A DNA stretch of 64,000 nucleotides from NCBI GenBank assembly GCA_958295725.1, contig OY282368.1, positions 2,192,001 through 2,256,000 of the forward strand, given 5' to 3'. A program made the translations under genes and the position numbers. Shown piece by piece: positions 1-64,000 of the stretch. Under the pieces are notes generated by a model. The model was given only the letters and a program-made list of their open reading frames with translations, made no database searches and was not told the origin of the DNA. Every line of letters begins with the position of its first letter. The stretch's first letter is position 1. The DNA is from an uncultured Alphaproteobacteria bacterium (GTDB lineage Bacteria; Pseudomonadota; Alphaproteobacteria; UBA2966).

Positions 1-123
1 CTCGAGCAGGAATTCGACACGACGGTGCTCGCCGCGTCGACCGTCGTCGTCGTCTTTTCCCTGATCGTGCTGCTCGTCATTCAGCGGTTCAGCGGCCTCG
101 ACGTCTTCGTCCGCACGAGGTGA
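1..123 (+). CDS. ABC transporter permease, last 40 residues (5' end outside window)
   Basis: Frame 1 is open from the first base to a TGA at 121-123. The encoded end has one hydrophobic stretch (TVVVVFSLIVLLVIQRFSG) followed by a short polar tail, as expected for the last transmembrane helix of a binding-protein-dependent permease of the PotC/PotB type. The substrate-binding protein gene begins 142 bases downstream on the same strand, which supports membership of one importer operon. Only the last helix is visible, so the family assignment rests mainly on context. Confidence 0.6.
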   Translation, partial: LEQEFDTTVLAASTVVVVFSLIVLLVIQRFSGLDVFVRTR

Positions 124-265
124 ACGCCGCGCGTCCGGCCGTTCCGGCGCGGCGGTTGGACGACGCGGCGTCGCGGGACTAGAGTCCCCCTGCGTTCGGG
201 AATCGTCGGCGTCCGTCTCGTGGTGCTTGGCGTGTGGCCGGACGAGCACCACAGGGAGGAACAGC

Positions 266-1339
266 ATGAATTCCAGGACAGCAATCCGGTTGTCGGCCGC
301 CGGCCTCGTCGCCGCGAGCCTGGCGACCGCCGGCGCGGGACCGGCCCTCGCCGGCATGTTCGATGGCGTCGAAGTCCGCGTCGCGAGCTTCGGCGGCAAA
401 TGGCGCAACCTGATCGAGTCGACGGTCGGCGAGGCCTTCGCCGCGGAAGGCGGCAAGATGGTCTACGTCGCCGGGTCGCCGAGCCCCCATTTCGGCAAGC
501 TGGTGGCGTCGCGCGGCGCCGAGCCGCCGTTCGACCTGATGGAAACGACGGACGACTTCCTGCCGCCGCTGTTGGCGAAGGGCTACCTCGACGAGATCGA
601 CTACGGCAGGGTTCCCAACGCCTCGGCGCTGGCCGAACGGGACCGGTCGAAGCACTGGGTGAAGACCTGGACCACCCAGTCGGCCATCATCTACAACACC
701 GAGAAGTTCGAGGAGCACGGCATTCCGGCGCCGAGGAAGTACGCGGACCTGAAGCATCCCAAGCTCCAGGGCAAGATATCGGTGCCCGACATCGCCGGCG
801 GCGGCGTGATGCCCTGTCTCGTCGGCATGGCCCTGGAGGGCGGCGGCGACGAATCCAACATCGACCCGGCGCTCGACCTGATCGCCAGCCTCGAGGTCAA
901 GGCCTTCTGGAAGTCGAACTCGGCGCTCCGCACCCTGCTCAAGAGCGGGGACGTCTGGGCCGCCTGCGCCGGCGTCCACACCATGGGCCGTCTTCTGGGC
1001 GCGGCGCCGTTGTGGGCGACGCACGTCGAGGTCAAGCCCGGCGTCTTCGGCGTGCTCAAGCAGGGGTGGCTGGTCAAGATCAAGGGCGGCAAGAACGACG
1101 CGGCCCGCGACTGGATCGTCAACCGGTTCATCAGCAAGCAACACCAGCGCGGCGTCATGAAGGGCTGGCTGCTGTCCTCGCGGGAGGACGTCCTCGCCGA
1201 CTACGCCTCGGAACCCGGCATGGACTTCATGCGGCTGAAGCCCGACGAGGTCGCGAACATGTACTCGATCGATTTCTCGAAGGTCGACCGCACGGTCTAC
1301 ACGGAGAAGTGGAACCGCAAGGTGAGCGCAGGCTCCTGA
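266..1339 (+). CDS. Periplasmic substrate-binding protein of a spermidine/putrescine-type ABC importer
   Basis: The protein has 357 residues and is probably exported: MNSRTAIRLSAAGLVAAS begins a classic signal peptide ending near A-L-A. The mature part starts with the VRVASFGGKW stretch typical of PotD-like (SBP_bac_6/8) binding proteins, and later contains T-Q-S-A-I-I-Y-N-T and P-K-L-Q-G-K-I motifs usual for this fold. I chose the ATG at 266 because AGGGAGGA lies 6-13 bases upstream and the signal peptide starts there; an upstream in-frame start at 227 would add an unlikely 13-residue leader. The paralogous binding protein at 53816 shows the same architecture. The ligand (polyamine, sulfonate or other small cation) cannot be told from sequence. 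Confidence 0.85.
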   Translation: MNSRTAIRLSAAGLVAASLATAGAGPALAGMFDGVEVRVASFGGKWRNLIESTVGEAFAAEGGKMVYVAGSPSPHFGKLVASRGAEPPFDLMETTDDFLPPLLAKGYLDEIDYGRVPNASALAERDRSKHWVKTWTTQSAIIYNTEKFEEHGIPAPRKYADLKHPKLQGKISVPDIAGGGVMPCLVGMALEGGGDESNIDPALDLIASLEVKAFWKSNSALRTLLKSGDVWAACAGVHTMGRLLGAAPLWATHVEVKPGVFGVLKQGWLVKIKGGKNDAARDWIVNRFISKQHQRGVMKGWLLSSREDVLADYASEPGMDFMRLKPDEVANMYSIDFSKVDRTVYTEKWNRKVSAGS

Positions 1340-1418
1340 CCCGGACGCGTTTCGGATACCGGCGCTCCGCCCGGCGGCGGGGCGCCGTTCCGTCCGGCGG
1401 CGGCCGGAGGCTTCGGCC

Positions 1419-4400
1419 ATGACGGACCGTTTCTTCGACCGCCCGGTTCTCAACTCGCCCTACGACTACCCCACGCGCCACTGGGAGCTGGACGGGAACG
1501 GCCAGCCGACGAACCGGACCGTCGACCGTCGCCGCCGCGTCTCGTTCGTCACGCCGATCCCGAAGCCGAGGAAGCGCAAGGGGAGCCAGAGCGAGCTGGT
1601 GTTCGACGAGGGCGCGCGAGAGCTCGCCACCGAAAGCCAGCAATACGACCTGACGGAGATCATCGGCAGCGTTCGCCACGCGGTCGACGAATGGCGGGCG
1701 CTGCCGGAGGCCCGGTGGCGGGTGACGCCGGAGACCGCCCGGCTGCTCCGCCACTGGCGCCGCCATCGCTTCGCCGACTTCCGGCCCTTCTTCTGCCAGG
1801 TCGAGGCGGTGGAGACCGCGATCTGGCTGACCGAGGTCGCGCCGACCCTCGGCAACGCCGGGCGGCGGTTCCTCGACCATCTCGGGGCGGCGAACGAGCA
1901 GGCGAACCCGGCGCTCTCCCGGCTGGCGCTCAAGCTCGCCACCGGCGCCGGCAAGACCGTCGTCATGGCGATGCTGATCGCCTGGCAGACGGTCAACGCG
2001 GTCCGTCGCCCCGACAGCCGGCGCTTCACCCGCGGCTTCCTGGTGACGACCCCGGGGATCACGATCCGCGACCGGCTGCGCGTGCTCCAGCCCAACGACC
2101 CGGACAGCTACTACCGCGGCCGCGAGCTCGTCCCCGCCGACATGCTGGGCGACCTGGAGCGGGCCAGGATCGTCGTCACCAACTTCCACGCCTTCAAGCC
2201 ACGCGAGACGATGGCGGTCTCGAAGGGCGGCCGCGCCCTCCTCCGGGGCCGCGCGGACCGGGGTCCCGAGTTGCGGACGCTGGAGACCGAGGGCCGGATG
2301 CTGCGGCGCGTCATGCCCGAACTCATGGGCATGAGGAACGTGATGGCGCTGAACGACGAGGCGCATCACTGCTACCGCGAGAAGCCGGGTGAGGGCGAGG
2401 AGGGCGACCTCAAGGGCGACGATCGCAAGGAGGCCGAGAAGAACCGGGAGGCCGCCCGGCTCTGGATCTCCGGGCTGGAGGCGGTCGGGCGGACGCTCGG
2501 CCTCGCCCGCGTCGTCGACCTTTCGGCGACGCCGTTCTTCCTGCGCGGTTCGGGCTACGCGGAGGGCACCCTGTTCCCGTGGACCGTCAGCGACTTCTCG
2601 CTCATGGACGCGATCGAGTGCGGCATCGTCAAGCTGCCCCGGGTGCCGGTGGCCGACAACGTCGTCTCCAGGGACGACATGCCCAAGTTCCGCAATCTCT
2701 GGGACCACATCGGCAAGAAGATGCCGAGGAAGGGCCGCGGCAAGGCCGGCGGCCTCGATCCGCTCGCCATCCCCGTCGATCTCCAGACCGCGCTGGACGC
2801 CCTCTACGGGCACTACGAGAAGACGTTCGAGACGTGGCGGGAAGCCGGCATCGACGTCCCGCCCTGTTTCATCGTCGTCTGCAACAACACCGCGACGTCG
2901 AAGCTCGTCTACGACTACGTCTCCGGCTTCGTCCGCGAGAACGCCGACGGTTCGACGACCGTCGAGAACGGCCGCCTGCCGCTGTTCCGCAATTACGACG
3001 AGTACGGCGACCCGCTGCCCCGTCCTCGCGCGCTGCTCATCGACAGCCGGCAGCTCGACTCCGGCGAGGCCCTCGACGGCGGCTTCCGCGCCGCGGCCGC
3101 CGACGAGATCGCACGCTTCCGCCGCGAGATCGTCGCCCGCACCGGCGACCGCCGACAGGCCGAGAACCTCTCTGACGAGGACCTGCTCCGCGAGGCGATG
3201 AACACCGTCGGCAAGGCGAGCCGGCTCGGCGGCGAGACCCGCTGCGTCGTCTCGGTCTCGATGCTGACCGAAGGATGGGACGCCAGCACCGTCACCCACG
3301 TCCTCGGCGTGCGCGCCTTCGGCACCCAGCTCCTGTGCGAGCAGGTGGTCGGCCGCGCGCTGCGCCGCCGGTCCTACGACCTGAACGAGGAAGGCCGTCT
3401 CGACGCCGAATACGCCGACGTGCTCGGCATTCCCTTCGACTTCACCGCCGCGCCGGTGGTCGTTCCGCCGCCGAGGCCGCGCGACGTGATACAGGTCAGG
3501 GCCGTCACGCCGGAGCGCGACGCCTGCGAGATCCGCTTCCCGCGCGTCGCCGGCTACCGCGTCGAACTGCCGGAGGAACGCCTCGAGGCGACGTTCGGCG
3601 ACGACTCGACCCTCGTGCTCACGCCCGCTCTCGTCGGCCCCTCCGTCACCCTCAACCAGGGCATCGTCGGCGAAGGCGCGACCCTGAGCCTCGAGCGCCT
3701 GGAGGACATGCGCCGTCCGACCCTGCTGTTCCACCTGACCAGGCGGCTGTTGGAGACGAAATGGCGCGATCCGGGCGCGGAGCCCAGGCTCCACCTCTTC
3801 GGCCAGCTCAAGCGGGTGGCGCGCCAGTGGCTCGACGGGCATCTCGTCTGCAAGGGCGGCGCATATCCGGCGCAGCTCATGTACCAGGAGCTCGCCGACA
3901 TGGCCTGCGAGCGCATCACGAGGGGAATCGTCGCGCGGCATATCGACCAACGGCCGGTCACCGCCGTCCTCGACCCGTACAACCCCGCCGGCTCGACACG
4001 GCATGTCCGCTTCGCCACCTCGAAAACGACCCGCTGGAAGACCGCCCCGTCCCGCTGCCACGTCGACTGGGCGGTCTGCGACAGCGACTGGGAGGTGGAG
4101 TTCTGCCGCGTCGCCGAGGCGCATCCGCGCGTGCTGGCCTATGTGAAGAACCAGGGTCTGGGGTTGGAGATCCCTTACCGGTCGGGTTCCGAATCCCGGA
4201 CGTATCTGCCCGATTTCATCGTGTTGGTGGACGACGGGCGCGGCGCCGGCGACCCGCTGCATCTCGTCGTCGAGATCAAGGGCTACCGCGGCGAGGACGC
4301 GAAGGACAAGAAGGCGACGATGGAGACCTTCTGGGTCCCGGGCATGAACCGCCTCGGCGCATACGGCCGCTGGGCCTTCGCCGAGTTCGGCGACGTCTAC

Positions 4401-4490
4401 GAAATGGAGACGGACCTCTCCACCGTGACGGAACGCGCGTTCGATGAGATGATCGGGCTGTTCCCGCCCGCCGCCGAGGCGGGCGATTGA
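1419..4490 (+). CDS. Type III-like restriction enzyme subunit: SF2 helicase with PD-(D/E)xK nuclease
   Basis: The product has 1023 residues. SF2 translocase motifs occur in order: Walker A TGAGKT (residues 175-180), DEAH-type box N-D-E-A-H-H near 312, S-A-T-P-F, and the arginine-finger motif Q-V-V-G-R-A-L-R-R. Near residues 930-954 the pair P-D-F ... V-E-I-K-G fits a PD-(D/E)xK nuclease core, as in Res subunits of type III systems; I recall close relatives being named the BPTD_3080 family. The partner methyltransferase lies at 6570-9386. The predicted job is ATP-dependent cleavage of DNA lacking the host modification. A GGAGG lies 9 bases before the ATG. The 2 kb between Res and Mod hold remnants and a DUF1828 gene, so the system has been rearranged. 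Confidence 0.85.
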   Translation: MTDRFFDRPVLNSPYDYPTRHWELDGNGQPTNRTVDRRRRVSFVTPIPKPRKRKGSQSELVFDEGARELATESQQYDLTEIIGSVRHAVDEWRALPEARWRVTPETARLLRHWRRHRFADFRPFFCQVEAVETAIWLTEVAPTLGNAGRRFLDHLGAANEQANPALSRLALKLATGAGKTVVMAMLIAWQTVNAVRRPDSRRFTRGFLVTTPGITIRDRLRVLQPNDPDSYYRGRELVPADMLGDLERARIVVTNFHAFKPRETMAVSKGGRALLRGRADRGPELRTLETEGRMLRRVMPELMGMRNVMALNDEAHHCYREKPGEGEEGDLKGDDRKEAEKNREAARLWISGLEAVGRTLGLARVVDLSATPFFLRGSGYAEGTLFPWTVSDFSLMDAIECGIVKLPRVPVADNVVSRDDMPKFRNLWDHIGKKMPRKGRGKAGGLDPLAIPVDLQTALDALYGHYEKTFETWREAGIDVPPCFIVVCNNTATSKLVYDYVSGFVRENADGSTTVENGRLPLFRNYDEYGDPLPRPRALLIDSRQLDSGEALDGGFRAAAADEIARFRREIVARTGDRRQAENLSDEDLLREAMNTVGKASRLGGETRCVVSVSMLTEGWDASTVTHVLGVRAFGTQLLCEQVVGRALRRRSYDLNEEGRLDAEYADVLGIPFDFTAAPVVVPPPRPRDVIQVRAVTPERDACEIRFPRVAGYRVELPEERLEATFGDDSTLVLTPALVGPSVTLNQGIVGEGATLSLERLEDMRRPTLLFHLTRRLLETKWRDPGAEPRLHLFGQLKRVARQWLDGHLVCKGGAYPAQLMYQELADMACERITRGIVARHIDQRPVTAVLDPYNPAGSTRHVRFATSKTTRWKTAPSRCHVDWAVCDSDWEVEFCRVAEAHPRVLAYVKNQGLGLEIPYRSGSESRTYLPDFIVLVDDGRGAGDPLHLVVEIKGYRGEDAKDKKATMETFWVPGMNRLGAYGRWAFAEFGDVYEMETDLSTVTERAFDEMIGLFPPAAEAGD

Positions 4491-4547
4491 CTTTCATTCT
4501 TTGGGAACCAGGATAAACTGTACTTCGTTCGACTGGGGGCAAGGAGG

Positions 4548-4910
4548 ATGGAAGTGGGCGCCAAAGCGATGTCGTCCGTGGCCGATAGCCAGCAACTGGA
4601 GGTGGATCGGAATTACGAGGCGTTCAAGAAGGTGCTTCCGGGCCTTCTCAAAAGCGATCCTGGCCGGATCGCGTTGATGCACGGCGGCGAAGTCGTCATG
4701 TGTTTCGACACCGAGCGCGACGCCATCGAAGCCGGACGCAGGTTTTTCGAGGATCGGCGTTTTTCGATCCAGAAAATCAGGTCCCGTCCGGTCGACCTGG
4801 GATATTTTTCACGTTTCGGCGCGCCTCGCAGCCCCGCTGGCAATGCCGTTATTGCCGATCGATCGATTGAAGCCGGAAGCGGCGCACCAAACGCCGAGCG
4901 TCGTTCATGA
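4548..4910 (+). CDS. Small protein with a DUF5678-like domain, function unknown
   Basis: The open frame gives up to 120 residues. Residues ~23-75 resemble the small DUF5678 domain (N-Y-E-A-F, then G-R-I-A-L-M-H-G-G-E-V-V and a following helix). The AAGGAGG at 4541-4547 abuts the ATG at 4548 with no spacer, so the in-frame GTG at 4554, six bases further, is the more plausible start (118 residues). The C-terminal ~40 residues are low-complexity and may be poorly conserved. It follows the restriction subunit by 57 bases on the same strand. No catalytic motif is visible and I do not assign a function. Confidence 0.55.
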   Translation: MEVGAKAMSSVADSQQLEVDRNYEAFKKVLPGLLKSDPGRIALMHGGEVVMCFDTERDAIEAGRRFFEDRRFSIQKIRSRPVDLGYFSRFGAPRSPAGNAVIADRSIEAGSGAPNAERRS

Positions 4911-4947
4911 CGACATCGTTTTGACATGCCGGTCTTCCGACAGAGCA

Positions 4948-4994
4948 GTCATTCCCGCGGATCCAAGCCGTCATTCCCGCGAAAGCGGGAATCC
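4948..4994. repeat. dRS3-like palindromic repeat (ATTCCC-N8-GGGAAT)
   Basis: ATTCCCGCGAAAGCGGGAAT at 4973-4992 is a perfect inverted repeat with a GAAA loop. It fits the ATTCCC-N8-GGGAAT pattern known as dRS3 in Neisseria and found in many other proteobacteria. The 12-mer GTCATTCCCGCG occurs at 4948-4959 and again at 4970-4981, so part of the element is duplicated. It lies in the 342-base gap between the DUF5678-like gene and the NYN remnant, which otherwise holds only a possible promoter. Confidence 0.6.
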
Positions 4995-5125
4995 ATTCCG
5001 ATCGATCCCATCAAGAGCGCCTCGGTTTGAAATTTCGAGGCATTGTCCGGGCGCCCGCCAAGGCTGGCGAGTCTTGCCGCTTGGCCTCTCCGGCCCTGCC
5101 TGGCTCCGCTCGGCCGAAAAAGTTC

Positions 5126-5155
5126 TTGACTACCGCTCCGGCGGCGCCATACGTA
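5126..5155 (+). promoter_or_regulatory. Possible sigma70 promoter upstream of the NYN remnant
   Basis: TTGACT (5126-5131) and TACGTA (5150-5155) are separated by 18 bases, a reasonable match to the -35/-10 consensus in an otherwise GC-rich stretch. It lies about 100 bases before the ATG of the NYN remnant. The call rests on consensus only. Confidence 0.35.
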
Positions 5156-5252
5156 CAGTCATTCGCCCCTTGGTGGTACGCCTCACTCCCGGCCTGGGTC
5201 GGCGATCGTGAGCGAGGCCGAACCCTTGGGGCTTTCCCTTGATCGCACCCGG

Positions 5253-5458
5253 ATGACCAAAGCTGCGATCCTTATCGACGGCAACGCCAAGCGGACGTTA
5301 TCGTTCTCGTTTCCGGCGACTCGGACTTCGTCCCGGCGGCAAAGCTTGCCCGGCGAGAAGGCGTACAGTTCATACTCGATCCACTCTGGCAGAACGTATC
5401 GCCGGATCTTTCCGAACATATCGACGGCTTGACCAGCGGCTTTTCCAGGCCGCGCTGA
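5253..5458 (+). pseudogene. NYN-domain protein remnant with large internal deletion and frame shift
   Basis: The ATG at 5253 opens M-T-K-A-A-I-L-I-D-G-N, the conserved N-terminus of NYN/PIN-like RNases (first acidic residue). After only 11 codons the frame is lost. From 5297, two frames over, the sequence reads VIVLVSGDSDFVPAAKLARR and on to a stop at 5456-5458, which is the conserved C-terminal half (S-G-D-S-D-F motif) of the same family. The segment normally between them, on the order of 100 residues, is missing. The gene is therefore a deletion remnant of a nuclease that probably belonged to the defence island. Confidence 0.7.
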
Positions 5459-5535
5459 ACGGAAGCGGACAAGCGTCCGGTTTCGCCAATGCGCCGCAAG
5501 ATGCGCGGGCATCTGTGCATTGGTTCGGCGTATGC

Positions 5536-5564
5536 GCTGTTTTCCGGTGCGCCACGTGTATAAT
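5536..5564 (+). promoter_or_regulatory. Promoter with consensus -10 (TATAAT) ahead of the modification operon
   Basis: TATAAT at 5559-5564 is a perfect -10 hexamer, rare by chance in this GC-rich sequence. The -35 region is weak (GCTGTT at 5536-5541 with a 17-base spacer). A start site near 5571 would give a ~45-base leader to the GTG at 5615, preceded by GGGAGGCGGA. It would drive the methyltransferase remnant, the DUF1828 gene and the intact methyltransferase, which overlap each other end to end. Confidence 0.5.
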
Positions 5565-5614
5565 CTTCTTGGCGAACCGGGTGACATCGACGGCGGGCGC
5601 GGGAGGCGGATTCC

Positions 5615-5791
5615 GTGGCGGGGCGGCGTAAGGCGTCGAAAACCAGGCGGGTCGACACCCTGACCCACGGCGGGGCGCGGCGGCGCAACGTCCCGACGGC
5701 GGAGGCCCAGCCCCTGATGGCCTGCCTGATCGACGACTTCAATCTGAGCGGAATCGTCGCTCGACACGACCAGCCGGAACTGCCGTTATGA
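5615..5791 (+). pseudogene. Methyltransferase 5'-end remnant fused to an unrelated tail
   Basis: From the GTG at 5615 (GGGAGGCGGA 5-14 bases upstream) a 58-codon frame begins with a near copy of the methyltransferase N-terminus: R-R-V-D-T-L-T-H-G-G-A-R-R-R-N-V-P-T-A-E-A-Q-P-L-M-A in the remnant against R-R-V-E-A-L-T-H-G-G in the intact gene. After M-A the similarity stops and about 22 unrelated residues lead to a TGA that overlaps the ATG of the DUF1828 gene. The remnant keeps the original promoter and ribosome site, so it may still be translated and couple to the next gene. Confidence 0.65.
5658..5722 (+). repeat. Direct repeat, copy 1: methyltransferase codons ~13-34
   Basis: These 65 bases are identical to 6607-6671, inside the start of the intact methyltransferase gene. 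Similarity continues a little upstream (GGCGGGTCGA shared). The two copies bracket the DUF1828 gene in direct orientation. Confidence 0.9.
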
Positions 5792-6570
5792 ACATCGACC
5801 TCGACTCGCTTCGGAAACTCCTGTGCGAACGCCTGTGCGAGGATGTGAAGGTCGAATCGCGCCCGGACGGCGCGTTGATGCTGCGGACGCGCTTCCAGTT
5901 CCCCGACGGCGACCGTTTCCCGATCCACCTTTCCGAGGCGCCGGCGGGCGGGTTCCGGCTGTCGGACCGCGGCCATACCCTCATGCATATCGGCTACGAG
6001 CACGACGTCGACTCGTTCCTGGACGGAACCCGGAGGACGCTTCTCGAACGCATCATGGGCGAAAGCGAGTTGCAATGGGACGACGGCGCCTTCTGCCTCG
6101 ACACGGCCCCCGAACGGCTGCCGGAAGCGATATTCCGCTTCGGGCAGGCGCTCACTCGGGTCCACGACCTCACGCTCCTCTCCCGCTCCAGCGTCGGCTC
6201 CACCTTCTACGACGATCTCGCCGGCCTTCTCTCCCGTCTGGTGGACGAGGACAGGTTCCAACCCGATTACAGACCGGACGTGCCGAACGCCGAAGCCTAT
6301 CCGGTCGACTACCGGATCGAAGGCAAGGGCGACGTTCCGCTGTTCCTCTACGGCGTGCCCAACCGCGACAAGGCGCGGTTGACGACGATCATGCTGTCGC
6401 ATTTCCATCGTCACGGGCTCCCGTTCGAGTCGATCCTCGTCTTCGAGAACCAGGCCGAGATCCCCAGGCTCGACCTCGCCAGACTCTCGAACGTCGGCGG
6501 CGACATGATCTCGTCCCTGGAGGCCCGCGAGGACCTCGACCGCAAGCTCGTGCAGCGCATCGCGGCGTGA
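5788..6570 (+). CDS. DUF1828/DUF1829-type protein
   Basis: The protein has 260 residues. The N-terminal ~100 residues, with L-S-E-A-P-A-G-G-F-R-L-S-D-R-G-H-T-L, match the DUF1828 pattern, and the remainder (V-D-Y-R-I-E-G-K-G-D-V-P-L-F-L-Y-G-V) resembles DUF1829. In my knowledge such proteins recur beside restriction-modification and toxin genes, but no biochemical role is established. The ATG overlaps the stop of the methyltransferase remnant, and its own stop overlaps the ATG of the methyltransferase (TGATG), so it sits in a tightly coupled operon. It is bracketed by a 65-bp direct repeat, which suggests later insertion into this operon. Confidence 0.75.
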   Translation: MNIDLDSLRKLLCERLCEDVKVESRPDGALMLRTRFQFPDGDRFPIHLSEAPAGGFRLSDRGHTLMHIGYEHDVDSFLDGTRRTLLERIMGESELQWDDGAFCLDTAPERLPEAIFRFGQALTRVHDLTLLSRSSVGSTFYDDLAGLLSRLVDEDRFQPDYRPDVPNAEAYPVDYRIEGKGDVPLFLYGVPNRDKARLTTIMLSHFHRHGLPFESILVFENQAEIPRLDLARLSNVGGDMISSLEAREDLDRKLVQRIAA

Positions 6571-9386
6571 TGGCCCGGACCCCGAAGAAACCTCGGCGGG
6601 TCGAGGCCCTGACCCACGGCGGGGCGCGGCGGCGCAACGTCCCGACGGCGGAGGCCCAGCCCCTGATGGCCGACGAGGACAAGGCGCCGGTCCCCCTCGC
6701 CTATGCGCGCCGCAACCGCGACCTCGACCCGCAGCTCGTCTGGCGCGGCAAGGACGAGCAGGACGAGGCCGACCTGATCGTCCAGGCGCCGCCGCTCTAC
6801 ATCCAGGAGAAGGTTCACCCCAAGGTCCTGATCGACGACCTGCTGCGCGAATCGAAGCGCCGCCGCGACGGGGCGGCCGACGACGCGCCCGACCTCTTCG
6901 CCGACTTCAACGGCCTGCCGGAGGGCGCGGCGCGGACGGAGTACTACGCCCACGACGCCAACTGGTCGAACCGGATGATCCTGGGCGACGCGCTCCAGGT
7001 CATGGGGAGCCTCGCCGAGCGCGAGGGGCTGCGCGGCAAGGTGCAGTGCGTCTACATCGACCCGCCCTACGGCATCAAGTTCAACTCCAACTTCCAGTGG
7101 TCGACGACCAGCCGCGACGTGCGCGACGGCAAGGCGGAGCACATCACCCGCGAACCGGAGCAGGTGCGGGCGTTCCGCGACACCTGGCGCGACGGCATCC
7201 ATTCGTACCTGAGCTATCTGCGCGACCGGCTGACGGCGGCCCGCGACCTGTTGACGGAAAGCGGCTCGGTGTTCGTGCAGATCGGCGACGAGAACGTGCA
7301 TCGCGTGCGGGCGGTGATGGACGAAGTGTTCGGGGAGGAGAATTTCGTTTCCCAAATCTCTTTTCGCACAACGACAGGTTTAGGAGATCAACATCTTGAT
7401 TCCTCGTGTAATTTCCTAATTTGGTACGCCAAAGATAGGAATAGAGTAAAATATAGAGAGCTATTCAGGGAAAAAGGAATGCTGGAGGACATAGGTGCGC
7501 GATATCGAAGAATAGAGATCAATCCGGTAGACCGCCGACCGATGATGGCAGTGGAGCGTAGCTTGTCCCAGCCTTTTCCCATTGGCACAAGGATATATCG
7601 ACACGATAACCTTACATCCCAGAGTGGCAGTGAAAAATCTGCTTTTGCCGTGGAATTTCAATCACTTCAATTCAAGCCGAGCAGGGGCTATTGGAAGACA
7701 AATCGTGAGGGTATGCAACGGTTGAGGCGTTCCAATCGGTTAGCCGCGCCGACATCTCGTTCGATTCAGTATGTGCGCTTTCTTGACGACTTTGCGGTAT
7801 CGAAATTCAGTAATGTATGGACCGATACTCAAACCGGAGCGTTTACCGACGACAAGATCTACGTCGTACAAACCAACACCAAGATCATCGAGCGCTGCCT
7901 CCTTATGACCACCGATCCCGGCGACTTGGTGCTCGACCCGACCTGCGGCTCCGGCACCACGGCCACCGTCGCCGAGCAATGGGGCCGCCGCTGGATCACC
8001 ATCGACACGTCCCGCGTCGCGCTGGCGCTGGCCCGCGCGCGGATCATGGGCGCGCGCTACCCGTGGTATCTGCTGGCCGACAGCCCCGAAGGCCAGCGCA
8101 AGGAAGCCGAACTCACGCGCCGCGCGCCCGCCGAGACCCCGACCGGCGGCGACGTGCGCCAGGGCTTCGTCTACGAGCGCGTCCCCCACGTCACCCTGAA
8201 GTCCATCGCCAACAACGCCGAGATCGACGTCATCTGGGAGAAATGGCAGGAGACGCTGGAGCCTCTGCGGGGAACGCTCGACGCCGCCTTGGGCGTGGCA
8301 TGGGAGGAATGGGAGGTCCCGCGCGAGGCCGGCGACGATTGGCCCGGCGCGGCGAAGGCGGCGCACGCCGCATGGTGGGAGGCCCGCATCGCCCGGCAGA
8401 AGGAGATCGACGCCTCCATCGCCGCCAAGGCCGACACCGAATATCTCTACGACAAGCCCTGTACGGACAACGGCCGCGTCCGCGTCGCCGGGCCGTTCAC
8501 CGTCGAGAGCCTGTCGCCGCACCGGATGCTGGCGGTGGACGAGAACGACGAGGTCTTCCGCAGCTTCGCCGACGGCCGGCTCGGCTACGGCGAGGCGCCG
8601 GACTTCGCCGCCACGATCCTGGAGAACCTGAAGACGGCGGGCGTCCAGCAGGCCCACAGGGAAGACCGCATCGCCTTCTCCTCCCTCGCGCCCTGGCCGG
8701 GGGAATACGTCTGCGCCGAGGGGCGCTACGTCGAGGGCGGCGGGGAGGGCGACGGCGGCGCCGGTATCGAGCGCCGCGCCGGCGTCTTCATCGGGCCGGA
8801 GTTCGGCACCGTCTCGCGCCCCGACCTCGTCGCCGCGGCGCGCGAGGCGGCGGAGGCGGGGTTCGACGTGCTGGTCGCCTGCGCCTTCAGCTACGACGTC
8901 CATTCGACCGAGTTCGAGAAGCTGGGCGGCTTCCCCGTGCTCAAGGCGCGCATGAACGCCGACCTGCACATGGCCGGCGACCTGAAGAACACCGGCAAGG
9001 GCAACCTGTTCGTCGTCTTCGGCGAACCCGACATCGACATCGAGGAGGCGGAGGACGACCGCGTCCGGGTGCGGATCAATGGCGTCGACGTCTTCCACCC
9101 CAACACCGGCGAGGTCCGCAGTGACGGCCCCGAGGGAATCGCCTGCTGGTTCGTCGACACCGACTACGACGAGGAGAGCTTCTTCGTCCGCCACGCCTAC
9201 TTCCTGGACGCCAACGACCCGTACAAGGCGCTCAAGACCACGCTCAAGGCCGAGATCGACCCGGACGCCTGGGCGACGCTGAACAGCGACGTCTCCCGCC
9301 CCTTCGACCGCCCGGCGTCGGGCCGCATCGCCGTCAAGGTCATCAACCACCTCGGCGACGAGGCGATGAAGGTGTTCCGGGTGTGA
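6570..9386 (+). CDS. Type III-like DNA methyltransferase (Mod), beta-class adenine N6
   Basis: The protein has 938 residues. D-P-P-Y (164-167) precedes D-P-T-C-G-S-G-T (456-463), the order of a beta-class amino-methyltransferase. The target recognition domain lies between them (about residues 258-428). The region after ~490 is a long C-terminal extension typical of Mod proteins that dimerise and bind Res. It probably methylates adenine at a site also read by the helicase/nuclease at 1419. The ATG overlaps the DUF1828 stop. The recognition domain is strikingly richer in A+T than the rest (for example 7441-7500 has 25 G+C of 60 bases; 8101-8160 has 48 of 60), pointing to a swapped specificity domain. 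Confidence 0.9.
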   Translation: MARTPKKPRRVEALTHGGARRRNVPTAEAQPLMADEDKAPVPLAYARRNRDLDPQLVWRGKDEQDEADLIVQAPPLYIQEKVHPKVLIDDLLRESKRRRDGAADDAPDLFADFNGLPEGAARTEYYAHDANWSNRMILGDALQVMGSLAEREGLRGKVQCVYIDPPYGIKFNSNFQWSTTSRDVRDGKAEHITREPEQVRAFRDTWRDGIHSYLSYLRDRLTAARDLLTESGSVFVQIGDENVHRVRAVMDEVFGEENFVSQISFRTTTGLGDQHLDSSCNFLIWYAKDRNRVKYRELFREKGMLEDIGARYRRIEINPVDRRPMMAVERSLSQPFPIGTRIYRHDNLTSQSGSEKSAFAVEFQSLQFKPSRGYWKTNREGMQRLRRSNRLAAPTSRSIQYVRFLDDFAVSKFSNVWTDTQTGAFTDDKIYVVQTNTKIIERCLLMTTDPGDLVLDPTCGSGTTATVAEQWGRRWITIDTSRVALALARARIMGARYPWYLLADSPEGQRKEAELTRRAPAETPTGGDVRQGFVYERVPHVTLKSIANNAEIDVIWEKWQETLEPLRGTLDAALGVAWEEWEVPREAGDDWPGAAKAAHAAWWEARIARQKEIDASIAAKADTEYLYDKPCTDNGRVRVAGPFTVESLSPHRMLAVDENDEVFRSFADGRLGYGEAPDFAATILENLKTAGVQQAHREDRIAFSSLAPWPGEYVCAEGRYVEGGGEGDGGAGIERRAGVFIGPEFGTVSRPDLVAAAREAAEAGFDVLVACAFSYDVHSTEFEKLGGFPVLKARMNADLHMAGDLKNTGKGNLFVVFGEPDIDIEEAEDDRVRVRINGVDVFHPNTGEVRSDGPEGIACWFVDTDYDEESFFVRHAYFLDANDPYKALKTTLKAEIDPDAWATLNSDVSRPFDRPASGRIAVKVINHLGDEAMKVFRV
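6607..6671 (+). repeat. Direct repeat, copy 2, inside the methyltransferase gene
   Basis: Identical over 65 bases to 5658-5722. This copy is part of the intact reading frame, so it is taken as the parent of the truncated copy upstream. Confidence 0.9.
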
Positions 9387-9476
9387 GCGAGGGACACGCC
9401 CGGCGCCTCCATGCGCCGGCTGCGGTGGTTATGGTAGAGTCGCGTTCGATAACCGGCCGAGGAAGGTAGCGTCGTC

Positions 9477-10589
9477 ATGTCCGAGGAGCCGAACGGCCGC
9501 CTGCATCTCCCCAGCCTGTCGATCCGTGGGCTCCGAGGAATCGGGGAACTCGACATCCCGCGCCTGGGCCGCGTCACCCTGCTCGCCGGAAAGAACGGCG
9601 TCGGCAAGACAACCGTGATCGAGGCGGTCCGGGTCTACGCGTCGCGGGGTCGGGAGCGCGTGCTGTCCGCGCTGTTGAACAGGCACGAGGAATTCGCGCC
9701 CGCTATCGACGAGGACGACAATAGAACGTTCGTGTTCGATCCCGCGGCGCTGTTTCACGGCCGCGACGTGCCGCCGAACTCCTGCATCGAGATCGGACCG
9801 GGAGATGGTTCGAGCGACGGCAATCTCAGGATCGAGGCGGTGGTCGCGAACGCGGAACAAGCAGCTCGTATGGAGAGTCAGTGCCGTGGCACCCCTCCGT
9901 TAGTAATGGAAATTTCGTTTGCGAACCGCAAGCAAACGATACCTTGGTTTTTCTTACACTATATCCGTTACACCGGATTTGCCGACGACCGGGAAGAACT
10001 GCCGCCGGAACTGAACTGTCGGTCGCTGGGTCCGGGTCTGCCGAATAACAACGAGGTGTCCGAGCTCTGGGACGAGGTCGCCCTGACGGACGATGAGGAC
10101 CGCGCGGTCCAGGCATTGAACCTCGTGCTCGACGGCAAGGTGGACCGGGTGACGATGATCGGGGATCGTCAACGGGTCCCCAACGATTACGGTCGGCGGG
10201 TCGTCGTGAAGTTTCGGGACCGCGACAGGCCGATGCCGTTGCGGAGCCTCGGCGACGGCGCGGCGCGCCTGTTCGGGGTGGCCCTCGCCCTCGCCAGCAG
10301 CCGGAACGGGTTTCTGGTCATCGACGAGGCGGAGAACGGCATCCATCATTCGGTGCACGAAGCCTTCTGGCGCATGGTCCTGCGGACGGCGGAGGAGAAC
10401 GACATACAGGTCTTCGCCGCCACGCATAGCTTCGATTGCGTGCGGGGGTTCGCGCGCGCCACCGTCGACTCCCCGGACTGCGAGGGCGTTCTCGTGCGTC
10501 TGGAACGGGAAGACGAGCGGACCCGCGCCGTTGTGTACTCGGAGTCGGCGCTCGAAACCGCGGCCGAGCAGGGCATCGAGGTCCGTTAG
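9477..10589 (+). CDS. AAA/ABC-type ATPase of a defence pair (OLD/AriA-like)
   Basis: The protein has 370 residues. Walker A is GKNGVGKT (38-45), followed by an insertion-rich middle. Walker B is F-L-V-I-D-E-A-E-N-G-I-H near 280, and A-T-H-S-F-D-C follows as the sensor segment. This is the SMC/RecF-like head seen in OLD, AriA of PARIS, and similar anti-phage ATPases. The next gene, 11 bases downstream, encodes a TOPRIM-like DUF3226 protein, the usual partner in split OLD-type systems. A GGAAGG lies before the ATG. The central part around 9880-9990 is richer in A+T than the flanks. Confidence 0.8.
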   Translation: MSEEPNGRLHLPSLSIRGLRGIGELDIPRLGRVTLLAGKNGVGKTTVIEAVRVYASRGRERVLSALLNRHEEFAPAIDEDDNRTFVFDPAALFHGRDVPPNSCIEIGPGDGSSDGNLRIEAVVANAEQAARMESQCRGTPPLVMEISFANRKQTIPWFFLHYIRYTGFADDREELPPELNCRSLGPGLPNNNEVSELWDEVALTDDEDRAVQALNLVLDGKVDRVTMIGDRQRVPNDYGRRVVVKFRDRDRPMPLRSLGDGAARLFGVALALASSRNGFLVIDEAENGIHHSVHEAFWRMVLRTAEENDIQVFAATHSFDCVRGFARATVDSPDCEGVLVRLEREDERTRAVVYSESALETAAEQGIEVR

Positions 10590-10600
10590 GCGGGCGCGGC

Positions 10601-11212
10601 GTGGACCAACCGCCCAAGGTCCTGCTTGTCGAGGGACAGAACGACAGGCACATCGTCCGGCATCTTCGAGGACGATTCGGGTCGTTGTCACCGTTCTGCA
10701 TCCGGGACAAAGGCAATATCGACGAGCTGCTCAAGGCCATCGAGCCTGAAATCAGGGTCCCCGGACGCGAGGCCGTCGGTATCGTCGCGGACGCGAACGA
10801 CAGCTTGGCTGACCGTTGGCGCGCCGTCTCGGACCGGCTGCGGGGAGCGGGCATGAATATCGAAATGTCCGACGCCCCAAGCCCCGACGGTACGATCGTG
10901 GACGGCCCGCCTCGCGTCGGCGTCTGGCTGATGCCCGACAACCAAGCGACCGGCGAGCTCGAGGACTTCGTGCAAGAGATGATCCCGCAAGACGACCCTG
11001 TTTGGCCTCTGGCCCAAAGATACGTTCAGGATATCCCGGGAGGAGCGAGGAAATTCTCGCCCAAGAAGACGAGCCGGGCCGAGCTCCATGCCTGGCTGGC
11101 GACGAGAGAGGAGCCCGGCTTCATGGGATCGGCCATCGGGCGCGGAGACCTGAAAACCGATGGAGATCTCTGCTCGGGTTTCCTCGCATGGCTCGAAAGG
11201 CTGTTCGGATGA
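10601..11212 (+). CDS. DUF3226 TOPRIM-like protein, partner of the upstream ATPase
   Basis: The protein has 203 residues starting at a GTG placed 11 bases after the ATPase stop. It opens with the TOPRIM-like strand and acid L-L-V-E-G-Q-N-D (Glu11) and later has G-I-V-A-D-A-N-D-S, supplying the D-x-D acids of this metal-binding fold. DUF3226 proteins are predicted nucleases or nuclease-like regulators. By analogy with AriA/AriB of PARIS, the ATPase may hold and release this effector when it senses a phage product, but that is inference. Confidence 0.75.
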   Translation: MDQPPKVLLVEGQNDRHIVRHLRGRFGSLSPFCIRDKGNIDELLKAIEPEIRVPGREAVGIVADANDSLADRWRAVSDRLRGAGMNIEMSDAPSPDGTIVDGPPRVGVWLMPDNQATGELEDFVQEMIPQDDPVWPLAQRYVQDIPGGARKFSPKKTSRAELHAWLATREEPGFMGSAIGRGDLKTDGDLCSGFLAWLERLFG

Positions 11213-11322
11213 CGGCGGGCTCCGACCGGCGCCGACCTCCGAGACGGGACGAACCGGTATCCCGGTCCGCCGTATCGGCCGTCCGGTCCACGAGGCGTTA
11301 AAGGTATTCCGGGTTCAAGGCC

Positions 11323-12450
11323 ATGCCCGCGCTGGACTGGATCACCGTCGAAGGCTTCAAGAGCATCGCGCGTATCGAGCGGCTCGAGCTTCGCCCGATC
11401 AACGTGCTGATCGGGCCGAACGGATCGGGGAAATCTAATTTCATCGGCGTTTTCTCGTTCCTGAACGCCATCCGGAACGGCACTCTCGGAAACTACGTCG
11501 CGCGCGCGGGCGGTGCCGAGAGAGTGTTGCATTTCGGTTCGAAGGAGACGCCAACGCTTGCCATTCGTGTCTCGTTCGGTAACGAAAGTAATCAATATAA
11601 AATCGAACTCGAACCCGACGAGTCGGATGGAATGTATCCCTCTGCGGAGACGGTGTATTTCTGGATAAAAAGCCAGCATCCCGGACCATATGAAAGTTCT
11701 CTTCCCCGACGTGATGGTGAGGCGGGAATCAGTCGCTCGAAGATCGAAGACAAAGTTGCCCAATACGTTCGATACTATCTCGATCGTTGGATTCATTATC
11801 AATTCCACGATACGAGCGCCGCGTCGCCCATGAAGAAGACGGCGGACGTGAACGACAATCGGCGTTTGCGTTCCAATGGCTCCAATCTCGCCGCTTTTCT
11901 CTATCTTCTTCGTGAAACGTACGAGGAAGAGTACGGCATGATCCGACGCACGGTGCGGCTTGCGATGCCCTTCCTCGAAGACTTCGTCCTGAAGCCGTCG
12001 GCGTTGAACGAAGACAAGATCCGTCTGGAATGGCGGCATAGGGGCTCGGACGCCTATTTCGACGCGTCCTCCCTCTCCGACGGCACCTTGCGGTTCATCG
12101 CCCTGGCGACGCTACTGCTCCAACCGAAGTCCCTTCGGCCCTCGGTCATTCTCCTGGACGAGCCGGAGCTGGGGTTGCACCCCTACGCGATCACGCTCCT
12201 CGCCTCGCTCGTCAGGCGGGCCTCGACCGACACCCAGGTCATCCTCGCCACGCAATCGTCCCTATTGCTGGACCACTTCGGCCCGGAAGACGTGCTCGTC
12301 GCCGATCGCGTGAACGGCGCGACCGAGTTCAGAAGGCTGGAATCCGAAGATCTGAAGGAATGGCTGAGCGATTACAGCCTCGGTCAACTCTGGGAGAAGA
12401 ACGAGCTCGGCGGCCGCCCCAGTCCCGAAAGCGAGAGCGAAATGGGATGA
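11323..12450 (+). CDS. Second RecF/AAA_21-type ATPase of a defence pair
   Basis: The protein has 375 residues. Walker A is GPNGSGKS (31-38), the signature-like S-L-S-D-G-T-L-R-F precedes Walker B V-I-L-L-D-E-P-E-L-G-L-H-P, and A-T-Q-S-S-L-L-L-D follows. This order is typical of RecF-like AAA_21 ATPases paired with DUF4276 proteins. The last bases (ATGGGATGA) contain the start of the next gene, so the two are translationally coupled. Codons between about 11570 and 11960 are visibly more A+T-rich than the ends, which keep the island's GC bias. This suggests that the variable middle was exchanged. Confidence 0.8.
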   Translation: MPALDWITVEGFKSIARIERLELRPINVLIGPNGSGKSNFIGVFSFLNAIRNGTLGNYVARAGGAERVLHFGSKETPTLAIRVSFGNESNQYKIELEPDESDGMYPSAETVYFWIKSQHPGPYESSLPRRDGEAGISRSKIEDKVAQYVRYYLDRWIHYQFHDTSAASPMKKTADVNDNRRLRSNGSNLAAFLYLLRETYEEEYGMIRRTVRLAMPFLEDFVLKPSALNEDKIRLEWRHRGSDAYFDASSLSDGTLRFIALATLLLQPKSLRPSVILLDEPELGLHPYAITLLASLVRRASTDTQVILATQSSLLLDHFGPEDVLVADRVNGATEFRRLESEDLKEWLSDYSLGQLWEKNELGGRPSPESESEMG

Positions 12451-13139
12451 CCCGCCTGCTGGTCCACGTGGAAGGCCAGACGGAGGAGAGCTTCGTCAAC
12501 GAAGTGCTGGCGCCGCACCTTCAAGGCCGTGGTTTCTTGTCGGTCTCCGCCCGTTTGCTCGGAAACGCGCGTCGGCGCGATCGGCGCGGCGGAATCAAGG
12601 GCTGGCTGTCCGTGCGGACGGACATCGTGCGCCATCTGCGGCAGGACCGCGATTGTATCGTCACCACGATGGTCGATTACTACGGGCTGCCGGGCGGTGG
12701 TCCCGGCGCCTGGCCGGGCCGCGGTGGCGCCGCCGCGCGCGGCGTTTTCGGGAAGGCCGCCGCCGTCGAGGACGCGCTTGCGCAGGATATCGGGCAGGAG
12801 ATGGGCTGCGACTTCGATCACCGTCGCTTCATCCCCTATGTGGTGATGCACGAGTTCGAGGCGCTGCTCTTCAGCGATTGCGACCGGTTTGGCGCGGGAA
12901 TCGGCCGACCGAATCTGGCGCCGCGTTTCCAGGCGATCCGGGACTCTTTCCAGACTCCGGAAGAAATCGATGATTCCCCGCTGACGGCGCCTTCCAAGCG
13001 CGTCGAAGGGATCGTGCCCGGCTACCAGAAAGCGTTGTATGGACCGCTCGCGGCGCTGGAGATCGGTCTTTCCCAAATGCGCGGGGACTGCCCGCTATTC
13101 GCGGATTGGTTGAAGCGCCTGGAGGTGTGCGCGGGATAG
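12447..13139 (+). CDS. DUF4276 (TOPRIM-fold) protein, partner of the second ATPase
   Basis: The protein has 230 residues. The N-terminus L-L-V-H-V-E-G-Q-T-E-E-S-F carries the conserved acids of DUF4276, and M-H-E-F-E-A-L-L-F-S-D in the middle is another hallmark of the family. Its ATG overlaps the ATPase stop by four bases (ATGA). DUF4276 is thought to adopt a TOPRIM-like fold and is regularly encoded with RecF-like ATPases in defence islands. No tested function is known to me. It converges with the carboxyltransferase gene on the opposite strand, 18 bases away. Confidence 0.78.
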   Translation: MTRLLVHVEGQTEESFVNEVLAPHLQGRGFLSVSARLLGNARRRDRRGGIKGWLSVRTDIVRHLRQDRDCIVTTMVDYYGLPGGGPGAWPGRGGAAARGVFGKAAAVEDALAQDIGQEMGCDFDHRRFIPYVVMHEFEALLFSDCDRFGAGIGRPNLAPRFQAIRDSFQTPEEIDDSPLTAPSKRVEGIVPGYQKALYGPLAALEIGLSQMRGDCPLFADWLKRLEVCAG

Positions 13140-13157
13140 TGCGGCCGACTTGCCCCC

Positions 13158-14621
13158 CTACGCCGCGCGCGACTCCACGGCGATCTCGACGTCGCCCTGG
13201 CGGATGAACACCCGCGTGCCGCGCTTCATGTCGCGGGCGGCCTTGAGCATCCCGACGAACGACGACGTGAGGATCGGCGGCAGCGGCGCCACCGGGTCGC
13301 CCGACAGCGCCGCCTCGCAGATCTCCTCGGCGAACGAATAGCGCAGGAACCGCTCCTCGTCCGACATGCCCGGATACCGGGCGCGCAGGCGGCCCACGGC
13401 GGGCTCCGGCTCGGGCGCCTTCAGGGGGATGCGCTTCGAGCCGCGCTCGACGATGCGGTCCATGACGTCCGGGTCGACCGGCGCCAGGTGCTTGCCGAAA
13501 TGGCCGAGCGCGTACTTCTTCACCTCGTCCGGGACCACGGCGTAGCGCTCGTCGTGGATGGCGTTGAGCGTTCCCTGCACCACCAGGAACTGGGCGAACG
13601 GCGTCACCTGTATCGGCCAGCCCAGGTCCTCCCGCACCCGCCCGCACTCCTCGAGGACGTGCGGCAGCTTGTGCTCCAGACCGGCCTCCCGGAGCTGGGA
13701 GGTCAGGTTCGAGAGCACGCCGCCGGGTATCTGGTGGTCGAAGTGCGCGAGATCGAAGTCCCGCGGCTCCCCCGCCGGCTTGTCGTGCAGGAAGGCCTGC
13801 TCCTCGAAGTGGCGCTCGATCTCCTCCACCGCCGCGTCGTTCACTTCCACGTCGTAGCCCGCGTGGCGGAGGTTGCGGACGGTCGTCCGCACCGACGGCG
13901 GCGCGTTGCCGTCGGCCACCGGCGCGACGCAGCAATAGAGGTTGTCGACGCCGTGCCGGACGGCCTCCAGGTACGTCCGCTGCGGCAGCCCGACGAGCGC
14001 GTGCATGTGCAGGCCGAGCGGCATGTCGCCGATCTCCCGCTTGAGCGCCGGCACCAGGGTGGCGGCCCGTTCCGGGGTCAGCACGCCGCTCGCGTCCTCG
14101 ATGATGAGCTCCTCGACCCCGGCGCGGTCGATGATCTCGCGCGCCTTGGCGACGTACATCTCGTCGGTGTGGACGGGGCTGACGCTGTAGAGCAGCCAGT
14201 GCCCGATGCGGGCGCCGTGGGCCTTGGCGCTCAGGAGCTGGGGGACCGTGTTGTCGTAGTCGTGGAGGCCGTCGAAGGCGAACACCCGGTCGACGCCGTT
14301 CCGCGCCAGCAGCTCGCCCCACAGCTCGTTGACGTCGACCGGCTGGCGGTCGAAGTTGAGGGCGCAGTTGCTGCGCATGATCGTCTGGAAGGGCCGCGAG
14401 ATGCGGCGGCGGAGCTCGCGGATGCGGGTCCACGGGTTCTCGCCGATGAACCTCATGCAGGCGTCGAACTGGACCGCCCCGATCATCTCGACGACCCAGA
14501 ACCCGGAGCGGTCGAAGGCGTCCGCCGCCGGCAGCATCATCGCCGTCGGCATCCGCGTCGCCCACAGGCACTGATGGCCGTCGCGCAGCGTGGTGTCGAC
14601 GATGCGGACGGTGCGCGCCAC
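13158..14621 (-). CDS. Carboxyltransferase-like protein (pyruvate carboxylase CT/HMGL fold), copy B
   Basis: The protein has 487 residues starting at a GTG two bases after the stop of copy A. V-D-T-T-L-R-D-G-H-Q with A-T-R-M marks the HMGL/pyruvate-carboxylase carboxyltransferase barrel, and L-H-M-H supplies the metal-binding His pair. The lysine that is carbamylated in true carboxyltransferases (K of K-D-M-A-G) is Glu here (I-E-D-A-S-G). The C-terminal half resembles the PYC_OADA domain. It is encoded with copy A and a biotin carrier protein. The substrate is unknown; no biotin carboxylase gene is in the window. Confidence 0.7.
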   Translation of the reverse strand: MARTVRIVDTTLRDGHQCLWATRMPTAMMLPAADAFDRSGFWVVEMIGAVQFDACMRFIGENPWTRIRELRRRISRPFQTIMRSNCALNFDRQPVDVNELWGELLARNGVDRVFAFDGLHDYDNTVPQLLSAKAHGARIGHWLLYSVSPVHTDEMYVAKAREIIDRAGVEELIIEDASGVLTPERAATLVPALKREIGDMPLGLHMHALVGLPQRTYLEAVRHGVDNLYCCVAPVADGNAPPSVRTTVRNLRHAGYDVEVNDAAVEEIERHFEEQAFLHDKPAGEPRDFDLAHFDHQIPGGVLSNLTSQLREAGLEHKLPHVLEECGRVREDLGWPIQVTPFAQFLVVQGTLNAIHDERYAVVPDEVKKYALGHFGKHLAPVDPDVMDRIVERGSKRIPLKAPEPEPAVGRLRARYPGMSDEERFLRYSFAEEICEAALSGDPVAPLPPILTSSFVGMLKAARDMKRGTRVFIRQGDVEIAVESRAA

Positions 14622-14623
14622 GG

Positions 14624-16117
14624 CTACGCGGCGCTCCCGCCGTCCGTCGCGCCAGCGCCCGCGGCGGGGGCGAGCGTCACGTCGATGTCCGCGGCGCGGG
14701 CCGGGACAGGGGCGGAAACGTTCCCCTCCCGCAACCTGTCGATCAGGTCGAGGAACGGGACGGCCATCGTCCGCGGCAGGTTGTCGCCGGGCCGGGCGTA
14801 CAGGTCGTCGATTACGTCCTCGGGGAAGGAATGGCGCAGCATCCGCTCCTCGTCGTCGAGTCCGGGATGGCGCCGGCGCAGCCGCTCCACGGCCGGCTCG
14901 GGCACCGGCGGCTCCAGGGCGATGGCCCGCGATCCCCGCTCGACGACGCGGTCGAGGACGTCCGGGTCGACCGGAGCCGACGGCTTGCCGAAATATCCGA
15001 GCGCATACTTCTTCACCTCGTCGGGGACGACGCCGTAGCGGTCGCCGTGGATGACGTTGAGCGCCGCCTGCACGGCGACGTGCTGGGAGAACGGCGTGAC
15101 CATGATCGGCCAGCCCAGCTCGGCCCGCACCCGGCCCGACTCCTCGAGCACCTCCGCCAGCCGGTCGGCCATGCCGGCCTGCTCCAGGTTGGCGATCAGG
15201 TTCGACATCACGCCGCCCGGGATCTGGTGGTCGAACTGGCCGAGATCGAAGTCCCGGGGCCGTCCCGCCGGCTTGCCGAGGAGCGCGGTCCCGGCCTCGA
15301 GATGGCGGCCGATGGCGTCGATCGCCGCGTCGTCGATGTCGAGCTCGTGGCCCGCGTGGCGCAGGTTCCGCGCCGTCGTCTGGACCGAGGGCGGCGCGTT
15401 GCCGTCGGCGACCGGCGAGACGCACGTGTACAGTCCGTCGACGCCGTGCCGGACGGCCTCGAGGTAGGTCCGCTGCGGCAGGCCGACCAGGCAGTGGCTG
15501 TGCAGTCCCAGCGGCCGGTCGCCGACCGCGGCCCTGAGCGCCGGGACCAGGGTCGCCGCCCGCTCCGGCGTGAGGATGCCGCTGGTGTCCTGGATGACGA
15601 TCTCGTCGACGTCGGCGCGCGCGATGATCTCGCGCGCCTTGGCGACGTACATCTCGTCGGTGTGGACGGGGCTGTCGCTGAAGATCAGCCAGTGGACGGT
15701 CCGCGCCCCGTTCTCCTTGGCGTATTTCAGGTGCGGCGCCGTGTTGTCGAAGTCGTGGAGGCCGTCGAAGGCGACCAGGCGGTCGGTCCCGTTGCGCAGC
15801 AGGACGTCGACCCACAGGCGGTTGATATCGGCGGGCTCGATGTCGAAGCCGAGGACGCAGGCGCTGCGGATGAAGCCCTGGACCGGCGTGCGGACCAGCC
15901 GCTTCTTGACCTCGCGCAGCCGCTCGAAGGGATCCTCGCGCAGGTAGCGCACGCAGGCGTCGAAGTGCACGTTTCCCATCAGCTCGATGGCGCTGAAGCC
16001 CGCGCAGTCGAAGGTCTCGACGACCGGCAGCATCATCGCCGTCGGCATCCGCGTCGCCCACAGGCACTGGTGCCCGTCGCGCAAGGTGGTGTCGAAGAGC
16101 CGGAGGCGCCGGGTCAT
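14624..16117 (-). CDS. Carboxyltransferase-like protein (pyruvate carboxylase CT/HMGL fold), copy A
   Basis: The protein has 497 residues and is a tandem paralogue of copy B, sharing F-D-T-T-L-R-D-G-H-Q-C-L-W-A-T-R-M near the start. The His pair L-H-S-H is present, while the K-D-M-A-G lysine is Gln (I-Q-D-T-S-G). The loop that carries the catalytic Thr in pyruvate carboxylase reads D-G-N-A-P-P-S. ATG at 16117 is chosen because the family motif begins six residues later. Both copies probably act on a biotin carrier, but these substitutions mean the usual decarboxylation/carboxylation chemistry should not be assumed. Confidence 0.7.
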   Translation of the reverse strand: MTRRLRLFDTTLRDGHQCLWATRMPTAMMLPVVETFDCAGFSAIELMGNVHFDACVRYLREDPFERLREVKKRLVRTPVQGFIRSACVLGFDIEPADINRLWVDVLLRNGTDRLVAFDGLHDFDNTAPHLKYAKENGARTVHWLIFSDSPVHTDEMYVAKAREIIARADVDEIVIQDTSGILTPERAATLVPALRAAVGDRPLGLHSHCLVGLPQRTYLEAVRHGVDGLYTCVSPVADGNAPPSVQTTARNLRHAGHELDIDDAAIDAIGRHLEAGTALLGKPAGRPRDFDLGQFDHQIPGGVMSNLIANLEQAGMADRLAEVLEESGRVRAELGWPIMVTPFSQHVAVQAALNVIHGDRYGVVPDEVKKYALGYFGKPSAPVDPDVLDRVVERGSRAIALEPPVPEPAVERLRRRHPGLDDEERMLRHSFPEDVIDDLYARPGDNLPRTMAVPFLDLIDRLREGNVSAPVPARAADIDVTLAPAAGAGATDGGSAA

Positions 16118-16167
16118 GTCGCGGGGGGAGAAGCGGGGTCTCGCGGGGCGGCGGGCGCGCGGCGGCC

Positions 16168-16668
16168 TCAACCGGTCCGGATCGACACGACAGGCTGGCC
16201 GAGATCGACGGGCTCGGCGTTCTCGACGAGGAACCTCTCGACGGTCCCCGCGACGCCGGCCGGGATCGAGTTGAACAGCTTCATGATCTCGATCAGGCAC
16301 ACGGTGTCGTCCGCGCCGACCCGGTCGCCGGCTTCGCAGAACGGCGGCTCGCCCGGGGCCGGGGCCCGGTAGAACGTGCCCTTCATCGGCGAGCGCACGA
16401 CGGTCACGCCGTCCTCCGCCGGATCGGCGGGCGGTGGGGCGGGCGACGCGGCGGCTTCCGCCGCCGGGGACGCCGGCGGCGCGGCTTCAGCGGCGGCGTT
16501 CGGCTCCGCGTCCGCGGCGCCGGTGGCGTCGCGCGCCTGGGGGATCGCGGCGGCGGCGCCCTTCCGGGCCGTGAGGCGCATACCGCCCGACTCGATCTCG
16601 ATGGCGAGGCTGTCGGACTCCTCGAGCAGCTTGAGGACGTGGAGGAGGGCTTTGTCCGAGATCGTCAT
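16168..16668 (-). CDS. Biotin carboxyl carrier protein (AccB-like)
   Basis: The protein has 166 residues. An N-terminal helix (K-L-L-E-E-S-D) is followed by an Ala/Pro-rich linker (~36-85) and a biotinyl domain with E-I-M-K-L-F-N-S, where Lys130 is the biotinylation site. The layout is that of AccB. It is the first gene of the minus-strand operon whose next two genes are carboxyltransferase-like proteins, so it is most likely their dedicated carrier. A biotin carboxylase would have to come from elsewhere in the genome. Confidence 0.85.
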   Translation of the reverse strand: MTISDKALLHVLKLLEESDSLAIEIESGGMRLTARKGAAAAIPQARDATGAADAEPNAAAEAAPPASPAAEAAASPAPPPADPAEDGVTVVRSPMKGTFYRAPAPGEPPFCEAGDRVGADDTVCLIEIMKLFNSIPAGVAGTVERFLVENAEPVDLGQPVVSIRTG

Positions 16669-16693
16669 GCGTCGTGTCCGGGGGATCCGGGGT

Positions 16694-16723
16694 TTGCCAA
16701 GGCCGGGCCGGGGAAGGCATAGT
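16694..16723 (+). promoter_or_regulatory. Possible promoter of the TauD-family gene
   Basis: TTGCCA (16694-16699) and CATAGT (16718-16723) are 18 bases apart in the short divergent gap between the biotin carrier gene and the dioxygenase gene. A Shine-Dalgarno-like AAGGGA precedes the ATG at 16762. Confidence 0.35.
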
Positions 16724-16761
16724 CCCTTTGTGGAAAATCACTTGCCCGAAGGGAACGATCG

Positions 16762-17718
16762 ATGTCAACCGTAGGCGAAACCGTCGGCGCGGACCGTTCG
16801 CGCGAGGCCGGGGCGCGGACCCGGCGACAGGCCCCTGAGCGGCGGCGCGCCGCCGCCGCCGATCCCGGGATGACCGTCGCCAGGGCCTCGCGGGCCCTGG
16901 GCGTGACGGTGGGCGGTATCGACCTGTCGCGGCACTTTTCCGACGCCGAGATCGCGACGCTGCGGGACGCCTTCAACACCCATGGCCTGCTGCTGTTCCG
17001 CGACCAGGACGTCTCGCCCGAGGCTCACGTGGCGTTCAGCAAGCGCTTCGGCGAGCTCGAGCATCACGTCCTGAACGACGCCCTGCTCGACGGGCTGCCC
17101 GAGATCTACATCCTCTCCAACCTGAAGAAGGACGGGAAGCGCGTGGGCCGCGCCGGCGCCGGGCACTACTGGCACTCCGATCTCTCCTACATGGCGGAAC
17201 CGTCGCTCGGCTCCCTGCTCCGGGCCATCGAGGTTCCCGAGGTCGGCGGCGACACCATGTTCGCGAACCTGGCGTTGGCCTACGACGCCCTGTCGGCGCC
17301 GATGAAGTCGTTCCTGGAAGGGCTGGAGGCCGAGCACCATTTCGCCAAGGTGCAGAGCCGCGTGGTGAGCCTCGGCCTCAACAAGCCGCTGACGCCGGAG
17401 CAACTGGCGAAGACCCCGCCGGTGGTCCACCCCCTCGTGCGCGTCCATCCCGAGACCGGGCGCAAGTCGCTGTTCCTCAGCCCCGGGTTCACCACCGGCG
17501 TCGTCGGCATGACGCCGGAGGAGAGCGCCGCGCTGCTCGACTTCCTCGCCGACCACGCCTCGGGACCCAGGTTCGTCTACCGCCACCAGTGGAAGCCGAA
17601 CGACGTCGTGTTCTGGGACAACCGCACCCTGATGCACTACGCCCTCGACGACTACGACTACGACGAGGACCGCCGGCACATGCACCGCACGACCATCCGG
17701 GGCGAGGGGGCGGCCTGA
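16762..17718 (+). CDS. TauD/TfdA-family Fe(II)/2-oxoglutarate dioxygenase
   Basis: The protein has 318 residues. The iron ligands fit H-x-D in Y-W-H-S-D-L-S-Y (~136-138) and a distal His in M-H-R-T-T near 311; the following Arg in T-I-R-G may bind 2-oxoglutarate. The first ~35 residues are an Arg-rich extension not typical of TauD, so translation could begin at Met37 (G-M-T-V-A-R). The substrate may be a sulfonate, an aryloxy acid or another small acid. The last 90 bases of the gene and 28 bases beyond it are duplicated at 19656-19773, behind the Fic cassette. Confidence 0.85.
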   Translation: MSTVGETVGADRSREAGARTRRQAPERRRAAAADPGMTVARASRALGVTVGGIDLSRHFSDAEIATLRDAFNTHGLLLFRDQDVSPEAHVAFSKRFGELEHHVLNDALLDGLPEIYILSNLKKDGKRVGRAGAGHYWHSDLSYMAEPSLGSLLRAIEVPEVGGDTMFANLALAYDALSAPMKSFLEGLEAEHHFAKVQSRVVSLGLNKPLTPEQLAKTPPVVHPLVRVHPETGRKSLFLSPGFTTGVVGMTPEESAALLDFLADHASGPRFVYRHQWKPNDVVFWDNRTLMHYALDDYDYDEDRRHMHRTTIRGEGAA

Positions 17719-17746
17719 CCCCGCGGGCGGCGCGTCACGGTTCCGG
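17629..17746 (+). repeat. Direct repeat, copy 1: 3' end of the TauD gene plus 28 bases
   Basis: These 118 bases recur at 19656-19773 with two adjacent mismatches (GAGGGG against GAGAAG). This copy completes the intact dioxygenase gene. The copies enclose the Fic cassette. Confidence 0.95.
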
Positions 17747-17922
17747 GGGCCGCCGATCGTTTCCCGGACAGGCTCCTTGGGGCTGCTTGACGTCGATCGC
17801 GCGGATATTCACACGGTAGCGACGGCCACGACGTAATGTATATTGGGAGCTTGCACGACCCGATCGTCTGGAGTCACGGGACGTAGAACAGCTGACAGGG
17901 TGCGCGCACCCGGAGGATGGAC

Positions 17923-18138
17923 ATGCTGACCGACTTTTACTGCCAGACATACGAGGAAGCGGCCGAGGAGCTTCGGCGCCGCAAGGCGTCGCCGGGGGGA
18001 CAGGCCATGGTGCATCGAATTCTCGATTCGCCCTATGGCGGTTACCGCGTTCGATCTCAAGATGTGGAATGGTATGTCGAACAACTCGTCGGGGGCCCGG
18101 CTGTCGGGCTTGAGCGCCGAACGTCCCCGTACAGGTAA
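17923..18138 (+). CDS. Small protein of the Fic cassette, function unknown
   Basis: The protein has 71 residues (M-L-T-D-F-Y-C-Q-T-Y-E-E-A-A-E-E-L at the start; a P-Y-G-G-Y-R-V-R-S segment later). The ATG at 17923 is preferred over 17917 because GGAGG at 17912-17916 gives a six-base spacing to the later one. It lies 39 bases upstream of the Fic start and is enclosed with it between direct repeats. A role as partner or regulator of the Fic protein is plausible from position only. Confidence 0.55.
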   Translation: MLTDFYCQTYEEAAEELRRRKASPGGQAMVHRILDSPYGGYRVRSQDVEWYVEQLVGGPAVGLERRTSPYR

Positions 18139-18177
18139 CGGCGCCTGATGCCGGTCCGTTGTCCTGGAGGTCAGGCC

Positions 18178-19632
18178 GTGTCCCGGCCGTGGAGTCCAAT
18201 TGCCGACTACGAAACGGACCCGGCGGAATTGTCCGACAGGGAGTTGCGCGCTCTTTCCGGCGTCTGGATCGACCGCCGGGCCGTACTCGGCGAATCCCGG
18301 AGCGTTTCGGAGTTCACCGAGCGGCTCAAACGCGAGTGGGCGGTAGAGACGGGCCTTATCGAACGGCTTTATACGCTGGATCGTGGCATTACCGAGTTGG
18401 TGATCGAGCACGGCGTCAATGCGGTGCTCATTCCGCACGGCACCGGGGACAAGTCGCCCACGCGTATAGCGGCCATGATCGGTGACCAGCAGGATGCCAT
18501 CGAAAGCGTTTTCGCGTTCGTCAAGGGCGATCGCCTGTTGTCCACGAGCTACGTCAAGGAACTGCACAGCCTGTTCACCAGGAATCAGGAATTCGCCGAA
18601 GGCCGCGATCAGTTCGGCCGCGAGACTCGGGTGCCGTTGGTCCATGGCGACTACAAGAAGCAACCGAACAATCCCACGCGTCCCGACGGTACGGTCCATC
18701 ACTACTGCCCTCCCGAGCATGTCGCCGCCGAGATGGACCGTTTGATCGAGCTTCACCTGAACCATGACGGCGTCGCGCCCGAGGTCGAGGCGGCATGGCT
18801 TCATCACCGGTTCGCTCAAATCCACCCGTTTCAGGATGGCAACGGACGCATCGCGAGGGCACTCGCCACCCTGACATTCGTCAAGGCGAACTGGCTGCCC
18901 CTGGTCGTGCGCGACAGTGACCGCAAGAAGTACATCGATGCGCTCGAGGCGGCGGACAACGGCGACTTGAAGCCGCTGGTGTCGTTCTTTTCAGGTCTGC
19001 AAAAAACGGAATTCATTCGCGCGATCGGTATCGCGCGGGATGCCGAACAGGCGACCCGTGTCGATGCGCGTATCGAATCCATCAGGCAACGGCTCGCGCG
19101 ACGTCGGGACGCGTTGGAACAGGAATGGGAAGCCGCCGTATCGACCGCCGAACACATGCACGCGTTCGCGAGAAAGCGGCTGGACGAGGTCGTCGTCTCT
19201 CTACGGGAAGCGATGAAGGATCATACCGAATTCACGTTTTTTGTCGACGGGGACGATAACGAAGGTCCGCGTAGTCATTGGTTCCACCGGCAGATCGTCT
19301 CCACCGCCAGAAAGCTCGGATATTACGCGAACACGAGGCACTACCGCTCCTGGGCGCGCCTGGTCGCCAGAGATGGAAACCGGGGCAATATCCTGATCGC
19401 GTTTCACTGCATTGGACATGAATTCCAGGGCGTACTGGCATGCTCGGGCACTTGGTTTCTTCAGACGCGGACCGATGAAGGTGTCTATGAAACCGGAGGA
19501 GAGGCCACTCTCGCCGACGAGGTATTTCAGATCAACTACAAGGAGTCCGTGGAGGACGTTCGAATCCGATTCGGGGATTGGCTCGAACGGGCGGTCGGGC
19601 GCGGATTGGCGTTGTGGGAGTCCGCCCTCTGA
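18178..19632 (+). CDS. Fic-domain protein (predicted AMPylase)
   Basis: The protein has 484 residues. The catalytic loop I-H-P-F-Q-D-G-N-G-R (His near 216) is intact. A T-G-L-I-E-R segment near residue 50 sits where class II Fic proteins carry their inhibitory S/T-x-x-x-E-G/N helix, so the protein may be self-inhibited. About 250 further residues follow the Fic core, including a helical stretch and a C-terminal module of unknown function. GTG at 18178 is chosen because GGAGG lies eight bases upstream; an ATG at 18148 would add ten residues. Lower GC than the neighbours and flanking 118-bp repeats indicate acquisition. Confidence 0.85.
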   Translation: MSRPWSPIADYETDPAELSDRELRALSGVWIDRRAVLGESRSVSEFTERLKREWAVETGLIERLYTLDRGITELVIEHGVNAVLIPHGTGDKSPTRIAAMIGDQQDAIESVFAFVKGDRLLSTSYVKELHSLFTRNQEFAEGRDQFGRETRVPLVHGDYKKQPNNPTRPDGTVHHYCPPEHVAAEMDRLIELHLNHDGVAPEVEAAWLHHRFAQIHPFQDGNGRIARALATLTFVKANWLPLVVRDSDRKKYIDALEAADNGDLKPLVSFFSGLQKTEFIRAIGIARDAEQATRVDARIESIRQRLARRRDALEQEWEAAVSTAEHMHAFARKRLDEVVVSLREAMKDHTEFTFFVDGDDNEGPRSHWFHRQIVSTARKLGYYANTRHYRSWARLVARDGNRGNILIAFHCIGHEFQGVLACSGTWFLQTRTDEGVYETGGEATLADEVFQINYKESVEDVRIRFGDWLERAVGRGLALWESAL

Positions 19633-19655
19633 TCCACCCTCTCTCCATGGCGCGG

Positions 19656-19773
19656 CTGATGCACTACGCCCTCGACGACTACGACTACGACGAGGACCGC
19701 CGGCACATGCACCGCACGACCATCCGGGGCGAGAAGGCGGCCTGACCCCGCGGGCGGCGCGTCACGGTTCCGG
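19656..19773 (+). repeat. Direct repeat, copy 2: duplicated TauD 3' end behind the Fic gene
   Basis: Matches 17629-17746 at 116 of 118 positions, including the TauD stop codon and 28 bases beyond it. It begins 24 bases after the Fic stop. No start or upstream part of a dioxygenase gene is present, so it is a non-coding scar. Confidence 0.95.
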
Positions 19774-19781
19774 CGAGTGCG

Positions 19782-19804
19782 CCTTCCCCCTGACAGGGGG
19801 GAGG
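19782..19804. terminator. Terminator-like hairpin between convergent genes
   Basis: CCTTCCCCC (19782-19790) pairs with GGGGGGAGG (19796-19804) across a TGACA loop, nine pairs with one G-T. It lies between the plus-strand Fic cassette and the minus-strand RidA gene. There is no T-run, so termination is only suggested. Confidence 0.45.
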
Positions 19805-19814
19805 ACGGGCCGCG

Positions 19815-20294
19815 CTATTCGGCTTCCCGGCGCACGCCGCCCAGCCAGGCCATGACCACCAGCTCGGCGACGGCGCCGGGCGGCAGTTCGCTGACGCCGA
19901 CGTCCGTCCAGGTCGGGTAGGGCGCCTTGATGTACCGGTTCTTCACCTCGTTGAAGAGCGGGAAGGTTTTGAGATAGTCCAGGCGGTAGGTTTCGACGGT
20001 CACCACATGGTCGAAGGTCGCGCCCGCCCGCGCGAGCCGCGCCCCGACCTCCTCGAAGATGCTGACGAAATTGGCGGTCAGGGCCTCGTCGTCGGCGTCG
20101 CGCGCCACCGGCGTCCCAGTGACCCCGGACAGGTACAGCATGTCGCCCACCCGGACGACCGGGGCGTAACGGACGGTCTCGGGGACGTTCGGGTCCCGCA
20201 AGGCGAAAACCTCGGGCGCGGTGCCCTCCCCGGCGGAAAGAGCGGCGAGCGGCGACATCGCCATCAGAACGGCCAAAGCGGCGATACGGTGCAT
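19815..20294 (-). CDS. RidA/YjgF-family protein with a signal peptide
   Basis: The protein has 159 residues. The first ~21 (M-H-R-I-A-A-L-A-V-L-M-A...A-L-S-A-G) form a Sec signal peptide, and the rest is a RidA-fold domain (V-G-D-M-L-Y-L-S-G-V-T-G near residue 50; A-P-Y-P-T-W-T near the end). Classical RidA is a cytosolic 2-aminoacrylate deaminase that needs an Arg in its I-R-x-I-R-V type C-terminal segment. Here the end reads V-V-M-A-W-L-G, without that Arg, so it is probably a non-deaminating periplasmic member. Confidence 0.75.
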   Translation of the reverse strand: MHRIAALAVLMAMSPLAALSAGEGTAPEVFALRDPNVPETVRYAPVVRVGDMLYLSGVTGTPVARDADDEALTANFVSIFEEVGARLARAGATFDHVVTVETYRLDYLKTFPLFNEVKNRYIKAPYPTWTDVGVSELPPGAVAELVVMAWLGGVRREAE

Positions 20295-20333
20295 GTTTCC
20301 CTCCTCTGCGCTCGTCCGACGGGTCCCTGTCGA

Positions 20334-20750
20334 TCAGTCGTCGTCCCCGACGTCGACCGGAAACCAGGGAGATTTGACGCCCAGTCGGCGGTCGAGCCGG
20401 GCGATTGTCGTCGGCAAGAGCCGGTCGTTGTGCTGGGTGCCCACGTCGATCCGCACGTGCGACGACGGACCATCGTCCACGGGTATTTCCGCCTGCCCGA
20501 TCCTCTTGAACGGGTCCTGGAAACGGTCCCACAGATCGTGGAAATACTTGGGCGCGGGATCGATGCCATGGAACGGTGCGCCGGTCGCCTCCAGCGTGTG
20601 CGTGGCCTCCGCCTTGATCGTCAGCTCGAACCGCTTCTGTAACTCGTCCAGGCTTCGGGCTTGGGCGCCGATATCGTGTTCCAGGCACTGAGCGACCCAA
20701 AAATCGCCCTCTTGGAACATGACGACGCGTAGCGTGGTCGCTGATTCCAT
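20334..20750 (-). CDS. HicB-like protein without an adjacent HicA
   Basis: The protein has 138 residues. The first ~50 (V-V-M-F-Q-E-G-D-F-W-V-A-Q-C-L-E-H-D-I-G-A-Q-A) follow the degenerate RNase H-like fold of HicB antitoxins, with the Q-C-L-E box usual for the family. The remainder has no recognisable DNA-binding domain. No HicA-like toxin lies beside it, so it is probably not part of a classical toxin-antitoxin pair. GGAGGAGAGGGG precedes the ATG. The 240 bases upstream to the ankyrin gene hold nothing I can support. Confidence 0.5.
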   Translation of the reverse strand: MESATTLRVVMFQEGDFWVAQCLEHDIGAQARSLDELQKRFELTIKAEATHTLEATGAPFHGIDPAPKYFHDLWDRFQDPFKRIGQAEIPVDDGPSSHVRIDVGTQHNDRLLPTTIARLDRRLGVKSPWFPVDVGDDD

Positions 20751-20990
20751 GCCCCTCTCCTCCGATAAAGGGCGTCACGACGCCCTCACGAATCCACATA
20801 AACCCACAAGCCGGATAGCTCGTCAACACCGTGAATACGGCATCGCGGCGATCGACGGAGATCGCCTCGACCGGTTTTACGGCCGTTTCGGTGTTCGCCT
20901 GCTTCCCCATCCCCCACCCCTCTTTCAAGGGCCGCGTCTCACATCTGTCTGAACGAGGTCACCGGCATAATGCATGAGGCGAGGCCGAGG

Positions 20991-22190
20991 TCAGAAGGGT
21001 CTGCATCCCTTCCGCGGCCGGGCGCCGGCGGCTCGCAACGCCTCGATGGAGTCCCGAAACGGCGCGATGGACGTCTCCGTGCTCTCCATGCGGAGCCGGG
21101 CCATGTCCATCGGACCGCATCCGGAAGCAACCGCGTTCGGGTCGCCCCCCGCGTCCAGCAGCGCCTCGACCGCCGCGGCATCGCCCGACAGCGCCGCGAA
21201 ATGCAGGGGCGTGCTTCCGTCATCGCCCCCCCGCGCGTTGACGGTTGCCCCGCCCGCGAGCAAGGCGCGGACCGTATCGGCGCTGTCGTCGGCGCCGCCC
21301 TTGAGGTTCGCCACTAATATCTCCCGGTTGGTTTCGTCCAGAGTATTGAAGCTCCCTGCTCTGGAGAGCGCCCTCAACGGTTTGTCGCGGCCGCCTTTGA
21401 CGTCCGCTTCCAGTGCCGCGAGGATCAGTTTCTTAGCGGCTGCCCTGTGCAAGGGTGTAAACCCGACCTCGTCTCGCGCGTTGACACTTGCGCCGCCCGC
21501 GAGCAGAGCTTGGACGGACGCCGTCTTGCCGAACTGCGCCGCTTGGTGCAGCGGCGTAAGCCCGGCCTCGCCCCGCGCGTCGGCGTCCGCGCCGCCCGCG
21601 AGCAAGGCGTGGATGGACGCCGTCTTGCCGGACCACGCCGCGTGATGCAGGGGCGTAAACCCGTCATCGGCCCTCGTGTTGACGGTTGCCCCGCCCGTGA
21701 GCAACGCGCGGATGGCTGCGGCATCGCCCGACACCGCCGCTAGATGCAGGGGTGTAGCTCCGTCATCGGTCCGCGCGTCGACGTCCGCGCCGCCGGCAAG
21801 CAAGGCGCGGACCGCGCCGGTCTGGTCGGCGGCGCCACGCTTGATGTTCGCCAAAAATGCGTTTCGGTTCGCCTCGTCCAGCGTGTCGAAGCCCATTGCT
21901 CTGGAGAACACCCTCGACACTTCGTCGCGGCCGCCTTTGGCGACCGCTTCCAGCGCGGCGAGGATCAGTTTCTTCCTGACCGCCTGGTGCAGCGGCGTAA
22001 ACCCGGCCTCGGCTCGCGCGTCGACGTCCGCGCCGCCCGCGAGCAGGGCGCGGATGGCCGCGACGTCGCCCGACAGCGCCGCCTTGTGCAAGGGTGTCGG
22101 TTGTACGTTGGCGTCACGGACGGGTCCGCCGCTCGTGGCGCACCCCGCGAGCAGGAAGATCGTCAGGCCGGCTATCGCGCGAAGATTCAT
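20991..22190 (-). CDS. Ankyrin-repeat lipoprotein
   Basis: The protein has 399 residues. L-R-A-I-A-G-L-T-I-F-L-L-A-G-C is a lipoprotein signal peptide with lipobox Cys near residue 17, so the protein is likely anchored in the envelope facing the periplasm. About eight ankyrin repeats follow, each with the x-G-x-T-P-L-H-x-A-A core and A-L-L-A-G-G-A-x-V-x-A-R. Two homologous spacer blocks (K-K-L-I-L-A-A-L-E-A ... N-R) interrupt the array, so part of it arose by internal duplication. ATG at 22190 is preferred; 22202 and 22217 are alternatives. Confidence 0.8.
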   Translation of the reverse strand: MNLRAIAGLTIFLLAGCATSGGPVRDANVQPTPLHKAALSGDVAAIRALLAGGADVDARAEAGFTPLHQAVRKKLILAALEAVAKGGRDEVSRVFSRAMGFDTLDEANRNAFLANIKRGAADQTGAVRALLAGGADVDARTDDGATPLHLAAVSGDAAAIRALLTGGATVNTRADDGFTPLHHAAWSGKTASIHALLAGGADADARGEAGLTPLHQAAQFGKTASVQALLAGGASVNARDEVGFTPLHRAAAKKLILAALEADVKGGRDKPLRALSRAGSFNTLDETNREILVANLKGGADDSADTVRALLAGGATVNARGGDDGSTPLHFAALSGDAAAVEALLDAGGDPNAVASGCGPMDMARLRMESTETSIAPFRDSIEALRAAGARPRKGCRPF

Positions 22191-22313
22191 CGGCTTGCCC
22201 ATGCCCTCCCGTCGCATTGAACGGCCGCGCTCCCGCGCGGCCCGTGAAGTTCCATTGCATATCATTCGCGGCCGAGCGGTCAACGGGACCGTCCCCGACA
22301 CGGGATCGTCCAC

Positions 22314-22443
22314 GCCTGCTTCCGCGTCTCCCGCGCGCGGTCGCCGAACCGCCACAGCACGGCGGAGGAGGTCGTGTAGACGACGGTGTTGACGACGTAG
22401 GCCCGCGGCGCCACACCGTCGACCGCCGCGTTCGGTCGAGCGT
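22314..22443 (-). repeat. Duplicated 3' end of the holin gene, degenerate copy
   Basis: About 130 bases align to 23102-23232 with roughly ten mismatches and one single-base indel. The stop codon of the real holin (TAG) is CAG here, so this is a decayed fragment. Together with the true 3' end it brackets the two small genes at 22443-23046. Confidence 0.85.
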
Positions 22444-22778
22444 TACCCGGACTTCAGCGCCGACTCCAGCAACCCCCGGATATCGTCCCACGACGTCTGA
22501 TTGGCGATGAATCCGACGATCGCCACCAGCACCGTCACGACGGCGGCGGCCGCGAAGATTATGTGGCTGATTCGGTCGATTTTCTTTCCATGAGAGTCCA
22601 GCGTGGCCTTCATGTTTCGGACATCGGCCGTCAGCTCTCCGATGGACTTCTGAATTTGCATCATCGTTTCCACGAGATGCATCGTGCCGACCGAGTCGGC
22701 ATACGATGGAGGAGGAACGGAGGGGAGCTCCCTGGGCGTGGTTTCCCGCTCCGTCTCATGGGGCGGGCGTTCAGCCAT
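22443..22778 (-). CDS. Small membrane protein, unknown function
   Basis: The protein has 111 residues. A helical segment (~45-75, M-Q-I-Q-K-S-I-G-E-L-T...D-R-I-S-H) is followed by one transmembrane helix (I-I-F-A-A-A-A-V-V-T-V-L-V-A-I-V-G-F) and a short polar tail. The arrangement, soluble coiled region then a membrane anchor, recalls phage or defence membrane effectors but no family was recognised. Its ATG lies inside the stop of the preceding 91-aa gene, so the two are coupled. Confidence 0.65.
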   Translation of the reverse strand: MAERPPHETERETTPRELPSVPPPSYADSVGTMHLVETMMQIQKSIGELTADVRNMKATLDSHGKKIDRISHIIFAAAAVVTVLVAIVGFIANQTSWDDIRGLLESALKSG

Positions 22779-23046
22779 TCGACTTGCCCAGCTTCTCCTG
22801 CATCCAGTCCCAGATATCCACTGTCGCGCGGCCCCAATAGCTTCCGACCCGAAGCACCATCGCGCTGCCGAAGTCGTTTTCGAGCATGGCCGTTTCCAGA
22901 CGGTCGGATACCTCCCGCGCCGAACCCGTCGACGAGACCAGCCATTCATCGTCCTGGAGTTGCAGATAATCGCCCGGGAACGCCTCTTCCAGGAGGGTTC
23001 CCATCAACTCGGGGTTGCTGACCCGGACTATCGCGTAAATCGACAT
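22771..23046 (-). CDS. Small soluble protein coupled to the membrane protein, unknown function
   Basis: The protein has 91 residues starting M-S-I-Y-A-I-V-R-V-S-N-P-E-L. It contains alternating strand-like and helix-like segments (W-L-V-S-S-T-G-S-A-R-E-V-S-D-R-L) and ends E-K-L-G-K-S-N-G. It overlaps the 111-aa membrane protein by eight bases. The pair lies between duplicated holin ends and behind the phage lysis genes, a place where phages often carry accessory genes. I do not assign a function. Confidence 0.65.
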   Translation of the reverse strand: MSIYAIVRVSNPELMGTLLEEAFPGDYLQLQDDEWLVSSTGSAREVSDRLETAMLENDFGSAMVLRVGSYWGRATVDIWDWMQEKLGKSNG

Positions 23047-23101
23047 CCGTGAGCATCCTTGCGGCAACGCGAGAGTCCGTCAACCTCGCGGGACATTGGA
23101 T

Positions 23102-23232
23102 GCCTACTTCCGCATCTCCCGCGCGCGGTCGCCGAACCACCACAGCACGGCGGCGGAGGTCGTGTAGACGACGGTGTTGACGACGTAGGCCCTGAGCGCC
23201 ACGCCGTCGACCGCCGCGTCCGCGTCGAGCGT
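23102..23232 (-). repeat. 3' end of the holin gene, intact parent copy of the repeat
   Basis: Parent copy of 22314-22443, containing the last ~42 codons of the holin including its stop. Confidence 0.85.
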
Positions 23233-23580
23233 GAAGTAGATCGCCGCCGTGAGCGCGATGAGCGCGAACGTCAGCGCCGGGCGCACCATGCTCTTCACGT
23301 CGGCGGCCCACGGGGACGCCGGCGCCGCGGCCCGGTCGTGGCCGTAGGACGCGACCAGCACGTCGCGGGCGGCGTCGGCCCGCGCGATCCGCTCCTCGCT
23401 CTCCAGCTCGGCGCCCCGCGTCTCGATGTGGAGCCGCTGCAACGACAGCTCGTGGGCGCGGACGGCGGCGGCCTCCCGCGCCGCGTCGCGCCGGTCCAGC
23501 CACTTGAAGGCCCCGCCGACGACGGAGCCGAGGATTCCCGTCGCGCCTCCCGACACGACGGTCGCGATCAGGTCAAGCAT
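23104..23580 (-). CDS. Holin of the GTA_holin_3TM type
   Basis: The protein has 158 residues. The start is Gly-rich and mildly hydrophobic (V-V-S-G-G-A-T-G-I-L-G-S-V-V-G-G). A charged helical middle (~28-90) precedes two hydrophobic helices (P-A-L-T-F-A-L-I-A-L-T-A-A-I-Y-F; A-Y-V-V-N-T-V-V-Y-T-T-S-A-A-V-L-W-W). This is the layout of the 3TM holins known from gene transfer agents and podoviruses of alphaproteobacteria. It begins one base after the endolysin stop and closes the structural operon. It would form membrane lesions that release the endolysin. Confidence 0.8.
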   Translation of the reverse strand: MLDLIATVVSGGATGILGSVVGGAFKWLDRRDAAREAAAVRAHELSLQRLHIETRGAELESEERIARADAARDVLVASYGHDRAAAPASPWAADVKSMVRPALTFALIALTAAIYFTLDADAAVDGVALRAYVVNTVVYTTSAAVLWWFGDRAREMRK

Positions 23581-23581
23581 C

Positions 23582-23956
23582 TCACCAACTCCTTTCCCGT
23601 CCCATGTCCACGTGGACGAACGTGGCGTACCGCAGGCCGAAGCCCCGGAACCCGGCCGCGCGCAAGGCGCGGCAGAGCGCCTCCTTGTCGTGGCCGGCGA
23701 GCGCCACGTCGAAGGCGTGGCCCTCCTTGTGTTTCGATCTCGGCGCGCCGCCGACCAGCGCGTTGTGGACCGGGTCGCGGTAGGCGCTGTTGATCCGCAT
23801 GGGCCGGCCCACCGCCGTTCGCGCCGCCTGGAGCGCGTCGAGCGCCTCGTCGATCAGCAGCAGCGAGCCGTCGCCGCGGCTGGCGACCTCGCGCGGCGCG
23901 AAGTCCGGCCACCGCCACGCGGCCGCCGGGACCTCGGAGAAGTGCGCGTACAGCAC
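23582..23956 (-). CDS. Endolysin, M15-type D-Ala-D-Ala carboxypeptidase-like
   Basis: The protein has 124 residues, a single Peptidase_M15 domain. S-K-H-K-E-G-H-A-F-D (zinc ligands His and Asp) and the distal H-V-D-M give the family's metal site, with R-I-N-S-A-Y-R-D-P upstream binding substrate. The fold cleaves peptide cross-links in peptidoglycan. No signal peptide is seen, so export needs the holin encoded immediately downstream. It starts four bases after the stop of the 58-aa membrane protein. Confidence 0.85.
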   Translation of the reverse strand: MLYAHFSEVPAAAWRWPDFAPREVASRGDGSLLLIDEALDALQAARTAVGRPMRINSAYRDPVHNALVGGAPRSKHKEGHAFDVALAGHDKEALCRALRAAGFRGFGLRYATFVHVDMGRERSW

Positions 23957-23960
23957 GGGA

Positions 23961-24137
23961 TCAGACCCCGATCAGCCGCCGGATCACGTCCGCCGCCGTG
24001 CCCTCGCCGACCAGCAGCAGCAGCGTGATCGCGGCGAGCCAGACCTCGAGGCGCTTCAGGCGGGCGCGTATCTCGCCGTAGCGCTGGCCGCACAGATCGA
24101 CGTGGGCCCCGAGATTGTCGCGTTCGCTGGGTTTCAT
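23961..24137 (-). CDS. 58-aa phage membrane protein
   Basis: Starting at ATG 24137, the product begins M-K-P-S-E-R-D-N-L-G-A-H and continues through a charged helix (G-E-I-R-A-R-L-K-R-L-E) into one transmembrane helix (V-W-L-A-A-I-T-L-L-L-L-V-G). The ATG overlaps the stop of the preceding 76-aa gene (ATGA). Size, topology and position beside the endolysin suggest a role in lysis or its control, but that is by context only. Confidence 0.65.
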   Translation of the reverse strand: MKPSERDNLGAHVDLCGQRYGEIRARLKRLEVWLAAITLLLLVGEGTAADVIRRLIGV

Positions 24138-24364
24138 CGCGTCCCCTCCCCGGCCGCCGCCCCGGCGGACTCGCGGGCGTCCGTGACGTCCCGGACGCCC
24201 GGCTCGGTCGGGTCGTCGAACGTCCCGACGCGCAGGCCCGCCTGGGCGTGGATGTCGTTCCAGGCGTCGGCGCCTCGGGACGCGCTGACCTGCTCGCCGT
24301 TGCCGCGAAGCGCCCAGACGCGGGAATGGGCGCGGTCGATGTACTGCGCCTTGACGTAGGTCAT
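24134..24364 (-). CDS. 76-aa phage protein, unknown function
   Basis: The start is M-T-Y-V-K-A-Q-Y-I-D-R-A-H-S-R-V-W-A-L-R-G-N-G, followed by a polar, probably flexible C-terminal third. Its ATG overlaps the tail-fibre stop and its stop overlaps the next gene, so it is firmly in the operon. It may be a fibre-associated protein or chaperone, judging by position. Confidence 0.6.
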   Translation of the reverse strand: MTYVKAQYIDRAHSRVWALRGNGEQVSASRGADAWNDIHAQAGLRVGTFDDPTEPGVRDVTDARESAGAAAGEGTR

Positions 24365-26316
24365 GAGATGTCCGCCTCCACGTGGATGTAGGCGCGCGTG
24401 TCGCCGGTGGTCATGAGGCAGGCGTTGCCGGCCGCCAGGTTGTTCCTGGAGGCGCCGCTGCCGTTCAGCCGGATGCTGCTGGTCCCCGCCCCGTAGGACG
24501 CCAGGCTCGAGAACCGGGACTTGTCGGTCAGCGTCGCCGGCCACACGTTGAAGTGCGACGCGCCGCTGACGGTGACGGCGCCTCCCGCCGCGCGCAGTTC
24601 CGTCGGCAGGGGGAGGACGAATTGCGCCGCGCCGGACGAGTAGGCCTGTCCGACGGCGCACATGCCCGCGGCGCCGGAGTCCGCCCGGAACTTGAAGGCG
24701 TAGTGCTGGCAGGTCCGCAGCTCCTCCGCGTAGTCGCGCGGGACGTAGGGGGTGGCGATCTGCCCCGGCTGGAGCTTGACGTTGGTGAAGCCGAGGTAGT
24801 CGCCGGCGGCGCTCGCCCAGTTCCGGGCGGCGGCCGTGCCGCCGTCGCCGTCGCCGGCGTAGGTCCCCCAGGCGTTGGCCGTCGCCTGCCGGTCCGGTCC
24901 CGCGTGGAGGCCGACGAAGACGAACGCCGCCGCGTCCGTGGACGGCCCGAGCGTCGCGGCCGCGTCCGCCGGGATGACGACGCGCACGCGCTCCCACGCG
25001 CCATCGGCGCCGACCGTGGCCTCGCCGGCGTACTCCCGCGTTCCCCCCGCGACCCGCAGCCCGAGCGCGACCGTGTACGGCGGCCTGGGGACGCTCGCGT
25101 GGCAGACGACGTCCATCGACAGCACGCCGCCCGCGAACGTCCCGCCCGGCGGGTGCGCGAACGCCAGGAGGTCGTTCCCCGCGATACCCTGCCGGAGCTG
25201 GTGGGCCGCCCCCGCCGCCGGCGCGGCGTCGGCGGTCGCGCACAGCGCCTTCAGCCAGTTGCTCTTGCCGTCGGTCCCGCCGTCGACCTCCCTGGAGACG
25301 GTGAAGACGGCCCTCGCGTCGCCCGATTTCCGGAATCTCCAGCGGTCGATCGCCATCCGCGAGGCGGTGCGCCCGGCGTCCGGGACGTGGTCGTACTGGT
25401 CGACCAGGAAGCTCCCGTTGTCGATGGCGTTGTATTCGATGGCGACGTTGTCGTGGCTCGCGAGGTGCCAGCGGGACCCGTCCGAGACCAGCACGGCCGT
25501 CGCGCCCCGGTGCCGGAGCTTCAGGTCCGGCAGGCCGTCGATATCGTCCCCGCCGGCGGGGGTGATCGCGATCGCGCGTCCGCCGCCGTCGGTCTTGCGG
25601 AAAGCCGCGGCGAAGCCGTCCCCCGCCGAGGCCGCCGCGGGCAGCGCGGCCGCGTAGCCGGCGCCCGCGGCGTCGCACAGGAACAGGGCGCCCCGATCCT
25701 CCGTCGCCACCGCGAAGGCGGCGGTCCGTGCCGCCGTGCCGGCGAGGAAGGCCCTCAGCGTCTTGAGCGCGGCAGCCGCGTCCGGGTCGTCCATCAGCGT
25801 TTCCATGAAGGCGCCGACCGGCGCGCCGGCGGCGGCGGGTGCGCCCCAGAAGACCCCGTCCCCGGTCGCGTTGACGACGAGGAACCTGCCCGCGTTGCCT
25901 TCGAGGTCGGGCGGCCCCACGTCGGTCAGCGTCGAGTCCACCGGCAGCTTCAGAGTCCGCCGGACGGCCTCGTCGAGCTGCTGGTCGCGCATCGCCGCGC
26001 GGTCGACCTCGGCCTCCAGGGCGTCGGTGTCGAGCGCGCCCTGCGTCGGCAGGTTCGTGCTCTGGGTGAGGGGCGCGACGCGCCGGAGCGTCACCGTCCT
26101 GGCGGCCTCTCCGGTCCGTCTGGGCGCGGTCGCGAACGCGACGTTGCCGCCGGAGTCGTGACCGACGTTGGAGACCGTGTAGCCGCCGCCCCGCACCGCC
26201 CCGTCGACCGACACCTCCATGTGGGAATGACGGTCGACGCGGAAGGTGTAGGCGAAGACGGTCTGCTCCTCCGCGGCCGCATAGCGGTCGACGTTGGATG
26301 TCGTCGTCAGCGTCAT
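24361..26316 (-). CDS. Phage tail fibre protein (T7 gp17-type N-terminus)
   Basis: The protein has 651 residues. The first ~150, with Q-T-V-F-A-Y-T-F-R-V and the following strand-rich part, resemble the N-terminal attachment domain of podoviral tail fibres. The helical Q-L-D-E-A-V-R-R-T-L segment follows. The C-terminal half carries a carbohydrate-binding-like beta domain and a receptor-facing end rich in Gly and Ser. It would determine host recognition. Coupled to the internal virion gene upstream (start inside its stop) and to the 76-aa gene downstream. Confidence 0.75.
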   Translation of the reverse strand: MTLTTTSNVDRYAAAEEQTVFAYTFRVDRHSHMEVSVDGAVRGGGYTVSNVGHDSGGNVAFATAPRRTGEAARTVTLRRVAPLTQSTNLPTQGALDTDALEAEVDRAAMRDQQLDEAVRRTLKLPVDSTLTDVGPPDLEGNAGRFLVVNATGDGVFWGAPAAAGAPVGAFMETLMDDPDAAAALKTLRAFLAGTAARTAAFAVATEDRGALFLCDAAGAGYAAALPAAASAGDGFAAAFRKTDGGGRAIAITPAGGDDIDGLPDLKLRHRGATAVLVSDGSRWHLASHDNVAIEYNAIDNGSFLVDQYDHVPDAGRTASRMAIDRWRFRKSGDARAVFTVSREVDGGTDGKSNWLKALCATADAAPAAGAAHQLRQGIAGNDLLAFAHPPGGTFAGGVLSMDVVCHASVPRPPYTVALGLRVAGGTREYAGEATVGADGAWERVRVVIPADAAATLGPSTDAAAFVFVGLHAGPDRQATANAWGTYAGDGDGGTAAARNWASAAGDYLGFTNVKLQPGQIATPYVPRDYAEELRTCQHYAFKFRADSGAAGMCAVGQAYSSGAAQFVLPLPTELRAAGGAVTVSGASHFNVWPATLTDKSRFSSLASYGAGTSSIRLNGSGASRNNLAAGNACLMTTGDTRAYIHVEADIS

Positions 26317-28460
26317 GGCGTCGCCTCCTCCGGGGGTCCCTTCGTCTCGCCGCCGGCGAGCCGGACGCGGCGGCCGCGTTCGAGCGGCCCGGGCCCGAGC
26401 CCGTCCCCGCCGCGAAGCCCGACCCGCGCGCGCGCCGGCGCGGACGGCGTCCGCACGGCCGGGACGTCCCGGAAGCGGAACCGGAGCTCGCGGCCCCGTC
26501 CGTCGGTCTCCGGCGCGCCGTCGGGGCGCAGGAACGTCAGTCCGTCGCCGTCCGGCGTGTTGGCCCAGTACCCGCCCCGCCGCCGGTCCCGCGCGTCGTC
26601 CGGCGGACCGGACGCGGCGAGGCGGCGTTCGACCAGCGTGTCGGCGTGGGCCTTGATGGCGTCGGCGTCGAACCGCGCCGGCACGCGATAGCGGTCCCGG
26701 TAGCCGAAGTGGTCGTTGATCAGCTCGTCGGCCGCCCGCCGCGCCGGGCCCTTCTCCATGAAGGCGCCGACGCCTTCGACGGCGTAGCTCAGCGCCAGGC
26801 CGTAGACCGTGTCGAGGACGTCGCCCGCCGTCTCCGCGCCCCCCGGCCCGGTCGCGGCCAGCGAGGCCTGGAACCGGGAGAGCCCGGATCGCACGTCCCG
26901 CCGCAGCGCCTCGACCTCGACTCCGCCGCCCAGCGCCTTTTCCAGGGCCTTCGCGCCCTCGTGCCGGGCCGCGACGGTGCGCGCCAGCACCGCCCGCATC
27001 CGCGGCTCGTCGGCGTGCATCGCCAGCACCTTGGCGTGCGCCGGCAGGCCCGCCCTGTCGAGGTCCCGCATGAACGCCGCGTGGTGCCTGCCGGCCCGGT
27101 CGGACCACGCCGCCAGGGTCTCGATCTTTCCGGCGTCGGACTGCTCGTTCCAGGCCGCGGCCAGCCGCGCGGCCTCGGCGCGCGACATGCAGGAATAGTC
27201 GGCGACGCCGAGGGATTTCTGGACCGCGATGTTGCCCTCGCGCGTCCGCCCCGACGGGTGGCCCGCCGCGTAGGCGTAGGGATCCCCGGCCAGCGCCCGC
27301 TGACGGTCGGCGAAGGCCTCGAGCGCCGCCCGGCGCGACTCCGGCGGCGCCGCCGCCAGCGCGTCGTCGGCCGTCCGCGGGTCGGCCCAGCGGAGCTCCG
27401 TCATCGCGTCGTGGTACGCCCGCGCCCCAGCCGCCCGCTCGTCGAAGTTCGCCAGCATCCGCGGGGCCAGCGTCTCGATTCGGACGCGCAGTCCCCGGAT
27501 GCCGCGGCCCGTCGCCCGGATGCTCGCGACGTGGTCCTCGGTCAGGCCGGCGAGTCGCTGGGCGGCGACCCGCCGCCGCGTCTCGATCTCCCTCTCGATC
27601 GCCCGAACCGCGACGGCCTTTTCGGCCTCGTTCGCGAAGAGGTGCGCGTACCCTCCGTCCCGCAGGCGCGCCAGGGCCGCCGCCGGGTCCTCGTCCGCGT
27701 CGGCCTCGATCGTGTCCGCGAGCACGCCGACGCGCAGCGCCGCGATCTTGCGCTCGCCGGCGTCGGCGTCGATCAGGCCCTCGGCGACCGCGTCGCGGAC
27801 GTCGCCGATGCCGATCGCCAGAAGCTGCTCCTGCGCCCCGCCGCGGCGCCGCGACGCCTGCGCCCGGTAGGCGGCCGCGCGTTTCTCCAGTTCGCCCACG
27901 AGGAACCGGTTCTCGATCCGGGCCGCCCGGTCGCGGACGCCGACGATCGTCCGCGTCGCGACCATCGCGATCTGGTCGTCGAGGGACCGCCGGACGTCCC
28001 CGTCGGCGACGTCGAGGTCCTCGAGGGTCCGCCGGCGGAGGTCCCGGAGGGCCCCGGCGGCGCGCGCGGCGGCGCCCGTTCCCGCCGGGTCCGCTTCCGC
28101 GATCGCCCGCCGGCCGATGTCGTCCGCTTCGCGAATGAAGTTGACGCGCGCCGTCGCCGCCTCGTGCCGGTCGCGGATCTCGCGCTTGCGCCGCCGGATG
28201 TCGGCGAGGATCCGGGAGACGCCGGCGCCGCCCGCGAGCACGGTCCCGCCCAGCTCCCGCGTCGCCGCGCCCCGCTCGACGAGGGCCCGGGTCGTCGTGT
28301 CCACGGCGTCGGCCACGGCCCGGAAGCGCCGCATGGCGGCCCCGCCCAGCGCCTCGGCGGCGTCGAGGTCGCCGCTCGGCGGCGGCGGCGGCGCGAACGC
28401 CGGGCGATCGCCGCTCCGCAGTCCGACGGAGGCGAAGATCCGTTGCACGTCGATGGGCAT
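26313..28460 (-). CDS. Internal virion protein, large (gp15/gp16-like position)
   Basis: The protein has 715 residues, overwhelmingly helical and rich in Ala, Arg and Glu, with no hydrophobic segment. Position between the gp14-like protein and the tail fibre, plus size and composition, match the ejected core proteins of T7-like viruses. No catalytic motif such as a transglycosylase Glu could be identified with confidence. A Pro-rich patch lies near residue 25 (P-P-P-P-P-S-G). Confidence 0.6.
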   Translation of the reverse strand: MPIDVQRIFASVGLRSGDRPAFAPPPPPSGDLDAAEALGGAAMRRFRAVADAVDTTTRALVERGAATRELGGTVLAGGAGVSRILADIRRRKREIRDRHEAATARVNFIREADDIGRRAIAEADPAGTGAAARAAGALRDLRRRTLEDLDVADGDVRRSLDDQIAMVATRTIVGVRDRAARIENRFLVGELEKRAAAYRAQASRRRGGAQEQLLAIGIGDVRDAVAEGLIDADAGERKIAALRVGVLADTIEADADEDPAAALARLRDGGYAHLFANEAEKAVAVRAIEREIETRRRVAAQRLAGLTEDHVASIRATGRGIRGLRVRIETLAPRMLANFDERAAGARAYHDAMTELRWADPRTADDALAAAPPESRRAALEAFADRQRALAGDPYAYAAGHPSGRTREGNIAVQKSLGVADYSCMSRAEAARLAAAWNEQSDAGKIETLAAWSDRAGRHHAAFMRDLDRAGLPAHAKVLAMHADEPRMRAVLARTVAARHEGAKALEKALGGGVEVEALRRDVRSGLSRFQASLAATGPGGAETAGDVLDTVYGLALSYAVEGVGAFMEKGPARRAADELINDHFGYRDRYRVPARFDADAIKAHADTLVERRLAASGPPDDARDRRRGGYWANTPDGDGLTFLRPDGAPETDGRGRELRFRFRDVPAVRTPSAPARARVGLRGGDGLGPGPLERGRRVRLAGGETKGPPEEATP

Positions 28461-28470
28461 GGCCGGTCCG

Positions 28471-29214
28471 CTATCCGTCGAAGAGGTCGAATTCGGCGAT
28501 GCTCGACAGCAGGCTGGAGCCCGACCGCAGCAGGTCCGACACGCCCGCGGTCTCCGCCGCGCGCGACCGCGTTCTCGCGGCCCGCGCCCGGGCGGCGGCG
28601 GTCGTCTCCGCCGTTCCCGCCTCCAGCAGCCCGAGGGCCCTGCGGCCTTCGGCGCGTCGCCGCGCCGTGTCCAGCACCCGGCCGTGGCGCATGGTGAAGA
28701 GGTCCGCCTGGCTCTCCTGTCGCGTGGCGGCGCGTTCGGCGTTCAGCGTGATGTTGAAGAGGTCCTCCTCCATCTCGCCGATCATCTCCTCGATCGCCGT
28801 CGCGGTGGTGCCTTCGAGGGTCGCGCCCGACGCCGCGAACCACGCGGTCGCGTCCCCGATCCGCGCCCGCCAGCGCCGTTCGGCCTGGCCGAGGGCGACG
28901 TCGCCCGCCCGGCGTTCCCAGGCGGCGTTTTCCATCGCCCGCGCCCGGTTGAATTCGAGCGCCTCCGCCTCGTCCTCGCCGGCGGCCGCGATCAGGTCAG
29001 CCTCGATCTCGGCCTGCTCGACGATGAACCGCGCCTCCTCCTCGCCGAGGTCCTCGATCCGGGACGCCTGACGGTCGAGGGCCTCCGAGGCGTCCCGCGA
29101 ACCCGAGAACGCCGTCGCTGCGCCCGCCGCGCCGACGGCGAGCGTCGCGGCGGCGACGGGATCGTCCGAGACGAAGCCCGTGACCGCGCCCGCGAGATCC
29201 GAAAAGAAGCTCAT
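28471..29214 (-). CDS. Internal virion protein, gp14-like
   Basis: The protein has 247 residues. An N-terminal Ala/Gly-rich segment (A-A-A-T-L-A-V-G-A-A-G-A-A-T-A-F) is followed by long charged helices. This matches small podoviral core proteins, which insert into the cell envelope during DNA ejection. Its ATG overlaps the stop of the tail tubular gene (TGATG), and the next core protein gene starts ten bases after its stop. Confidence 0.6.
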   Translation of the reverse strand: MSFFSDLAGAVTGFVSDDPVAAATLAVGAAGAATAFSGSRDASEALDRQASRIEDLGEEEARFIVEQAEIEADLIAAAGEDEAEALEFNRARAMENAAWERRAGDVALGQAERRWRARIGDATAWFAASGATLEGTTATAIEEMIGEMEEDLFNITLNAERAATRQESQADLFTMRHGRVLDTARRRAEGRRALGLLEAGTAETTAAARARAARTRSRAAETAGVSDLLRSGSSLLSSIAEFDLFDG

Positions 29215-31385
29215 CGGTGCGCCTCGACTTCCACGGCCACCGCCTGGACGGTCACCGGCAGCGGGTTGTTCTGGGCGATCTTCACCGTGGCGTCGATCCA
29301 CGAGGCCGGCGGCGTGAACGCCTTGTCGCCGGTGAACGGCGGGATCGGCGACCGCACCGGGTCGGAGACCTCGCGGAAGACCGCCTCGTCGCCCGACGTC
29401 CGGCTCGACGCCGCGATCGTGACGCCGACCGTCGACAGAAGCCTCACGATCACGCGGCCGATCGATTTCGCGGCGCCAATGCCGCCGCCGTCCGGCAGCG
29501 GGACCTCCAGCGGCATCAGCTCGATCTCCGGCGTGAACGGCAGCCCGGCCTGGACGGTCGAGGCCGCCGCGTCCAGCGCGATGGCGCCCGACGCGACGGT
29601 CCGGGGCCCCACCGGCGCGCCGTCGGCGAGGACGGTCACCGTCTCGCCCTCGAGATGCCCGAGCCCCGACCACCTCCTCGTCGCCGGAACCGCCGTCCCG
29701 GTGATGCCGGAGTCGACGAAGCAGTCCGGGTCGAGATACTCCACGTAACGCCTCGTCGCGCCGTCGATCGTCCGCCTGACGATCAGCCATACCTCGTCGC
29801 CGCTGGCGCCCGGGATCGTCGCCACGCTTTCCGCCCCGGCGCCGGCACCGTTCCACGTGTGCCGGGCCCAGGCCGCCACGAGCTCGTGGAAGTTGTAGGT
29901 GAAGCTCAGCAGGACGCCGTCCGCGCGCACCAGCCACAGGACCCGCTTCGACGCCGGCAGGTCGGCCGACAGGTAGCGGCCCTTCCAGCCGCGCTGTTGC
30001 CAGGCCATCTCGACGATTCCGCCGTCGGCGATGTGCTCGGAGACGAGCGTCAGGTCCGGGGCCACGAACTCCGCCTCGCCGTCGTCGAAGCGGAACTCGA
30101 GCAGGTCCTCGCCGTCGTTCGAGGCCGCGCCCCGGCGGGCCACGAACAGGACGCGGTTGTCGATCTCCGCCGGCGCGATGGCGGCGACGCCCGAAGTCTC
30201 CCGCCGCTTCACCGAGAAGTTCGCGACCGTCACCGCGCCCGAGGCCGGCCGGTCCACGACCCACTCGCCGCCGGTGGTGCCGACGATCAGGTCGCTGCCG
30301 CCGACGATCCAGCGGATGGGATTCGCCTGGCTCGCGAACAGGTCCTTGGTGAACCCGTCCGCGGCATCCGTCCCCGTGACCATGTTCCGCGGGTCGGCGG
30401 ACCGGGAGAAGAACAGGCGCTGCGGGTCGGCGTCGGTATATCCGAACACGAGGCGCTGCTCGAACAGGGCCACGGCGGCCGGGTAGCGGCCGGCCCCGGT
30501 GAACGGATCCCCGGTCGGCGCGAAGCGCGTCAGCGACCACGACGAATGTCCCGACCGGGCGAGCTCCATCGGCTTGCGGCCGGGATGGACCAGGAACATG
30601 GTATCCGCGTCCTGGACGTGCTGGATCCGGAACAGGTCGGCGGCGGCGTAGGGGGTGCGGATCTCGACTGCTCCGCCGGAGATCAACGAGACGCCGCCGA
30701 CGCCGAGGCGGCCGTCGGCGGCGTTGCGGAACTGGACGTGGACCGCGCCGGCGCCGCCCGGGTCGAACTCGCGGCAGTGGTGGCCGTGGCCGAAGGCCGC
30801 GTCGTCGACGATGTCCCCGGCGCCCGGCGTCGAGCCGACGCGCAGGACGACGGCGCCGGAGCCCGCCGCCCCGGCGACGTCGAACCGGAGGACGTGCCGG
30901 CTGGACCGGTGCGGCGCCCCGATCTCCACTCGCTGCTCGGCGACGGCCGCGCCGGCGCCGTCGCCGGCGAGGTCGAGTCGCCGGTTGGCGGCGTCGTGTC
31001 CGATGCCGGCCCTGCCCGTCGACCTGTCCGTCCAGCCGGCGATGCCGCTCTCGAACGCGCCGTTCGCGATCGACGCGTCGGTCTCGGGCGCCACGATCTG
31101 GCCCCGGTCGCGGAAGAAGCGCAGCGTCCCGTCGCCGAACTCCAGCACGTAGGCGTCCGACGTCGAGAACACGAAGGGCCTGAGTCGCCCCACCGCGTCC
31201 GGGTCCGCGATCTCCGCGACATGGACCGACCCCGGGCGGTTGGTCGCCCCGCCGTGGGGCAACGACAGGAAGTTCACCTGCGTCCGGCAGCCCTGGAAGT
31301 ACTGGTCGAGGTCGGTCCGCCCCTCCATGCGCGGGCTGAGCTCGCCGCGCGTGAACTGGTTCTGGACGAGGGTGGCGCGCGGCAC
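29211..31385 (-). CDS. Tail tubular protein B-like (podoviral nozzle)
   Basis: The protein has 724 residues. The start Q-N-Q-F-T-R-G-E-L-S-P-R-M-E-G-R-T-D with P-G-S-V is the signature of the large tail protein of BPP-1/P22/T7-like podoviruses. A galactose-binding-like beta insert with G-A-F-E-S-G-I-A-G-W lies near residues 108-185, and F-G-Y-T-D-A-D-P-Q-R-L-F-F-S-R is another conserved element. It would form the tail nozzle together with the preceding 192-aa adaptor protein. Confidence 0.8.
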   Translation of the reverse strand: MPRATLVQNQFTRGELSPRMEGRTDLDQYFQGCRTQVNFLSLPHGGATNRPGSVHVAEIADPDAVGRLRPFVFSTSDAYVLEFGDGTLRFFRDRGQIVAPETDASIANGAFESGIAGWTDRSTGRAGIGHDAANRRLDLAGDGAGAAVAEQRVEIGAPHRSSRHVLRFDVAGAAGSGAVVLRVGSTPGAGDIVDDAAFGHGHHCREFDPGGAGAVHVQFRNAADGRLGVGGVSLISGGAVEIRTPYAAADLFRIQHVQDADTMFLVHPGRKPMELARSGHSSWSLTRFAPTGDPFTGAGRYPAAVALFEQRLVFGYTDADPQRLFFSRSADPRNMVTGTDAADGFTKDLFASQANPIRWIVGGSDLIVGTTGGEWVVDRPASGAVTVANFSVKRRETSGVAAIAPAEIDNRVLFVARRGAASNDGEDLLEFRFDDGEAEFVAPDLTLVSEHIADGGIVEMAWQQRGWKGRYLSADLPASKRVLWLVRADGVLLSFTYNFHELVAAWARHTWNGAGAGAESVATIPGASGDEVWLIVRRTIDGATRRYVEYLDPDCFVDSGITGTAVPATRRWSGLGHLEGETVTVLADGAPVGPRTVASGAIALDAAASTVQAGLPFTPEIELMPLEVPLPDGGGIGAAKSIGRVIVRLLSTVGVTIAASSRTSGDEAVFREVSDPVRSPIPPFTGDKAFTPPASWIDATVKIAQNNPLPVTVQAVAVEVEAHR

Positions 31386-31389
31386 GGTC

Positions 31390-31968
31390 CTACTCCCTCG
31401 CGCTCACGAAGATCCCGTCCTCGGGCTCGCCGTGCCAGCCCTCGCCGCCGTCGACGGACTTGTGCTCGCGGAAGTCCCGCTCGAACCGCTTCGTCAGCTG
31501 CTCGGCGTGGTTCCTGTCGCGGTTGAGCGGGTAGGCGAGCTGGCTGGCGAGGAACGACGACAGCGCGTTGACGAAGGTCGGCGGATAGCTCGCCACGTCC
31601 GTCACCCGCGCCACGTAGAGCAGGCGGCAGTCGCCGTCGTGCGAGGTCAGCAGGTCGCGCCCCTCGACGACCCAGCCGTCGCGGAACCCGCCGCCGCACC
31701 AGAGCCTGTAGGCCCGCAGGCAGTACGGGTCCGTCGGCAGCGTGTAGGCGTGGGGCCATTCGAACGCCGGCGCGACCGCTTTCCGGCTCAACCGCTGGCG
31801 CGTCATCGCGAAGTTGTGCGGATGCCGCGCCAGCAGGTAGTCGACCGCGTCGTCGTAGAACTGGTTGCAGAGCCGGGCGGGCTCCGAGTCCTGCGTCAGC
31901 GACGCGATCGGCTGTTCCCGCAGTTTCCTCAGCGCCAGGTTGCAGATGTCGGTGCCGGAGTTCGCCAT
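31390..31968 (-). CDS. Tail tubular protein A-like (podoviral adaptor)
   Basis: The protein has 192 residues. The N-terminus I-C-N-L-A-L-R-K-L-R-E-Q-P-I and the C-N-Q-F-Y-D-D-A-V-D-Y-L-L segment are typical of gp11-like adaptors that join the portal to the tail nozzle. It lies directly before the nozzle gene (four bases apart), the conserved gene order. Confidence 0.8.
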   Translation of the reverse strand: MANSGTDICNLALRKLREQPIASLTQDSEPARLCNQFYDDAVDYLLARHPHNFAMTRQRLSRKAVAPAFEWPHAYTLPTDPYCLRAYRLWCGGGFRDGWVVEGRDLLTSHDGDCRLLYVARVTDVASYPPTFVNALSSFLASQLAYPLNRDRNHAEQLTKRFERDFREHKSVDGGEGWHGEPEDGIFVSARE

Positions 31969-31971
31969 CGC

Positions 31972-32499
31972 TCACGCCGCCTTCCGTTTCCGTCGAGACG
32001 CCGACGCGGACGCGGCCGTGCCGCCCCGCGCCACGGCGGCCGCGTTCTTCCCGTCGCGGCCTTCCGCGAGAAGGTTGCCGTCGCCGCCGAGGGGGCGCTT
32101 CGCCAGCAGCTCGGCCTCCTGTCTGGTCACGCCGCGGCGGAAGGACTTCCCGCTGCCGGCGTGGAGGACGTCCCACTTCCCGGCGCCGACGTGCGTGGCC
32201 TCGAAGTCGAGGTCCGGGCTCCCCCCGCCCCGGCGCCATCTCGCGATCCGCGTGACGATCACGCGATGCCGGTCCTCGAAGGCCACCTCGTAGGTCGCCT
32301 TCTCCCAGGCGCCGTCGTCCAGGTCGCGGCGCACCGCGATCTCGTCGCCGGGGCCGTTGAAATGGCCGCGGCAGGGCAGGAAGTAGTTCTCGGACTCGAT
32401 CGCCTCGCGGGAATCCCCGGTGCGGTACTTGAGCTCCGTGAAGACCTGGCTCGGGTTCTCCGATCCGGTCATCAGGTGCGGCTTGGCGCGGTTGGTCAT
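31972..32499 (-). CDS. Phage structural-operon protein, unknown function
   Basis: The protein has 175 residues. The first ~120 look globular (E-S-E-N-Y-F-L-P-C-R-G-H-F-N-G-P-G-D near the start), and the end is a basic Ala/Ser-rich tail finishing R-R-K-R-K-A-A. It stands between the two-hairpin gap and the adaptor gene. I recognise no family. Confidence 0.55.
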   Translation of the reverse strand: MTNRAKPHLMTGSENPSQVFTELKYRTGDSREAIESENYFLPCRGHFNGPGDEIAVRRDLDDGAWEKATYEVAFEDRHRVIVTRIARWRRGGGSPDLDFEATHVGAGKWDVLHAGSGKSFRRGVTRQEAELLAKRPLGGDGNLLAEGRDGKNAAAVARGGTAASASASRRKRKAA

Positions 32500-32554
32500 G
32501 TTCGGTCGCCTCTCGGGTCGTTCGGGAACGCGCGGTCGGCCGCGCGGAAGGAGC

Positions 32555-32609
32555 GGGGCGGAGCGTCCGGCTCCGCCCCCTCTCCCGTCCCGGGCCTCGC
32601 GCCCGGGAC
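32555..32609 (-). terminator. Two tandem strong hairpins after the 94-aa phage gene
   Basis: GGGGCGGAGC (32555-32564) pairs perfectly with GCTCCGCCCC (32570-32579), and GTCCCGGGC (32587-32595) with GCCCGGGAC (32601-32609); both loops are five bases. They lie just downstream of the stop at 32615. No T-run follows, so partial termination or mRNA processing are both possible. Confidence 0.5.
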
Positions 32610-32614
32610 CGTCG

Positions 32615-32899
32615 TCAGTCGGTGTCGGTGGTCGCGATCGCGGCGGCGTCGGACACGTCGACCGCGCCGCCCGCGCTGGACACCACGACGTGGTGCCCGA
32701 GCGCGGTCACGGACCTGGGCGCGGCGGCGTCGTCGACCTGCTCGACCAGGATGATGTCGCCGACGTTCAACTGGCCGGAGGCCCCGTTGAAGTAGCCCGC
32801 CGTGTCGACCGTCGCCGGCGTGTCCGCGGTGAGGTAGTGGTAGTAGCCCACCGGGCCCAGGTCGCGGATCTGCGTGAGTCGTCTCGCGACGAACGCCAT
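32615..32899 (-). CDS. Small phage head-associated protein
   Basis: The protein has 94 residues, with T-P-A-T-V-D-T-A-G-Y-F-N and V-G-D-I-I-L-V-E-Q-V-D-D. The T-V-D-T-A-G-Y-F-N element is familiar from small proteins encoded right after the capsid gene in BPP-1-like phages. It may decorate or stabilise the head. It begins 14 bases after the capsid stop. Confidence 0.6.
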   Translation of the reverse strand: MAFVARRLTQIRDLGPVGYYHYLTADTPATVDTAGYFNGASGQLNVGDIILVEQVDDAAAPRSVTALGHHVVVSSAGGAVDVSDAAAIATTDTD

Positions 32900-32912
32900 T
32901 GTCCCGTCCTCC

Positions 32913-33803
32913 CTACGACGTCGCGATGGCGGCGGTATCGTCGAGGTTGCCTTCGACGACGCCGGTGTCGTCGATCAGGCAGGCGCCGCCGCTCATCATG
33001 TGGTTGACGAAATGCGCCGCCCGGTCGCCGTGCCAGGTGATGTCGGCGACCACCGGCGCGTTCCCGGCAACGTTGCCCGCCGCCTTGGCCGAGGCGTAGC
33101 CGACGGCGCTCCTGTGCCAGACGAACACCTTGGCCGTGGCCGTGCCCTTGCCGGGACAGCCGGAGTGCTGCTTCCACTTGACGTTCATCCACTCCTTCCA
33201 GCGGGGCCCCGCGGGGGCTCCCTCCGTGAAGGGCAGGCCGTTCGCTCCGACGTAGTCGGCGGAAGCGAACTCCTTGACCGTCATGGCCTGGGCCCACGCC
33301 CGGGGCGTCAGCACGCCGTAACGGCCGTCGTCGTTGGGCGCGTCGTTGTCGTCGAGCGCCTCCACCATCCCCAGCAGCGAACTCAGGATGTGGGCGCGGC
33401 CGGTGACGTTCCAGGAGACGACGGTCTGCGTCGTGGCGTCGAGCTTGTCGAAGATCTGCTCGTCGACCTTGCGGCCGAGCGCCCAGGCGCCTCCGTCGGC
33501 GATCGCGCCCCGCTCGTCGTGGTCGATCTTGGCCTCGTCGAGCCTGTCGACCCAGTCGCCCGCGTAGAAGTCCTCGAGGGCGCAGACGACCGCCGTATGG
33601 GCCAGGTTCATCGGCGTGATGGCGCCGTGGCGGTCCTTGGTGGTCGCCGTTCCCTTGCCGATCTTCTGGTAGGTGGTCGAGCTGCCGACCACGTTGGTCT
33701 TCCGTCGCGCGGCCATCCGGAGGTGGCCGCCCTGGCGCTGGAAGACGTTGTGCACCTCGCGTTCGTACTGCTTCACGAACGCGACGTCGATCGAAGTGGA
33801 CAT
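32913..33803 (-). CDS. Major capsid protein (podoviral, BPP-1-like)
   Basis: The protein has 296 residues. The opening (F-V-K-Q-Y-E-R-E-V-H-N-V-F-Q-R-Q-G-G-H-L-R) and the middle with A-L-G-R-K-V-D-E-Q-I-F-D-K-L are typical of the capsid family of BPP-1-like podoviruses. Order portal, scaffold, capsid, small head protein, adaptor agrees. The reading frame is intact, so the head could still be made. Confidence 0.75.
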   Translation of the reverse strand: MSTSIDVAFVKQYEREVHNVFQRQGGHLRMAARRKTNVVGSSTTYQKIGKGTATTKDRHGAITPMNLAHTAVVCALEDFYAGDWVDRLDEAKIDHDERGAIADGGAWALGRKVDEQIFDKLDATTQTVVSWNVTGRAHILSSLLGMVEALDDNDAPNDDGRYGVLTPRAWAQAMTVKEFASADYVGANGLPFTEGAPAGPRWKEWMNVKWKQHSGCPGKGTATAKVFVWHRSAVGYASAKAAGNVAGNAPVVADITWHGDRAAHFVNHMMSGGACLIDDTGVVEGNLDDTAAIATS

Positions 33804-34069
33804 CGTGTCCCTCCCTGCATGATCGCGATTGGATCGCGGTTACGGTCGGATGGATGTCCGTGTGCGCGAGGGTGTCCCCGCCCCGGCTCCCGGAGAGCGG
33901 GGGAAGGGGGCTCGCGGATCGGACTTGCCGGGCGTCGGGGCCGTATCGGTGCGGGTGTCCCCGCCGCCGCCGGGTTTTCGCGGCCGGCGACGGCGAGGGG
34001 CGCGGATACGGGGTGTCCTGCGTCCGGGAAACGGTCGGCCGCCTCTCGGGCGACCGGGATCTCTTGACA

Positions 34070-34098
34070 CTCCTCCCCCCTCGAACGAGGGGGAGGAG
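34070..34098 (-). terminator. Hairpin after the scaffold gene; rest of the 314-base gap empty
   Basis: CTCCTCCCC-C-CTCG and CGAGGGGGAGGAG form a stem of about 13 pairs with one bulge around an AA loop, shortly downstream of the scaffold stop at 34118. In the remaining bases of the gap 33804-34117 I see no coding frame and no further site apart from a plausible leader for the capsid gene. Confidence 0.5.
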
Positions 34099-34117
34099 AT
34101 CCTTTCGGGACAGGCTC

Positions 34118-34987
34118 TCAGTCGGCCGCGGGGTGGACGCCCCCGGCGCCGTAGAGCGCCTCGCTGATCTCGCGGGCGCGCCTCTGGTGGTGTTCGTTGG
34201 CGCGGTAGTCGGGCCGGTTCATCAGTTCGTCCAGCTCGGCCTCGAGCGCGGCGTCGCCGCCGCCGAGGTCGCGGTCCGCCTTGCCGAGGTGCGGATGATC
34301 CATGAACGACGGCGCCACCGCGGCCAGCGCTTCCGCGAACCGCGCGTTCCAGAGCTTCGGGTCGTCCGCGAGGCCCAGGGCCTCGCGCCGCCCGCCCGGG
34401 AACAGGATGTCGCCGACCCGCCACGCCTTCTCGTAGTTGGCGGCCGCGTCCTCGCCCCACGCCTCCTGGATCCTTCCGTGCGCCTCCAGGTGCGCCTTTC
34501 GGTCCTCTTCCCGCGCCGTCCGCGCGTTCTCGAGCTCCCAGGTCATCAGGGCCTCGACCTGGTCCCGCGTCAGGCCGATGCCGTGCGCCTTCTCGAAGAA
34601 CGCCGTCTGCCGCGCCTCGTCGAATCCGTCGCCGTCGGTCCTCGGCGGCCGGTAGCCGCTCGCCTCCCTCGGCCGGCCCAGCCGCTCCAGGAACCTGGCG
34701 CGCTCCTCCCCGGTCGCGTCGTCGCCGGGGACGAACAGCGCCGAGTCCATCTTGGCGCGGAGCTCGGCGTGACCGTTCAGGAGATCGCCGAGCGACTTGT
34801 AGCGCCCGGCGGTCTTCAGGTGCTCGACAGGCACGTCCTTCAGCCAGCTTCCGTCCTTGTCGCCGTCTCGGCCGCTCTCGCCGTCTACGGCGCCGGCGTC
34901 GCCGCCCCCCTCGGGGGCGCTCGAGGCGGCGTTCGGGTCCGCGAGACCGGCCCGGTCCGACGTGTCTTCGGGATCGTGGATGCTCAT
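34118..34987 (-). CDS. Phage scaffolding-like protein
   Basis: The protein has 289 residues. An acidic, low-complexity N-terminus (~1-45) is followed by L-K-T-A-G-R-Y-K-S-L-G-D-L-L and a helical body with D-G-F-D-E-A-R-Q-T-A-F-F-E-K-A-H-G-I-G-L-T. That combination is the usual form of podoviral/siphoviral scaffold or capsid assembly proteins. ATG 34987 is preferred to 34999 because GGAG lies six bases before it. The start overlaps the stop of the Bbp19-like gene. Confidence 0.7.
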   Translation of the reverse strand: MSIHDPEDTSDRAGLADPNAASSAPEGGGDAGAVDGESGRDGDKDGSWLKDVPVEHLKTAGRYKSLGDLLNGHAELRAKMDSALFVPGDDATGEERARFLERLGRPREASGYRPPRTDGDGFDEARQTAFFEKAHGIGLTRDQVEALMTWELENARTAREEDRKAHLEAHGRIQEAWGEDAAANYEKAWRVGDILFPGGRREALGLADDPKLWNARFAEALAAVAPSFMDHPHLGKADRDLGGGDAALEAELDELMNRPDYRANEHHQRRAREISEALYGAGGVHPAAD

Positions 34988-35316
34988 CGGTCGCTCCATG
35001 GGTTCATCAATGCGTTGACGTGCCGCGGCGCCCGCGACAGGTCGGCCGCCGCCCGGCCGGCCTCCACGCCGGCGATCTCGATCATGTCCTCGATCCGTAT
35101 CAGCACGTCGCGCTGCGCCGAGCGCATCTCGGTCGCGCGCGCGTCGTCCGCCGTCGTCGAGCCGCCGTAGCAGCGCCGCAGGTCCGCGAGGACGCGCGCG
35201 CCGGCTTCGGTGGCGAAGCACGCGCGGTAGAGCGCCGCCAGACTCCGCGTCCACGCGGCGGCCTTCCGGCCCTCGGCCTCGAAGCGCGCCCGACGGTCGT
35301 CGATGGTGCCGGTCAA
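34984..35316 (-). CDS. Bbp19-like phage protein
   Basis: The protein has 110 residues starting at TTG 35316, which follows GGAGGAACGGAA. The core A-C-F-A-T-E-A-G-A-R-V-L-A-D-L and the following helix with Q-R-D-V-L-I-R-I are those of the small Bbp19 family encoded between portal and scaffold genes in BPP-1-like phages. The function is unknown; it is a good marker of this phage type. Confidence 0.65.
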   Translation of the reverse strand: MTGTIDDRRARFEAEGRKAAAWTRSLAALYRACFATEAGARVLADLRRCYGGSTTADDARATEMRSAQRDVLIRIEDMIEIAGVEAGRAAADLSRAPRHVNALMNPWSDR

Positions 35317-35427
35317 TTCCGTTCCTCCGGATGGAAGGCCGGGGAGCCGCCGACGGCGCGGCCCCGGCCGCATACGGGAGCGGTGTCGTTTCCGGGCGTC
35401 CGGGGAAACCGGTCTCCGAACGCGAAA

Positions 35428-35450
35428 GGGGCGCCCGCTCGGGGCGCCCC
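35428..35450 (-). terminator. Strong hairpin after the portal/100-aa frame
   Basis: GGGGCGCCC (35428-35436) pairs with GGGCGCCCC (35442-35450) around a five-base loop, 26 bases after the stop at 35476. No T-run. It is the third such hairpin between structural genes. Confidence 0.45.
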
Positions 35451-35475
35451 TGGACGATCCCTCGTGCGGTCCCGC

Positions 35476-35778
35476 TCAAGGCTTATGGTAACCCGCGATC
35501 GTCGGGGTGATTTCCGCCCTCACCCAGCCGCGGCTCGTCAAGGCGCCGGCCGCCTCCTCGGTGCGGGGAAAGACGAAGAAGCCTCCCTGTATCACCGCCG
35601 CGACGAAGCGCCCCGACGCCTCGACGCCGTGCCGCCCGAGCAGCATCACGGGGTCGGTCTCGGCATCGAATACGCGCTCGCTCAGCTCGCGGAACTCCCT
35701 GTCGGTCCGGGAAAGACGCTCCTTTATCCCCGCAACGTCCCGCTTCAGCAAAGTCAAGTCCCGTTTCTGCAGTTCCAC
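35476..35778 (-). CDS. Putative 100-aa coiled-coil phage protein (GTG start), in frame with the portal
   Basis: From GTG 35778 the frame reads V-E-L-Q-K-R-D-L-T-L-L-K-R-D-V-A-G-I-K-E, a coiled coil, then a compact domain with G-G-F-F-V-F-P-R-T. The GTG overlaps the end of the 61-aa membrane protein by 25 bases. The sequence looks like genuine protein, unlike the Arg-rich stretch upstream in the same frame. Either it is an independent gene, or it and the 61-aa protein were one gene split by a frameshift at about 35776. Confidence 0.5.
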   Translation of the reverse strand: MELQKRDLTLLKRDVAGIKERLSRTDREFRELSERVFDAETDPVMLLGRHGVEASGRFVAAVIQGGFFVFPRTEEAAGALTSRGWVRAEITPTIAGYHKP

Positions 35779-37629
35779 CGGCGGATATCTCCGCGCATCT
35801 CGCCGATCTCTCCGCGCATCTCGCCGATGGCCTCGTAGAGACCGTCTATCCGCGTCGTCAGGTTGTAGCTCAGCGCCGCCACGACGCCGACGACGAGTAC
35901 GAGCGCGGTCTGGACGACGTTGCGTATGGTTTCGGCCATGACCCGTTTCCGCGGCGCCCGCCTCTCGGGCGCCCGATCCCGCCCCACGAACGGGAACGTT
36001 AAGCGCCGCCGGGCTCCAATGCAAGCCGCGCCCGGCGAGTCGCCGGCATCGCGCGAAGCGTGGACGGGCGCGGTCCGTCCGTCGCCTAGCCCGCCGCCGC
36101 CGCGCGGCGTTCACCGTCTCCTCGTCGACGATCCATTTGCGCGGGACGCCGACGTCGTCGGGCACGTCGCGGGCGATCCGGTCGAAGTCGTAGTGATCGA
36201 GCATCCCGGGGACCGAGTTCGCCAGCGGCCCGATCAGCGCGAAGGCGTCCTGGAGCGACCGGGCGCTCGCCATCTTCCGCGCCCGCGCCAGCGGCGAGAC
36301 GAAGTCGATCTCGACGCTCTCGGCCCGTAGCAACGCCCTGGGCGCCGGCCCGAAGGCGCCGGCCCGGAACATCATCGTCCAGCAGGTCTCGACCAGCGGG
36401 TCGAGCAGCTCCGTCTCGGCGCGCGCCACGGCCGGGCTGGTGAGCTGCTGGCGCCGTTCCCGCCGGTCGAGCACCTCGGTCGCGGTGACGTTCGCGCCGC
36501 CCTCGCGGAGGCCGAGCACGTCGTCGAGGAAGCCCTGCGCGATCGCCTGGCGCAGGTCGTTCTCCTTGGCCCGCGCCGCGCCGAGATCGCCGTGGCCCTG
36601 CAACGCCCTGATCTCGCCCGAGACGACCGGGTCGTAGACGTTGCGCGCGCCGGGCGTGAGGCTCAGCCGCCCGATCAGCGATTCGTCCGGGAACAGCCAG
36701 GGCGGATAGACCGACAGCGCCAGCCCCTCGGCGCCGTACTTGACGATGGTGTTGAGCGTCTTCACGTCCGGCAGGACGTCCATGGCCGGACCCCGGCCCC
36801 ACACCTCGCCCGCGGACTTCGACCACCGGGGCGTGAAGTAGCGCCGGTCCCGGAAGCCGCCCTTCGAGACGATCTTCTCGTGCTCGACGTCGACGTAGAC
36901 GCTGACCCAGTCGGCGCCCGAGATGGACCTGTCGCCGGCCCGTCGCGTCTCCTTCAGCAACGGATCGCCGCGGCGGTAGACGGCGTGCACGAACTCCCGC
37001 TTCCGTTCGTCCCCGCCCGGCCCGTCCTTCTCCAGCTCCCGCGCGATGTCGTCGTCGAGGACGGCGTCCCCGAAGTGGATCCTCGCCTGCCGCGCCGTGA
37101 ATTCCATGGCGCGGAACACCGTGTCGACGATGCCGTCGGGTCCCTCGTCGATGGCGTATTCGCCGACCGCGAGGTTGCGGAAGACGAAGCCGTTGAAGCC
37201 CGGCCGCCGGATCCGGCGCTCGTCGACGAACAGCCCGCCGGTCCCGACGCCGATCAGGTCGAGCAGCGTCTCCGGGACCTCGCCGTAGAAGTTGGACCCG
37301 TGAAGCGCCTCGTAGAGCCGGTCCGCCGAGCCGTCGAGCCACGCCTCGACCTCTCCCACGCCCTCGAGTCCGGCGGCGCGGAGCGAGAACCAGCGGTCCG
37401 CCGGGCTCGCCATCAGGCCCATCAGGGTCGAGGCCAGCCGCCGCATGAAGCGCGTCGCCGTCGCGTCGAAACGCTTCTCGGCCCGTTTCCCGCCGGCGCG
37501 CGCCGCGCGGCCGACCGGGGCGCGCACCGGGAGGATATGGTCGAACACGTCCTGCCAGTGCTCCTCCCACGCGGCCCTGCGGGCCTTCAGCGTCGACCAG
37601 CGGTCGAGGATGTCGCGCGCGTCGGCCAC
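35476..37629 (-). CDS. Portal (head-to-tail connector) protein; frame runs on past its natural end
   Basis: The first ~515 residues from the GTG at 37629 are a podoviral head-tail connector: R-D-I-L-D-R-W-S-T-L-K-A-R-R near the start, then F-D-A-T-A-T, G-L-M-A-S-P-A-D-R-W-F and V-S-V-Y-V-D. After K-W-I-V-D-E-E-T-V-N-A-A-R (about 36100) the frame has no stop and continues as an Arg-rich, shadow-like stretch across the 61-aa gene into the 100-aa domain, giving 717 codons. One base shift inside a (CGG)n run at ~36090-36105 would stop it at 36086-36088. The conserved portal is 36100-37629; the tail may be an artefact or a real fusion. Confidence 0.7.
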   Translation of the reverse strand: MADARDILDRWSTLKARRAAWEEHWQDVFDHILPVRAPVGRAARAGGKRAEKRFDATATRFMRRLASTLMGLMASPADRWFSLRAAGLEGVGEVEAWLDGSADRLYEALHGSNFYGEVPETLLDLIGVGTGGLFVDERRIRRPGFNGFVFRNLAVGEYAIDEGPDGIVDTVFRAMEFTARQARIHFGDAVLDDDIARELEKDGPGGDERKREFVHAVYRRGDPLLKETRRAGDRSISGADWVSVYVDVEHEKIVSKGGFRDRRYFTPRWSKSAGEVWGRGPAMDVLPDVKTLNTIVKYGAEGLALSVYPPWLFPDESLIGRLSLTPGARNVYDPVVSGEIRALQGHGDLGAARAKENDLRQAIAQGFLDDVLGLREGGANVTATEVLDRRERRQQLTSPAVARAETELLDPLVETCWTMMFRAGAFGPAPRALLRAESVEIDFVSPLARARKMASARSLQDAFALIGPLANSVPGMLDHYDFDRIARDVPDDVGVPRKWIVDEETVNAARRRRARRRTDRARPRFARCRRLAGRGLHWSPAALNVPVRGAGSGAREAGAAETGHGRNHTQRRPDRARTRRRRRGGAELQPDDADRRSLRGHRRDARRDRRDARRYPPVELQKRDLTLLKRDVAGIKERLSRTDREFRELSERVFDAETDPVMLLGRHGVEASGRFVAAVIQGGFFVFPRTEEAAGALTSRGWVRAEITPTIAGYHKP
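35754..35939 (-). CDS. 61-aa membrane protein with coiled-coil repeats
   Basis: The protein has a transmembrane helix (V-V-Q-T-A-L-V-L-V-V-G-V-V-A-A-L-S-Y) at 8-25 followed by I-G-E-M-R-G-E-I-G-E-M-R-G-D-I, a short tandem repeat. It lies antisense to nothing and in a different frame from the portal extension. The size and topology recall phage spanin- or holin-like small proteins, or the anchor of the adjoining coiled-coil protein. Confidence 0.5.
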   Translation of the reverse strand: MAETIRNVVQTALVLVVGVVAALSYNLTTRIDGLYEAIGEMRGEIGEMRGDIRRWNCRNGT

Positions 37630-37632
37630 GGA

Positions 37633-38431
<799 letters not shown>

Positions 38432-38457
<26 letters not shown>

Positions 38458-38863
38458 TCGAGAACCTCCCGATGCGCCGCACCGCGCGGCCGCCGTCGAG
38501 GCGCGTCCACCGCGCCGTACCCGTGCCGCAGCGCGACACGAGATGGTCCCTGAAGGCGCGGACGTGCGCCCGGGCGTCGCCGAACGGCGCCGCGAAGTTC
38601 AATACCCAGAGCCGGTCCCCCGACCGCATGTCGCCGGGCCGCAGGCGGCGCGTCCGCGTCGCGAACCCGGCCTCCGCTTCCGCGTCCAGCCACGCCCAGG
38701 TCCCGAACGCCGCCGGCGTCACCCATGCCTGGCCGAGGGCCAGGCAGGGCAGGACGGTGCGGTCGAGATCGGCGACCGTGTGGGTCCGGTAGATCTCCGA
38801 GGCCGCCATCAGGGCGACGATCCGCCCCAGCCGCTCGTCGACCGTCTTCGCCGTGTCCGTCAC
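38432..38863 (-). CDS. HlyC/RTX-type lysine acyltransferase-like protein of the phage operon
   Basis: The protein has 143 residues. Y-R-T-H-T-V-A-D-L, L-P-C-L-A-L-G-Q, G-T-W-A-W-L, and R-S-G-D-R-L-W-V-L-N-F-A-A-P-F-G-D follow the order of HlyC (active-site His near the N-terminus and the S-G-D-R-x-W ... A-P-F-G block). HlyC transfers a fatty acyl chain to lysines of RTX toxins. Similar genes occur near portal genes in some phages, with unknown targets. GTG 38863 is chosen because GAAGGGGG lies seven bases upstream; the frame is open to 38905. First gene of the minus-strand module. Confidence 0.7.
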
Positions 38864-39029
38864 GCGGTTCCCCCTTCGCCGCCCGGCACGGCGCTTTCCG
38901 CGCATCCCCGGGAGGGCCGGCGTCCCGCCGGCGTCCCGCGAAGCGCGAACGGGCCGCCGCCGGGGAGCGTCCGGTCGCCGCGGGCGCGGACGTTCGGGAC
39001 CGTGTTTCGCCGAATGGGCGAACGTCCCG

Positions 39030-39160
39030 CGATGCTATTTCAGGATGATGCCCGAAGTGTGCATAGTGTGCAAGAGAAAAATGACATTTTCGGTAAATTT
39101 TTTGTGATCAGGGAGAAAATCCCCGGAATCCGCCGTTCCGCGGCGTCTTGACAAGACGCC
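39030..39160. promoter_or_regulatory. A+T-rich gap with inverted repeat, probable divergent control region
   Basis: Between the phage module and the GMC gene, 39030-39120 is clearly A+T-rich (e.g. CGGTAAATTTTTTGTGATCA). At 39142-39160 an inverted repeat GGCGTCTT-gac-AAGACGCC contains a TTGACA. Such a site is suited to an operator or -35 element for the plus-strand oxidoreductase. No clear -10 follows. It may also hold the promoter of the phage module or the edge of the insertion. Confidence 0.35.
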
Positions 39161-39199
39161 CCGGCCCCCGTCTCGTTCGGCGCATGGGCGCGCGGTTCC

Positions 39200-40855
39200 A
39201 TGACCGGTGACGGGTCCGCCGGGCGGGTCCGGCAGGAGGAGGGCCGGTTCGACTACGTCGTGGTCGGGGCGGGTTCGGCCGGGGCCGCGCTCGCCGAACG
39301 CCTGACCGCCGGCGGGCGCCGCCGGGTGCTGCTGCTGGAGGCGGGAGGCGAGGACAAGGGCCGCTGGCTGCACATCCCGCTCGGCATCGGCAAGCTGATC
39401 ACCGGCAGCCGGTACGTCTGGCCGTTCTCGACCGAGCCCGAGCCCGAACTGAAGGGGCGGCGGATGTATTGGCCGCGCGGCAAGGTCCTGGGCGGCTCCA
39501 GCAGCGTCAACGGCATGGTGTTCGTGCGCGGCGACGCGGAGCGATACGACCGCTGGCGCGATTCGGGATGTCCCGGCTGGGGCTACGACGACGTGCTGCC
39601 CTGCTTCAAGCGCCTCGAGGACCGGCTCGGCGGCGACCCCGCCTACCGCGGGTCGGGCGGCCCCGTCGCCGTCGTCGACGTCCCCCACCGGGACCGGTTG
39701 AGCGAGGCGTTCTACCGGGCCTGCGTGCAGCAGGGCATACCCGAGAACCCCGACTACAACGGCGCGGCGTATCCCGGCGTCTCCTATCTCCAGCTGTCGA
39801 TCCGCGACGGGCGGCGGTGCAGCACCGCCGTCGCCTATCTGCGCCCGGCGCGCCGCCGGCCCAACCTGCGCGTGGTGACGGAAGCCCGGGTCGACGCGGT
39901 CGTCGTCGAGGGGAACCGGGCGGCGGGCGTGCGCTACCGCGCTGCCGGCGGCGAGGTCCGCGAGGCCAGGGCGGACGCCGAGGTCGTCCTGTGCGCCGGC
40001 CCCGTCATGTCGCCGCGGCTCCTGGAGCTGTCGGGGATCGGCGACCCGGACGTCCTCGGGAGGGCCGGGATCCGGCCGGTGGCGAGCCTGCCCGGGGTCG
40101 GCGAGAACCTCCAGGACCACCTTCAGGTGCGGATCAGCTACCACTGCGCCCTGCCGATCACGGTCAACGACCTGCTCAACAGCCGCTGGCGCGGGTTGCG
40201 CGCCGGCCTGCGGTACGCGTTGCTGCGCAAGGGGCTGCTGGCCACGCCGTCGGTCTCGGTGCACGCCATAACCGCGGAGGCCGGGGGCGACGCCCGGCCC
40301 ACGCTCAAGATGCAGCTCGCGCACGTGAGCGGCGCCGACCGCTACGCCATCACCGGCGGGTCGGGCGTCGACCCGCACCCGGGCTTCACCATCGGCACGT
40401 TCAACCTTCACCCCGAGTCCCGGGGGTCCGTCCACATCGCGTCGAGCGACCCCGCGGCGGCGCCGGAGATCCGCGCCAACTACCTGTCGACCGAACGGGA
40501 CCTCGCCCTGAGCCTCGCCGCCCTCAAGCTCACGCGGAAGATCGCCGCGCGGCCCGCGCTGCGCGAGCTCGTCGTCCGCGAGGTGCTGCCCGGCGCCGGG
40601 GCGGCGACCGACGACGACCTGATCGACTACGCGCGCTCGGCCGGGCAGACGAGCTGGCACCCGATCGGCACGTGCCGGATGGGCGCGGACTCCGGGGCGG
40701 TGGTCGACCACGAGCTCAAGGTGCACGGCATCGTCGGCCTGCGGGTGGCGGATTCGTCGGTGTTTCCCTTCATGACCTCGTCGAACACCAACGCGCCGTC
40801 GATCATGGTGGGCGAGCGCTGCGCCGACCTGCTGACGGGCGGGCGGGCGGCGTAG
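39200..40855 (+). CDS. GMC-family flavin oxidoreductase (choline dehydrogenase-like)
   Basis: The protein has 551 residues. FAD-binding V-V-V-G-A-G-S-A-G near residue 17, G-G-S-S-S-V-N-G-M near 100, the second GMC signature (G-P-V-M-S-P-R-L-L-E-L-S-G-I-G), the catalytic region H-P-I-G-T-C-R-M-G and S-N-T-N-A-P-S near the end give a complete enzyme. It oxidises an alcohol to the aldehyde with FAD. The alcohol (choline, polyethylene glycol, other) is not determinable. It is a host gene that bounds the phage module on the right. Confidence 0.88.
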   Translation: MTGDGSAGRVRQEEGRFDYVVVGAGSAGAALAERLTAGGRRRVLLLEAGGEDKGRWLHIPLGIGKLITGSRYVWPFSTEPEPELKGRRMYWPRGKVLGGSSSVNGMVFVRGDAERYDRWRDSGCPGWGYDDVLPCFKRLEDRLGGDPAYRGSGGPVAVVDVPHRDRLSEAFYRACVQQGIPENPDYNGAAYPGVSYLQLSIRDGRRCSTAVAYLRPARRRPNLRVVTEARVDAVVVEGNRAAGVRYRAAGGEVREARADAEVVLCAGPVMSPRLLELSGIGDPDVLGRAGIRPVASLPGVGENLQDHLQVRISYHCALPITVNDLLNSRWRGLRAGLRYALLRKGLLATPSVSVHAITAEAGGDARPTLKMQLAHVSGADRYAITGGSGVDPHPGFTIGTFNLHPESRGSVHIASSDPAAAPEIRANYLSTERDLALSLAALKLTRKIAARPALRELVVREVLPGAGAATDDDLIDYARSAGQTSWHPIGTCRMGADSGAVVDHELKVHGIVGLRVADSSVFPFMTSSNTNAPSIMVGERCADLLTGGRAA

Positions 40856-40902
40856 GGGCGGCCGGGCGCGGGACGGCATCCCGACCGCGAAGCGCCGGCG
40901 AC

Positions 40903-40937
40903 AAAAAAACCGCCGCGCCCCCGGGGGGACGCGGCGG
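40903..40937 (-). terminator. Rho-independent terminator of the surface lipoprotein gene
   Basis: Read on the minus strand, CCCGCCGCG and CGCGGCGG arms around a C/G-rich middle are followed by seven Ts (A-run at 40903-40909). It lies 29 bases after the lipoprotein stop, between convergent genes. Confidence 0.8.
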
Positions 40938-40965
40938 GTCCGGGACCGAGCAGCGGGTGGGGCCG

Positions 40966-43764
40966 CTACTCCTCCGGCTCGCTCACGGCGCCGAAGCTGC
41001 CGATGAGGGCGCCCCTGCCCGAATCCGGATTGCCCCCGGCGGCGTTCATGCGCAGATTCCAGTAGCCGGCGGCTTCGAGCTCGCCGAGCTTGCGGTCGCC
41101 GTAGAAGGCGCCTCCATAGGTGCCGTTGTCGAAGTTATCGACACCCACGCCGCTTTCCCCGTTGTACGTCGCCGCCGCGACCCCGCTGAAGGAGCCGTCG
41201 GCCCCGATGTTGGCCTCTTGCAGCAGCACCGCCGCTTTGTCCTCGCGCGCCGGATCGTTACGGAGAATCCTGTAGTTGACGTCCGTCGACCAGATGTCGT
41301 TGCGCAGGAACTCGAAGTTGTTCATGGAACCGGAGACGGTGCCGTGTCCGGGGTCGTCGGCCATGTCCACCCCGTTGAATTCGGCGGTCAACTTGACGTC
41401 GCCCCGCATGCGGATGAGCTCCGTGAGCCTGTCGGCCTCTTCCAGCGTCCCGCGAATAAGCCAGCCCGTCGTCCTGCCGTTGAACGTGGCCGTGATCGGG
41501 GTGAGGGCCGTGCCCCAGCCTCCCGGCTCGGTGGCGCCCGCGACGGCGTCGTCCCCGTCGTTTGTGAAGGCGTCGTAGCCGAAGTGGAACGCCTGCGCAC
41601 GCGCGAAGTTCATCCCCCTGGTCGAGTAGTCCAGGAAGTTGAACAGGCCGTAGGCGGCGTAGTCGAGGTAGCGGTGCGTGTCGTCGCTCGGATCGTCCGC
41701 GTCATCGCCCGTGTCGAGACCGGCGTAGTTCGAGAGCCAAGTGTTGTAAACGCCCAGCTCCTCGGACGGCCGTCCGCGGGCGATCCTCTGGGCGCGATTG
41801 GCCTCCAACGGCATCCACTCGGCTCTCTCCGGGTCGGCGGCAAGCGTGGTGGCAAGGTCGGTGACGATGGGCGTTCTCTCGACCCTGTACTTTTGGCCGT
41901 TCTCGTCCGTGTAGGGGCCGTTCTCGTCGGGCGCCCGGAACAGCGTGTTGCCGTCGTCGTCCACGAACCTGACGTAGGTCGGAAGCGTGTGGTAGTCGCT
42001 GCGGGTATCCACGTGCGGGGCGTCGGGGTTCACCGGGACCCGCATCTTGAAGTGCCAGGCGGCTTCGCCGTCCGGGTCCGCCACCGGCGTCCCGAAGGTG
42101 GCCTTCACGTCGCTCGCGATCACGTCGTCGCACGTCGAGAGGGAGGCGGCGACGCAGGCGGGCGCGTTTTCGGGCTGGTTCAAGACCGCGGCGCCGCCTA
42201 TGGCGCGGAGCCGCTCGAAATCGAAGAAGATGGTGCCGTCGCCGCCCATCTTGAGGGTGATGCCGCCGCCGTCCTCCTTCATCTGGATGGAGCTCTCGTA
42301 GGCCGCATTCCAGTTCCGCCAGGCGCCCGCATCGGCGTGGCCCTGGACCGGCGGGTTGTAGGTGCCGTCGATGCCGCTGCTCCTCCGGGTGCCGTCCGGG
42401 TTCTGCAGTCCCAACCGGCCGCCGCGCATGGTTATCCCGCGCAGCGCGAACTCGTCCGTCGAGACCGCGCCGGCGGCGCCCAGCCCCAGCGTCTTGCCGG
42501 TCGCCCAGGGGACAGCATCCTTCATGATGTCGTTGTCGAGGGCGACGACGGTGGCGGTGGTGACGCCGGCCGCGACTTCGACGTCGGTGCGGGTGCGGCG
42601 CGTCCAGGTCACGGCGGGACCCTCGGCATCCGCCTCGACGGAACCCTTGGGGGTCAAGCTCAAGGGGAGGCCGATTCTCGCCGTTCGCGCCGGCAGGAGC
42701 GCGTCGTTCAGGGTGGTGCGCGGGTCGTAGGTGTCGGCCCGTTCCTCGGCGGCCGCCAGCTCGCTGCGCAGCTTCGGCACCAGCGAGACCTGGGCGGTGG
42801 TCAGCGCGGCCTGGGCCTGCGACAGCAGACCGCGGAGCGCCGTGTCGGTGGCCGGCGCCGCCGCCACCGCCGCCTTCAATTTCACCTGCGCGGCGTCGAT
42901 CGCCGTCTGCGCCTCCGCCAGCGTCGTGTGCATGCTCGCCAGCGCCACCGGCCCGGACGCGCCCGAGGCGGACGCTCCCAGCGCATTATCGACCGCGGTC
43001 AGCGCCAGATCGAGCGCCGTCAGCGCTTCGGTGGCCTCGCTCTTCCCGGGGCTGCCGTCGGGCCGCGCCTCCAGGGCGGCCCTCGCGGTTTTCAGGTCCG
43101 TCCTGGCCCGTTCCACCGCCGCCTGTTGCTCGGCGGGGGTCGACGCACCCAGTGCCGCCTGAGCCGCCGCCAGCGAGACGCGGAGTGCGTTCAGCGCGGC
43201 CTCGGCTTGCTCTGCTTGCACCAGCACTCTGCTCAGCCTCGGCACCAGCGTGACCTGGGCGGTGGTCAGCGCGGCCTGGGCCCGCGTCAGCAGACCGAGG
43301 AGCGCCGTGTCGGCGGCCGGCGCCGCCGCCAGCGCCTTCTTCAAATCCGCCTGCGCGGCATCGATCGCCGTCTGCGCCTCCGTCAGCGTCGTGTGCATGC
43401 TCGCCAGCGCCACCGGCCCGGACGCGCCCGAGGCGGACGCTGTCAGCAAGGCCTCGATCTTGGTCAGCGCCGAGTCGAGCGACGTCAGCGCTTTGCCGGC
43501 CTCGCTCTTCCCGAGGCTGCCATCGGGCCGCGCCTCCAGGGCGGTCTGCGCGGCTTTCAGATCCTTCCTGGCCTGTTTCACCGCCGCTTGTTGATCGGCG
43601 AGGGTCGACGCACCCAGCGCGTTCTGGGCGGCCGCCAGCGAGGCGCGGAGATCGTTCAGCTCCTCAAGGGCCCCCGGGTCACCTATCCTCTTGGTGTCGG
43701 TGCACGCGCCCAACACCAGCATCGCGCCGCACGCCAACATCGCCATCAATCTCGTGATCGTCAT
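40966..43764 (-). CDS. Large surface lipoprotein with tandem helical repeats and TbpB-like barrel
   Basis: The protein has 932 residues. The signal peptide ends at L-V-L-G-A-C, a lipobox. Residues ~35-340 contain two copies of a ~165-residue Ala-rich helical unit, each with A-L-E-A-R-P-D-G-S and S-G-A-S-G-P-V-A-L-A-S-M-H-T-T-L. The C-terminal ~200 residues have the short-strand pattern and G-G-A-F-Y-G-D ... G-A-L-I-G-S-F-G-A-V of TbpB/FHbp-type beta barrels. It is therefore probably an outer-membrane, surface-exposed (Slam-type) lipoprotein that could bind a host or metal-carrier protein. A 14-unit tandem repeat lies 24 bases upstream of the ATG. Confidence 0.7.
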   Translation of the reverse strand: MTITRLMAMLACGAMLVLGACTDTKRIGDPGALEELNDLRASLAAAQNALGASTLADQQAAVKQARKDLKAAQTALEARPDGSLGKSEAGKALTSLDSALTKIEALLTASASGASGPVALASMHTTLTEAQTAIDAAQADLKKALAAAPAADTALLGLLTRAQAALTTAQVTLVPRLSRVLVQAEQAEAALNALRVSLAAAQAALGASTPAEQQAAVERARTDLKTARAALEARPDGSPGKSEATEALTALDLALTAVDNALGASASGASGPVALASMHTTLAEAQTAIDAAQVKLKAAVAAAPATDTALRGLLSQAQAALTTAQVSLVPKLRSELAAAEERADTYDPRTTLNDALLPARTARIGLPLSLTPKGSVEADAEGPAVTWTRRTRTDVEVAAGVTTATVVALDNDIMKDAVPWATGKTLGLGAAGAVSTDEFALRGITMRGGRLGLQNPDGTRRSSGIDGTYNPPVQGHADAGAWRNWNAAYESSIQMKEDGGGITLKMGGDGTIFFDFERLRAIGGAAVLNQPENAPACVAASLSTCDDVIASDVKATFGTPVADPDGEAAWHFKMRVPVNPDAPHVDTRSDYHTLPTYVRFVDDDGNTLFRAPDENGPYTDENGQKYRVERTPIVTDLATTLAADPERAEWMPLEANRAQRIARGRPSEELGVYNTWLSNYAGLDTGDDADDPSDDTHRYLDYAAYGLFNFLDYSTRGMNFARAQAFHFGYDAFTNDGDDAVAGATEPGGWGTALTPITATFNGRTTGWLIRGTLEEADRLTELIRMRGDVKLTAEFNGVDMADDPGHGTVSGSMNNFEFLRNDIWSTDVNYRILRNDPAREDKAAVLLQEANIGADGSFSGVAAATYNGESGVGVDNFDNGTYGGAFYGDRKLGELEAAGYWNLRMNAAGGNPDSGRGALIGSFGAVSEPEE

Positions 43765-43788
43765 CGAAACAGGACCCCCACTTCCTAA

Positions 43789-43970
43789 GAAGAGGCCCCG
43801 TGAAGAGGCCCCGTGAAGAGGCCCCGTGAAGAGGCCCCGTGAAGAGGCCCCGTGAAGAGGCCCCGTGAAGAGGCCCCGTGAAGAGGCCCCGTGAAGAGGC
43901 CCCGTGAAGAGGCCCCGTGAAGAGGCCCCGTGAAGAGGCCCCGTGAAGAGGCCCCGTGAAGAGGCCCCGT
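43789..43970. repeat. Perfect tandem repeat, 14 x 13 bp (GAAGAGGCCCCGT)
   Basis: Fourteen identical copies of GAAGAGGCCCCGT run without interruption from 43789 to 43970. They lie 25-206 bases upstream of the lipoprotein ATG (43764), where its leader or promoter should be. Thirteen is not a multiple of three, so copy-number change would alter spacing, or frame if any translation began upstream. In the rest of the gap (43765-43788 and 43971-44113) I see nothing. Confidence 0.95.
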
Positions 43971-44113
43971 GAAGTTCGTACCCTACCCTACCACGAACGA
44001 CGCCGCAAGGTCAAAATTCGTCCGCCGGGGGCGGATCGAGCGCCGGCATCGATTCTGCCACCTTGGAGCCTTACCCGTCGAGGAGAGGCGCGCGGGCGAT
44101 GCACAGGCGTCCC

Positions 44114-45382
44114 TTACCAGTCGGCGATGGTCGCCAGCCCGTGATTCTCGATCTGGTGACGGATCACATGGCTGGAGACGCCGAATTGCGCGCCGAGTTC
44201 GTCCACCCGTTCCGGTTCCACCGGCCCACCGTTCAGGCGCCGGCGCAGGGCCTCGGCCGGCGCCAGAAACTCCGCCGCGAAGGCTCGCGATCGCGCCTGG
44301 CGGCTCGTCGCCAGCGAGCTGAGGATCGCCGGCCCCGACTCGGACCGGTCCAGATAGTCGCCCAAGGCGCGCGCCATCAGGAAGCGCCCGCCCGTTTCGC
44401 CGCGTGGGGCCATCGCACATGCCGGCGTATCTGCCGCCGCCAGCCCCTGGATGCGCGTCGAGGGCGGCTGCGTTTCACTCCGGTGAAGCGACAGAGGCCC
44501 CTCCGAGGTAAAGTCGAAACGAGCGTCGCCGCCGTCCAGCTCCCGGCGAACGGAGCGCGCCAAGTCGTAGCCCCGTTTCCAGGGCGGGGCGGCGGTCATC
44601 GGCGGCAGAGCCTCGCGTATCTCTTGCCAGTCGTCGCCACTCTTCGCGTCGCGGAGAGTTTCGAGGGAGTCGGCCAGCCACGCGCTCATCTGCGGCGCCG
44701 AGTCCGTGTCTGCGGCCGCCAAGGCATCGTCGCGCAGGGATGGAGCGGCATCCTTCCAAAGCTTCACGATGGCGTCGGCCAGATGGTCCGGAACGTCGAA
44801 GGGATCGGCGCCGAGCAGGGCGACGGCGCGACAGAACTGCCGCTCGTCGCGGTCGGGCGTGTTGACCGCCGTCCATTCGTCGCCGAGCGCGCCCGGAGCG
44901 ACATCCTGGCTCCGCAGCCTTTCAAGCACGGCCTCGACGAGGGTGCGACATTCCCTCTCCAACGTCGCGGGATCGACGTCGCCCGCTTCGCCGGGTTCGA
45001 CGACGAACTCGATCCGGGCATGGCTCGGCCTGTAAGGCCTCCACCGCAGGCGCATGCGCTCCGGCGTCGGCGCCATGGTGAGCCAAGGGAGGACGAAACC
45101 ATCGCCGGCGAAGGCCAGATTGTGCCGGGCCTCGAAATCGGGCTTCTGTTCCCTCGTGTCCTCGACTTCATGGAAGAGGTGCCACCAGTGGACGGCCAGC
45201 CACTCCGCGACACCGACCAGGGGAACCACGACGTGGTCCCGATAGGTCCGGCTCGAACGGTCGATCACCGAGGTGACGACCGCGCCGCCCGCTTCGATGG
45301 AGAGCGCGGCCATGGTCGCGCGCGCACGCTCGTCCTGGGAAGGCGGAGCCTCCACCCATTCGAAGCGAAAGCGGACGCTCAT
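44114..45382 (-). CDS. IrrE/ImmA-like protein lacking the HExxH motif
   Basis: The protein has 422 residues. The C-terminal ~90, with S-R-Q-A-R-S-R-A-F-A-A-E-F-L-A-P-A-E and V-D-E-L-G-A-Q-F-G-V-S-S-H-V-I, match the helical half of ImmA/IrrE peptidases. The region just before, where H-E-x-x-H would lie, reads R-F-L-M-A-R-A-L-G-D-Y-L, so it is probably not an active metallopeptidase. The N-terminal ~300 residues (W-H-L-F-H-E-V-E-D near residue 70) are unassigned. Its ATG overlaps the stop of the 131-aa gene, forming a coupled pair. Confidence 0.55.
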   Translation of the reverse strand: MSVRFRFEWVEAPPSQDERARATMAALSIEAGGAVVTSVIDRSSRTYRDHVVVPLVGVAEWLAVHWWHLFHEVEDTREQKPDFEARHNLAFAGDGFVLPWLTMAPTPERMRLRWRPYRPSHARIEFVVEPGEAGDVDPATLERECRTLVEAVLERLRSQDVAPGALGDEWTAVNTPDRDERQFCRAVALLGADPFDVPDHLADAIVKLWKDAAPSLRDDALAAADTDSAPQMSAWLADSLETLRDAKSGDDWQEIREALPPMTAAPPWKRGYDLARSVRRELDGGDARFDFTSEGPLSLHRSETQPPSTRIQGLAAADTPACAMAPRGETGGRFLMARALGDYLDRSESGPAILSSLATSRQARSRAFAAEFLAPAEALRRRLNGGPVEPERVDELGAQFGVSSHVIRHQIENHGLATIADW

Positions 45383-45774
45383 GGCAAGCCCCGGACCTGT
45401 TGCCACGATTCCAGCGGATAACCGTGATACTCCCCCGATCCCGGCGAGCCCTGACAGGCTTCGAACACGGTACCGCCTTGGCGGCACCAGACATGGCGCG
45501 GGAAACCCCGATCCCATGTCCCGGTGTGGCCGGCCCTCACGGCATCCTGGAGCCAGCCCTCGACGAGGCGCCGGCGGTTCGCCAGATTGCCGGGGCACAG
45601 GCTCGCATCGGGGCGGTGGCGAGGCATCCCGGCGAAGCCGGGGCGGTCCTTGTGGTAGGCGCTGCCGACATAGCGACATGCCGCCGCCTGCGCCGGATTG
45701 GCGCCGACGGGCGGTGGCGCGACCTTCTTCGCCTTCGGGTTACCGCGCCGACGCCGAGGGTTCGGTGCCTTCAT
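45379..45774 (-). CDS. 131-aa basic protein paired with the IrrE-like gene
   Basis: The protein begins with a basic tail (N-P-R-R-R-R-G-N-P-K-A-K-K) and has conserved-looking segments: Y-V-G-S-A-Y-H-K, R-P-D-A-S-L-C-P, F-P-R-H-V-W and G-S-P-G-S-G-E-Y-H-G-Y-P-L. I have a recollection of such proteins as conserved hypotheticals but know no function. The four-base overlap (ATGA) with the IrrE-like gene indicates joint expression, as in toxin-antitoxin pairs. Confidence 0.55.
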   Translation of the reverse strand: MKAPNPRRRRGNPKAKKVAPPPVGANPAQAAACRYVGSAYHKDRPGFAGMPRHRPDASLCPGNLANRRRLVEGWLQDAVRAGHTGTWDRGFPRHVWCRQGGTVFEACQGSPGSGEYHGYPLESWQQVRGLP

Positions 45775-45990
45775 GATACGGTGTCTCCCTGTGGCGAATC
45801 GCGTAGATTCTAACACGCTGGATTGTCGAGCTCGTGCCCTTGTCCTGGTCTTCCGGAACCGGAGTTCGTGGCCCGAGTTTCGATGGACGCGGCGGCGAGG
45901 ATCGAGCGCCGGCGATATCCGGCTGCGCCAACCCGGCCCTGCGACCGGGAAAATCGGCACAGCGCACACGACCTCAACCAGGACACGTCA

Positions 45991-46020
45991 TTGACCGGAC
46001 GATCCACATTAACGTAGGGT
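45991..46020 (+). promoter_or_regulatory. Possible promoter in the divergent gap 45775-46131
   Basis: TTGACC (45991-45996) and TAGGGT (46015-46020) are 18 bases apart and would serve the plus-strand genes from 46132. The remaining gap (357 bases in all) contains no other feature I can support. Confidence 0.3.
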
Positions 46021-46131
46021 ACGGTCGGCAAACGGCTCCGTTACGATGGCCTGATTGGCGTCGGGAACCAGCGGCTGGAAGAACGGCTGCCCCGCGGGGC
46101 GGCCAGACGAGACGGGCAAGGGAATTATGGC

Positions 46132-46470
46132 ATGGAAGAGGTCGAGGGCCAAAAGGCGACGGCAGCAGCGCTGACAAGTCAGACGGAAACGGCTGGACCG
46201 GATCCTATGGCCGATTTGCCTTCGTTCTATTTCAACTCGGTACAATGTGGAATCTCGCTATCCGATGTATGCATCATTGCCTCGTTGGACGGTGTGCGCA
46301 AATCGCGATTGCACATGTCTTATACCACGGCAAAGACATTGATGAGGGGCCTCCAACAGGTTATCGAGACTTTCGAGCACGCGGCGAATCATACCGTCAT
46401 GACGATGGATGAGACCAACGCCGCGCTTACATCCATTCAATCGAAAGAGGCCCATCGGGAGGAAGAATGA
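46132..46470 (+). CDS. DUF3467-like small protein
   Basis: The protein has 112 residues. Y-F-N-S-V-Q-C-G-I-S-L-S-D-V near residue 33 and R-L-H-M-S-Y-T-T-A-K-T-L near 60 fit the small DUF3467 pattern (a strand-rich start, then an M-S-x-x-x-A-K helix). AAGGGA lies eight bases upstream of the ATG. It overlaps the next gene by four bases. Base composition is lower in G+C than in the flanking metabolic genes. Confidence 0.55.
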   Translation: MEEVEGQKATAAALTSQTETAGPDPMADLPSFYFNSVQCGISLSDVCIIASLDGVRKSRLHMSYTTAKTLMRGLQQVIETFEHAANHTVMTMDETNAALTSIQSKEAHREEE

Positions 46471-47168
46471 TGGGTATGGAAACGACCCGGTGGATTTCAA
46501 CCCCGCCACCCTGGGTGGCCCTGGAGAAGACCGTAGGTCGAAAGGTCAAGGCAAAGTCGGCCGCACCGATCATCGACTCGTTCATGGGGTTGCCTGAAGG
46601 CTGGCACTATGGCGAAGGCCGGGGCGCGACCGAAGCTGCCGCCAAGGCGGCGAAGAAAGTCGATACCCTCTTTCTGCAAACCGAAGCCCGCACAATCGAG
46701 GCGTTTCCCGGTATAGATGGCGGTGTAGCGGTCTACGGCTTTTATGAGGATCAGCATGTGGAAGTTGTCTGCCATCCGGGGGGGCGTCGAATGGAACTGT
46801 ACCGCGAGATCGACGACGAACCAGTCTATGAAAATGACGACATCGCGTTGGATGACGTTATAGATTACGTGGAGGGTCTGTCGTGGGGATCGAAGTCATA
46901 CGCTTGCTCAAGCCGGAATTTTACAGTCGCGAGTTGCGCCGTTTCACACGTCAAGCCCTTCAAAATTCCGAAGACGGGAGTGGACCTTCCGGTTTCTGTG
47001 CACAATGTGCGCGAGACAGGAATGGAACCGAGTGCAGGCATGTTTATGCATGTTACTATCCCGGTATCTCGGGGCACTCACCGGTTTTATGGCGAATCGA
47101 CGCCGACGAACTACCCGACGGGGGAGCGGTCGAACACGCCCCGACGGATAGAGACCCATGCCACATGA
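46467..47168 (+). CDS. Unknown protein, probably shorter than its open frame
   Basis: The frame encodes 233 residues from the ATG at 46467 (GGAGG upstream). The first ~140 (S-F-M-G-L-P-E-G-W-H-Y-G-E-G-R-G; V-A-V-Y-G-F-Y-E-D-Q-H-V-E-V-V-C) look like one domain. From 46883 onward the same bases encode another convincing protein in a second frame, so the C-terminal part may be non-functional read-through. I recognise no family. Confidence 0.5.
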   Translation: MMGMETTRWISTPPPWVALEKTVGRKVKAKSAAPIIDSFMGLPEGWHYGEGRGATEAAAKAAKKVDTLFLQTEARTIEAFPGIDGGVAVYGFYEDQHVEVVCHPGGRRMELYREIDDEPVYENDDIALDDVIDYVEGLSWGSKSYACSSRNFTVASCAVSHVKPFKIPKTGVDLPVSVHNVRETGMEPSAGMFMHVTIPVSRGTHRFYGESTPTNYPTGERSNTPRRIETHAT

Positions 47169-47311
47169 ATCTGCCGCGCCTCACGAACGGCCAGCGTGGG
47201 AAGATGATCAAGGCTATCGATCTGGACAGCCTGGAAACGTGCGATGGCGATTGTCAACGTCCTTTGACGGAAGAAGATCGGAACCGCTTCCCCGCGGCGG
47301 CACGTCTCTAG
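46883..47311 (+). CDS. Unknown protein overlapping the preceding frame by 286 bases
   Basis: The protein has 142 residues from the GTG at 46883, with GGAGGG at 46871-46876 giving ideal spacing. V-L-W-R-I-D-A-D-E-L-P-D-G, D-P-C-H-M-N-L and L-D-S-L-E-T-C-D-G-D-C-Q-R-P-L-T look conserved; the Cys and His residues could bind a metal. The gap from its stop to 47492 holds nothing I recognise. Confidence 0.55.
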   Translation: MGIEVIRLLKPEFYSRELRRFTRQALQNSEDGSGPSGFCAQCARDRNGTECRHVYACYYPGISGHSPVLWRIDADELPDGGAVEHAPTDRDPCHMNLPRLTNGQRGKMIKAIDLDSLETCDGDCQRPLTEEDRNRFPAAARL

Positions 47312-47491
47312 AGAAGAGGTTCCACACCCCCAGACTACGTATCCCGGGCCGCCCGGTCGGAAAGCCGGTTCCGGATACGCCCGGGAACGTGGCACATGCG
47401 CTTGCGACCGCCCCGCCCGAGGAAGAGGGCGATCGGGACCGTCTCGAGAACCGGGAGCCGGAGACCGCTTCCGCCGCCCCGGTCCGCGGCC

Positions 47492-48643
47492 TCAAACGAG
47501 CCAGGAAGACGGGTCCTCGACCAGTTCCTTGAGACGGGCCAGGAAGCGCGCGCACGGCGCGCCGTCGACGACCCGGTGATCGAAGGACAGCACGAACGTC
47601 GCGCGGTCGCGCACGACCACGTCGTCCCCGTCCACGACCGGCACGCGGCGCACCCGCCCCACGCCCAGGATCGCCGCCTGGGGCGGATTGAGCACCGGCG
47701 TGAACCAGTCCACGCCCATGCCGCCGAGGTTGGTCACCGTGAAGGTCCCCCCTTCGAGGTCCTCCGGGGCCAGCCGTTTCGCGCGCGCCTTCTCCGCGAG
47801 CGCGGCGACGGCGCGGGCGATATCCCCGAGCCCCGCCTCGCCCGCGTCCTTGACGACGGGGACGGTCAGCCCCTCCCCGGTGTCGACGGCGACGTTGAGA
47901 TTGACGCGGGCGTATCGGTGGACGGCGCCGTCGATCAGCGCCGCGTTGAGCGCGGGATTGTCCCCGAGCGCCGTCGCCGTCGCCAGCAGGACGATGTCGT
48001 TGATCGTCGGCTCGACCCCGAACGCCTCCTTCCAGGCGTCCCGGTTGTCCCGCCGGGCCTCCAGACAGGCCGAGAAATCGACCTCGACGCCTTCCGTCAC
48101 CTGCGGCGTCCGGGCCCAGCTCGCCGACAGGCGCTCCGCCGCGACCTTGCGGATCCCCGCGAGCGGAACGACCTCCACGCCCTCCGGCGCCTCGTCCTCC
48201 TTCCGGGGCGCGGCGCCGGACTCGATCGCCGTCCGCACGTCCTCCTTGGTCACGCGGCCGCCGGGACCGGTGCCCTCGAGCGCGTCGGCGTCGACGCCGT
48301 GGCGCTCGGCGAGGCGGCGGGCCACGGGGGTCACCCGCTCCCCGGGCGGCGCGTCCGCCGCCGCGGCCGCCGGCGCCTCCTCCGGCTCGTCGGGCACCTC
48401 TTCGCCGGCGTCGCCGATCCACGCCAGCGTCGCGCCCACCGGAAGCTCCCGATCGGCCAGCCCGACGATCTTCAGCAGGACGCCGCCGATGGGCGCCTCC
48501 ACGTCCACGACGGCCTTGTCCGTCTCGACGGCGAGGATCTCGTCGCCCTCCCTGATCTCGTCGCCTTCCGAGACCTTCCACTCGACGATGCGCCCGACCT
48601 CCATCGTGTGACCGAACGCCGCCAGACGGAACCGTGTCGCCAT
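47492..48643 (-). CDS. Dihydrolipoamide acyltransferase (E2) of a 2-oxoacid dehydrogenase
   Basis: The protein has 383 residues. One N-terminal lipoyl domain carries the lipoyl Lys in E-T-D-K-A-V-V-D-V-E. A peripheral-subunit-binding domain (T-P-V-A-R-R-L-A-E-R-H-G-V-D) follows, then a catalytic core with S-F-D-H-R-V-V-D-G-A near the C-terminus. It takes the acyl group from E1 to CoA. E1 beta and E1 alpha are encoded immediately upstream in the same operon; no E3 gene is present here. Confidence 0.9.
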   Translation of the reverse strand: MATRFRLAAFGHTMEVGRIVEWKVSEGDEIREGDEILAVETDKAVVDVEAPIGGVLLKIVGLADRELPVGATLAWIGDAGEEVPDEPEEAPAAAAADAPPGERVTPVARRLAERHGVDADALEGTGPGGRVTKEDVRTAIESGAAPRKEDEAPEGVEVVPLAGIRKVAAERLSASWARTPQVTEGVEVDFSACLEARRDNRDAWKEAFGVEPTINDIVLLATATALGDNPALNAALIDGAVHRYARVNLNVAVDTGEGLTVPVVKDAGEAGLGDIARAVAALAEKARAKRLAPEDLEGGTFTVTNLGGMGVDWFTPVLNPPQAAILGVGRVRRVPVVDGDDVVVRDRATFVLSFDHRVVDGAPCARFLARLKELVEDPSSWLV

Positions 48644-48669
48644 GTCCGCCTCCCCCGGCCCGAGCCCGG

Positions 48670-49641
48670 TCAGGCCATGACGCGGCGGACGGCGCCGACG
48701 ACGCTGGCGACCTGGGGCACCACGCTGTCCGCGAGCGGCGGCGCGAAGGGCATCGGCACGTGCGGCATCCCGACCCGCGTGACCGGCGCCCGCAGGTCCG
48801 CGAAGCAGTTCTCCGCGATCGTCGCGGCGATCTCCGCCCCGGTCCCGGCGAACGACGAATCCTCCTCGCAGACGACCGCGCGGCCGGTCTTGCGCACCGA
48901 GGCGCAGATCGTTTCCGTGTCCAGCGGCGACAGCGTGCGCGGGTCGACGACCTCGATGTCGTATCCGTCGTCCTCCAGGGTCACGCCGGCCTCCAGCGCC
49001 TTGCCCACCATCGGGCCCACCGCCACGACCGTCGCGTCCTCGCCCTCGCGCTTGACCTCCGCCTCGCCGAAGGGGATCAGGCGCTCCCCGTCCGGCACCT
49101 CGCCCTCGGCGGTGTAGATGCTCTTGTACTCGAAGAACAGCACCGGGTCCGGGCTGCGCACCGCCGTCTTGAACAGGCCCTTGGCGTCCTTCGGCGTCGA
49201 CGGCGCGACGACCTGGAGCCCGGGGACGTGCATGAACCACGACTCCATGATCTGGGAGTGCTGGGCGGCGATGTAGCGGCCCAGGCCGCAGGGCAGCCGG
49301 ATGACGATGGGGACGCTGGCCTGGCCGCCCGTCATGTAGCGCATCTTGGCCGCCTGGTTGACGACCTCGTCCATGGCGCAGGTGATGAAGTCGAGATACA
49401 TGATCTCGACCACCGGGCGCATACCCGCCAGGGCCGCGCCGACGCCCACGCCGACGATCCCCGCCTCGGCGATCGGGGTCTCGAAGATCCGGTCGGGGAA
49501 CCGCTCGGCGATGCCCTCGGTCACCGTGTAGGGGCCGCCGTGCGCCACGACGTCCTCGCCGATCACGAAGACGCTCTCGTCGCGCTCCATCTCCTCGTGG
49601 AGCGCGTCGTGGATGGCGTCGCGAATCGTCAACGTGCTCAT
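48670..49641 (-). CDS. 2-oxoacid/acetoin dehydrogenase E1 component, beta subunit
   Basis: The protein has 323 residues with the transketolase-type pyrimidine domain (V-I-G-E-D-V near residue 27, E-T-P-I-A-E-A-G-I-V-G) and the C-terminal domain (V-V-D-P-R-T-L-S-P-L-D). It pairs with E1 alpha to bind thiamine diphosphate. The ATG overlaps the E1 alpha stop by four bases, which keeps the subunits in equal amounts. Confidence 0.9.
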   Translation of the reverse strand: MSTLTIRDAIHDALHEEMERDESVFVIGEDVVAHGGPYTVTEGIAERFPDRIFETPIAEAGIVGVGVGAALAGMRPVVEIMYLDFITCAMDEVVNQAAKMRYMTGGQASVPIVIRLPCGLGRYIAAQHSQIMESWFMHVPGLQVVAPSTPKDAKGLFKTAVRSPDPVLFFEYKSIYTAEGEVPDGERLIPFGEAEVKREGEDATVVAVGPMVGKALEAGVTLEDDGYDIEVVDPRTLSPLDTETICASVRKTGRAVVCEEDSSFAGTGAEIAATIAENCFADLRAPVTRVGMPHVPMPFAPPLADSVVPQVASVVGAVRRVMA

Positions 49642-50621
49642 GCGTCCGCCCTCCACTCCGTATCCAGCACGTCGGCATGGGCCGCGGCGAGCGGCGGATA
49701 GGCGCTCGCGTCGGCGAACTCGACGGCGGCCGTCACGGCCTCCTTCGCCGCGGTCCGGATCTCCTCGTCCTCCCGCCCGGTCAGCCACTGGCGTTCCGCC
49801 ATGTACGCGCGGAAGAGGGCGATCGGGTCGCGGTTGTCGCGCCAGTCCTCGACCTCTTCGCGGGTCCGGTACTCCTCGCGGTCGCCCATGCTGTGCCCGA
49901 AATAGCGGTAGGTCCTGGCCTCGAGGAGCGTCGGCCCCTCGCCGCGGCGGGCCCGGTCGATGGCCTCTCCCGCCGCCTCGTGCACCTCGACGACGTCCTG
50001 GCCGTCCACGGACACGCCGGGAATGTCGTAGGACGCCGCCATCGTCGCCACCGAGTCCACCACGGCGACGTTCTCGCGCCGCACCCACTGCTGGTAGCCG
50101 TTGTTCTCGCAGACGTAGACGACCGGCAGCTTCCACAGCGAACCCATGAGGATGCCCTCGTGGAACGGCCCCCGCGCGGCGGCGCCGTCGCCGAAGAAGC
50201 AGACCGACACCTGATCCGTGCCGCGGATCTTCGTCGCCATGCCCGTTCCGGTCGCCGGGCCGATGCCGCCGGCGACGATGCCGTTGGCGCCCAGGATGTT
50301 CTTGGAGAGATCGGCCACGTGCATGGACCCGCCCTTGCCCGCGCAACTTCCCGTCTCCTTGCCGAAGAGCTCCGCCATCATGTCGTTCATGGGGGCGCCC
50401 TTGGCCAGGCAGTGCCCGTGACTGCGGTGGGTGCCCAGGACGTAGTCGTCGTCGCGGAGGTGGGCGCAGACGCCCACGCCGACCGCCTCCTCGCCGCAAT
50501 AGAGGTGGAGCGCGCCGGCCACGTTCCCGAGGCCGGTCTGGCGGTTCGCTTCCTCCTCGAACATGCGGATGCGCCACATGTCCAGGTACATCCGCCTGGC
50601 GAGCTCCGCGTCGAGACTCAT
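49638..50621 (-). CDS. 2-oxoacid/acetoin dehydrogenase E1 component, alpha subunit
   Basis: The protein has 327 residues. The thiamine diphosphate motif runs from F-F-G-D-G-A to C-E-N-N, and H-R-S-H-G-H-C-L-A-K-G with K-G-G-S-M-H resembles AcoA-type subunits more than pyruvate dehydrogenase of respiratory type. Acetoin or a related 2-oxo compound is the likely substrate. First gene of the operon E1 alpha, E1 beta, E2. The 315-base divergent gap to the SDR gene (50622-50936) contains short GC-rich repeats but no clear promoter. Confidence 0.88.
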   Translation of the reverse strand: MSLDAELARRMYLDMWRIRMFEEEANRQTGLGNVAGALHLYCGEEAVGVGVCAHLRDDDYVLGTHRSHGHCLAKGAPMNDMMAELFGKETGSCAGKGGSMHVADLSKNILGANGIVAGGIGPATGTGMATKIRGTDQVSVCFFGDGAAARGPFHEGILMGSLWKLPVVYVCENNGYQQWVRRENVAVVDSVATMAASYDIPGVSVDGQDVVEVHEAAGEAIDRARRGEGPTLLEARTYRYFGHSMGDREEYRTREEVEDWRDNRDPIALFRAYMAERQWLTGREDEEIRTAAKEAVTAAVEFADASAYPPLAAAHADVLDTEWRADA

Positions 50622-50936
50622 GGATCGGTCCTCCCTGCCGGTATCGCGCCCGCGCGGCCGTGTCGGGCAGCGTCGGGCGGCGTCGGCGCGCCCGCGCCGA
50701 TACGGCCCGATTATGCGGACGGAACCCGCGCGATCAAGACGAGAATCGGCGCGCCCCGAACCGGGTCTCGCCATACCGGAGACACGCCGCCTCCATTCCG
50801 TTTTGCGGCTGTCCGCATATGGCCGGCATCGGCCCCGGACGAGCGGCGAACCGGGGTCCGGGACCAGGACAGGACCGTGACGCCGGCGCGCGAACCCGGT
50901 ATCCTCGCGGCGAACGGAACCCGAGGGGACGGCCCG

Positions 50937-51722
50937 ATGGAACTGAATCTGACCGGCAAGGTCGTGCTCGTCACGGGCGCCGGCGGCAGTCTCGGCGGCG
51001 CGACGGCGAGGGGCTTCGCGGATCACGGATGCCGCGTCGCGCTGCTGGACGCGAACGAGGCCGGAGTCCGCGACGCGGCGCGGGGAATCGCCGACGGCGG
51101 CGGCCGGGCGCTGGCCGTCGCCGCGGACGTCGGTTCGCGGCCCGCCGTGGCGGCGGCCCTCGACCGCGTCGAGGCCGAATGGAGCGCCCCGGACATCCTG
51201 GTCAACGCCGCCGGCGTCGCGAACCGCGTCGACTTCCTCGACGAGACCGACGAGGACTGGGACCGGGTCGTGGGCGCGAACCTCAAGGGGACCTGGCTCT
51301 GCTCCCAGCTCGCGGCGCGGCGCATGATCGGGGCGGGCATCGCCGGCGCGATCGTGAATTTCGGCTCCGTCACGTCCGAGCTCGTCGACGCCAATCAGGT
51401 CGTCTACGGCGCCACCAAGGGCGGCGTGCGGACCCTGACCAAGGGCATGGCCATCGCCCTGGCGCCCCACGGCATCCGGGTGAACGCCGTGGGCCCGGCG
51501 ACGATCGTCACCGATCTCAATCGCGAGTACCTGGAGGCGCACCCCGAGTTTCGCGCCAGACGCCTCCTGCGCACGCCGCTCGGCCGCCTCGGCGCGCCGG
51601 AGGACGTGGTGAACGGCGTCCTCTACCTCGCGTCCGACGCATCGGGCTTCGTCACCGGCACGACGCTGTTCATGGACGCCGGACGGCTGGCCCAGAACAC
51701 CGTTCCCGAGGCCGCGGCCTGA
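50937..51722 (+). CDS. Short-chain dehydrogenase/reductase (FabG-like)
   Basis: The protein has 261 residues. The cofactor loop T-G-A-G-G-S-L-G-G, the N-A-A-G motif, and the catalytic Y-G-A-T-K with Ser in F-G-S-V-T make a complete classical SDR. An acidic residue at the end of strand 2 (L-L-D-A-N) favours NAD over NADP. It would oxidise or reduce a secondary alcohol. GAGGGGAC precedes the ATG. The next gene in the same direction is a second NAD(P)-dependent enzyme. Confidence 0.85.
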   Translation: MELNLTGKVVLVTGAGGSLGGATARGFADHGCRVALLDANEAGVRDAARGIADGGGRALAVAADVGSRPAVAAALDRVEAEWSAPDILVNAAGVANRVDFLDETDEDWDRVVGANLKGTWLCSQLAARRMIGAGIAGAIVNFGSVTSELVDANQVVYGATKGGVRTLTKGMAIALAPHGIRVNAVGPATIVTDLNREYLEAHPEFRARRLLRTPLGRLGAPEDVVNGVLYLASDASGFVTGTTLFMDAGRLAQNTVPEAAA

Positions 51723-51765
51723 GCGCCGGCGCGCGGAGCCGGCCGGTTTTCGCGGCGCGAGGGGG

Positions 51766-52827
51766 ATGCACGTGGCCGAACGCAAGACGGCCCTGGTGAT
51801 CGGGGCGACGGGGATTATCGGCGGCAACCTCGTCCGGCATCTCGACACGCTCGACGACTGGAACGTCGTCGGGCTCTCGCGCGGCGCCCCCGACGTCCCC
51901 TCGCGGATGGAGCACATCGCCGTCGACCTGCTCGATCCGGACGATTGCGAGGCGAAGCTGGGCGGCCTCGACCGCGTGACGCACATCTTCTTCGCCGGCT
52001 ACACGGACCGGCCCACCTGGGCCGAACAGGACCCGCCCAACACGGCCCTGCTGGTCAATGCCGTGCGGGCCGTCGCGCCCGCCGCCGCGGGGCTGCGCCA
52101 CGTCTGCCTGGCCCAGGGCACCAAATACTACGGCGCCCACCTCGGTCCCTGGACCACCCCGGCGCGCGAGACCGACCCCACCCACATGGGCCCCAACTTC
52201 TACGTCAGCCAGCAGCGCTTCCTGGAATCCGAGAGCGCCGGCAAGGACTGGTCGTGGTCGAGCCTGCGGCCCCCGATCGTCTGCGGCTGGTCGCTCGGCA
52301 AGCCCTTCAACCTCGTCAACCTCATCGCCGCCTACGCCATCATCTCCAGAGAACTCGGGCTGCCGCTGCGCTATCCGGGCAAGGAGCGCGCCTATCGCAC
52401 CGTTGTCCAGGCGGTGGATGCCGGCCTGCTGGTCCGGTTCATGACCTGGCTGGCGACGACGCCGGAGTGCGCGGACCGGGGGTTCAACATCTCCAACGGC
52501 GACGTGTTCCGCTGGGCGGACCTGTGGCCCCGGATCGCCGCCTACTTCGGCATGGAGGCGGGGCCCGTCCAGACCGTCGACCTGACCCGCACGATGGCCG
52601 ACAAGGGCCCCCTGTGGGAGCGGATCGTCGCCAAATACGGGCTCGCGCCCCACCGGATCGAGGACATCGCCCACTGGCCCTTCGGCGATTACATGCTGTC
52701 CACGGACTACGACATGATCTCCGACTACAACCGGATCCGCCGCCTCGGGTTCCACGAATTCGTCGACACGGGCGACATGTTTCTTCGCATGTTCGACGAG
52801 TTGCGGGAGAAGCGCGTCATCCCCTGA
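51766..52827 (+). CDS. Extended SDR of the PRISE (progesterone 5-beta-reductase-like) type
   Basis: The protein has 353 residues. Rossmann motif G-A-T-G-I-I-G-G-N-L, an N-F-Y segment replacing the usual catalytic Y-x-x-x-K (G-P-N-F-Y-V-S-Q-Q), and S-L-R-P-P-I-V-C-G fit the PRISE/iridoid-synthase-like group, which reduces enones of terpenoids and steroids. That is of interest next to a linalool dehydratase-like enzyme. The GAGGGGG sequence abuts the ATG at 51766; GTG 51772 has better spacing and may be the true start. Confidence 0.75.
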   Translation: MHVAERKTALVIGATGIIGGNLVRHLDTLDDWNVVGLSRGAPDVPSRMEHIAVDLLDPDDCEAKLGGLDRVTHIFFAGYTDRPTWAEQDPPNTALLVNAVRAVAPAAAGLRHVCLAQGTKYYGAHLGPWTTPARETDPTHMGPNFYVSQQRFLESESAGKDWSWSSLRPPIVCGWSLGKPFNLVNLIAAYAIISRELGLPLRYPGKERAYRTVVQAVDAGLLVRFMTWLATTPECADRGFNISNGDVFRWADLWPRIAAYFGMEAGPVQTVDLTRTMADKGPLWERIVAKYGLAPHRIEDIAHWPFGDYMLSTDYDMISDYNRIRRLGFHEFVDTGDMFLRMFDELREKRVIP

Positions 52828-52919
52828 TCCCTCGACGGCGCCGCCCGGCGCGTCGGCCGGCTTGCCAGTCTTCCCGCCCGGGTCTAACGTGCCGCGATGC
52901 TTGCGCGGGCGAGGTGGCG

Positions 52920-53771
52920 ATGCGCGAAAGCTACGACAGAATCGACGTCCGGCCGGTGTCCGGCGCGTTGGGCGCGGAGATCCACGGCATCGACGTGGCG
53001 CGCCCCCTCGACAACGAGACGGTTTCCGAGCTCCACGACGCGTGGCTGGACCATCTCGTACTGTTCTTCCACGACCAGCACCTGACGCCCGACCGGCACA
53101 AGGACTTCGCCCGCCGCTTCGGCGAGCTCCACGTCCACCCGCTGACGGAGGGGATGCCGGGACATCCGGAAATCGTCGAAGTCGTGAAGGAGCCGGGCGA
53201 ACATCACAACTGGGGAGACGGCTGGCACACCGACCTGCCGTTCCTGGAGGAACCCCCGATGGGGTCCGTGCTGTACGCGCGCGAGGTCCCGCCGTTCAGC
53301 GGCGACACGCAGTTCGCCAACATGTACCTGGCCTACGAGACGCTGTCGGACGCCATGAAGGGCGTGCTCGACGGCCTCAGGTGCGTCTTCAGGGGAGGCG
53401 TCGGCAACTACGACCGCTTCGAGGGAATGCGGGCGATCTCGGACGCGGGAGACTTCGTCGCCGCGCACCCCGTCGTCCGCGCGCACCCCGTCACCGGCAG
53501 GAAGTCGCTCTACCTGCACCGCAAGAACGGCAACGCCATCGAAGGCATGAGCGCCGGGGAAAGCGCGGCCATCCTCGACTTCCTGCACGACCACGCCGAA
53601 AACCCCGATTTCGCGTGCCGCTTCCGGTGGCGGGCGAACTCGGTCGCCATGTGGGACAACCGCTGCGTCCAGCACAGGGTCAGCGCCGATTATTTCCATT
53701 CCGAACGGGGATTCCGTCCCGGCCGCAGACACCTTCACCGGGTGACGATGAAGGGGGATCGGCCGTTCTGA
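52920..53771 (+). CDS. TauD/TfdA-family dioxygenase, second copy
   Basis: The protein has 283 residues. Iron ligands are in G-W-H-T-D-L-P-F (His ~102, Asp ~104) and in L-H-R-V-T-M near 276; the following basic residues may hold 2-oxoglutarate. It is only distantly similar to the dioxygenase at 16762. It is followed 44 bases later by a binding protein gene on the same strand, so import and oxidation of one compound may be linked. Confidence 0.85.
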   Translation: MRESYDRIDVRPVSGALGAEIHGIDVARPLDNETVSELHDAWLDHLVLFFHDQHLTPDRHKDFARRFGELHVHPLTEGMPGHPEIVEVVKEPGEHHNWGDGWHTDLPFLEEPPMGSVLYAREVPPFSGDTQFANMYLAYETLSDAMKGVLDGLRCVFRGGVGNYDRFEGMRAISDAGDFVAAHPVVRAHPVTGRKSLYLHRKNGNAIEGMSAGESAAILDFLHDHAENPDFACRFRWRANSVAMWDNRCVQHRVSADYFHSERGFRPGRRHLHRVTMKGDRPF

Positions 53772-53815
53772 ACCCCGGAGCCATTTCTTCAATCCAGACT
53801 CGAGGAGGCTGAATC

Positions 53816-54895
53816 ATGAAACGTTCGAGCACTTTCAAGGCGATCTTCGCCGGGGCGTCGCTCTCCGCCGCCGCGGTCGCGCTCCCCTTCGGCGCGGCGT
53901 CGGCCGGCGAATTCGACGGCATGACGCTGCGGGTCGGCACCTGGGGCGGCTCGTGGCGCAAGGTCCAGGAGGACCACATCGTTCCGCAACTCGCCGCCAG
54001 GGGCCTGAAGATCGAGTACGTCACCGCGAGTCCGCACGACAACCTCGCCAAGCTCGTGGCCGCGCGAGGCCGCGACGTCCCCATCGACGTCATGGAGGTC
54101 GGAGAGCCGCTGCTGCCGTCGATCGCCGAGGGCGGTTACGCCGCGAAGATCGACCACGGCCTCGTGCCCAACAAGGCGCACATGCCGGCCGCGCTTTACG
54201 ACGACCGCAAGTTCGTGACGCTGGCCAGCCAGTACGGCGTCTGCTACGAGAAACGGAAGTTCGCGGAGAACGGCATTCCGGTGCCCCGGACTTTCCAGGA
54301 CCTGGTGCACCCCAAGCTCAAGCGGAAGCTGTCGTTCCCCGACATCACCTCGGGCCCGGGCCTGAGCAACGTGGCGATGGTGGCCTACGCGGCGGGCGGC
54401 AGCGTCGACGATATCGAGCCGGGCCTCGACCTGATCAGGCGGATCGATCCGTTCACCTACTGGAAGCGCGGCAGCGCCAACGTGACCCATCTGGAGACCG
54501 GCGACATCTATGCCGCGGTCGTGCACGCGGGCTGGTGCGTGCGCATGAAGAACGCGGGCCTCGACGTGTCGATGGCCTATCCCAGGATCACCGACGAGTA
54601 CACGGGCGCCGCGACGTACACCCTGATGATCGTGGTCAACGGGACCGGGGTTCCCGAGGCCGCGACGGCCTATCTGAACGAGTATCTGGGCGAGGAGTTC
54701 CAGTTCCAGCTCGCCAAGCAGACCGGCGTGGTTCCGGTGAACGGGAACGCGATCGCGCGGATGCGAAAGGAGCCGCTGTTGCAGGAGATGATGATCCTGG
54801 ACACCGCCGGGATGGAGCGGATCCTCACATTCGACTTCAGCCGGATCGACATCAGCGACTGGACCGACCGGTGGTCGCGGACCGTCGGCAACTGA
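53816..54895 (+). CDS. Periplasmic substrate-binding protein, spermidine/putrescine type
   Basis: The protein has 359 residues. The signal peptide (F-K-A-I-F-A-G-A-S-L-S-A-A-A-V-A-L-P-F) ends at A-S-A-G-E-F. The mature start L-R-V-G-T-W-G-G-S-W and Q-Y-G-V-C-Y-E-K resemble the binding protein at 266. Membrane and ATPase genes of the importer are not adjacent, so it may share a permease elsewhere. AGGAGG occurs just before the start. Confidence 0.85.
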   Translation: MKRSSTFKAIFAGASLSAAAVALPFGAASAGEFDGMTLRVGTWGGSWRKVQEDHIVPQLAARGLKIEYVTASPHDNLAKLVAARGRDVPIDVMEVGEPLLPSIAEGGYAAKIDHGLVPNKAHMPAALYDDRKFVTLASQYGVCYEKRKFAENGIPVPRTFQDLVHPKLKRKLSFPDITSGPGLSNVAMVAYAAGGSVDDIEPGLDLIRRIDPFTYWKRGSANVTHLETGDIYAAVVHAGWCVRMKNAGLDVSMAYPRITDEYTGAATYTLMIVVNGTGVPEAATAYLNEYLGEEFQFQLAKQTGVVPVNGNAIARMRKEPLLQEMMILDTAGMERILTFDFSRIDISDWTDRWSRTVGN

Positions 54896-55025
54896 AGCCG
54901 GGACGGCGCATCACGGCCATGCCGGCGACCCGTCCGGGGACGATGCCGTAACGATCGAGGGCGGGCTCCGGCTCGCCGCCGGACGCCGCCGCCAGGGCGG
55001 CCGCGCTCCCCCGTCCGGCGCCGGC

Positions 55026-55664
55026 CTACGAAGAATCCCGGACGCTGGGGCGGCCGGCCACGTCCTCGTACCAGCGCGCCACGTTGGGCCGGTCGTCGGG
55101 GATCGGGACCCCGGTCCGGTCCGCCAGCAGGATCATGAAATAGCCGGTGATGTCGGCGATGGAGAAGGTCCCGCCGGCGAGGAAACGGCCGTCGGAGAGT
55201 TGCGCGTCGAGCCGTTCGAGCAGGATCAGCAGCATGTCCCGGCCCCGCTCGGCGATCTCGGGAAACTGGACGAGATCGTTCCGGGTGCCGGGGACGACCC
55301 GCCCCCGGAAGGCCGGATCCGCGTTGCGCAGCGAATGCATGACGGGCAGGTAGCCGTCCAGCTCGACCCGGCGGTTCCACATGTCGATGAGGGCGCGTTC
55401 CCTGGGATCGCGGCCCATCAGGGAGGGCGCCGGATGGAGCTCCTCCAGGTAGCGGCAGATGGAGACCGACTCGCCGATGCACGTCCCGTCGTCGAGCTCG
55501 AGAAAGGGAACGACGGCGAAGGGGTTCATGGAGCGATAGGGCTCCTCGAACATCGCGCCGTCGCGCACCTTCACCTCGACGACCGGTATCTCGAGCCTCT
55601 TCTCCGCCATGAACACGCGGACTCGCCGGGCGTTGGGGGCGAGAGCGAAATCGTAGAGCTTCAT
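55026..55664 (-). CDS. Glutathione S-transferase family protein
   Basis: The protein has 212 residues. The N-terminal thioredoxin-like domain reads K-L-Y-D-F-A-L-A-P-N-A-R-R-V-R-V-F and contains the glutathione-binding E-S-V-S-I-C-R-Y-L. The C-terminal helical domain has the G-x-F-S-I-A-D-I-x capping motif (G-T-F-S-I-A-D-I-T). It is transcribed away from the linalool dehydratase-like gene, sharing a 194-base divergent region. Confidence 0.85.
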   Translation of the reverse strand: MKLYDFALAPNARRVRVFMAEKRLEIPVVEVKVRDGAMFEEPYRSMNPFAVVPFLELDDGTCIGESVSICRYLEELHPAPSLMGRDPRERALIDMWNRRVELDGYLPVMHSLRNADPAFRGRVVPGTRNDLVQFPEIAERGRDMLLILLERLDAQLSDGRFLAGGTFSIADITGYFMILLADRTGVPIPDDRPNVARWYEDVAGRPSVRDSS

Positions 55665-55858
55665 GCGCGTCGTCTCCTCGAACGTTGCGACCGACCGGGA
55701 AGGCCACTCTACCCGCGACCCGAAAGCCGCGCCAGTTCCCGCGCCGTCCCCGGGAGCGGCCCCGTCCCGGGACGGAACGAGGACGGACGATTGCCATCCG
55801 GGGATTGCCCGCTACACTCGGCGTCGCGAGTCGGGACGATCGAAGGGCGGAGGGCATC

Positions 55859-57406
55859 ATGCCGGCGACCGTGGCGGGCTATCCGGCGCTGACGGAGCGC
55901 AGCCGCGGCTGGCTCCGCTATCTCCACCGCAAGGCGACGACCCCGGACAACTGGGACAGGGACGGACGGCCCCATCCCCACTGGGACAACGTCAGCGGCG
56001 CGCCGCGGCGCTCCTGGCATCGTTTCGACCTGTTCGAGTCGAGCTACGCCATGGGCCTCATGTGCGACACCACGCCGGCGTGGCGCGAGGTCTACGGCGC
56101 CGTCCTCGACGAGCTCGCGTTCCGCTATACGGGCTGGTGGGCGGCGGAGGACTGGCTGACGCAGATCGGCGAGGATCCGCGCCGGGACCGGTATCCGGAG
56201 GAATGGTACGAGGCCTGGATCCCCCCGTTCCTGCGCGGCCGCTACGACACGCCCGGCTGGACCGCCGACGGGGTCGAGCCCTGGGGCCGCCAGATCGACC
56301 CCATCCGGGCCGACGGCGCGCTGTGGCTCAAGGGGAACTTCCTCATCGTCCTCGGGCTGCACAAGTACGTCACCGGCGACGACAAGTGGAACGCGCCCTT
56401 CGAGACGATCCGCGACGGCGAGAACACCTTCACCTGGACCTATTCGGGCGTCGCCGGGCACCTCGCCCGACAGTGGTCGTCGCGGCCCGAGGGGTGCCAC
56501 TGCGAGAACACCAAGATCTGGCCCATATGACTGGCCCCCGCGGGCCTCGGTCTGAGGCTCCACGACATCAATCACCGCACGGACCTGCACCTGGCCTTCG
56601 ACAACTGGTGGGAGTACGCCTTGCGCCACTACATACCCGTGCGGGACGGCAAGGTCGGCGACTGGTACACCAACTACTACGACCCGATCATCGACTACAA
56701 CCACAAGGTCGGCATGAGGCCCGACGGCGGCGGGTCGTTCTTCTGGGGCAACTACGACAAGTTCCTCATGGTTCTCGGGCTGGCCCCGCAGCGCCGCGAC
56801 GTGGCGCGTCAGTTCTACGATTCGGCCGCCGAGTGCCTGGGCTGGCGATCGCTCGAGCCCGCCGACGAGCCGCCCGGCAACCCGCGGGCCACGCTCTACG
56901 GCCTGGCCTTCGCCCGCGAGTTCGGCGACGACGCGATCCACGCCAAGCTCAAGGCCTGCGCCGAGGAACGCCACGAACCGACGCTCGACCCCGAGACCCT
57001 GGAATTCACCTGGGGGTTCGGCCTGAACGAGCCGCATCCGCGCGGCCAGTTCAACGCCTCGGCCGCCATGGCGGAAGCGATCGGCGAAGGGGCGTGGTGG
57101 CGGCTGTTCAACGAGCCCGACCTGCGCAAGTTCGTCGATCCGACGGTCCGCGGCGTCGACTTCCCGACCGTCTGCCCGAGCCAGGCGGTCTACGACGAGG
57201 CCCGGCGCATACTCGTCGTGGCGACCGACGCCGGGGTTCCGGCGGCGCGGGGCCGGCCCACGACGTTCCGCGTGACCAACGTGAATCCGAAGTCCTGCAC
57301 GGTCATCGTCGACGGCGAGAAGAGCGACGACTGGCGCGAGATCGACGGCGATATCGAGGTCTCGACCACCGTCGGCGAACACACGTTCCTGTTCAGGCCG
57401 GCCTGA
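55859..57406 (+). CDS. Linalool dehydratase/isomerase-like protein, predicted selenoprotein (Sec224, TGA 56528-56530)
   Basis: Read through one in-frame TGA, the frame encodes 515 residues. Both halves are in the same frame and form one Ldi-family protein (W-D-N-V-S-G-A-P-R-R-S-W-H-R near residue 42; F-D-N-W-W-E-Y-A-L after the TGA). The TGA is codon 224 in C-E-N-T-K-I-W-P-I-[TGA], nine residues after Cys215. In LinD, as I recall, active-site Cys171 and Cys180 have that same spacing. A SECIS-like hairpin follows. GGAGG lies five bases before the ATG. Predicted role: (de)hydration or isomerisation of an alkenol with a selenolate at the active site. The alternative, a nonsense mutation, is less likely because the downstream 292 codons are intact. 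Confidence 0.8.
56531..56560 (+). promoter_or_regulatory. Putative bacterial SECIS element after TGA224
   Basis: Stem GGGCCTC (56542-56548) pairs with GAGGCTC (56554-56560), seven pairs including one G-U, around the loop GGTCT (56549-56553). The loop occupies positions +19 to +23 after the UGA. In E. coli fdhF the codons GCA GGT CTG place GGUCU at the same positions, and its G and U are the bases read by SelB. Confidence 0.75.
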
Positions 57407-57487
57407 TCCCGTTCTCCGGGGGCGGCCCCGGGCCGGCCGAAGCCGCCCGGCGTTCCGCGCCGCCCGCCCGGATGTCGCCGTGGCCGG

Positions 57488-58729
57488 TCAGGCGGCGCTT
57501 CCCTCGGGCGCGGCGCGCTCGATCGGGCGTTCGTCGATGGGGTAGTGGAGCGCCGCCGCGAGGAGACCGAGGGCGATGGCGATCCACCACGCGGCGTCGT
57601 AGGAACCCGTCGTGTCGAACAGGCGTCCGCCCAGCCACGCGCCGAGGAACGCGCCGCTCTGGTGGCTGAGGAACACGATGCCGGACAGGGTCCCCATGTA
57701 TTGGGGACCGAAGATCTGGGCGACCAGGGACGTCGTCAAGGGCACGGCGCTGAACCACACCACGCCGATGGCCGCGCCGAACGCCAGGGCGCCGACGACG
57801 GATATGGGCGACAGGACGAATACCGAGATGACGACGGCGCGGGAGAGGTACAGCAGCGTCAGGACGCCCTTCTTGCTGAAACGATCGCCCAGCACGCCGA
57901 TGGCGATCGAGCCGGCGATGTTGACGAGGCCGATGATGGCCAGCGTCCAGGCGCCGACTTCCGCCGACAGGCCGCGGTCGGCCACGTAGGCCGGCAGATG
58001 GGTGGCGATGAAGACGACCTGGAACCCGCAGACGAAGAATCCGGCGGTAAGCAGAAGGTAACCGCGGTGGCGCGCGGCCTCCGCCATCGCGCTCCGGAAC
58101 CGCTGCGGAGAGACCTGCGGCGTCGCGGCGCGGCCGGTGACGGCGCCTCCCATCGGCAGCATCACGAGCGCGACGATCCCCAGCAGGACGAAAGCCGTTT
58201 GCCAGCCGTAGGCAGCGAGGAAGGCCTGACCGATCGGCACCATGGCGAACTGGCCGAAGGATCCGGCGGCCGAGATGATGCCCAGCGCCAGGGTCCGCCG
58301 CTGCGGCGCCACGGCCCGCGCCGCCGCCGCGTACACGATCCACAGCCCGCAACCGGCGTTGCCCAGCCCGACGAGGACGCCCACCGTGAGGTGCGCGGCC
58401 GCCGGGGTCGAGGACCACGACATGAGCGCGACGCCGGCGGCGTACATGAGGGCGCCGACGACGAGGACCCGGCCCGAGCCGAAGCGGTCGGCGAGCATTC
58501 CGGCGAAGGGTTGGGCCGCGCCCCACAGGAAGCTCGAGAAGGCGATGGAGAACGCGAAGATCTCGCGGCCCCAGCCGAGGTCGGCGGAGACGGGTTGCAG
58601 GAAGACCCCGAACGAGGATCGGATGCCGAAGGACAACGCCGCGATCACGCTCGCCGCGGCGATGAGAATGACGATCCGCCTGCCGAAAGCGGCGGACGGC
58701 GCCGGAGGCATGGAGCCATGCGGTTTCAT
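57488..58729 (-). CDS. MFS transporter (monocarboxylate/oxalate-formate type)
   Basis: The protein has 413 residues and about twelve hydrophobic segments. The loop motif D-R-F-G-S-G-R in the first half and G-D-R-F-S-K-K in the second are the two A-motifs of the major facilitator superfamily. R-S-S-F-G-V-F near residue 40 recalls the oxalate:formate antiporter group. It probably carries small organic acids. It faces the linalool dehydratase-like gene end to end. Confidence 0.85.
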   Translation of the reverse strand: MKPHGSMPPAPSAAFGRRIVILIAAASVIAALSFGIRSSFGVFLQPVSADLGWGREIFAFSIAFSSFLWGAAQPFAGMLADRFGSGRVLVVGALMYAAGVALMSWSSTPAAAHLTVGVLVGLGNAGCGLWIVYAAAARAVAPQRRTLALGIISAAGSFGQFAMVPIGQAFLAAYGWQTAFVLLGIVALVMLPMGGAVTGRAATPQVSPQRFRSAMAEAARHRGYLLLTAGFFVCGFQVVFIATHLPAYVADRGLSAEVGAWTLAIIGLVNIAGSIAIGVLGDRFSKKGVLTLLYLSRAVVISVFVLSPISVVGALAFGAAIGVVWFSAVPLTTSLVAQIFGPQYMGTLSGIVFLSHQSGAFLGAWLGGRLFDTTGSYDAAWWIAIALGLLAAALHYPIDERPIERAAPEGSAA

Positions 58730-58817
58730 GGGGCCTCAATAGGTGCAATGCGCCGGCTTGTAAACCGCCGCGGCGGTCTCCGGCACGCCGGTCGCGCCGG
58801 TCGCGCCACTGTCGCGA

Positions 58818-60068
58818 TTACCGCATGAGCGACCTCAGCCGGGAGAGGAGAAGGAGCAGCGCGGCGCAGATGGCGGTCATCATGTGGAGGGCGGCGGCGA
58901 AGCCGCCGGTCAGGTCGTGGAGCGCCCCCACGAGGACCGGACCGAGGACGCCGCCGACCTCGGCCGCGGAGAAGAACAGGCCGCCGGCCGCGCCGGAGTT
59001 CCGCGAATCCACGCCCGGCGACTCCACGAGCACGAGAACGGCGACGGCCATCATGGCGCCCCGCGCGACGCCCTGGCACGCGAGCCCGACGACCAGCAAC
59101 GGCCCGGCGGACAGGTGCAGCAGCATCGTGGCGGCGCCGGCCGCGAGGAACAGCAGGCCCAGGACCGGGAGGCGCCGGTCCTCCGTCGCCAGACGGGGTA
59201 TCGTCAGCGCCGCGAAGATACCGACGGCCGTCGGGATCGACGCCCAGTAACCGGCGACGGCGGCGTTCATCCCGCCGGCGCGCAGGATCTCGGGAAGCCA
59301 GTTGTTGAGGCCGTGGTTGAAGACGAACATGCCGACGCTCATCGCCAGGACGAGGCGCACGACGGGCTCCGACAGGAGCTCCCGGAACACCTCGATCTGG
59401 GGGCGCCTGGGCTCTCCGGCGATCCGCCGCTCCATCGCGCGGCTGGCCGGGTGGGCCGAGACGAGCGCCCACAGCGCGCCGCAGAGCGCGGCGACGCCCG
59501 CGTAGGCGAACAGGACGGCCCGCCAGTCCCCTCCGTGGAGCGGCATCATGACGCTGTTGGTGAGCGACAGGGCCGCTATGTTGCCGACCGCCGGCCCCGA
59601 GATGTAGATGCCCATGGCGACGCCCCGTTCCCTGCCCTCGAACCAGAGGCTCATCACCTTCGGCGCGCCGATCGAGATCAGCGGCCCGCCGACCCCGAAC
59701 ACGGCGACGGCGAGGAACATCGACAGGTAGTCCTCGGCGACGCCGCGCAGGACCCCCGACAGCACGATCAGGACCGTGCACAACATGAGGGAGCGGCGCG
59801 GCCCGACGCGGTCGATCAGGGCGCCGGCGGGGATCGACGAGGCGATGTAGACCAGGGGCCAGGCGCCCAGTACGACGCCCATGGCGCCGTGGGAGATTCC
59901 GAGTTCGGCCGTGATCGGGGCCACGAGCGGCGCCATCGACGCGACGAAGAGGCCGAACGAGAAATACACCAGCCAGACGCCGGCCAGCATGGCCCATCGG
60001 TAGGGGTGCGCGGGTGCGCGGAAGGGGCGCGCGCCCGCGTCGGGCGCGCCGCCGTCGTCGGCCGTCAT
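58818..60068 (-). CDS. MFS transporter, second
   Basis: The protein has 416 residues from ATG 60068; a longer start at 60104 adds 12 residues. About twelve hydrophobic segments and the A-motif-like D-R-V-G-P-R-R are present, and S-L-W-F-E-G-R-E-R-G-V-A-M-G-I after helix 4 is typical of the anion/nitrate-like and sugar-phosphate-like MFS groups. The central loop (~205-220) is basic. Substrate not assignable; placement beside a Rieske dioxygenase suggests an aromatic or other carboxylic acid. Confidence 0.83.
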   Translation of the reverse strand: MTADDGGAPDAGARPFRAPAHPYRWAMLAGVWLVYFSFGLFVASMAPLVAPITAELGISHGAMGVVLGAWPLVYIASSIPAGALIDRVGPRRSLMLCTVLIVLSGVLRGVAEDYLSMFLAVAVFGVGGPLISIGAPKVMSLWFEGRERGVAMGIYISGPAVGNIAALSLTNSVMMPLHGGDWRAVLFAYAGVAALCGALWALVSAHPASRAMERRIAGEPRRPQIEVFRELLSEPVVRLVLAMSVGMFVFNHGLNNWLPEILRAGGMNAAVAGYWASIPTAVGIFAALTIPRLATEDRRLPVLGLLFLAAGAATMLLHLSAGPLLVVGLACQGVARGAMMAVAVLVLVESPGVDSRNSGAAGGLFFSAAEVGGVLGPVLVGALHDLTGGFAAALHMMTAICAALLLLLSRLRSLMR

Positions 60069-60331
60069 GGCGTCGTGAGTACAGAAGGCCATGAGCGCGG
60101 GCAAGCGGACAGGACGAGACCGGTCGGCCCGCCCGGACGTCCGTTCATGCGCGGACGGACGCGCGTCGAGGCGGAAAACGGCCCTTGTCCCGCGAGTCGC
60201 GCTTCGGATATGTTCTGGTTGCCGATGGACCGCGTACGGTCGTCTCGTCGAAGCCCGCCGGGTGGACGCCGTGGCCGATGCCGCCGTCGCGGGCGCCGTT
60301 CGGGCCGCCGAGAAAGTTGGAGGAGCTGCCG

Positions 60332-61690
60332 ATGTCGGATATCGAGGTTCGCGACCTGGTCAGGACCGACGAGGGGCTGATCAGCCGCCGGATCTTCTTC
60401 GATCCGGATATCTACCGCGCCGAGCTGGAGAACGTCTTCGCCAAGTGCTGGCTCTTTCTCGCGCACGAGAGCCAGATCCCCGACCCCGGGGACTACACCA
60501 CCAACTACATGGGCGAGGATCCGGTGCTGATCTGGCGCGGCATGGACGGCGAGGTCCGGGCGTTCCTCAACTCCTGCCGCCACCGGGGTATGCGGGTCTG
60601 CCGCACGGACGCCGGCAACGCGCGCCAGTTCGCCTGTCCCTTCCACGGCTGGACCTACGGCGCCGACGGTTCGCTCAAGACGGTGCCGAGCTTCGAAGAC
60701 GGCTACTTCGGGGATCTCGACAAGGAGAACTGGGGCCTGCACCGGGTGCCCAGGCTCGCGACCTACGGCGGATTCATCTTCGGCAACTGGGACGAGGACG
60801 CCGAGAGCCTCGACGACTACCTCGGCAACGCGCGCTGGTATCTCGACATCCTGATCGAGCGGTCGCTGGGGGGCATCGAGGTGATCCCGGGGCAGCAGCG
60901 CTACTCGGTGGACGGCAACTGGAAGATCGCGTCGGAGAACTTCGTCGGCGACTCCTACCACCTCGCCCACAGCCACGGGTCGGCCTACGCGCTGGACATC
61001 CGGCAGCTCAACCCGGCGAATCCGCTGCTCTACCGCAAGGGCAAGCTGACCTACTACGACATCGCCATGGACAACGGCCACGGCTTCACCCAGTTCACCC
61101 TCTCCGGCGAACGGGTCGAGGTCGACCGTATGCTGGCCGAGGAGATGGGCCCCGAAATCTCCGAGTACGTCGAGGAATGCCACGCCCGGCTGCTCCGGCT
61201 TTCGGAAGCCCAGGCCAAGGTCCACGCGCTTCCGTTCGGCAACCTGTTCCCGAACTTCTCGATCAACGACTTCAGCGTGCTGCGCCCGGTCGGCCTGTAC
61301 CTGTGGGTGCCGAAGGGCCCGGGCCGTCTCGAGGTGTGGCAATGGGCGGCCACCGACCGGGACGCCCCGCAAGCGGTCAAGGACATCGCCCGGATCGACT
61401 TCACGCGGTTCCAGTCGACGTCCGGCATCGTCGGTCCGGACGACACCGAGAACTTCGAGCAGGTCACGCAGTCGACCGCCGGAGTGATCGGACAGCGCCT
61501 CGACTTCAACTACCAGATGACCCTGAAACGGAAGCCCGTCGAGGGGTTCGACGACGTTCCCGGGCACATCTCGACCTACGTGTCGGAGGAAAACCAGCGG
61601 CTGTTCTACGAGCACTGGGCGGACTTGATGGACGGCGGCGGAAGGGCACGGTTGATCCATGACAAGCCCAGACTTGCAGTACACGGTTGA
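60332..61690 (+). CDS. Rieske aromatic-ring hydroxylating dioxygenase, alpha subunit
   Basis: The protein has 452 residues. The Rieske centre is C82-x-H84 and C102-x-x-H105 (S-C-R-H-R-G and C-P-F-H-G-W). The mononuclear iron site lies in E-N-F-V-G-D-S-Y-H-L-A-H-S-H, with D-x-x-H-x-x-x-H in the family arrangement. It would insert both oxygen atoms into an aromatic ring, fed by a ferredoxin and reductase not present here. ATG 60332 follows GGAGGAG. The gene overlaps the beta-subunit gene by 32 bases. Confidence 0.9.
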   Translation: MSDIEVRDLVRTDEGLISRRIFFDPDIYRAELENVFAKCWLFLAHESQIPDPGDYTTNYMGEDPVLIWRGMDGEVRAFLNSCRHRGMRVCRTDAGNARQFACPFHGWTYGADGSLKTVPSFEDGYFGDLDKENWGLHRVPRLATYGGFIFGNWDEDAESLDDYLGNARWYLDILIERSLGGIEVIPGQQRYSVDGNWKIASENFVGDSYHLAHSHGSAYALDIRQLNPANPLLYRKGKLTYYDIAMDNGHGFTQFTLSGERVEVDRMLAEEMGPEISEYVEECHARLLRLSEAQAKVHALPFGNLFPNFSINDFSVLRPVGLYLWVPKGPGRLEVWQWAATDRDAPQAVKDIARIDFTRFQSTSGIVGPDDTENFEQVTQSTAGVIGQRLDFNYQMTLKRKPVEGFDDVPGHISTYVSEENQRLFYEHWADLMDGGGRARLIHDKPRLAVHG

Positions 61691-62168
61691 GCGGTTCCTC
61701 TATCGCGAGGTCCGCCTGCTGTCGGAGGGGCGCTTCGAGGAGTGGCTCGATCTCTTCACCGACGACGCGCGCTACCTGATGCCCATCCGGGAAACGACGG
61801 CGGACCGGGAGGATTCCGAGCGCGGCGAGGGATTCCTGCCGCACGTCGACGACGACAAGGCCTTCATGAAGGCGCGCGTGCAGCGCCTTCGCCACCGTCT
61901 GGCGCACGCGGAGCAGCCGCCCTCGCGCCTGCGCTACTTCGTCTCCAACGTCGAGGTCGACGAGGCCGGGGACGGCGGGAGCGATGGGGAGCTCGACGTG
62001 CGCTGCAACCTGATGGTCTACCAGTCGCGACTGGAGCGGACGGAGAAGATCTTCGTCGGCCGCCGGGAAGACCGGCTCCGGGCCGGGAACGGCGGCTACC
62101 GGATCGCCGGACGCAAGGTCGTTCTCGACCAGTCGCTGCTGCCCCGCAGCATCACCATCTTCTTCTAG
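61659..62168 (+). CDS. Ring-hydroxylating dioxygenase, beta subunit (NTF2-like)
   Basis: The protein has 169 residues. F-L-Y-R-E-V-R-L-L near the start, E-W-L-D-L-F-T-D-D-A-R-Y-L-M-P and the C-terminal G-R-K-V-V-L-D-Q-S are the standard elements of the small subunit, which has a structural role in the alpha3-beta3 enzyme. It starts inside the alpha gene, so translation is coupled. Confidence 0.9.
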   Translation: MTSPDLQYTVERFLYREVRLLSEGRFEEWLDLFTDDARYLMPIRETTADREDSERGEGFLPHVDDDKAFMKARVQRLRHRLAHAEQPPSRLRYFVSNVEVDEAGDGGSDGELDVRCNLMVYQSRLERTEKIFVGRREDRLRAGNGGYRIAGRKVVLDQSLLPRSITIFF

Positions 62169-62174
62169 AGCCGG

Positions 62175-62642
62175 CTACCGGTTCGATTCCCAGAAGGAGA
62201 TCAGCTTGATGGCGTCCGCGGCGTCGAGGCGGCCGAGGGGACCGGCGGCGTAGGAAGAGGCGCGGACCGTACCGTCCCCGAGCAAGATGAACTCCGCGGG
62301 CTGGACGAATTCGCGGTCGCCCTCCCACAGGGCGCCAACCGCCCGGCCCTGCTCGCGGGTCACGCCGTGGGCGATGGGGAACGAGACGCCGGCGGCGACT
62401 TCCCCGGCGTGTCGGGCGCCGTCCACGCTGCCGGCGACGACGACCCTGGCGTCGATCGCCTCGAGCGCCGATTCATGAGCTTCCCAGTCGTCCAACTGAC
62501 GACGGCAGTAGGGTCACCAGTGACCGCGATAGAAGAGGACGACGTTGTAGCCGGCCCCGAGGGCGTCCGGGAGGGAGAGGGTTCCGGCGTCGCCCGCGAG
62601 ATCGAGCGTCAACCCGGGAAACGGATCGCCGATATCGAGCAT
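62175..62642 (-). CDS. AhpC/TSA-family redoxin, predicted selenoprotein (Sec43, TGA 62514-62516)
   Basis: From ATG 62642 (AGGTGA upstream) the frame gives M-L-D-I-G-D-P-F-P-G-L-T-L-D-L, a typical peroxiredoxin start. At codon 43 it reads V-L-F-Y-R-G-H-W-[TGA]-P-Y-C-R-R-Q-L; the family motif is R-G-x-W-C-P-Y-C, so the TGA replaces the first, reactive Cys. After it the frame continues uninterrupted to 155 residues. A SECIS-like hairpin follows. The enzyme would be a selenium-dependent redoxin reducing peroxides or disulfides. The alternative start at 62495 makes a truncated protein without the active site and is rejected. Confidence 0.85.
62487..62503 (-). promoter_or_regulatory. Putative bacterial SECIS element after TGA43
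   Basis: On the minus strand GTCGTC pairs perfectly with GACGAC (six pairs) around AGTTG. The loop is at +17 to +21 after the UGA and has the G-U expected for SelB recognition at +18/+19, inside the usual spacing window for bacterial SECIS loops. Confidence 0.65.
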
Positions 62643-62679
62643 GTCGTTCACCTGGGATCGGGAGAGGCTGGACTTCCGT

Positions 62680-62709
62680 CCGTCCGGCCGATGCTAGACG
62701 GTCGGACGG
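62680..62709. promoter_or_regulatory. Inverted repeat in the divergent gap between redoxin and DUF1028 genes
   Basis: CCGTCCG (62680-62686) and CGGACGG (62703-62709) are complementary with a 16-base spacer, 38 bases upstream of the redoxin start. They could be an operator for either gene. No clear -35/-10 was found. Confidence 0.25.
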
Positions 62710-62877
62710 CCCAGGTAAACGGGCCGCGTCTCGCATACGCCCGAACCGCGAAGCCGGACGGCACGCGCGATGGAGGGTCTCCCTGTCATCGGGTGGGTTT
62801 AGCGCGTACAACCGGGGGTGTCGGAGCGGGACCGGGCCCCGATGGACGATGCCGTCGGCAAGGAGAAGGATAGCGCC

Positions 62878-63558
62878 ATGACGTTCTCGGTCGCCGGACA
62901 CTGCGCACGCACGGGCATGTTCGGGGTCTGCGTGGCGACGTCGAGCCTCGCCGTCGGCGCCCGCTGCTCCTGGGTCAAGGCCGGGACCGGCGCCGCCCTG
63001 ATCCAGAACTACGCCGACCCCGGCCTCGGGCCCGTCGCCCTCCGGGCGTTGGCGGATGGCCGCGACGCGCGGGCGACCGTCGACCACCTGGTGTCGGTGG
63101 GGCGCGGCATCGCCTGGCGCCAGATCATGATCGTGGATCGCGCGGGCGCCACGGCCCACTACGACGGCGAGAAGTGCCTCGGCATCCATCTCTGCGCCGA
63201 GGGCGCCCACTGCGTCGCCGGCGGGAACCTGCTCTCCAGCGCGGACGTGCCCCGGGCCACGGCGGACGGGTTCGACGGCGCGGACACGGACCTGCACCTC
63301 GGCGAGCGCCTTCTGCGGGCGCTGGAGGCGGGACTCGCGGCGGGCGGCGAGGCGAACGCGGAGCGCTCCGCCCACCTCCTGGTGGCGGACGAGCTCGACT
63401 GGCCGCTCATCGACCTGCGGGTCGATCTGCACGAGATGCCGGTCGCCGGGCTGCGCGGGGCATGGGAGGCGTTCGAGCCGGAGGCCGGCGGCTTCGTCGC
63501 CCGCGCCGTCGATCCCGACAACGCCCCCCGGCACGCGATCCCGGGCCGGGAGGGGTAG
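62878..63558 (+). CDS. DUF1028 (Ntn-hydrolase-like) protein
   Basis: The protein has 226 residues from ATG 62878. M-T-F-S-V-A-G-H-C-A-R-T-G at the start, then A-T-S-S-L-A-V-G-A-R and G-A-A-L-I-Q-N-Y-A-D-P-G-L-G-P are DUF1028 hallmarks. The family has an Ntn-hydrolase fold and is often encoded with amino-acid or peptide catabolic genes; the substrate is not known to me. The earlier start at 62818 adds 20 charged residues and is less likely, since AAGGAGAAGGA precedes 62878. Confidence 0.85.
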   Translation: MTFSVAGHCARTGMFGVCVATSSLAVGARCSWVKAGTGAALIQNYADPGLGPVALRALADGRDARATVDHLVSVGRGIAWRQIMIVDRAGATAHYDGEKCLGIHLCAEGAHCVAGGNLLSSADVPRATADGFDGADTDLHLGERLLRALEAGLAAGGEANAERSAHLLVADELDWPLIDLRVDLHEMPVAGLRGAWEAFEPEAGGFVARAVDPDNAPRHAIPGREG

Positions 63559-63609
63559 CGGGCCGGTCCCCGGGCGGGCCCTCTCCGCAAAGTGACGGGA
63601 CCGGGGCGG

Positions 63610-64000
63610 ATGCCGATCCGGCTTCACGCCGCGCCGGCGCTGGCGCCCTTCCGGGTGCGCAGCTACCGCTTCCAGTGGCCGGCCGACATGCTGACCTCCT
63701 GGGCCTTCGAGATGGAGACCCTGATCCTCGGCTGGTACGTGCTGGCGGAGACGGGATCGGTGGTGTGGCTCACGGCGTTCGGCTCGCTTCAGTTCGTCGG
63801 CACGCTGATCGCGCCCCTCGTCGGCGTCGTCGCCGACCGCATCGGCCGCCGCGCCCTGCTGTGCTGGACCCGGACGGCCTACATGGCGCTGGCCGGCGCG
63901 CTCATGGTCCTCGCCTTCGCCGGCGCGCTCACGGCCGGGGCGGTGCTCGTCATCGCCTTCCTCGCCGGACTGGTGCGCCCCTCGGACTGGTCGATGCGCA
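63610..64000 (+). CDS. MFS transporter, N-terminal part (continues beyond window)
   Basis: From the ATG at 63610 the frame stays open to the window end (130 codons). At least three hydrophobic segments are visible (L-G-W-Y-V-L-A; V-W-L-T-A-F-G; M-A-L-A-G-A-L-M-V-L-A-F-A-G), with the A-motif D-R-I-G-R-R between them, as in MFS drug or Bcr-type exporters of the TMS-type MFS_3 group. A GTG at 63592 could add six residues. Confidence 0.75.
   Translation, partial: MPIRLHAAPALAPFRVRSYRFQWPADMLTSWAFEMETLILGWYVLAETGSVVWLTAFGSLQFVGTLIAPLVGVVADRIGRRALLCWTRTAYMALAGALMVLAFAGALTAGAVLVIAFLAGLVRPSDWSMR

Follow-up and report, generated by a model that had tools for sequence, protein, structure and literature searches.

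Closest described systems

Enzymes of the linalool dehydratase/isomerase type (EC 4.2.1.127) act on myrcene, linalool and geraniol, are pentameric, are exported to the periplasm and contain a disulfide between Cys49 and Cys102. The enzyme of Castellaniella defragrans, LinD (Ldi, PF18566), has 371-397 residues and depends on two active-site cysteines, both of which are described as essential in PMC6600392; the mutants C171A and C180A are named in PDB titles. The locus described here resembles LinD in fold and in the positions of the cysteine pair. It also resembles the gene of the unrelated molybdenum oxidoreductase FdhF of E. coli, whose SECIS presents a GGUCU loop equally far behind the UGA on a stem of different sequence.

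Table 1 of PMC13188914, as far as that paper was available, comprises 119 selenoprotein families and subfamilies. Among the predicted selenoproteins given there are arsenite methyltransferase, methylated-DNA-protein-cysteine methyltransferase, a MerB-like lyase and MoeB, which judged by their names alone are enzymes outside the thioredoxin type with Sec in place of Cys, as proposed here; unlike the window protein, none of the four is an Ldi-family hydro-lyase/isomerase. Neither PF18566 nor a linalool entry was found in the available table, and a term search for 'linalool' had no hit in the accessible text of PMC13188914, PMC12013277 and PMC9312934. In a set of 5.39 million open papers linalool dehydratase does not occur together with selenocysteine or selenoprotein, in agreement with the sequence-only reading, which knew of no selenoprotein in this family. 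The novelty is bounded accordingly, because the search covers open papers. NCBIfam holds no model matching the window protein.

An Ldi-family gene with an in-frame TGA

The window is a stretch of 64,000 nucleotides from the genome of an uncultured alphaproteobacterium. Its relevant features are:

55859..57406, + strand, Ldi-family gene (PF18566) for a 515-residue read-through protein, terminal stop TGA at 57404-57406
56501..56503, + strand, TGC, Cys215, aligned with LinD Cys171
56528..56530, + strand, in-frame TGA, predicted Sec codon 224, aligned with LinD Cys180
56542..56560, + strand, predicted SECIS stem-loop, stem 56542-56548 with 56554-56560, loop GGUCU at 56549-56553
51766-63555, neighbours of the gene: PRISE-like reductase, TauD dioxygenase, solute-binding protein, GST, two MFS transporters
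51766-63555, neighbours continued: Rieske ring-hydroxylating alpha/beta pair, DUF1028 protein

Translation of the frame 55859-57406 confirmed that two open halves are separated by the TGA at 56528-56530 alone, which is the single internal stop, and no frameshift was found along the gene. The true stop is the TGA at 57404-57406, therefore the read-through product would have 515 residues with Cys215 and Sec224. The protein is matched by the Pfam Ldi profile with 40.3 bits (curated cut-off 26.1) and LinD is its best fold match; it differs from LinD in its greater length and in an extra C-terminal beta domain beyond the LinD-like fold. Differences between the window gene and two orthologues of the same genus lie mostly at third codon positions, before the TGA as well as behind it; 3' of it the substitutions at codon positions 1/2/3 amount to 26/18/55, 29/21/80 and 34/18/107.

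The cysteine columns

Among 5.8 billion proteins searched there were 347 matches, the best 120 of which were used for column counts. The TGA column, expected to be Cys in most homologues, is Cys in 120 of the 120 listed, and so is column 215. Such a database holds genes with the TGA as two pieces, hence this set can include only TGA-free forms. In the alignment Cys215 and Sec224 coincide with the LinD cysteines (170/179 in 5hlr, 171/180 in the 5g1u series), which bears out the proposed pair nine residues apart; the second member of the LinD-type active-site pair 171/180 is thus the predicted Sec. The pair is not shared by every member of the wider family: in a more distant Ldi relative of 39% identity (L088, genome G335) Ser and His occupy the two columns.

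Other active-site positions agree less well with LinD. His129 of LinD corresponds to Asn160, and among the 120 homologues listed this column is F, W, D or N and never His, the register being read by eye from the alignment. Asp57-x5-Tyr63 is conserved and has the spacing of LinD Asp39/Tyr45, yet the profile alignment left these residues unpaired with Asp39/Tyr45. At positions which are nearly invariant in the homologues the window protein has Asp137 for Asn, Arg144 for Leu, Ala154 for Asn, Trp156 for Phe and Arg240 for Gly. Because of these replacements it may act on another substrate than its paralogues do.

Recurrence of the TGA at codon 224

Further genomes with TGA at this codon, as anticipated in the sequence-only reading, do exist. 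A collection that represents each of 84,980 species by a single genome was scanned with the degenerate pattern CENTK[I/V]WPx plus a TGA directly behind it, which hit 57 stretches (L010-L066) at 58 places. All 57 stretches are titled MAG, and they are assigned to Acidimicrobiia, Gammaproteobacteria, Alphaproteobacteria, Chloroflexi, Myxococcales, Entotheonella and others. Viral contigs scanned with the same pattern gave no match; plasmids contain two Streptomyces relatives with 39.7% identity.

The genome of the window contains three TGA-type Ldi genes, and more are present in two genomes of the same genus (61 genomes surveyed, own and relatives). The two further paralogues in the own genome, L074 (G000:C1:1146269-1147771) and L075 (471941-473458), each have an identity of about 61-62% with the window protein. 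The survey returned 17 match rows, 11 with TGA, five without stop (three of them short fragments) and one with TAG; this sole TAG belongs to a remnant of 43 residues, and TAA does not occur among the rows. Some of the same-genus genes are loci already contained in the set of 57 stretches, with identical bases around the codon. Among 385 genomes of the window's class matches occur in four, the own genome with TGA and three others without stop. G064 is titled as an Acidimicrobiaceae genome; of 296 genomes in its class five matched, three of them with TGA, and in its phylum two of 396 genomes matched, both with TGA and both already known. Cys forms with DNA were few across these surveys. In one genome (G002, L031) two neighbouring TGA-type Ldi genes lie on opposite strands.

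The recurrence is also mirrored by the protein database. Among the 120 N-terminal-half relatives listed (the best 120 of 231), 95 stop exactly at residue 223, including the window's own fragment (P0122).

The hairpin behind the TGA

The hairpin was analysed in 60 distinct genes, namely 57 pattern loci and the three of the own genome; L030, which has an N in the codon before its TGA, was left out. Counted from the T of TGA, the GGUCU loop occupies bases 22-26. Its identity to the E. coli fdhF loop in sequence and position was verified: GGTCT stands at the equal offset in fdhF, the comparison piece being matched at 100% identity in fdhF genes. All 59 distinct TGA genes that could be read keep loop and offset (CGGTCTG in 58, CGGTATG in one), one more being cut by a contig end. 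The codon for Gly231 is GGT in 60 of 60 TGA genes, whereas only 21.6% of 1315 Gly codons further down are GGT. These two regularities speak for more than a chance nonsense mutation, as had been argued from the single sequence.

The seven-pair stem drawn from the window alone is upheld in part: the hairpin is conserved, but the outermost pair fails in 14 of 55 distinct sequences and the next pair is always G-U. Compensatory variants such as GGCCTC/GAGGCT, GGTCTC/GAGACT, GGGCTC/GGGCCT and GGCTTC/GAAGCT were observed. Covariation was evaluated for 58 sequences (55 distinct) against 500 shuffles and slid registers. In the stem 96.4% of the cells are paired, 34 cells carry a change on each side and the covariation score amounts to 0.277, values each reached by none of the 500 shuffles; slid registers reach at most 7 both-side-changed cells and a score of 0.096. 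The remaining two of the five stem measures are within the range of the shuffles, with 3 pairs changed on both sides (25/500) and 8 further pair types (353/500).

Folding energy is no argument for the hairpin. The folded piece is ordinary, being equalled or surpassed in stability by 35 of 200 shuffles (60 of 200 for a 45-base piece), and a rival hairpin is preferred in two of the pieces folded alone. Energy was therefore dropped as evidence in favour of conservation and covariation. A search of 56400-56700 against Rfam gave no match. The hairpin sequence is missing from four Cys genes for which DNA was found (L070, L071, L084, L089) and present in the TGA genes L085, L086, L087 and L090, of which only L087 is new. 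An RNA structure conserved 3' of the UGA, as in bacterial selenoproteins, is accordingly found here, while its energy alone is ordinary.

Selenocysteine machinery

The genome of the window encodes everything for which the sequence-only reading wanted a search: tRNA-Sec (75.1 bits, anticodon TCA), selB (415.7 bits, cut-off 242.25), selA (516.3, cut-off 267.9) and selD (291.9, cut-off 125) form one cluster at contig positions 1872613-1878488. SelA was found in 46 of 48 searched genomes carrying a TGA gene and tRNA-Sec exceeded the cut-off in 41 of 50, 39 of these with more than 60 bits. Only one of the 48 genomes searched for both, G104, has a TGA gene and neither SelA nor tRNA-Sec. As a control, SelA was over the cut-off in 135 of 198 genomes from the class of G064; it is also encoded in three of four Cys-form genomes, in the genome of L088 and in four of four family mates that gave no match in the survey of 61 genomes. 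Since SelA is common in genomes without a TGA gene, the machinery is present as required, but its presence discriminates weakly.

Sec and Cys forms, and a predicted second Sec site

A FastTree tree was calculated from 51 Sec genes (nine of the 60 were dropped as cut by contig ends) and 79 of the 120 Cys proteins, with Sec and the 12 following residues masked in the alignment. It requires three changes of state, which are forced by the starred branches. The Cys forms closest to the window protein (P0002-P0006) branch from within a clade of Sec genes. This suggests that Sec was exchanged for Cys in that part of the tree, or that there were several gains.

The remaining N-terminal fragments draw attention to the first cysteine. 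Eighteen of the 120 listed (within P0163-P0223) stop exactly at residue 214 and seven stop elsewhere; the former hint at Sec for the first cysteine in further genes. In the phylum of G085 two of five genomes, both titled Candidatus Entotheonella, have genes with two TGAs. One of them (L099, genome G102, - strand) carries TGA at codons 215 and 224 in an otherwise open frame of 510 codons and shows the usual hairpin 3' of the second TGA; its residue 63 is His instead of Tyr. The other (L100, genome G085) has both TGAs, yet it is a shortened, decayed-looking copy. We predict from these frames that in at least one lineage both thiols are Sec.

Genomic neighbourhood

The neighbours of the window gene would fit a role in catabolism, but their arrangement is not conserved at other loci. 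Recurring neighbour clusters cover up to eight loci, mainly from one group of close Acidimicrobiia, and encode a zinc alcohol dehydrogenase, an FMO-like protein, a 3-hydroxyisobutyrate-type dehydrogenase, an acyl-CoA dehydrogenase and a member of the phosphotriesterase family. We also looked for a shared pathway around 31 loci: among 96 of the 99 frames that a G+C rule selected, no Pfam family occurs in more than four of the 96.

How the TGA is probably read

We consider it highly probable (about 0.85) that the TGA at 56528 is read as Sec by the SelB/tRNA-Sec system of the genome with the help of the hairpin, giving a 515-residue Ldi-family enzyme. The selenoprotein interpretation of the sequence-only reading is thereby supported. 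The Cys column, the hairpin with its compensatory changes, the Sec machinery and the recurrence in several phyla are documented at the sequence level, and selenium in the active site is predicted because a UGA at a conserved Cys column comes with a conserved hairpin across several phyla. SelB would bind the hairpin directly 3' of the TGA and Sec would be inserted at position 224, where it would replace one of the two cysteines essential in LinD.

A nonsense mutation or a sequencing error in a dying gene could be suspected from a single TGA in one frame, as MAGs can contain errors and L100 is a shortened copy. The codon is, on the other hand, shared by 57 other stretches and the three own genes, the hairpin covaries, the C-terminal half keeps its third-position bias, and among the 17 match rows the only TAG lies in the 43-residue remnant and TAA is absent, so that the probability of this explanation is negligible. 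Some other bacteria read TGA as another amino acid. Such a code change, or a functional 223-residue product ending at the stop, is very improbable here: the column is Cys and never Trp, Arg or Gly in the 120 homologues listed, the terminal stop of the window gene is itself TGA, a full set of sel genes and a SECIS-like hairpin are present, and the half behind the TGA is conserved. We rejected nonsense mutation, sequencing error and code change on the grounds of recurrence, conserved column, hairpin and sel genes.

More weight is due to the idea that the protein is a selenoprotein in which Sec is a redox device, either as a Sec224-Cys215 selenenylsulfide that switches or protects the enzyme or because the protein belongs to the oxidoreductases instead of the hydro-lyases/isomerases. 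Redox functions are ascribed to most selenoproteins (PMC13188914), LinD is oxygen-sensitive and requires both active-site cysteines in the reduced state (PMC6013536 and PMC6600392), and His129 of LinD is not conserved. The fold and the cysteine pair are nevertheless those of LinD, whose cysteines serve (de)hydration, no gene for a redox partner recurs beside the Ldi gene, and both cysteines are predicted to be Sec in L099. We regard the redox device as unlikely.

If the protein is a selenoprotein, Sec224 is rather probably the working residue of an Ldi-type hydro-lyase/isomerase. Together with Cys215 it could move protons, or attack an alkene carbon, when an alkenol is (de)hydrated or isomerised, and a selenol, ionised at neutral pH, might act faster than a thiol or be more easily rescued from oxidation. 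We infer selenolate catalysis of alkenol (de)hydration with reserve, given Asn160 in place of LinD His129, the loss of both cysteines in the distant relative L088 and a neighbourhood that is not conserved and shows no pathway. The chances are about evenly balanced that these genes form a family of non-redox selenoenzymes, Ldi-type hydro-lyases/isomerases with Sec at one catalytic thiol in many bacteria and at both in Entotheonella (U-x8-U), where one SECIS would serve two UGAs 27 bases apart.

If true, many Ldi-family genes stand halved in the databases, given that 95 of the 120 fragments listed stop right before the Sec codon. Whereas the selenoproteins known so far are mostly regarded as redox proteins, here a recurrent, SECIS-marked Sec would stand at an essential thiol position of a cofactor-free hydro-lyase/isomerase. 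The role of selenium in proton-transfer or covalent catalysis would then become directly testable, because close Cys forms exist and LinD has solved structures and cysteine mutants.
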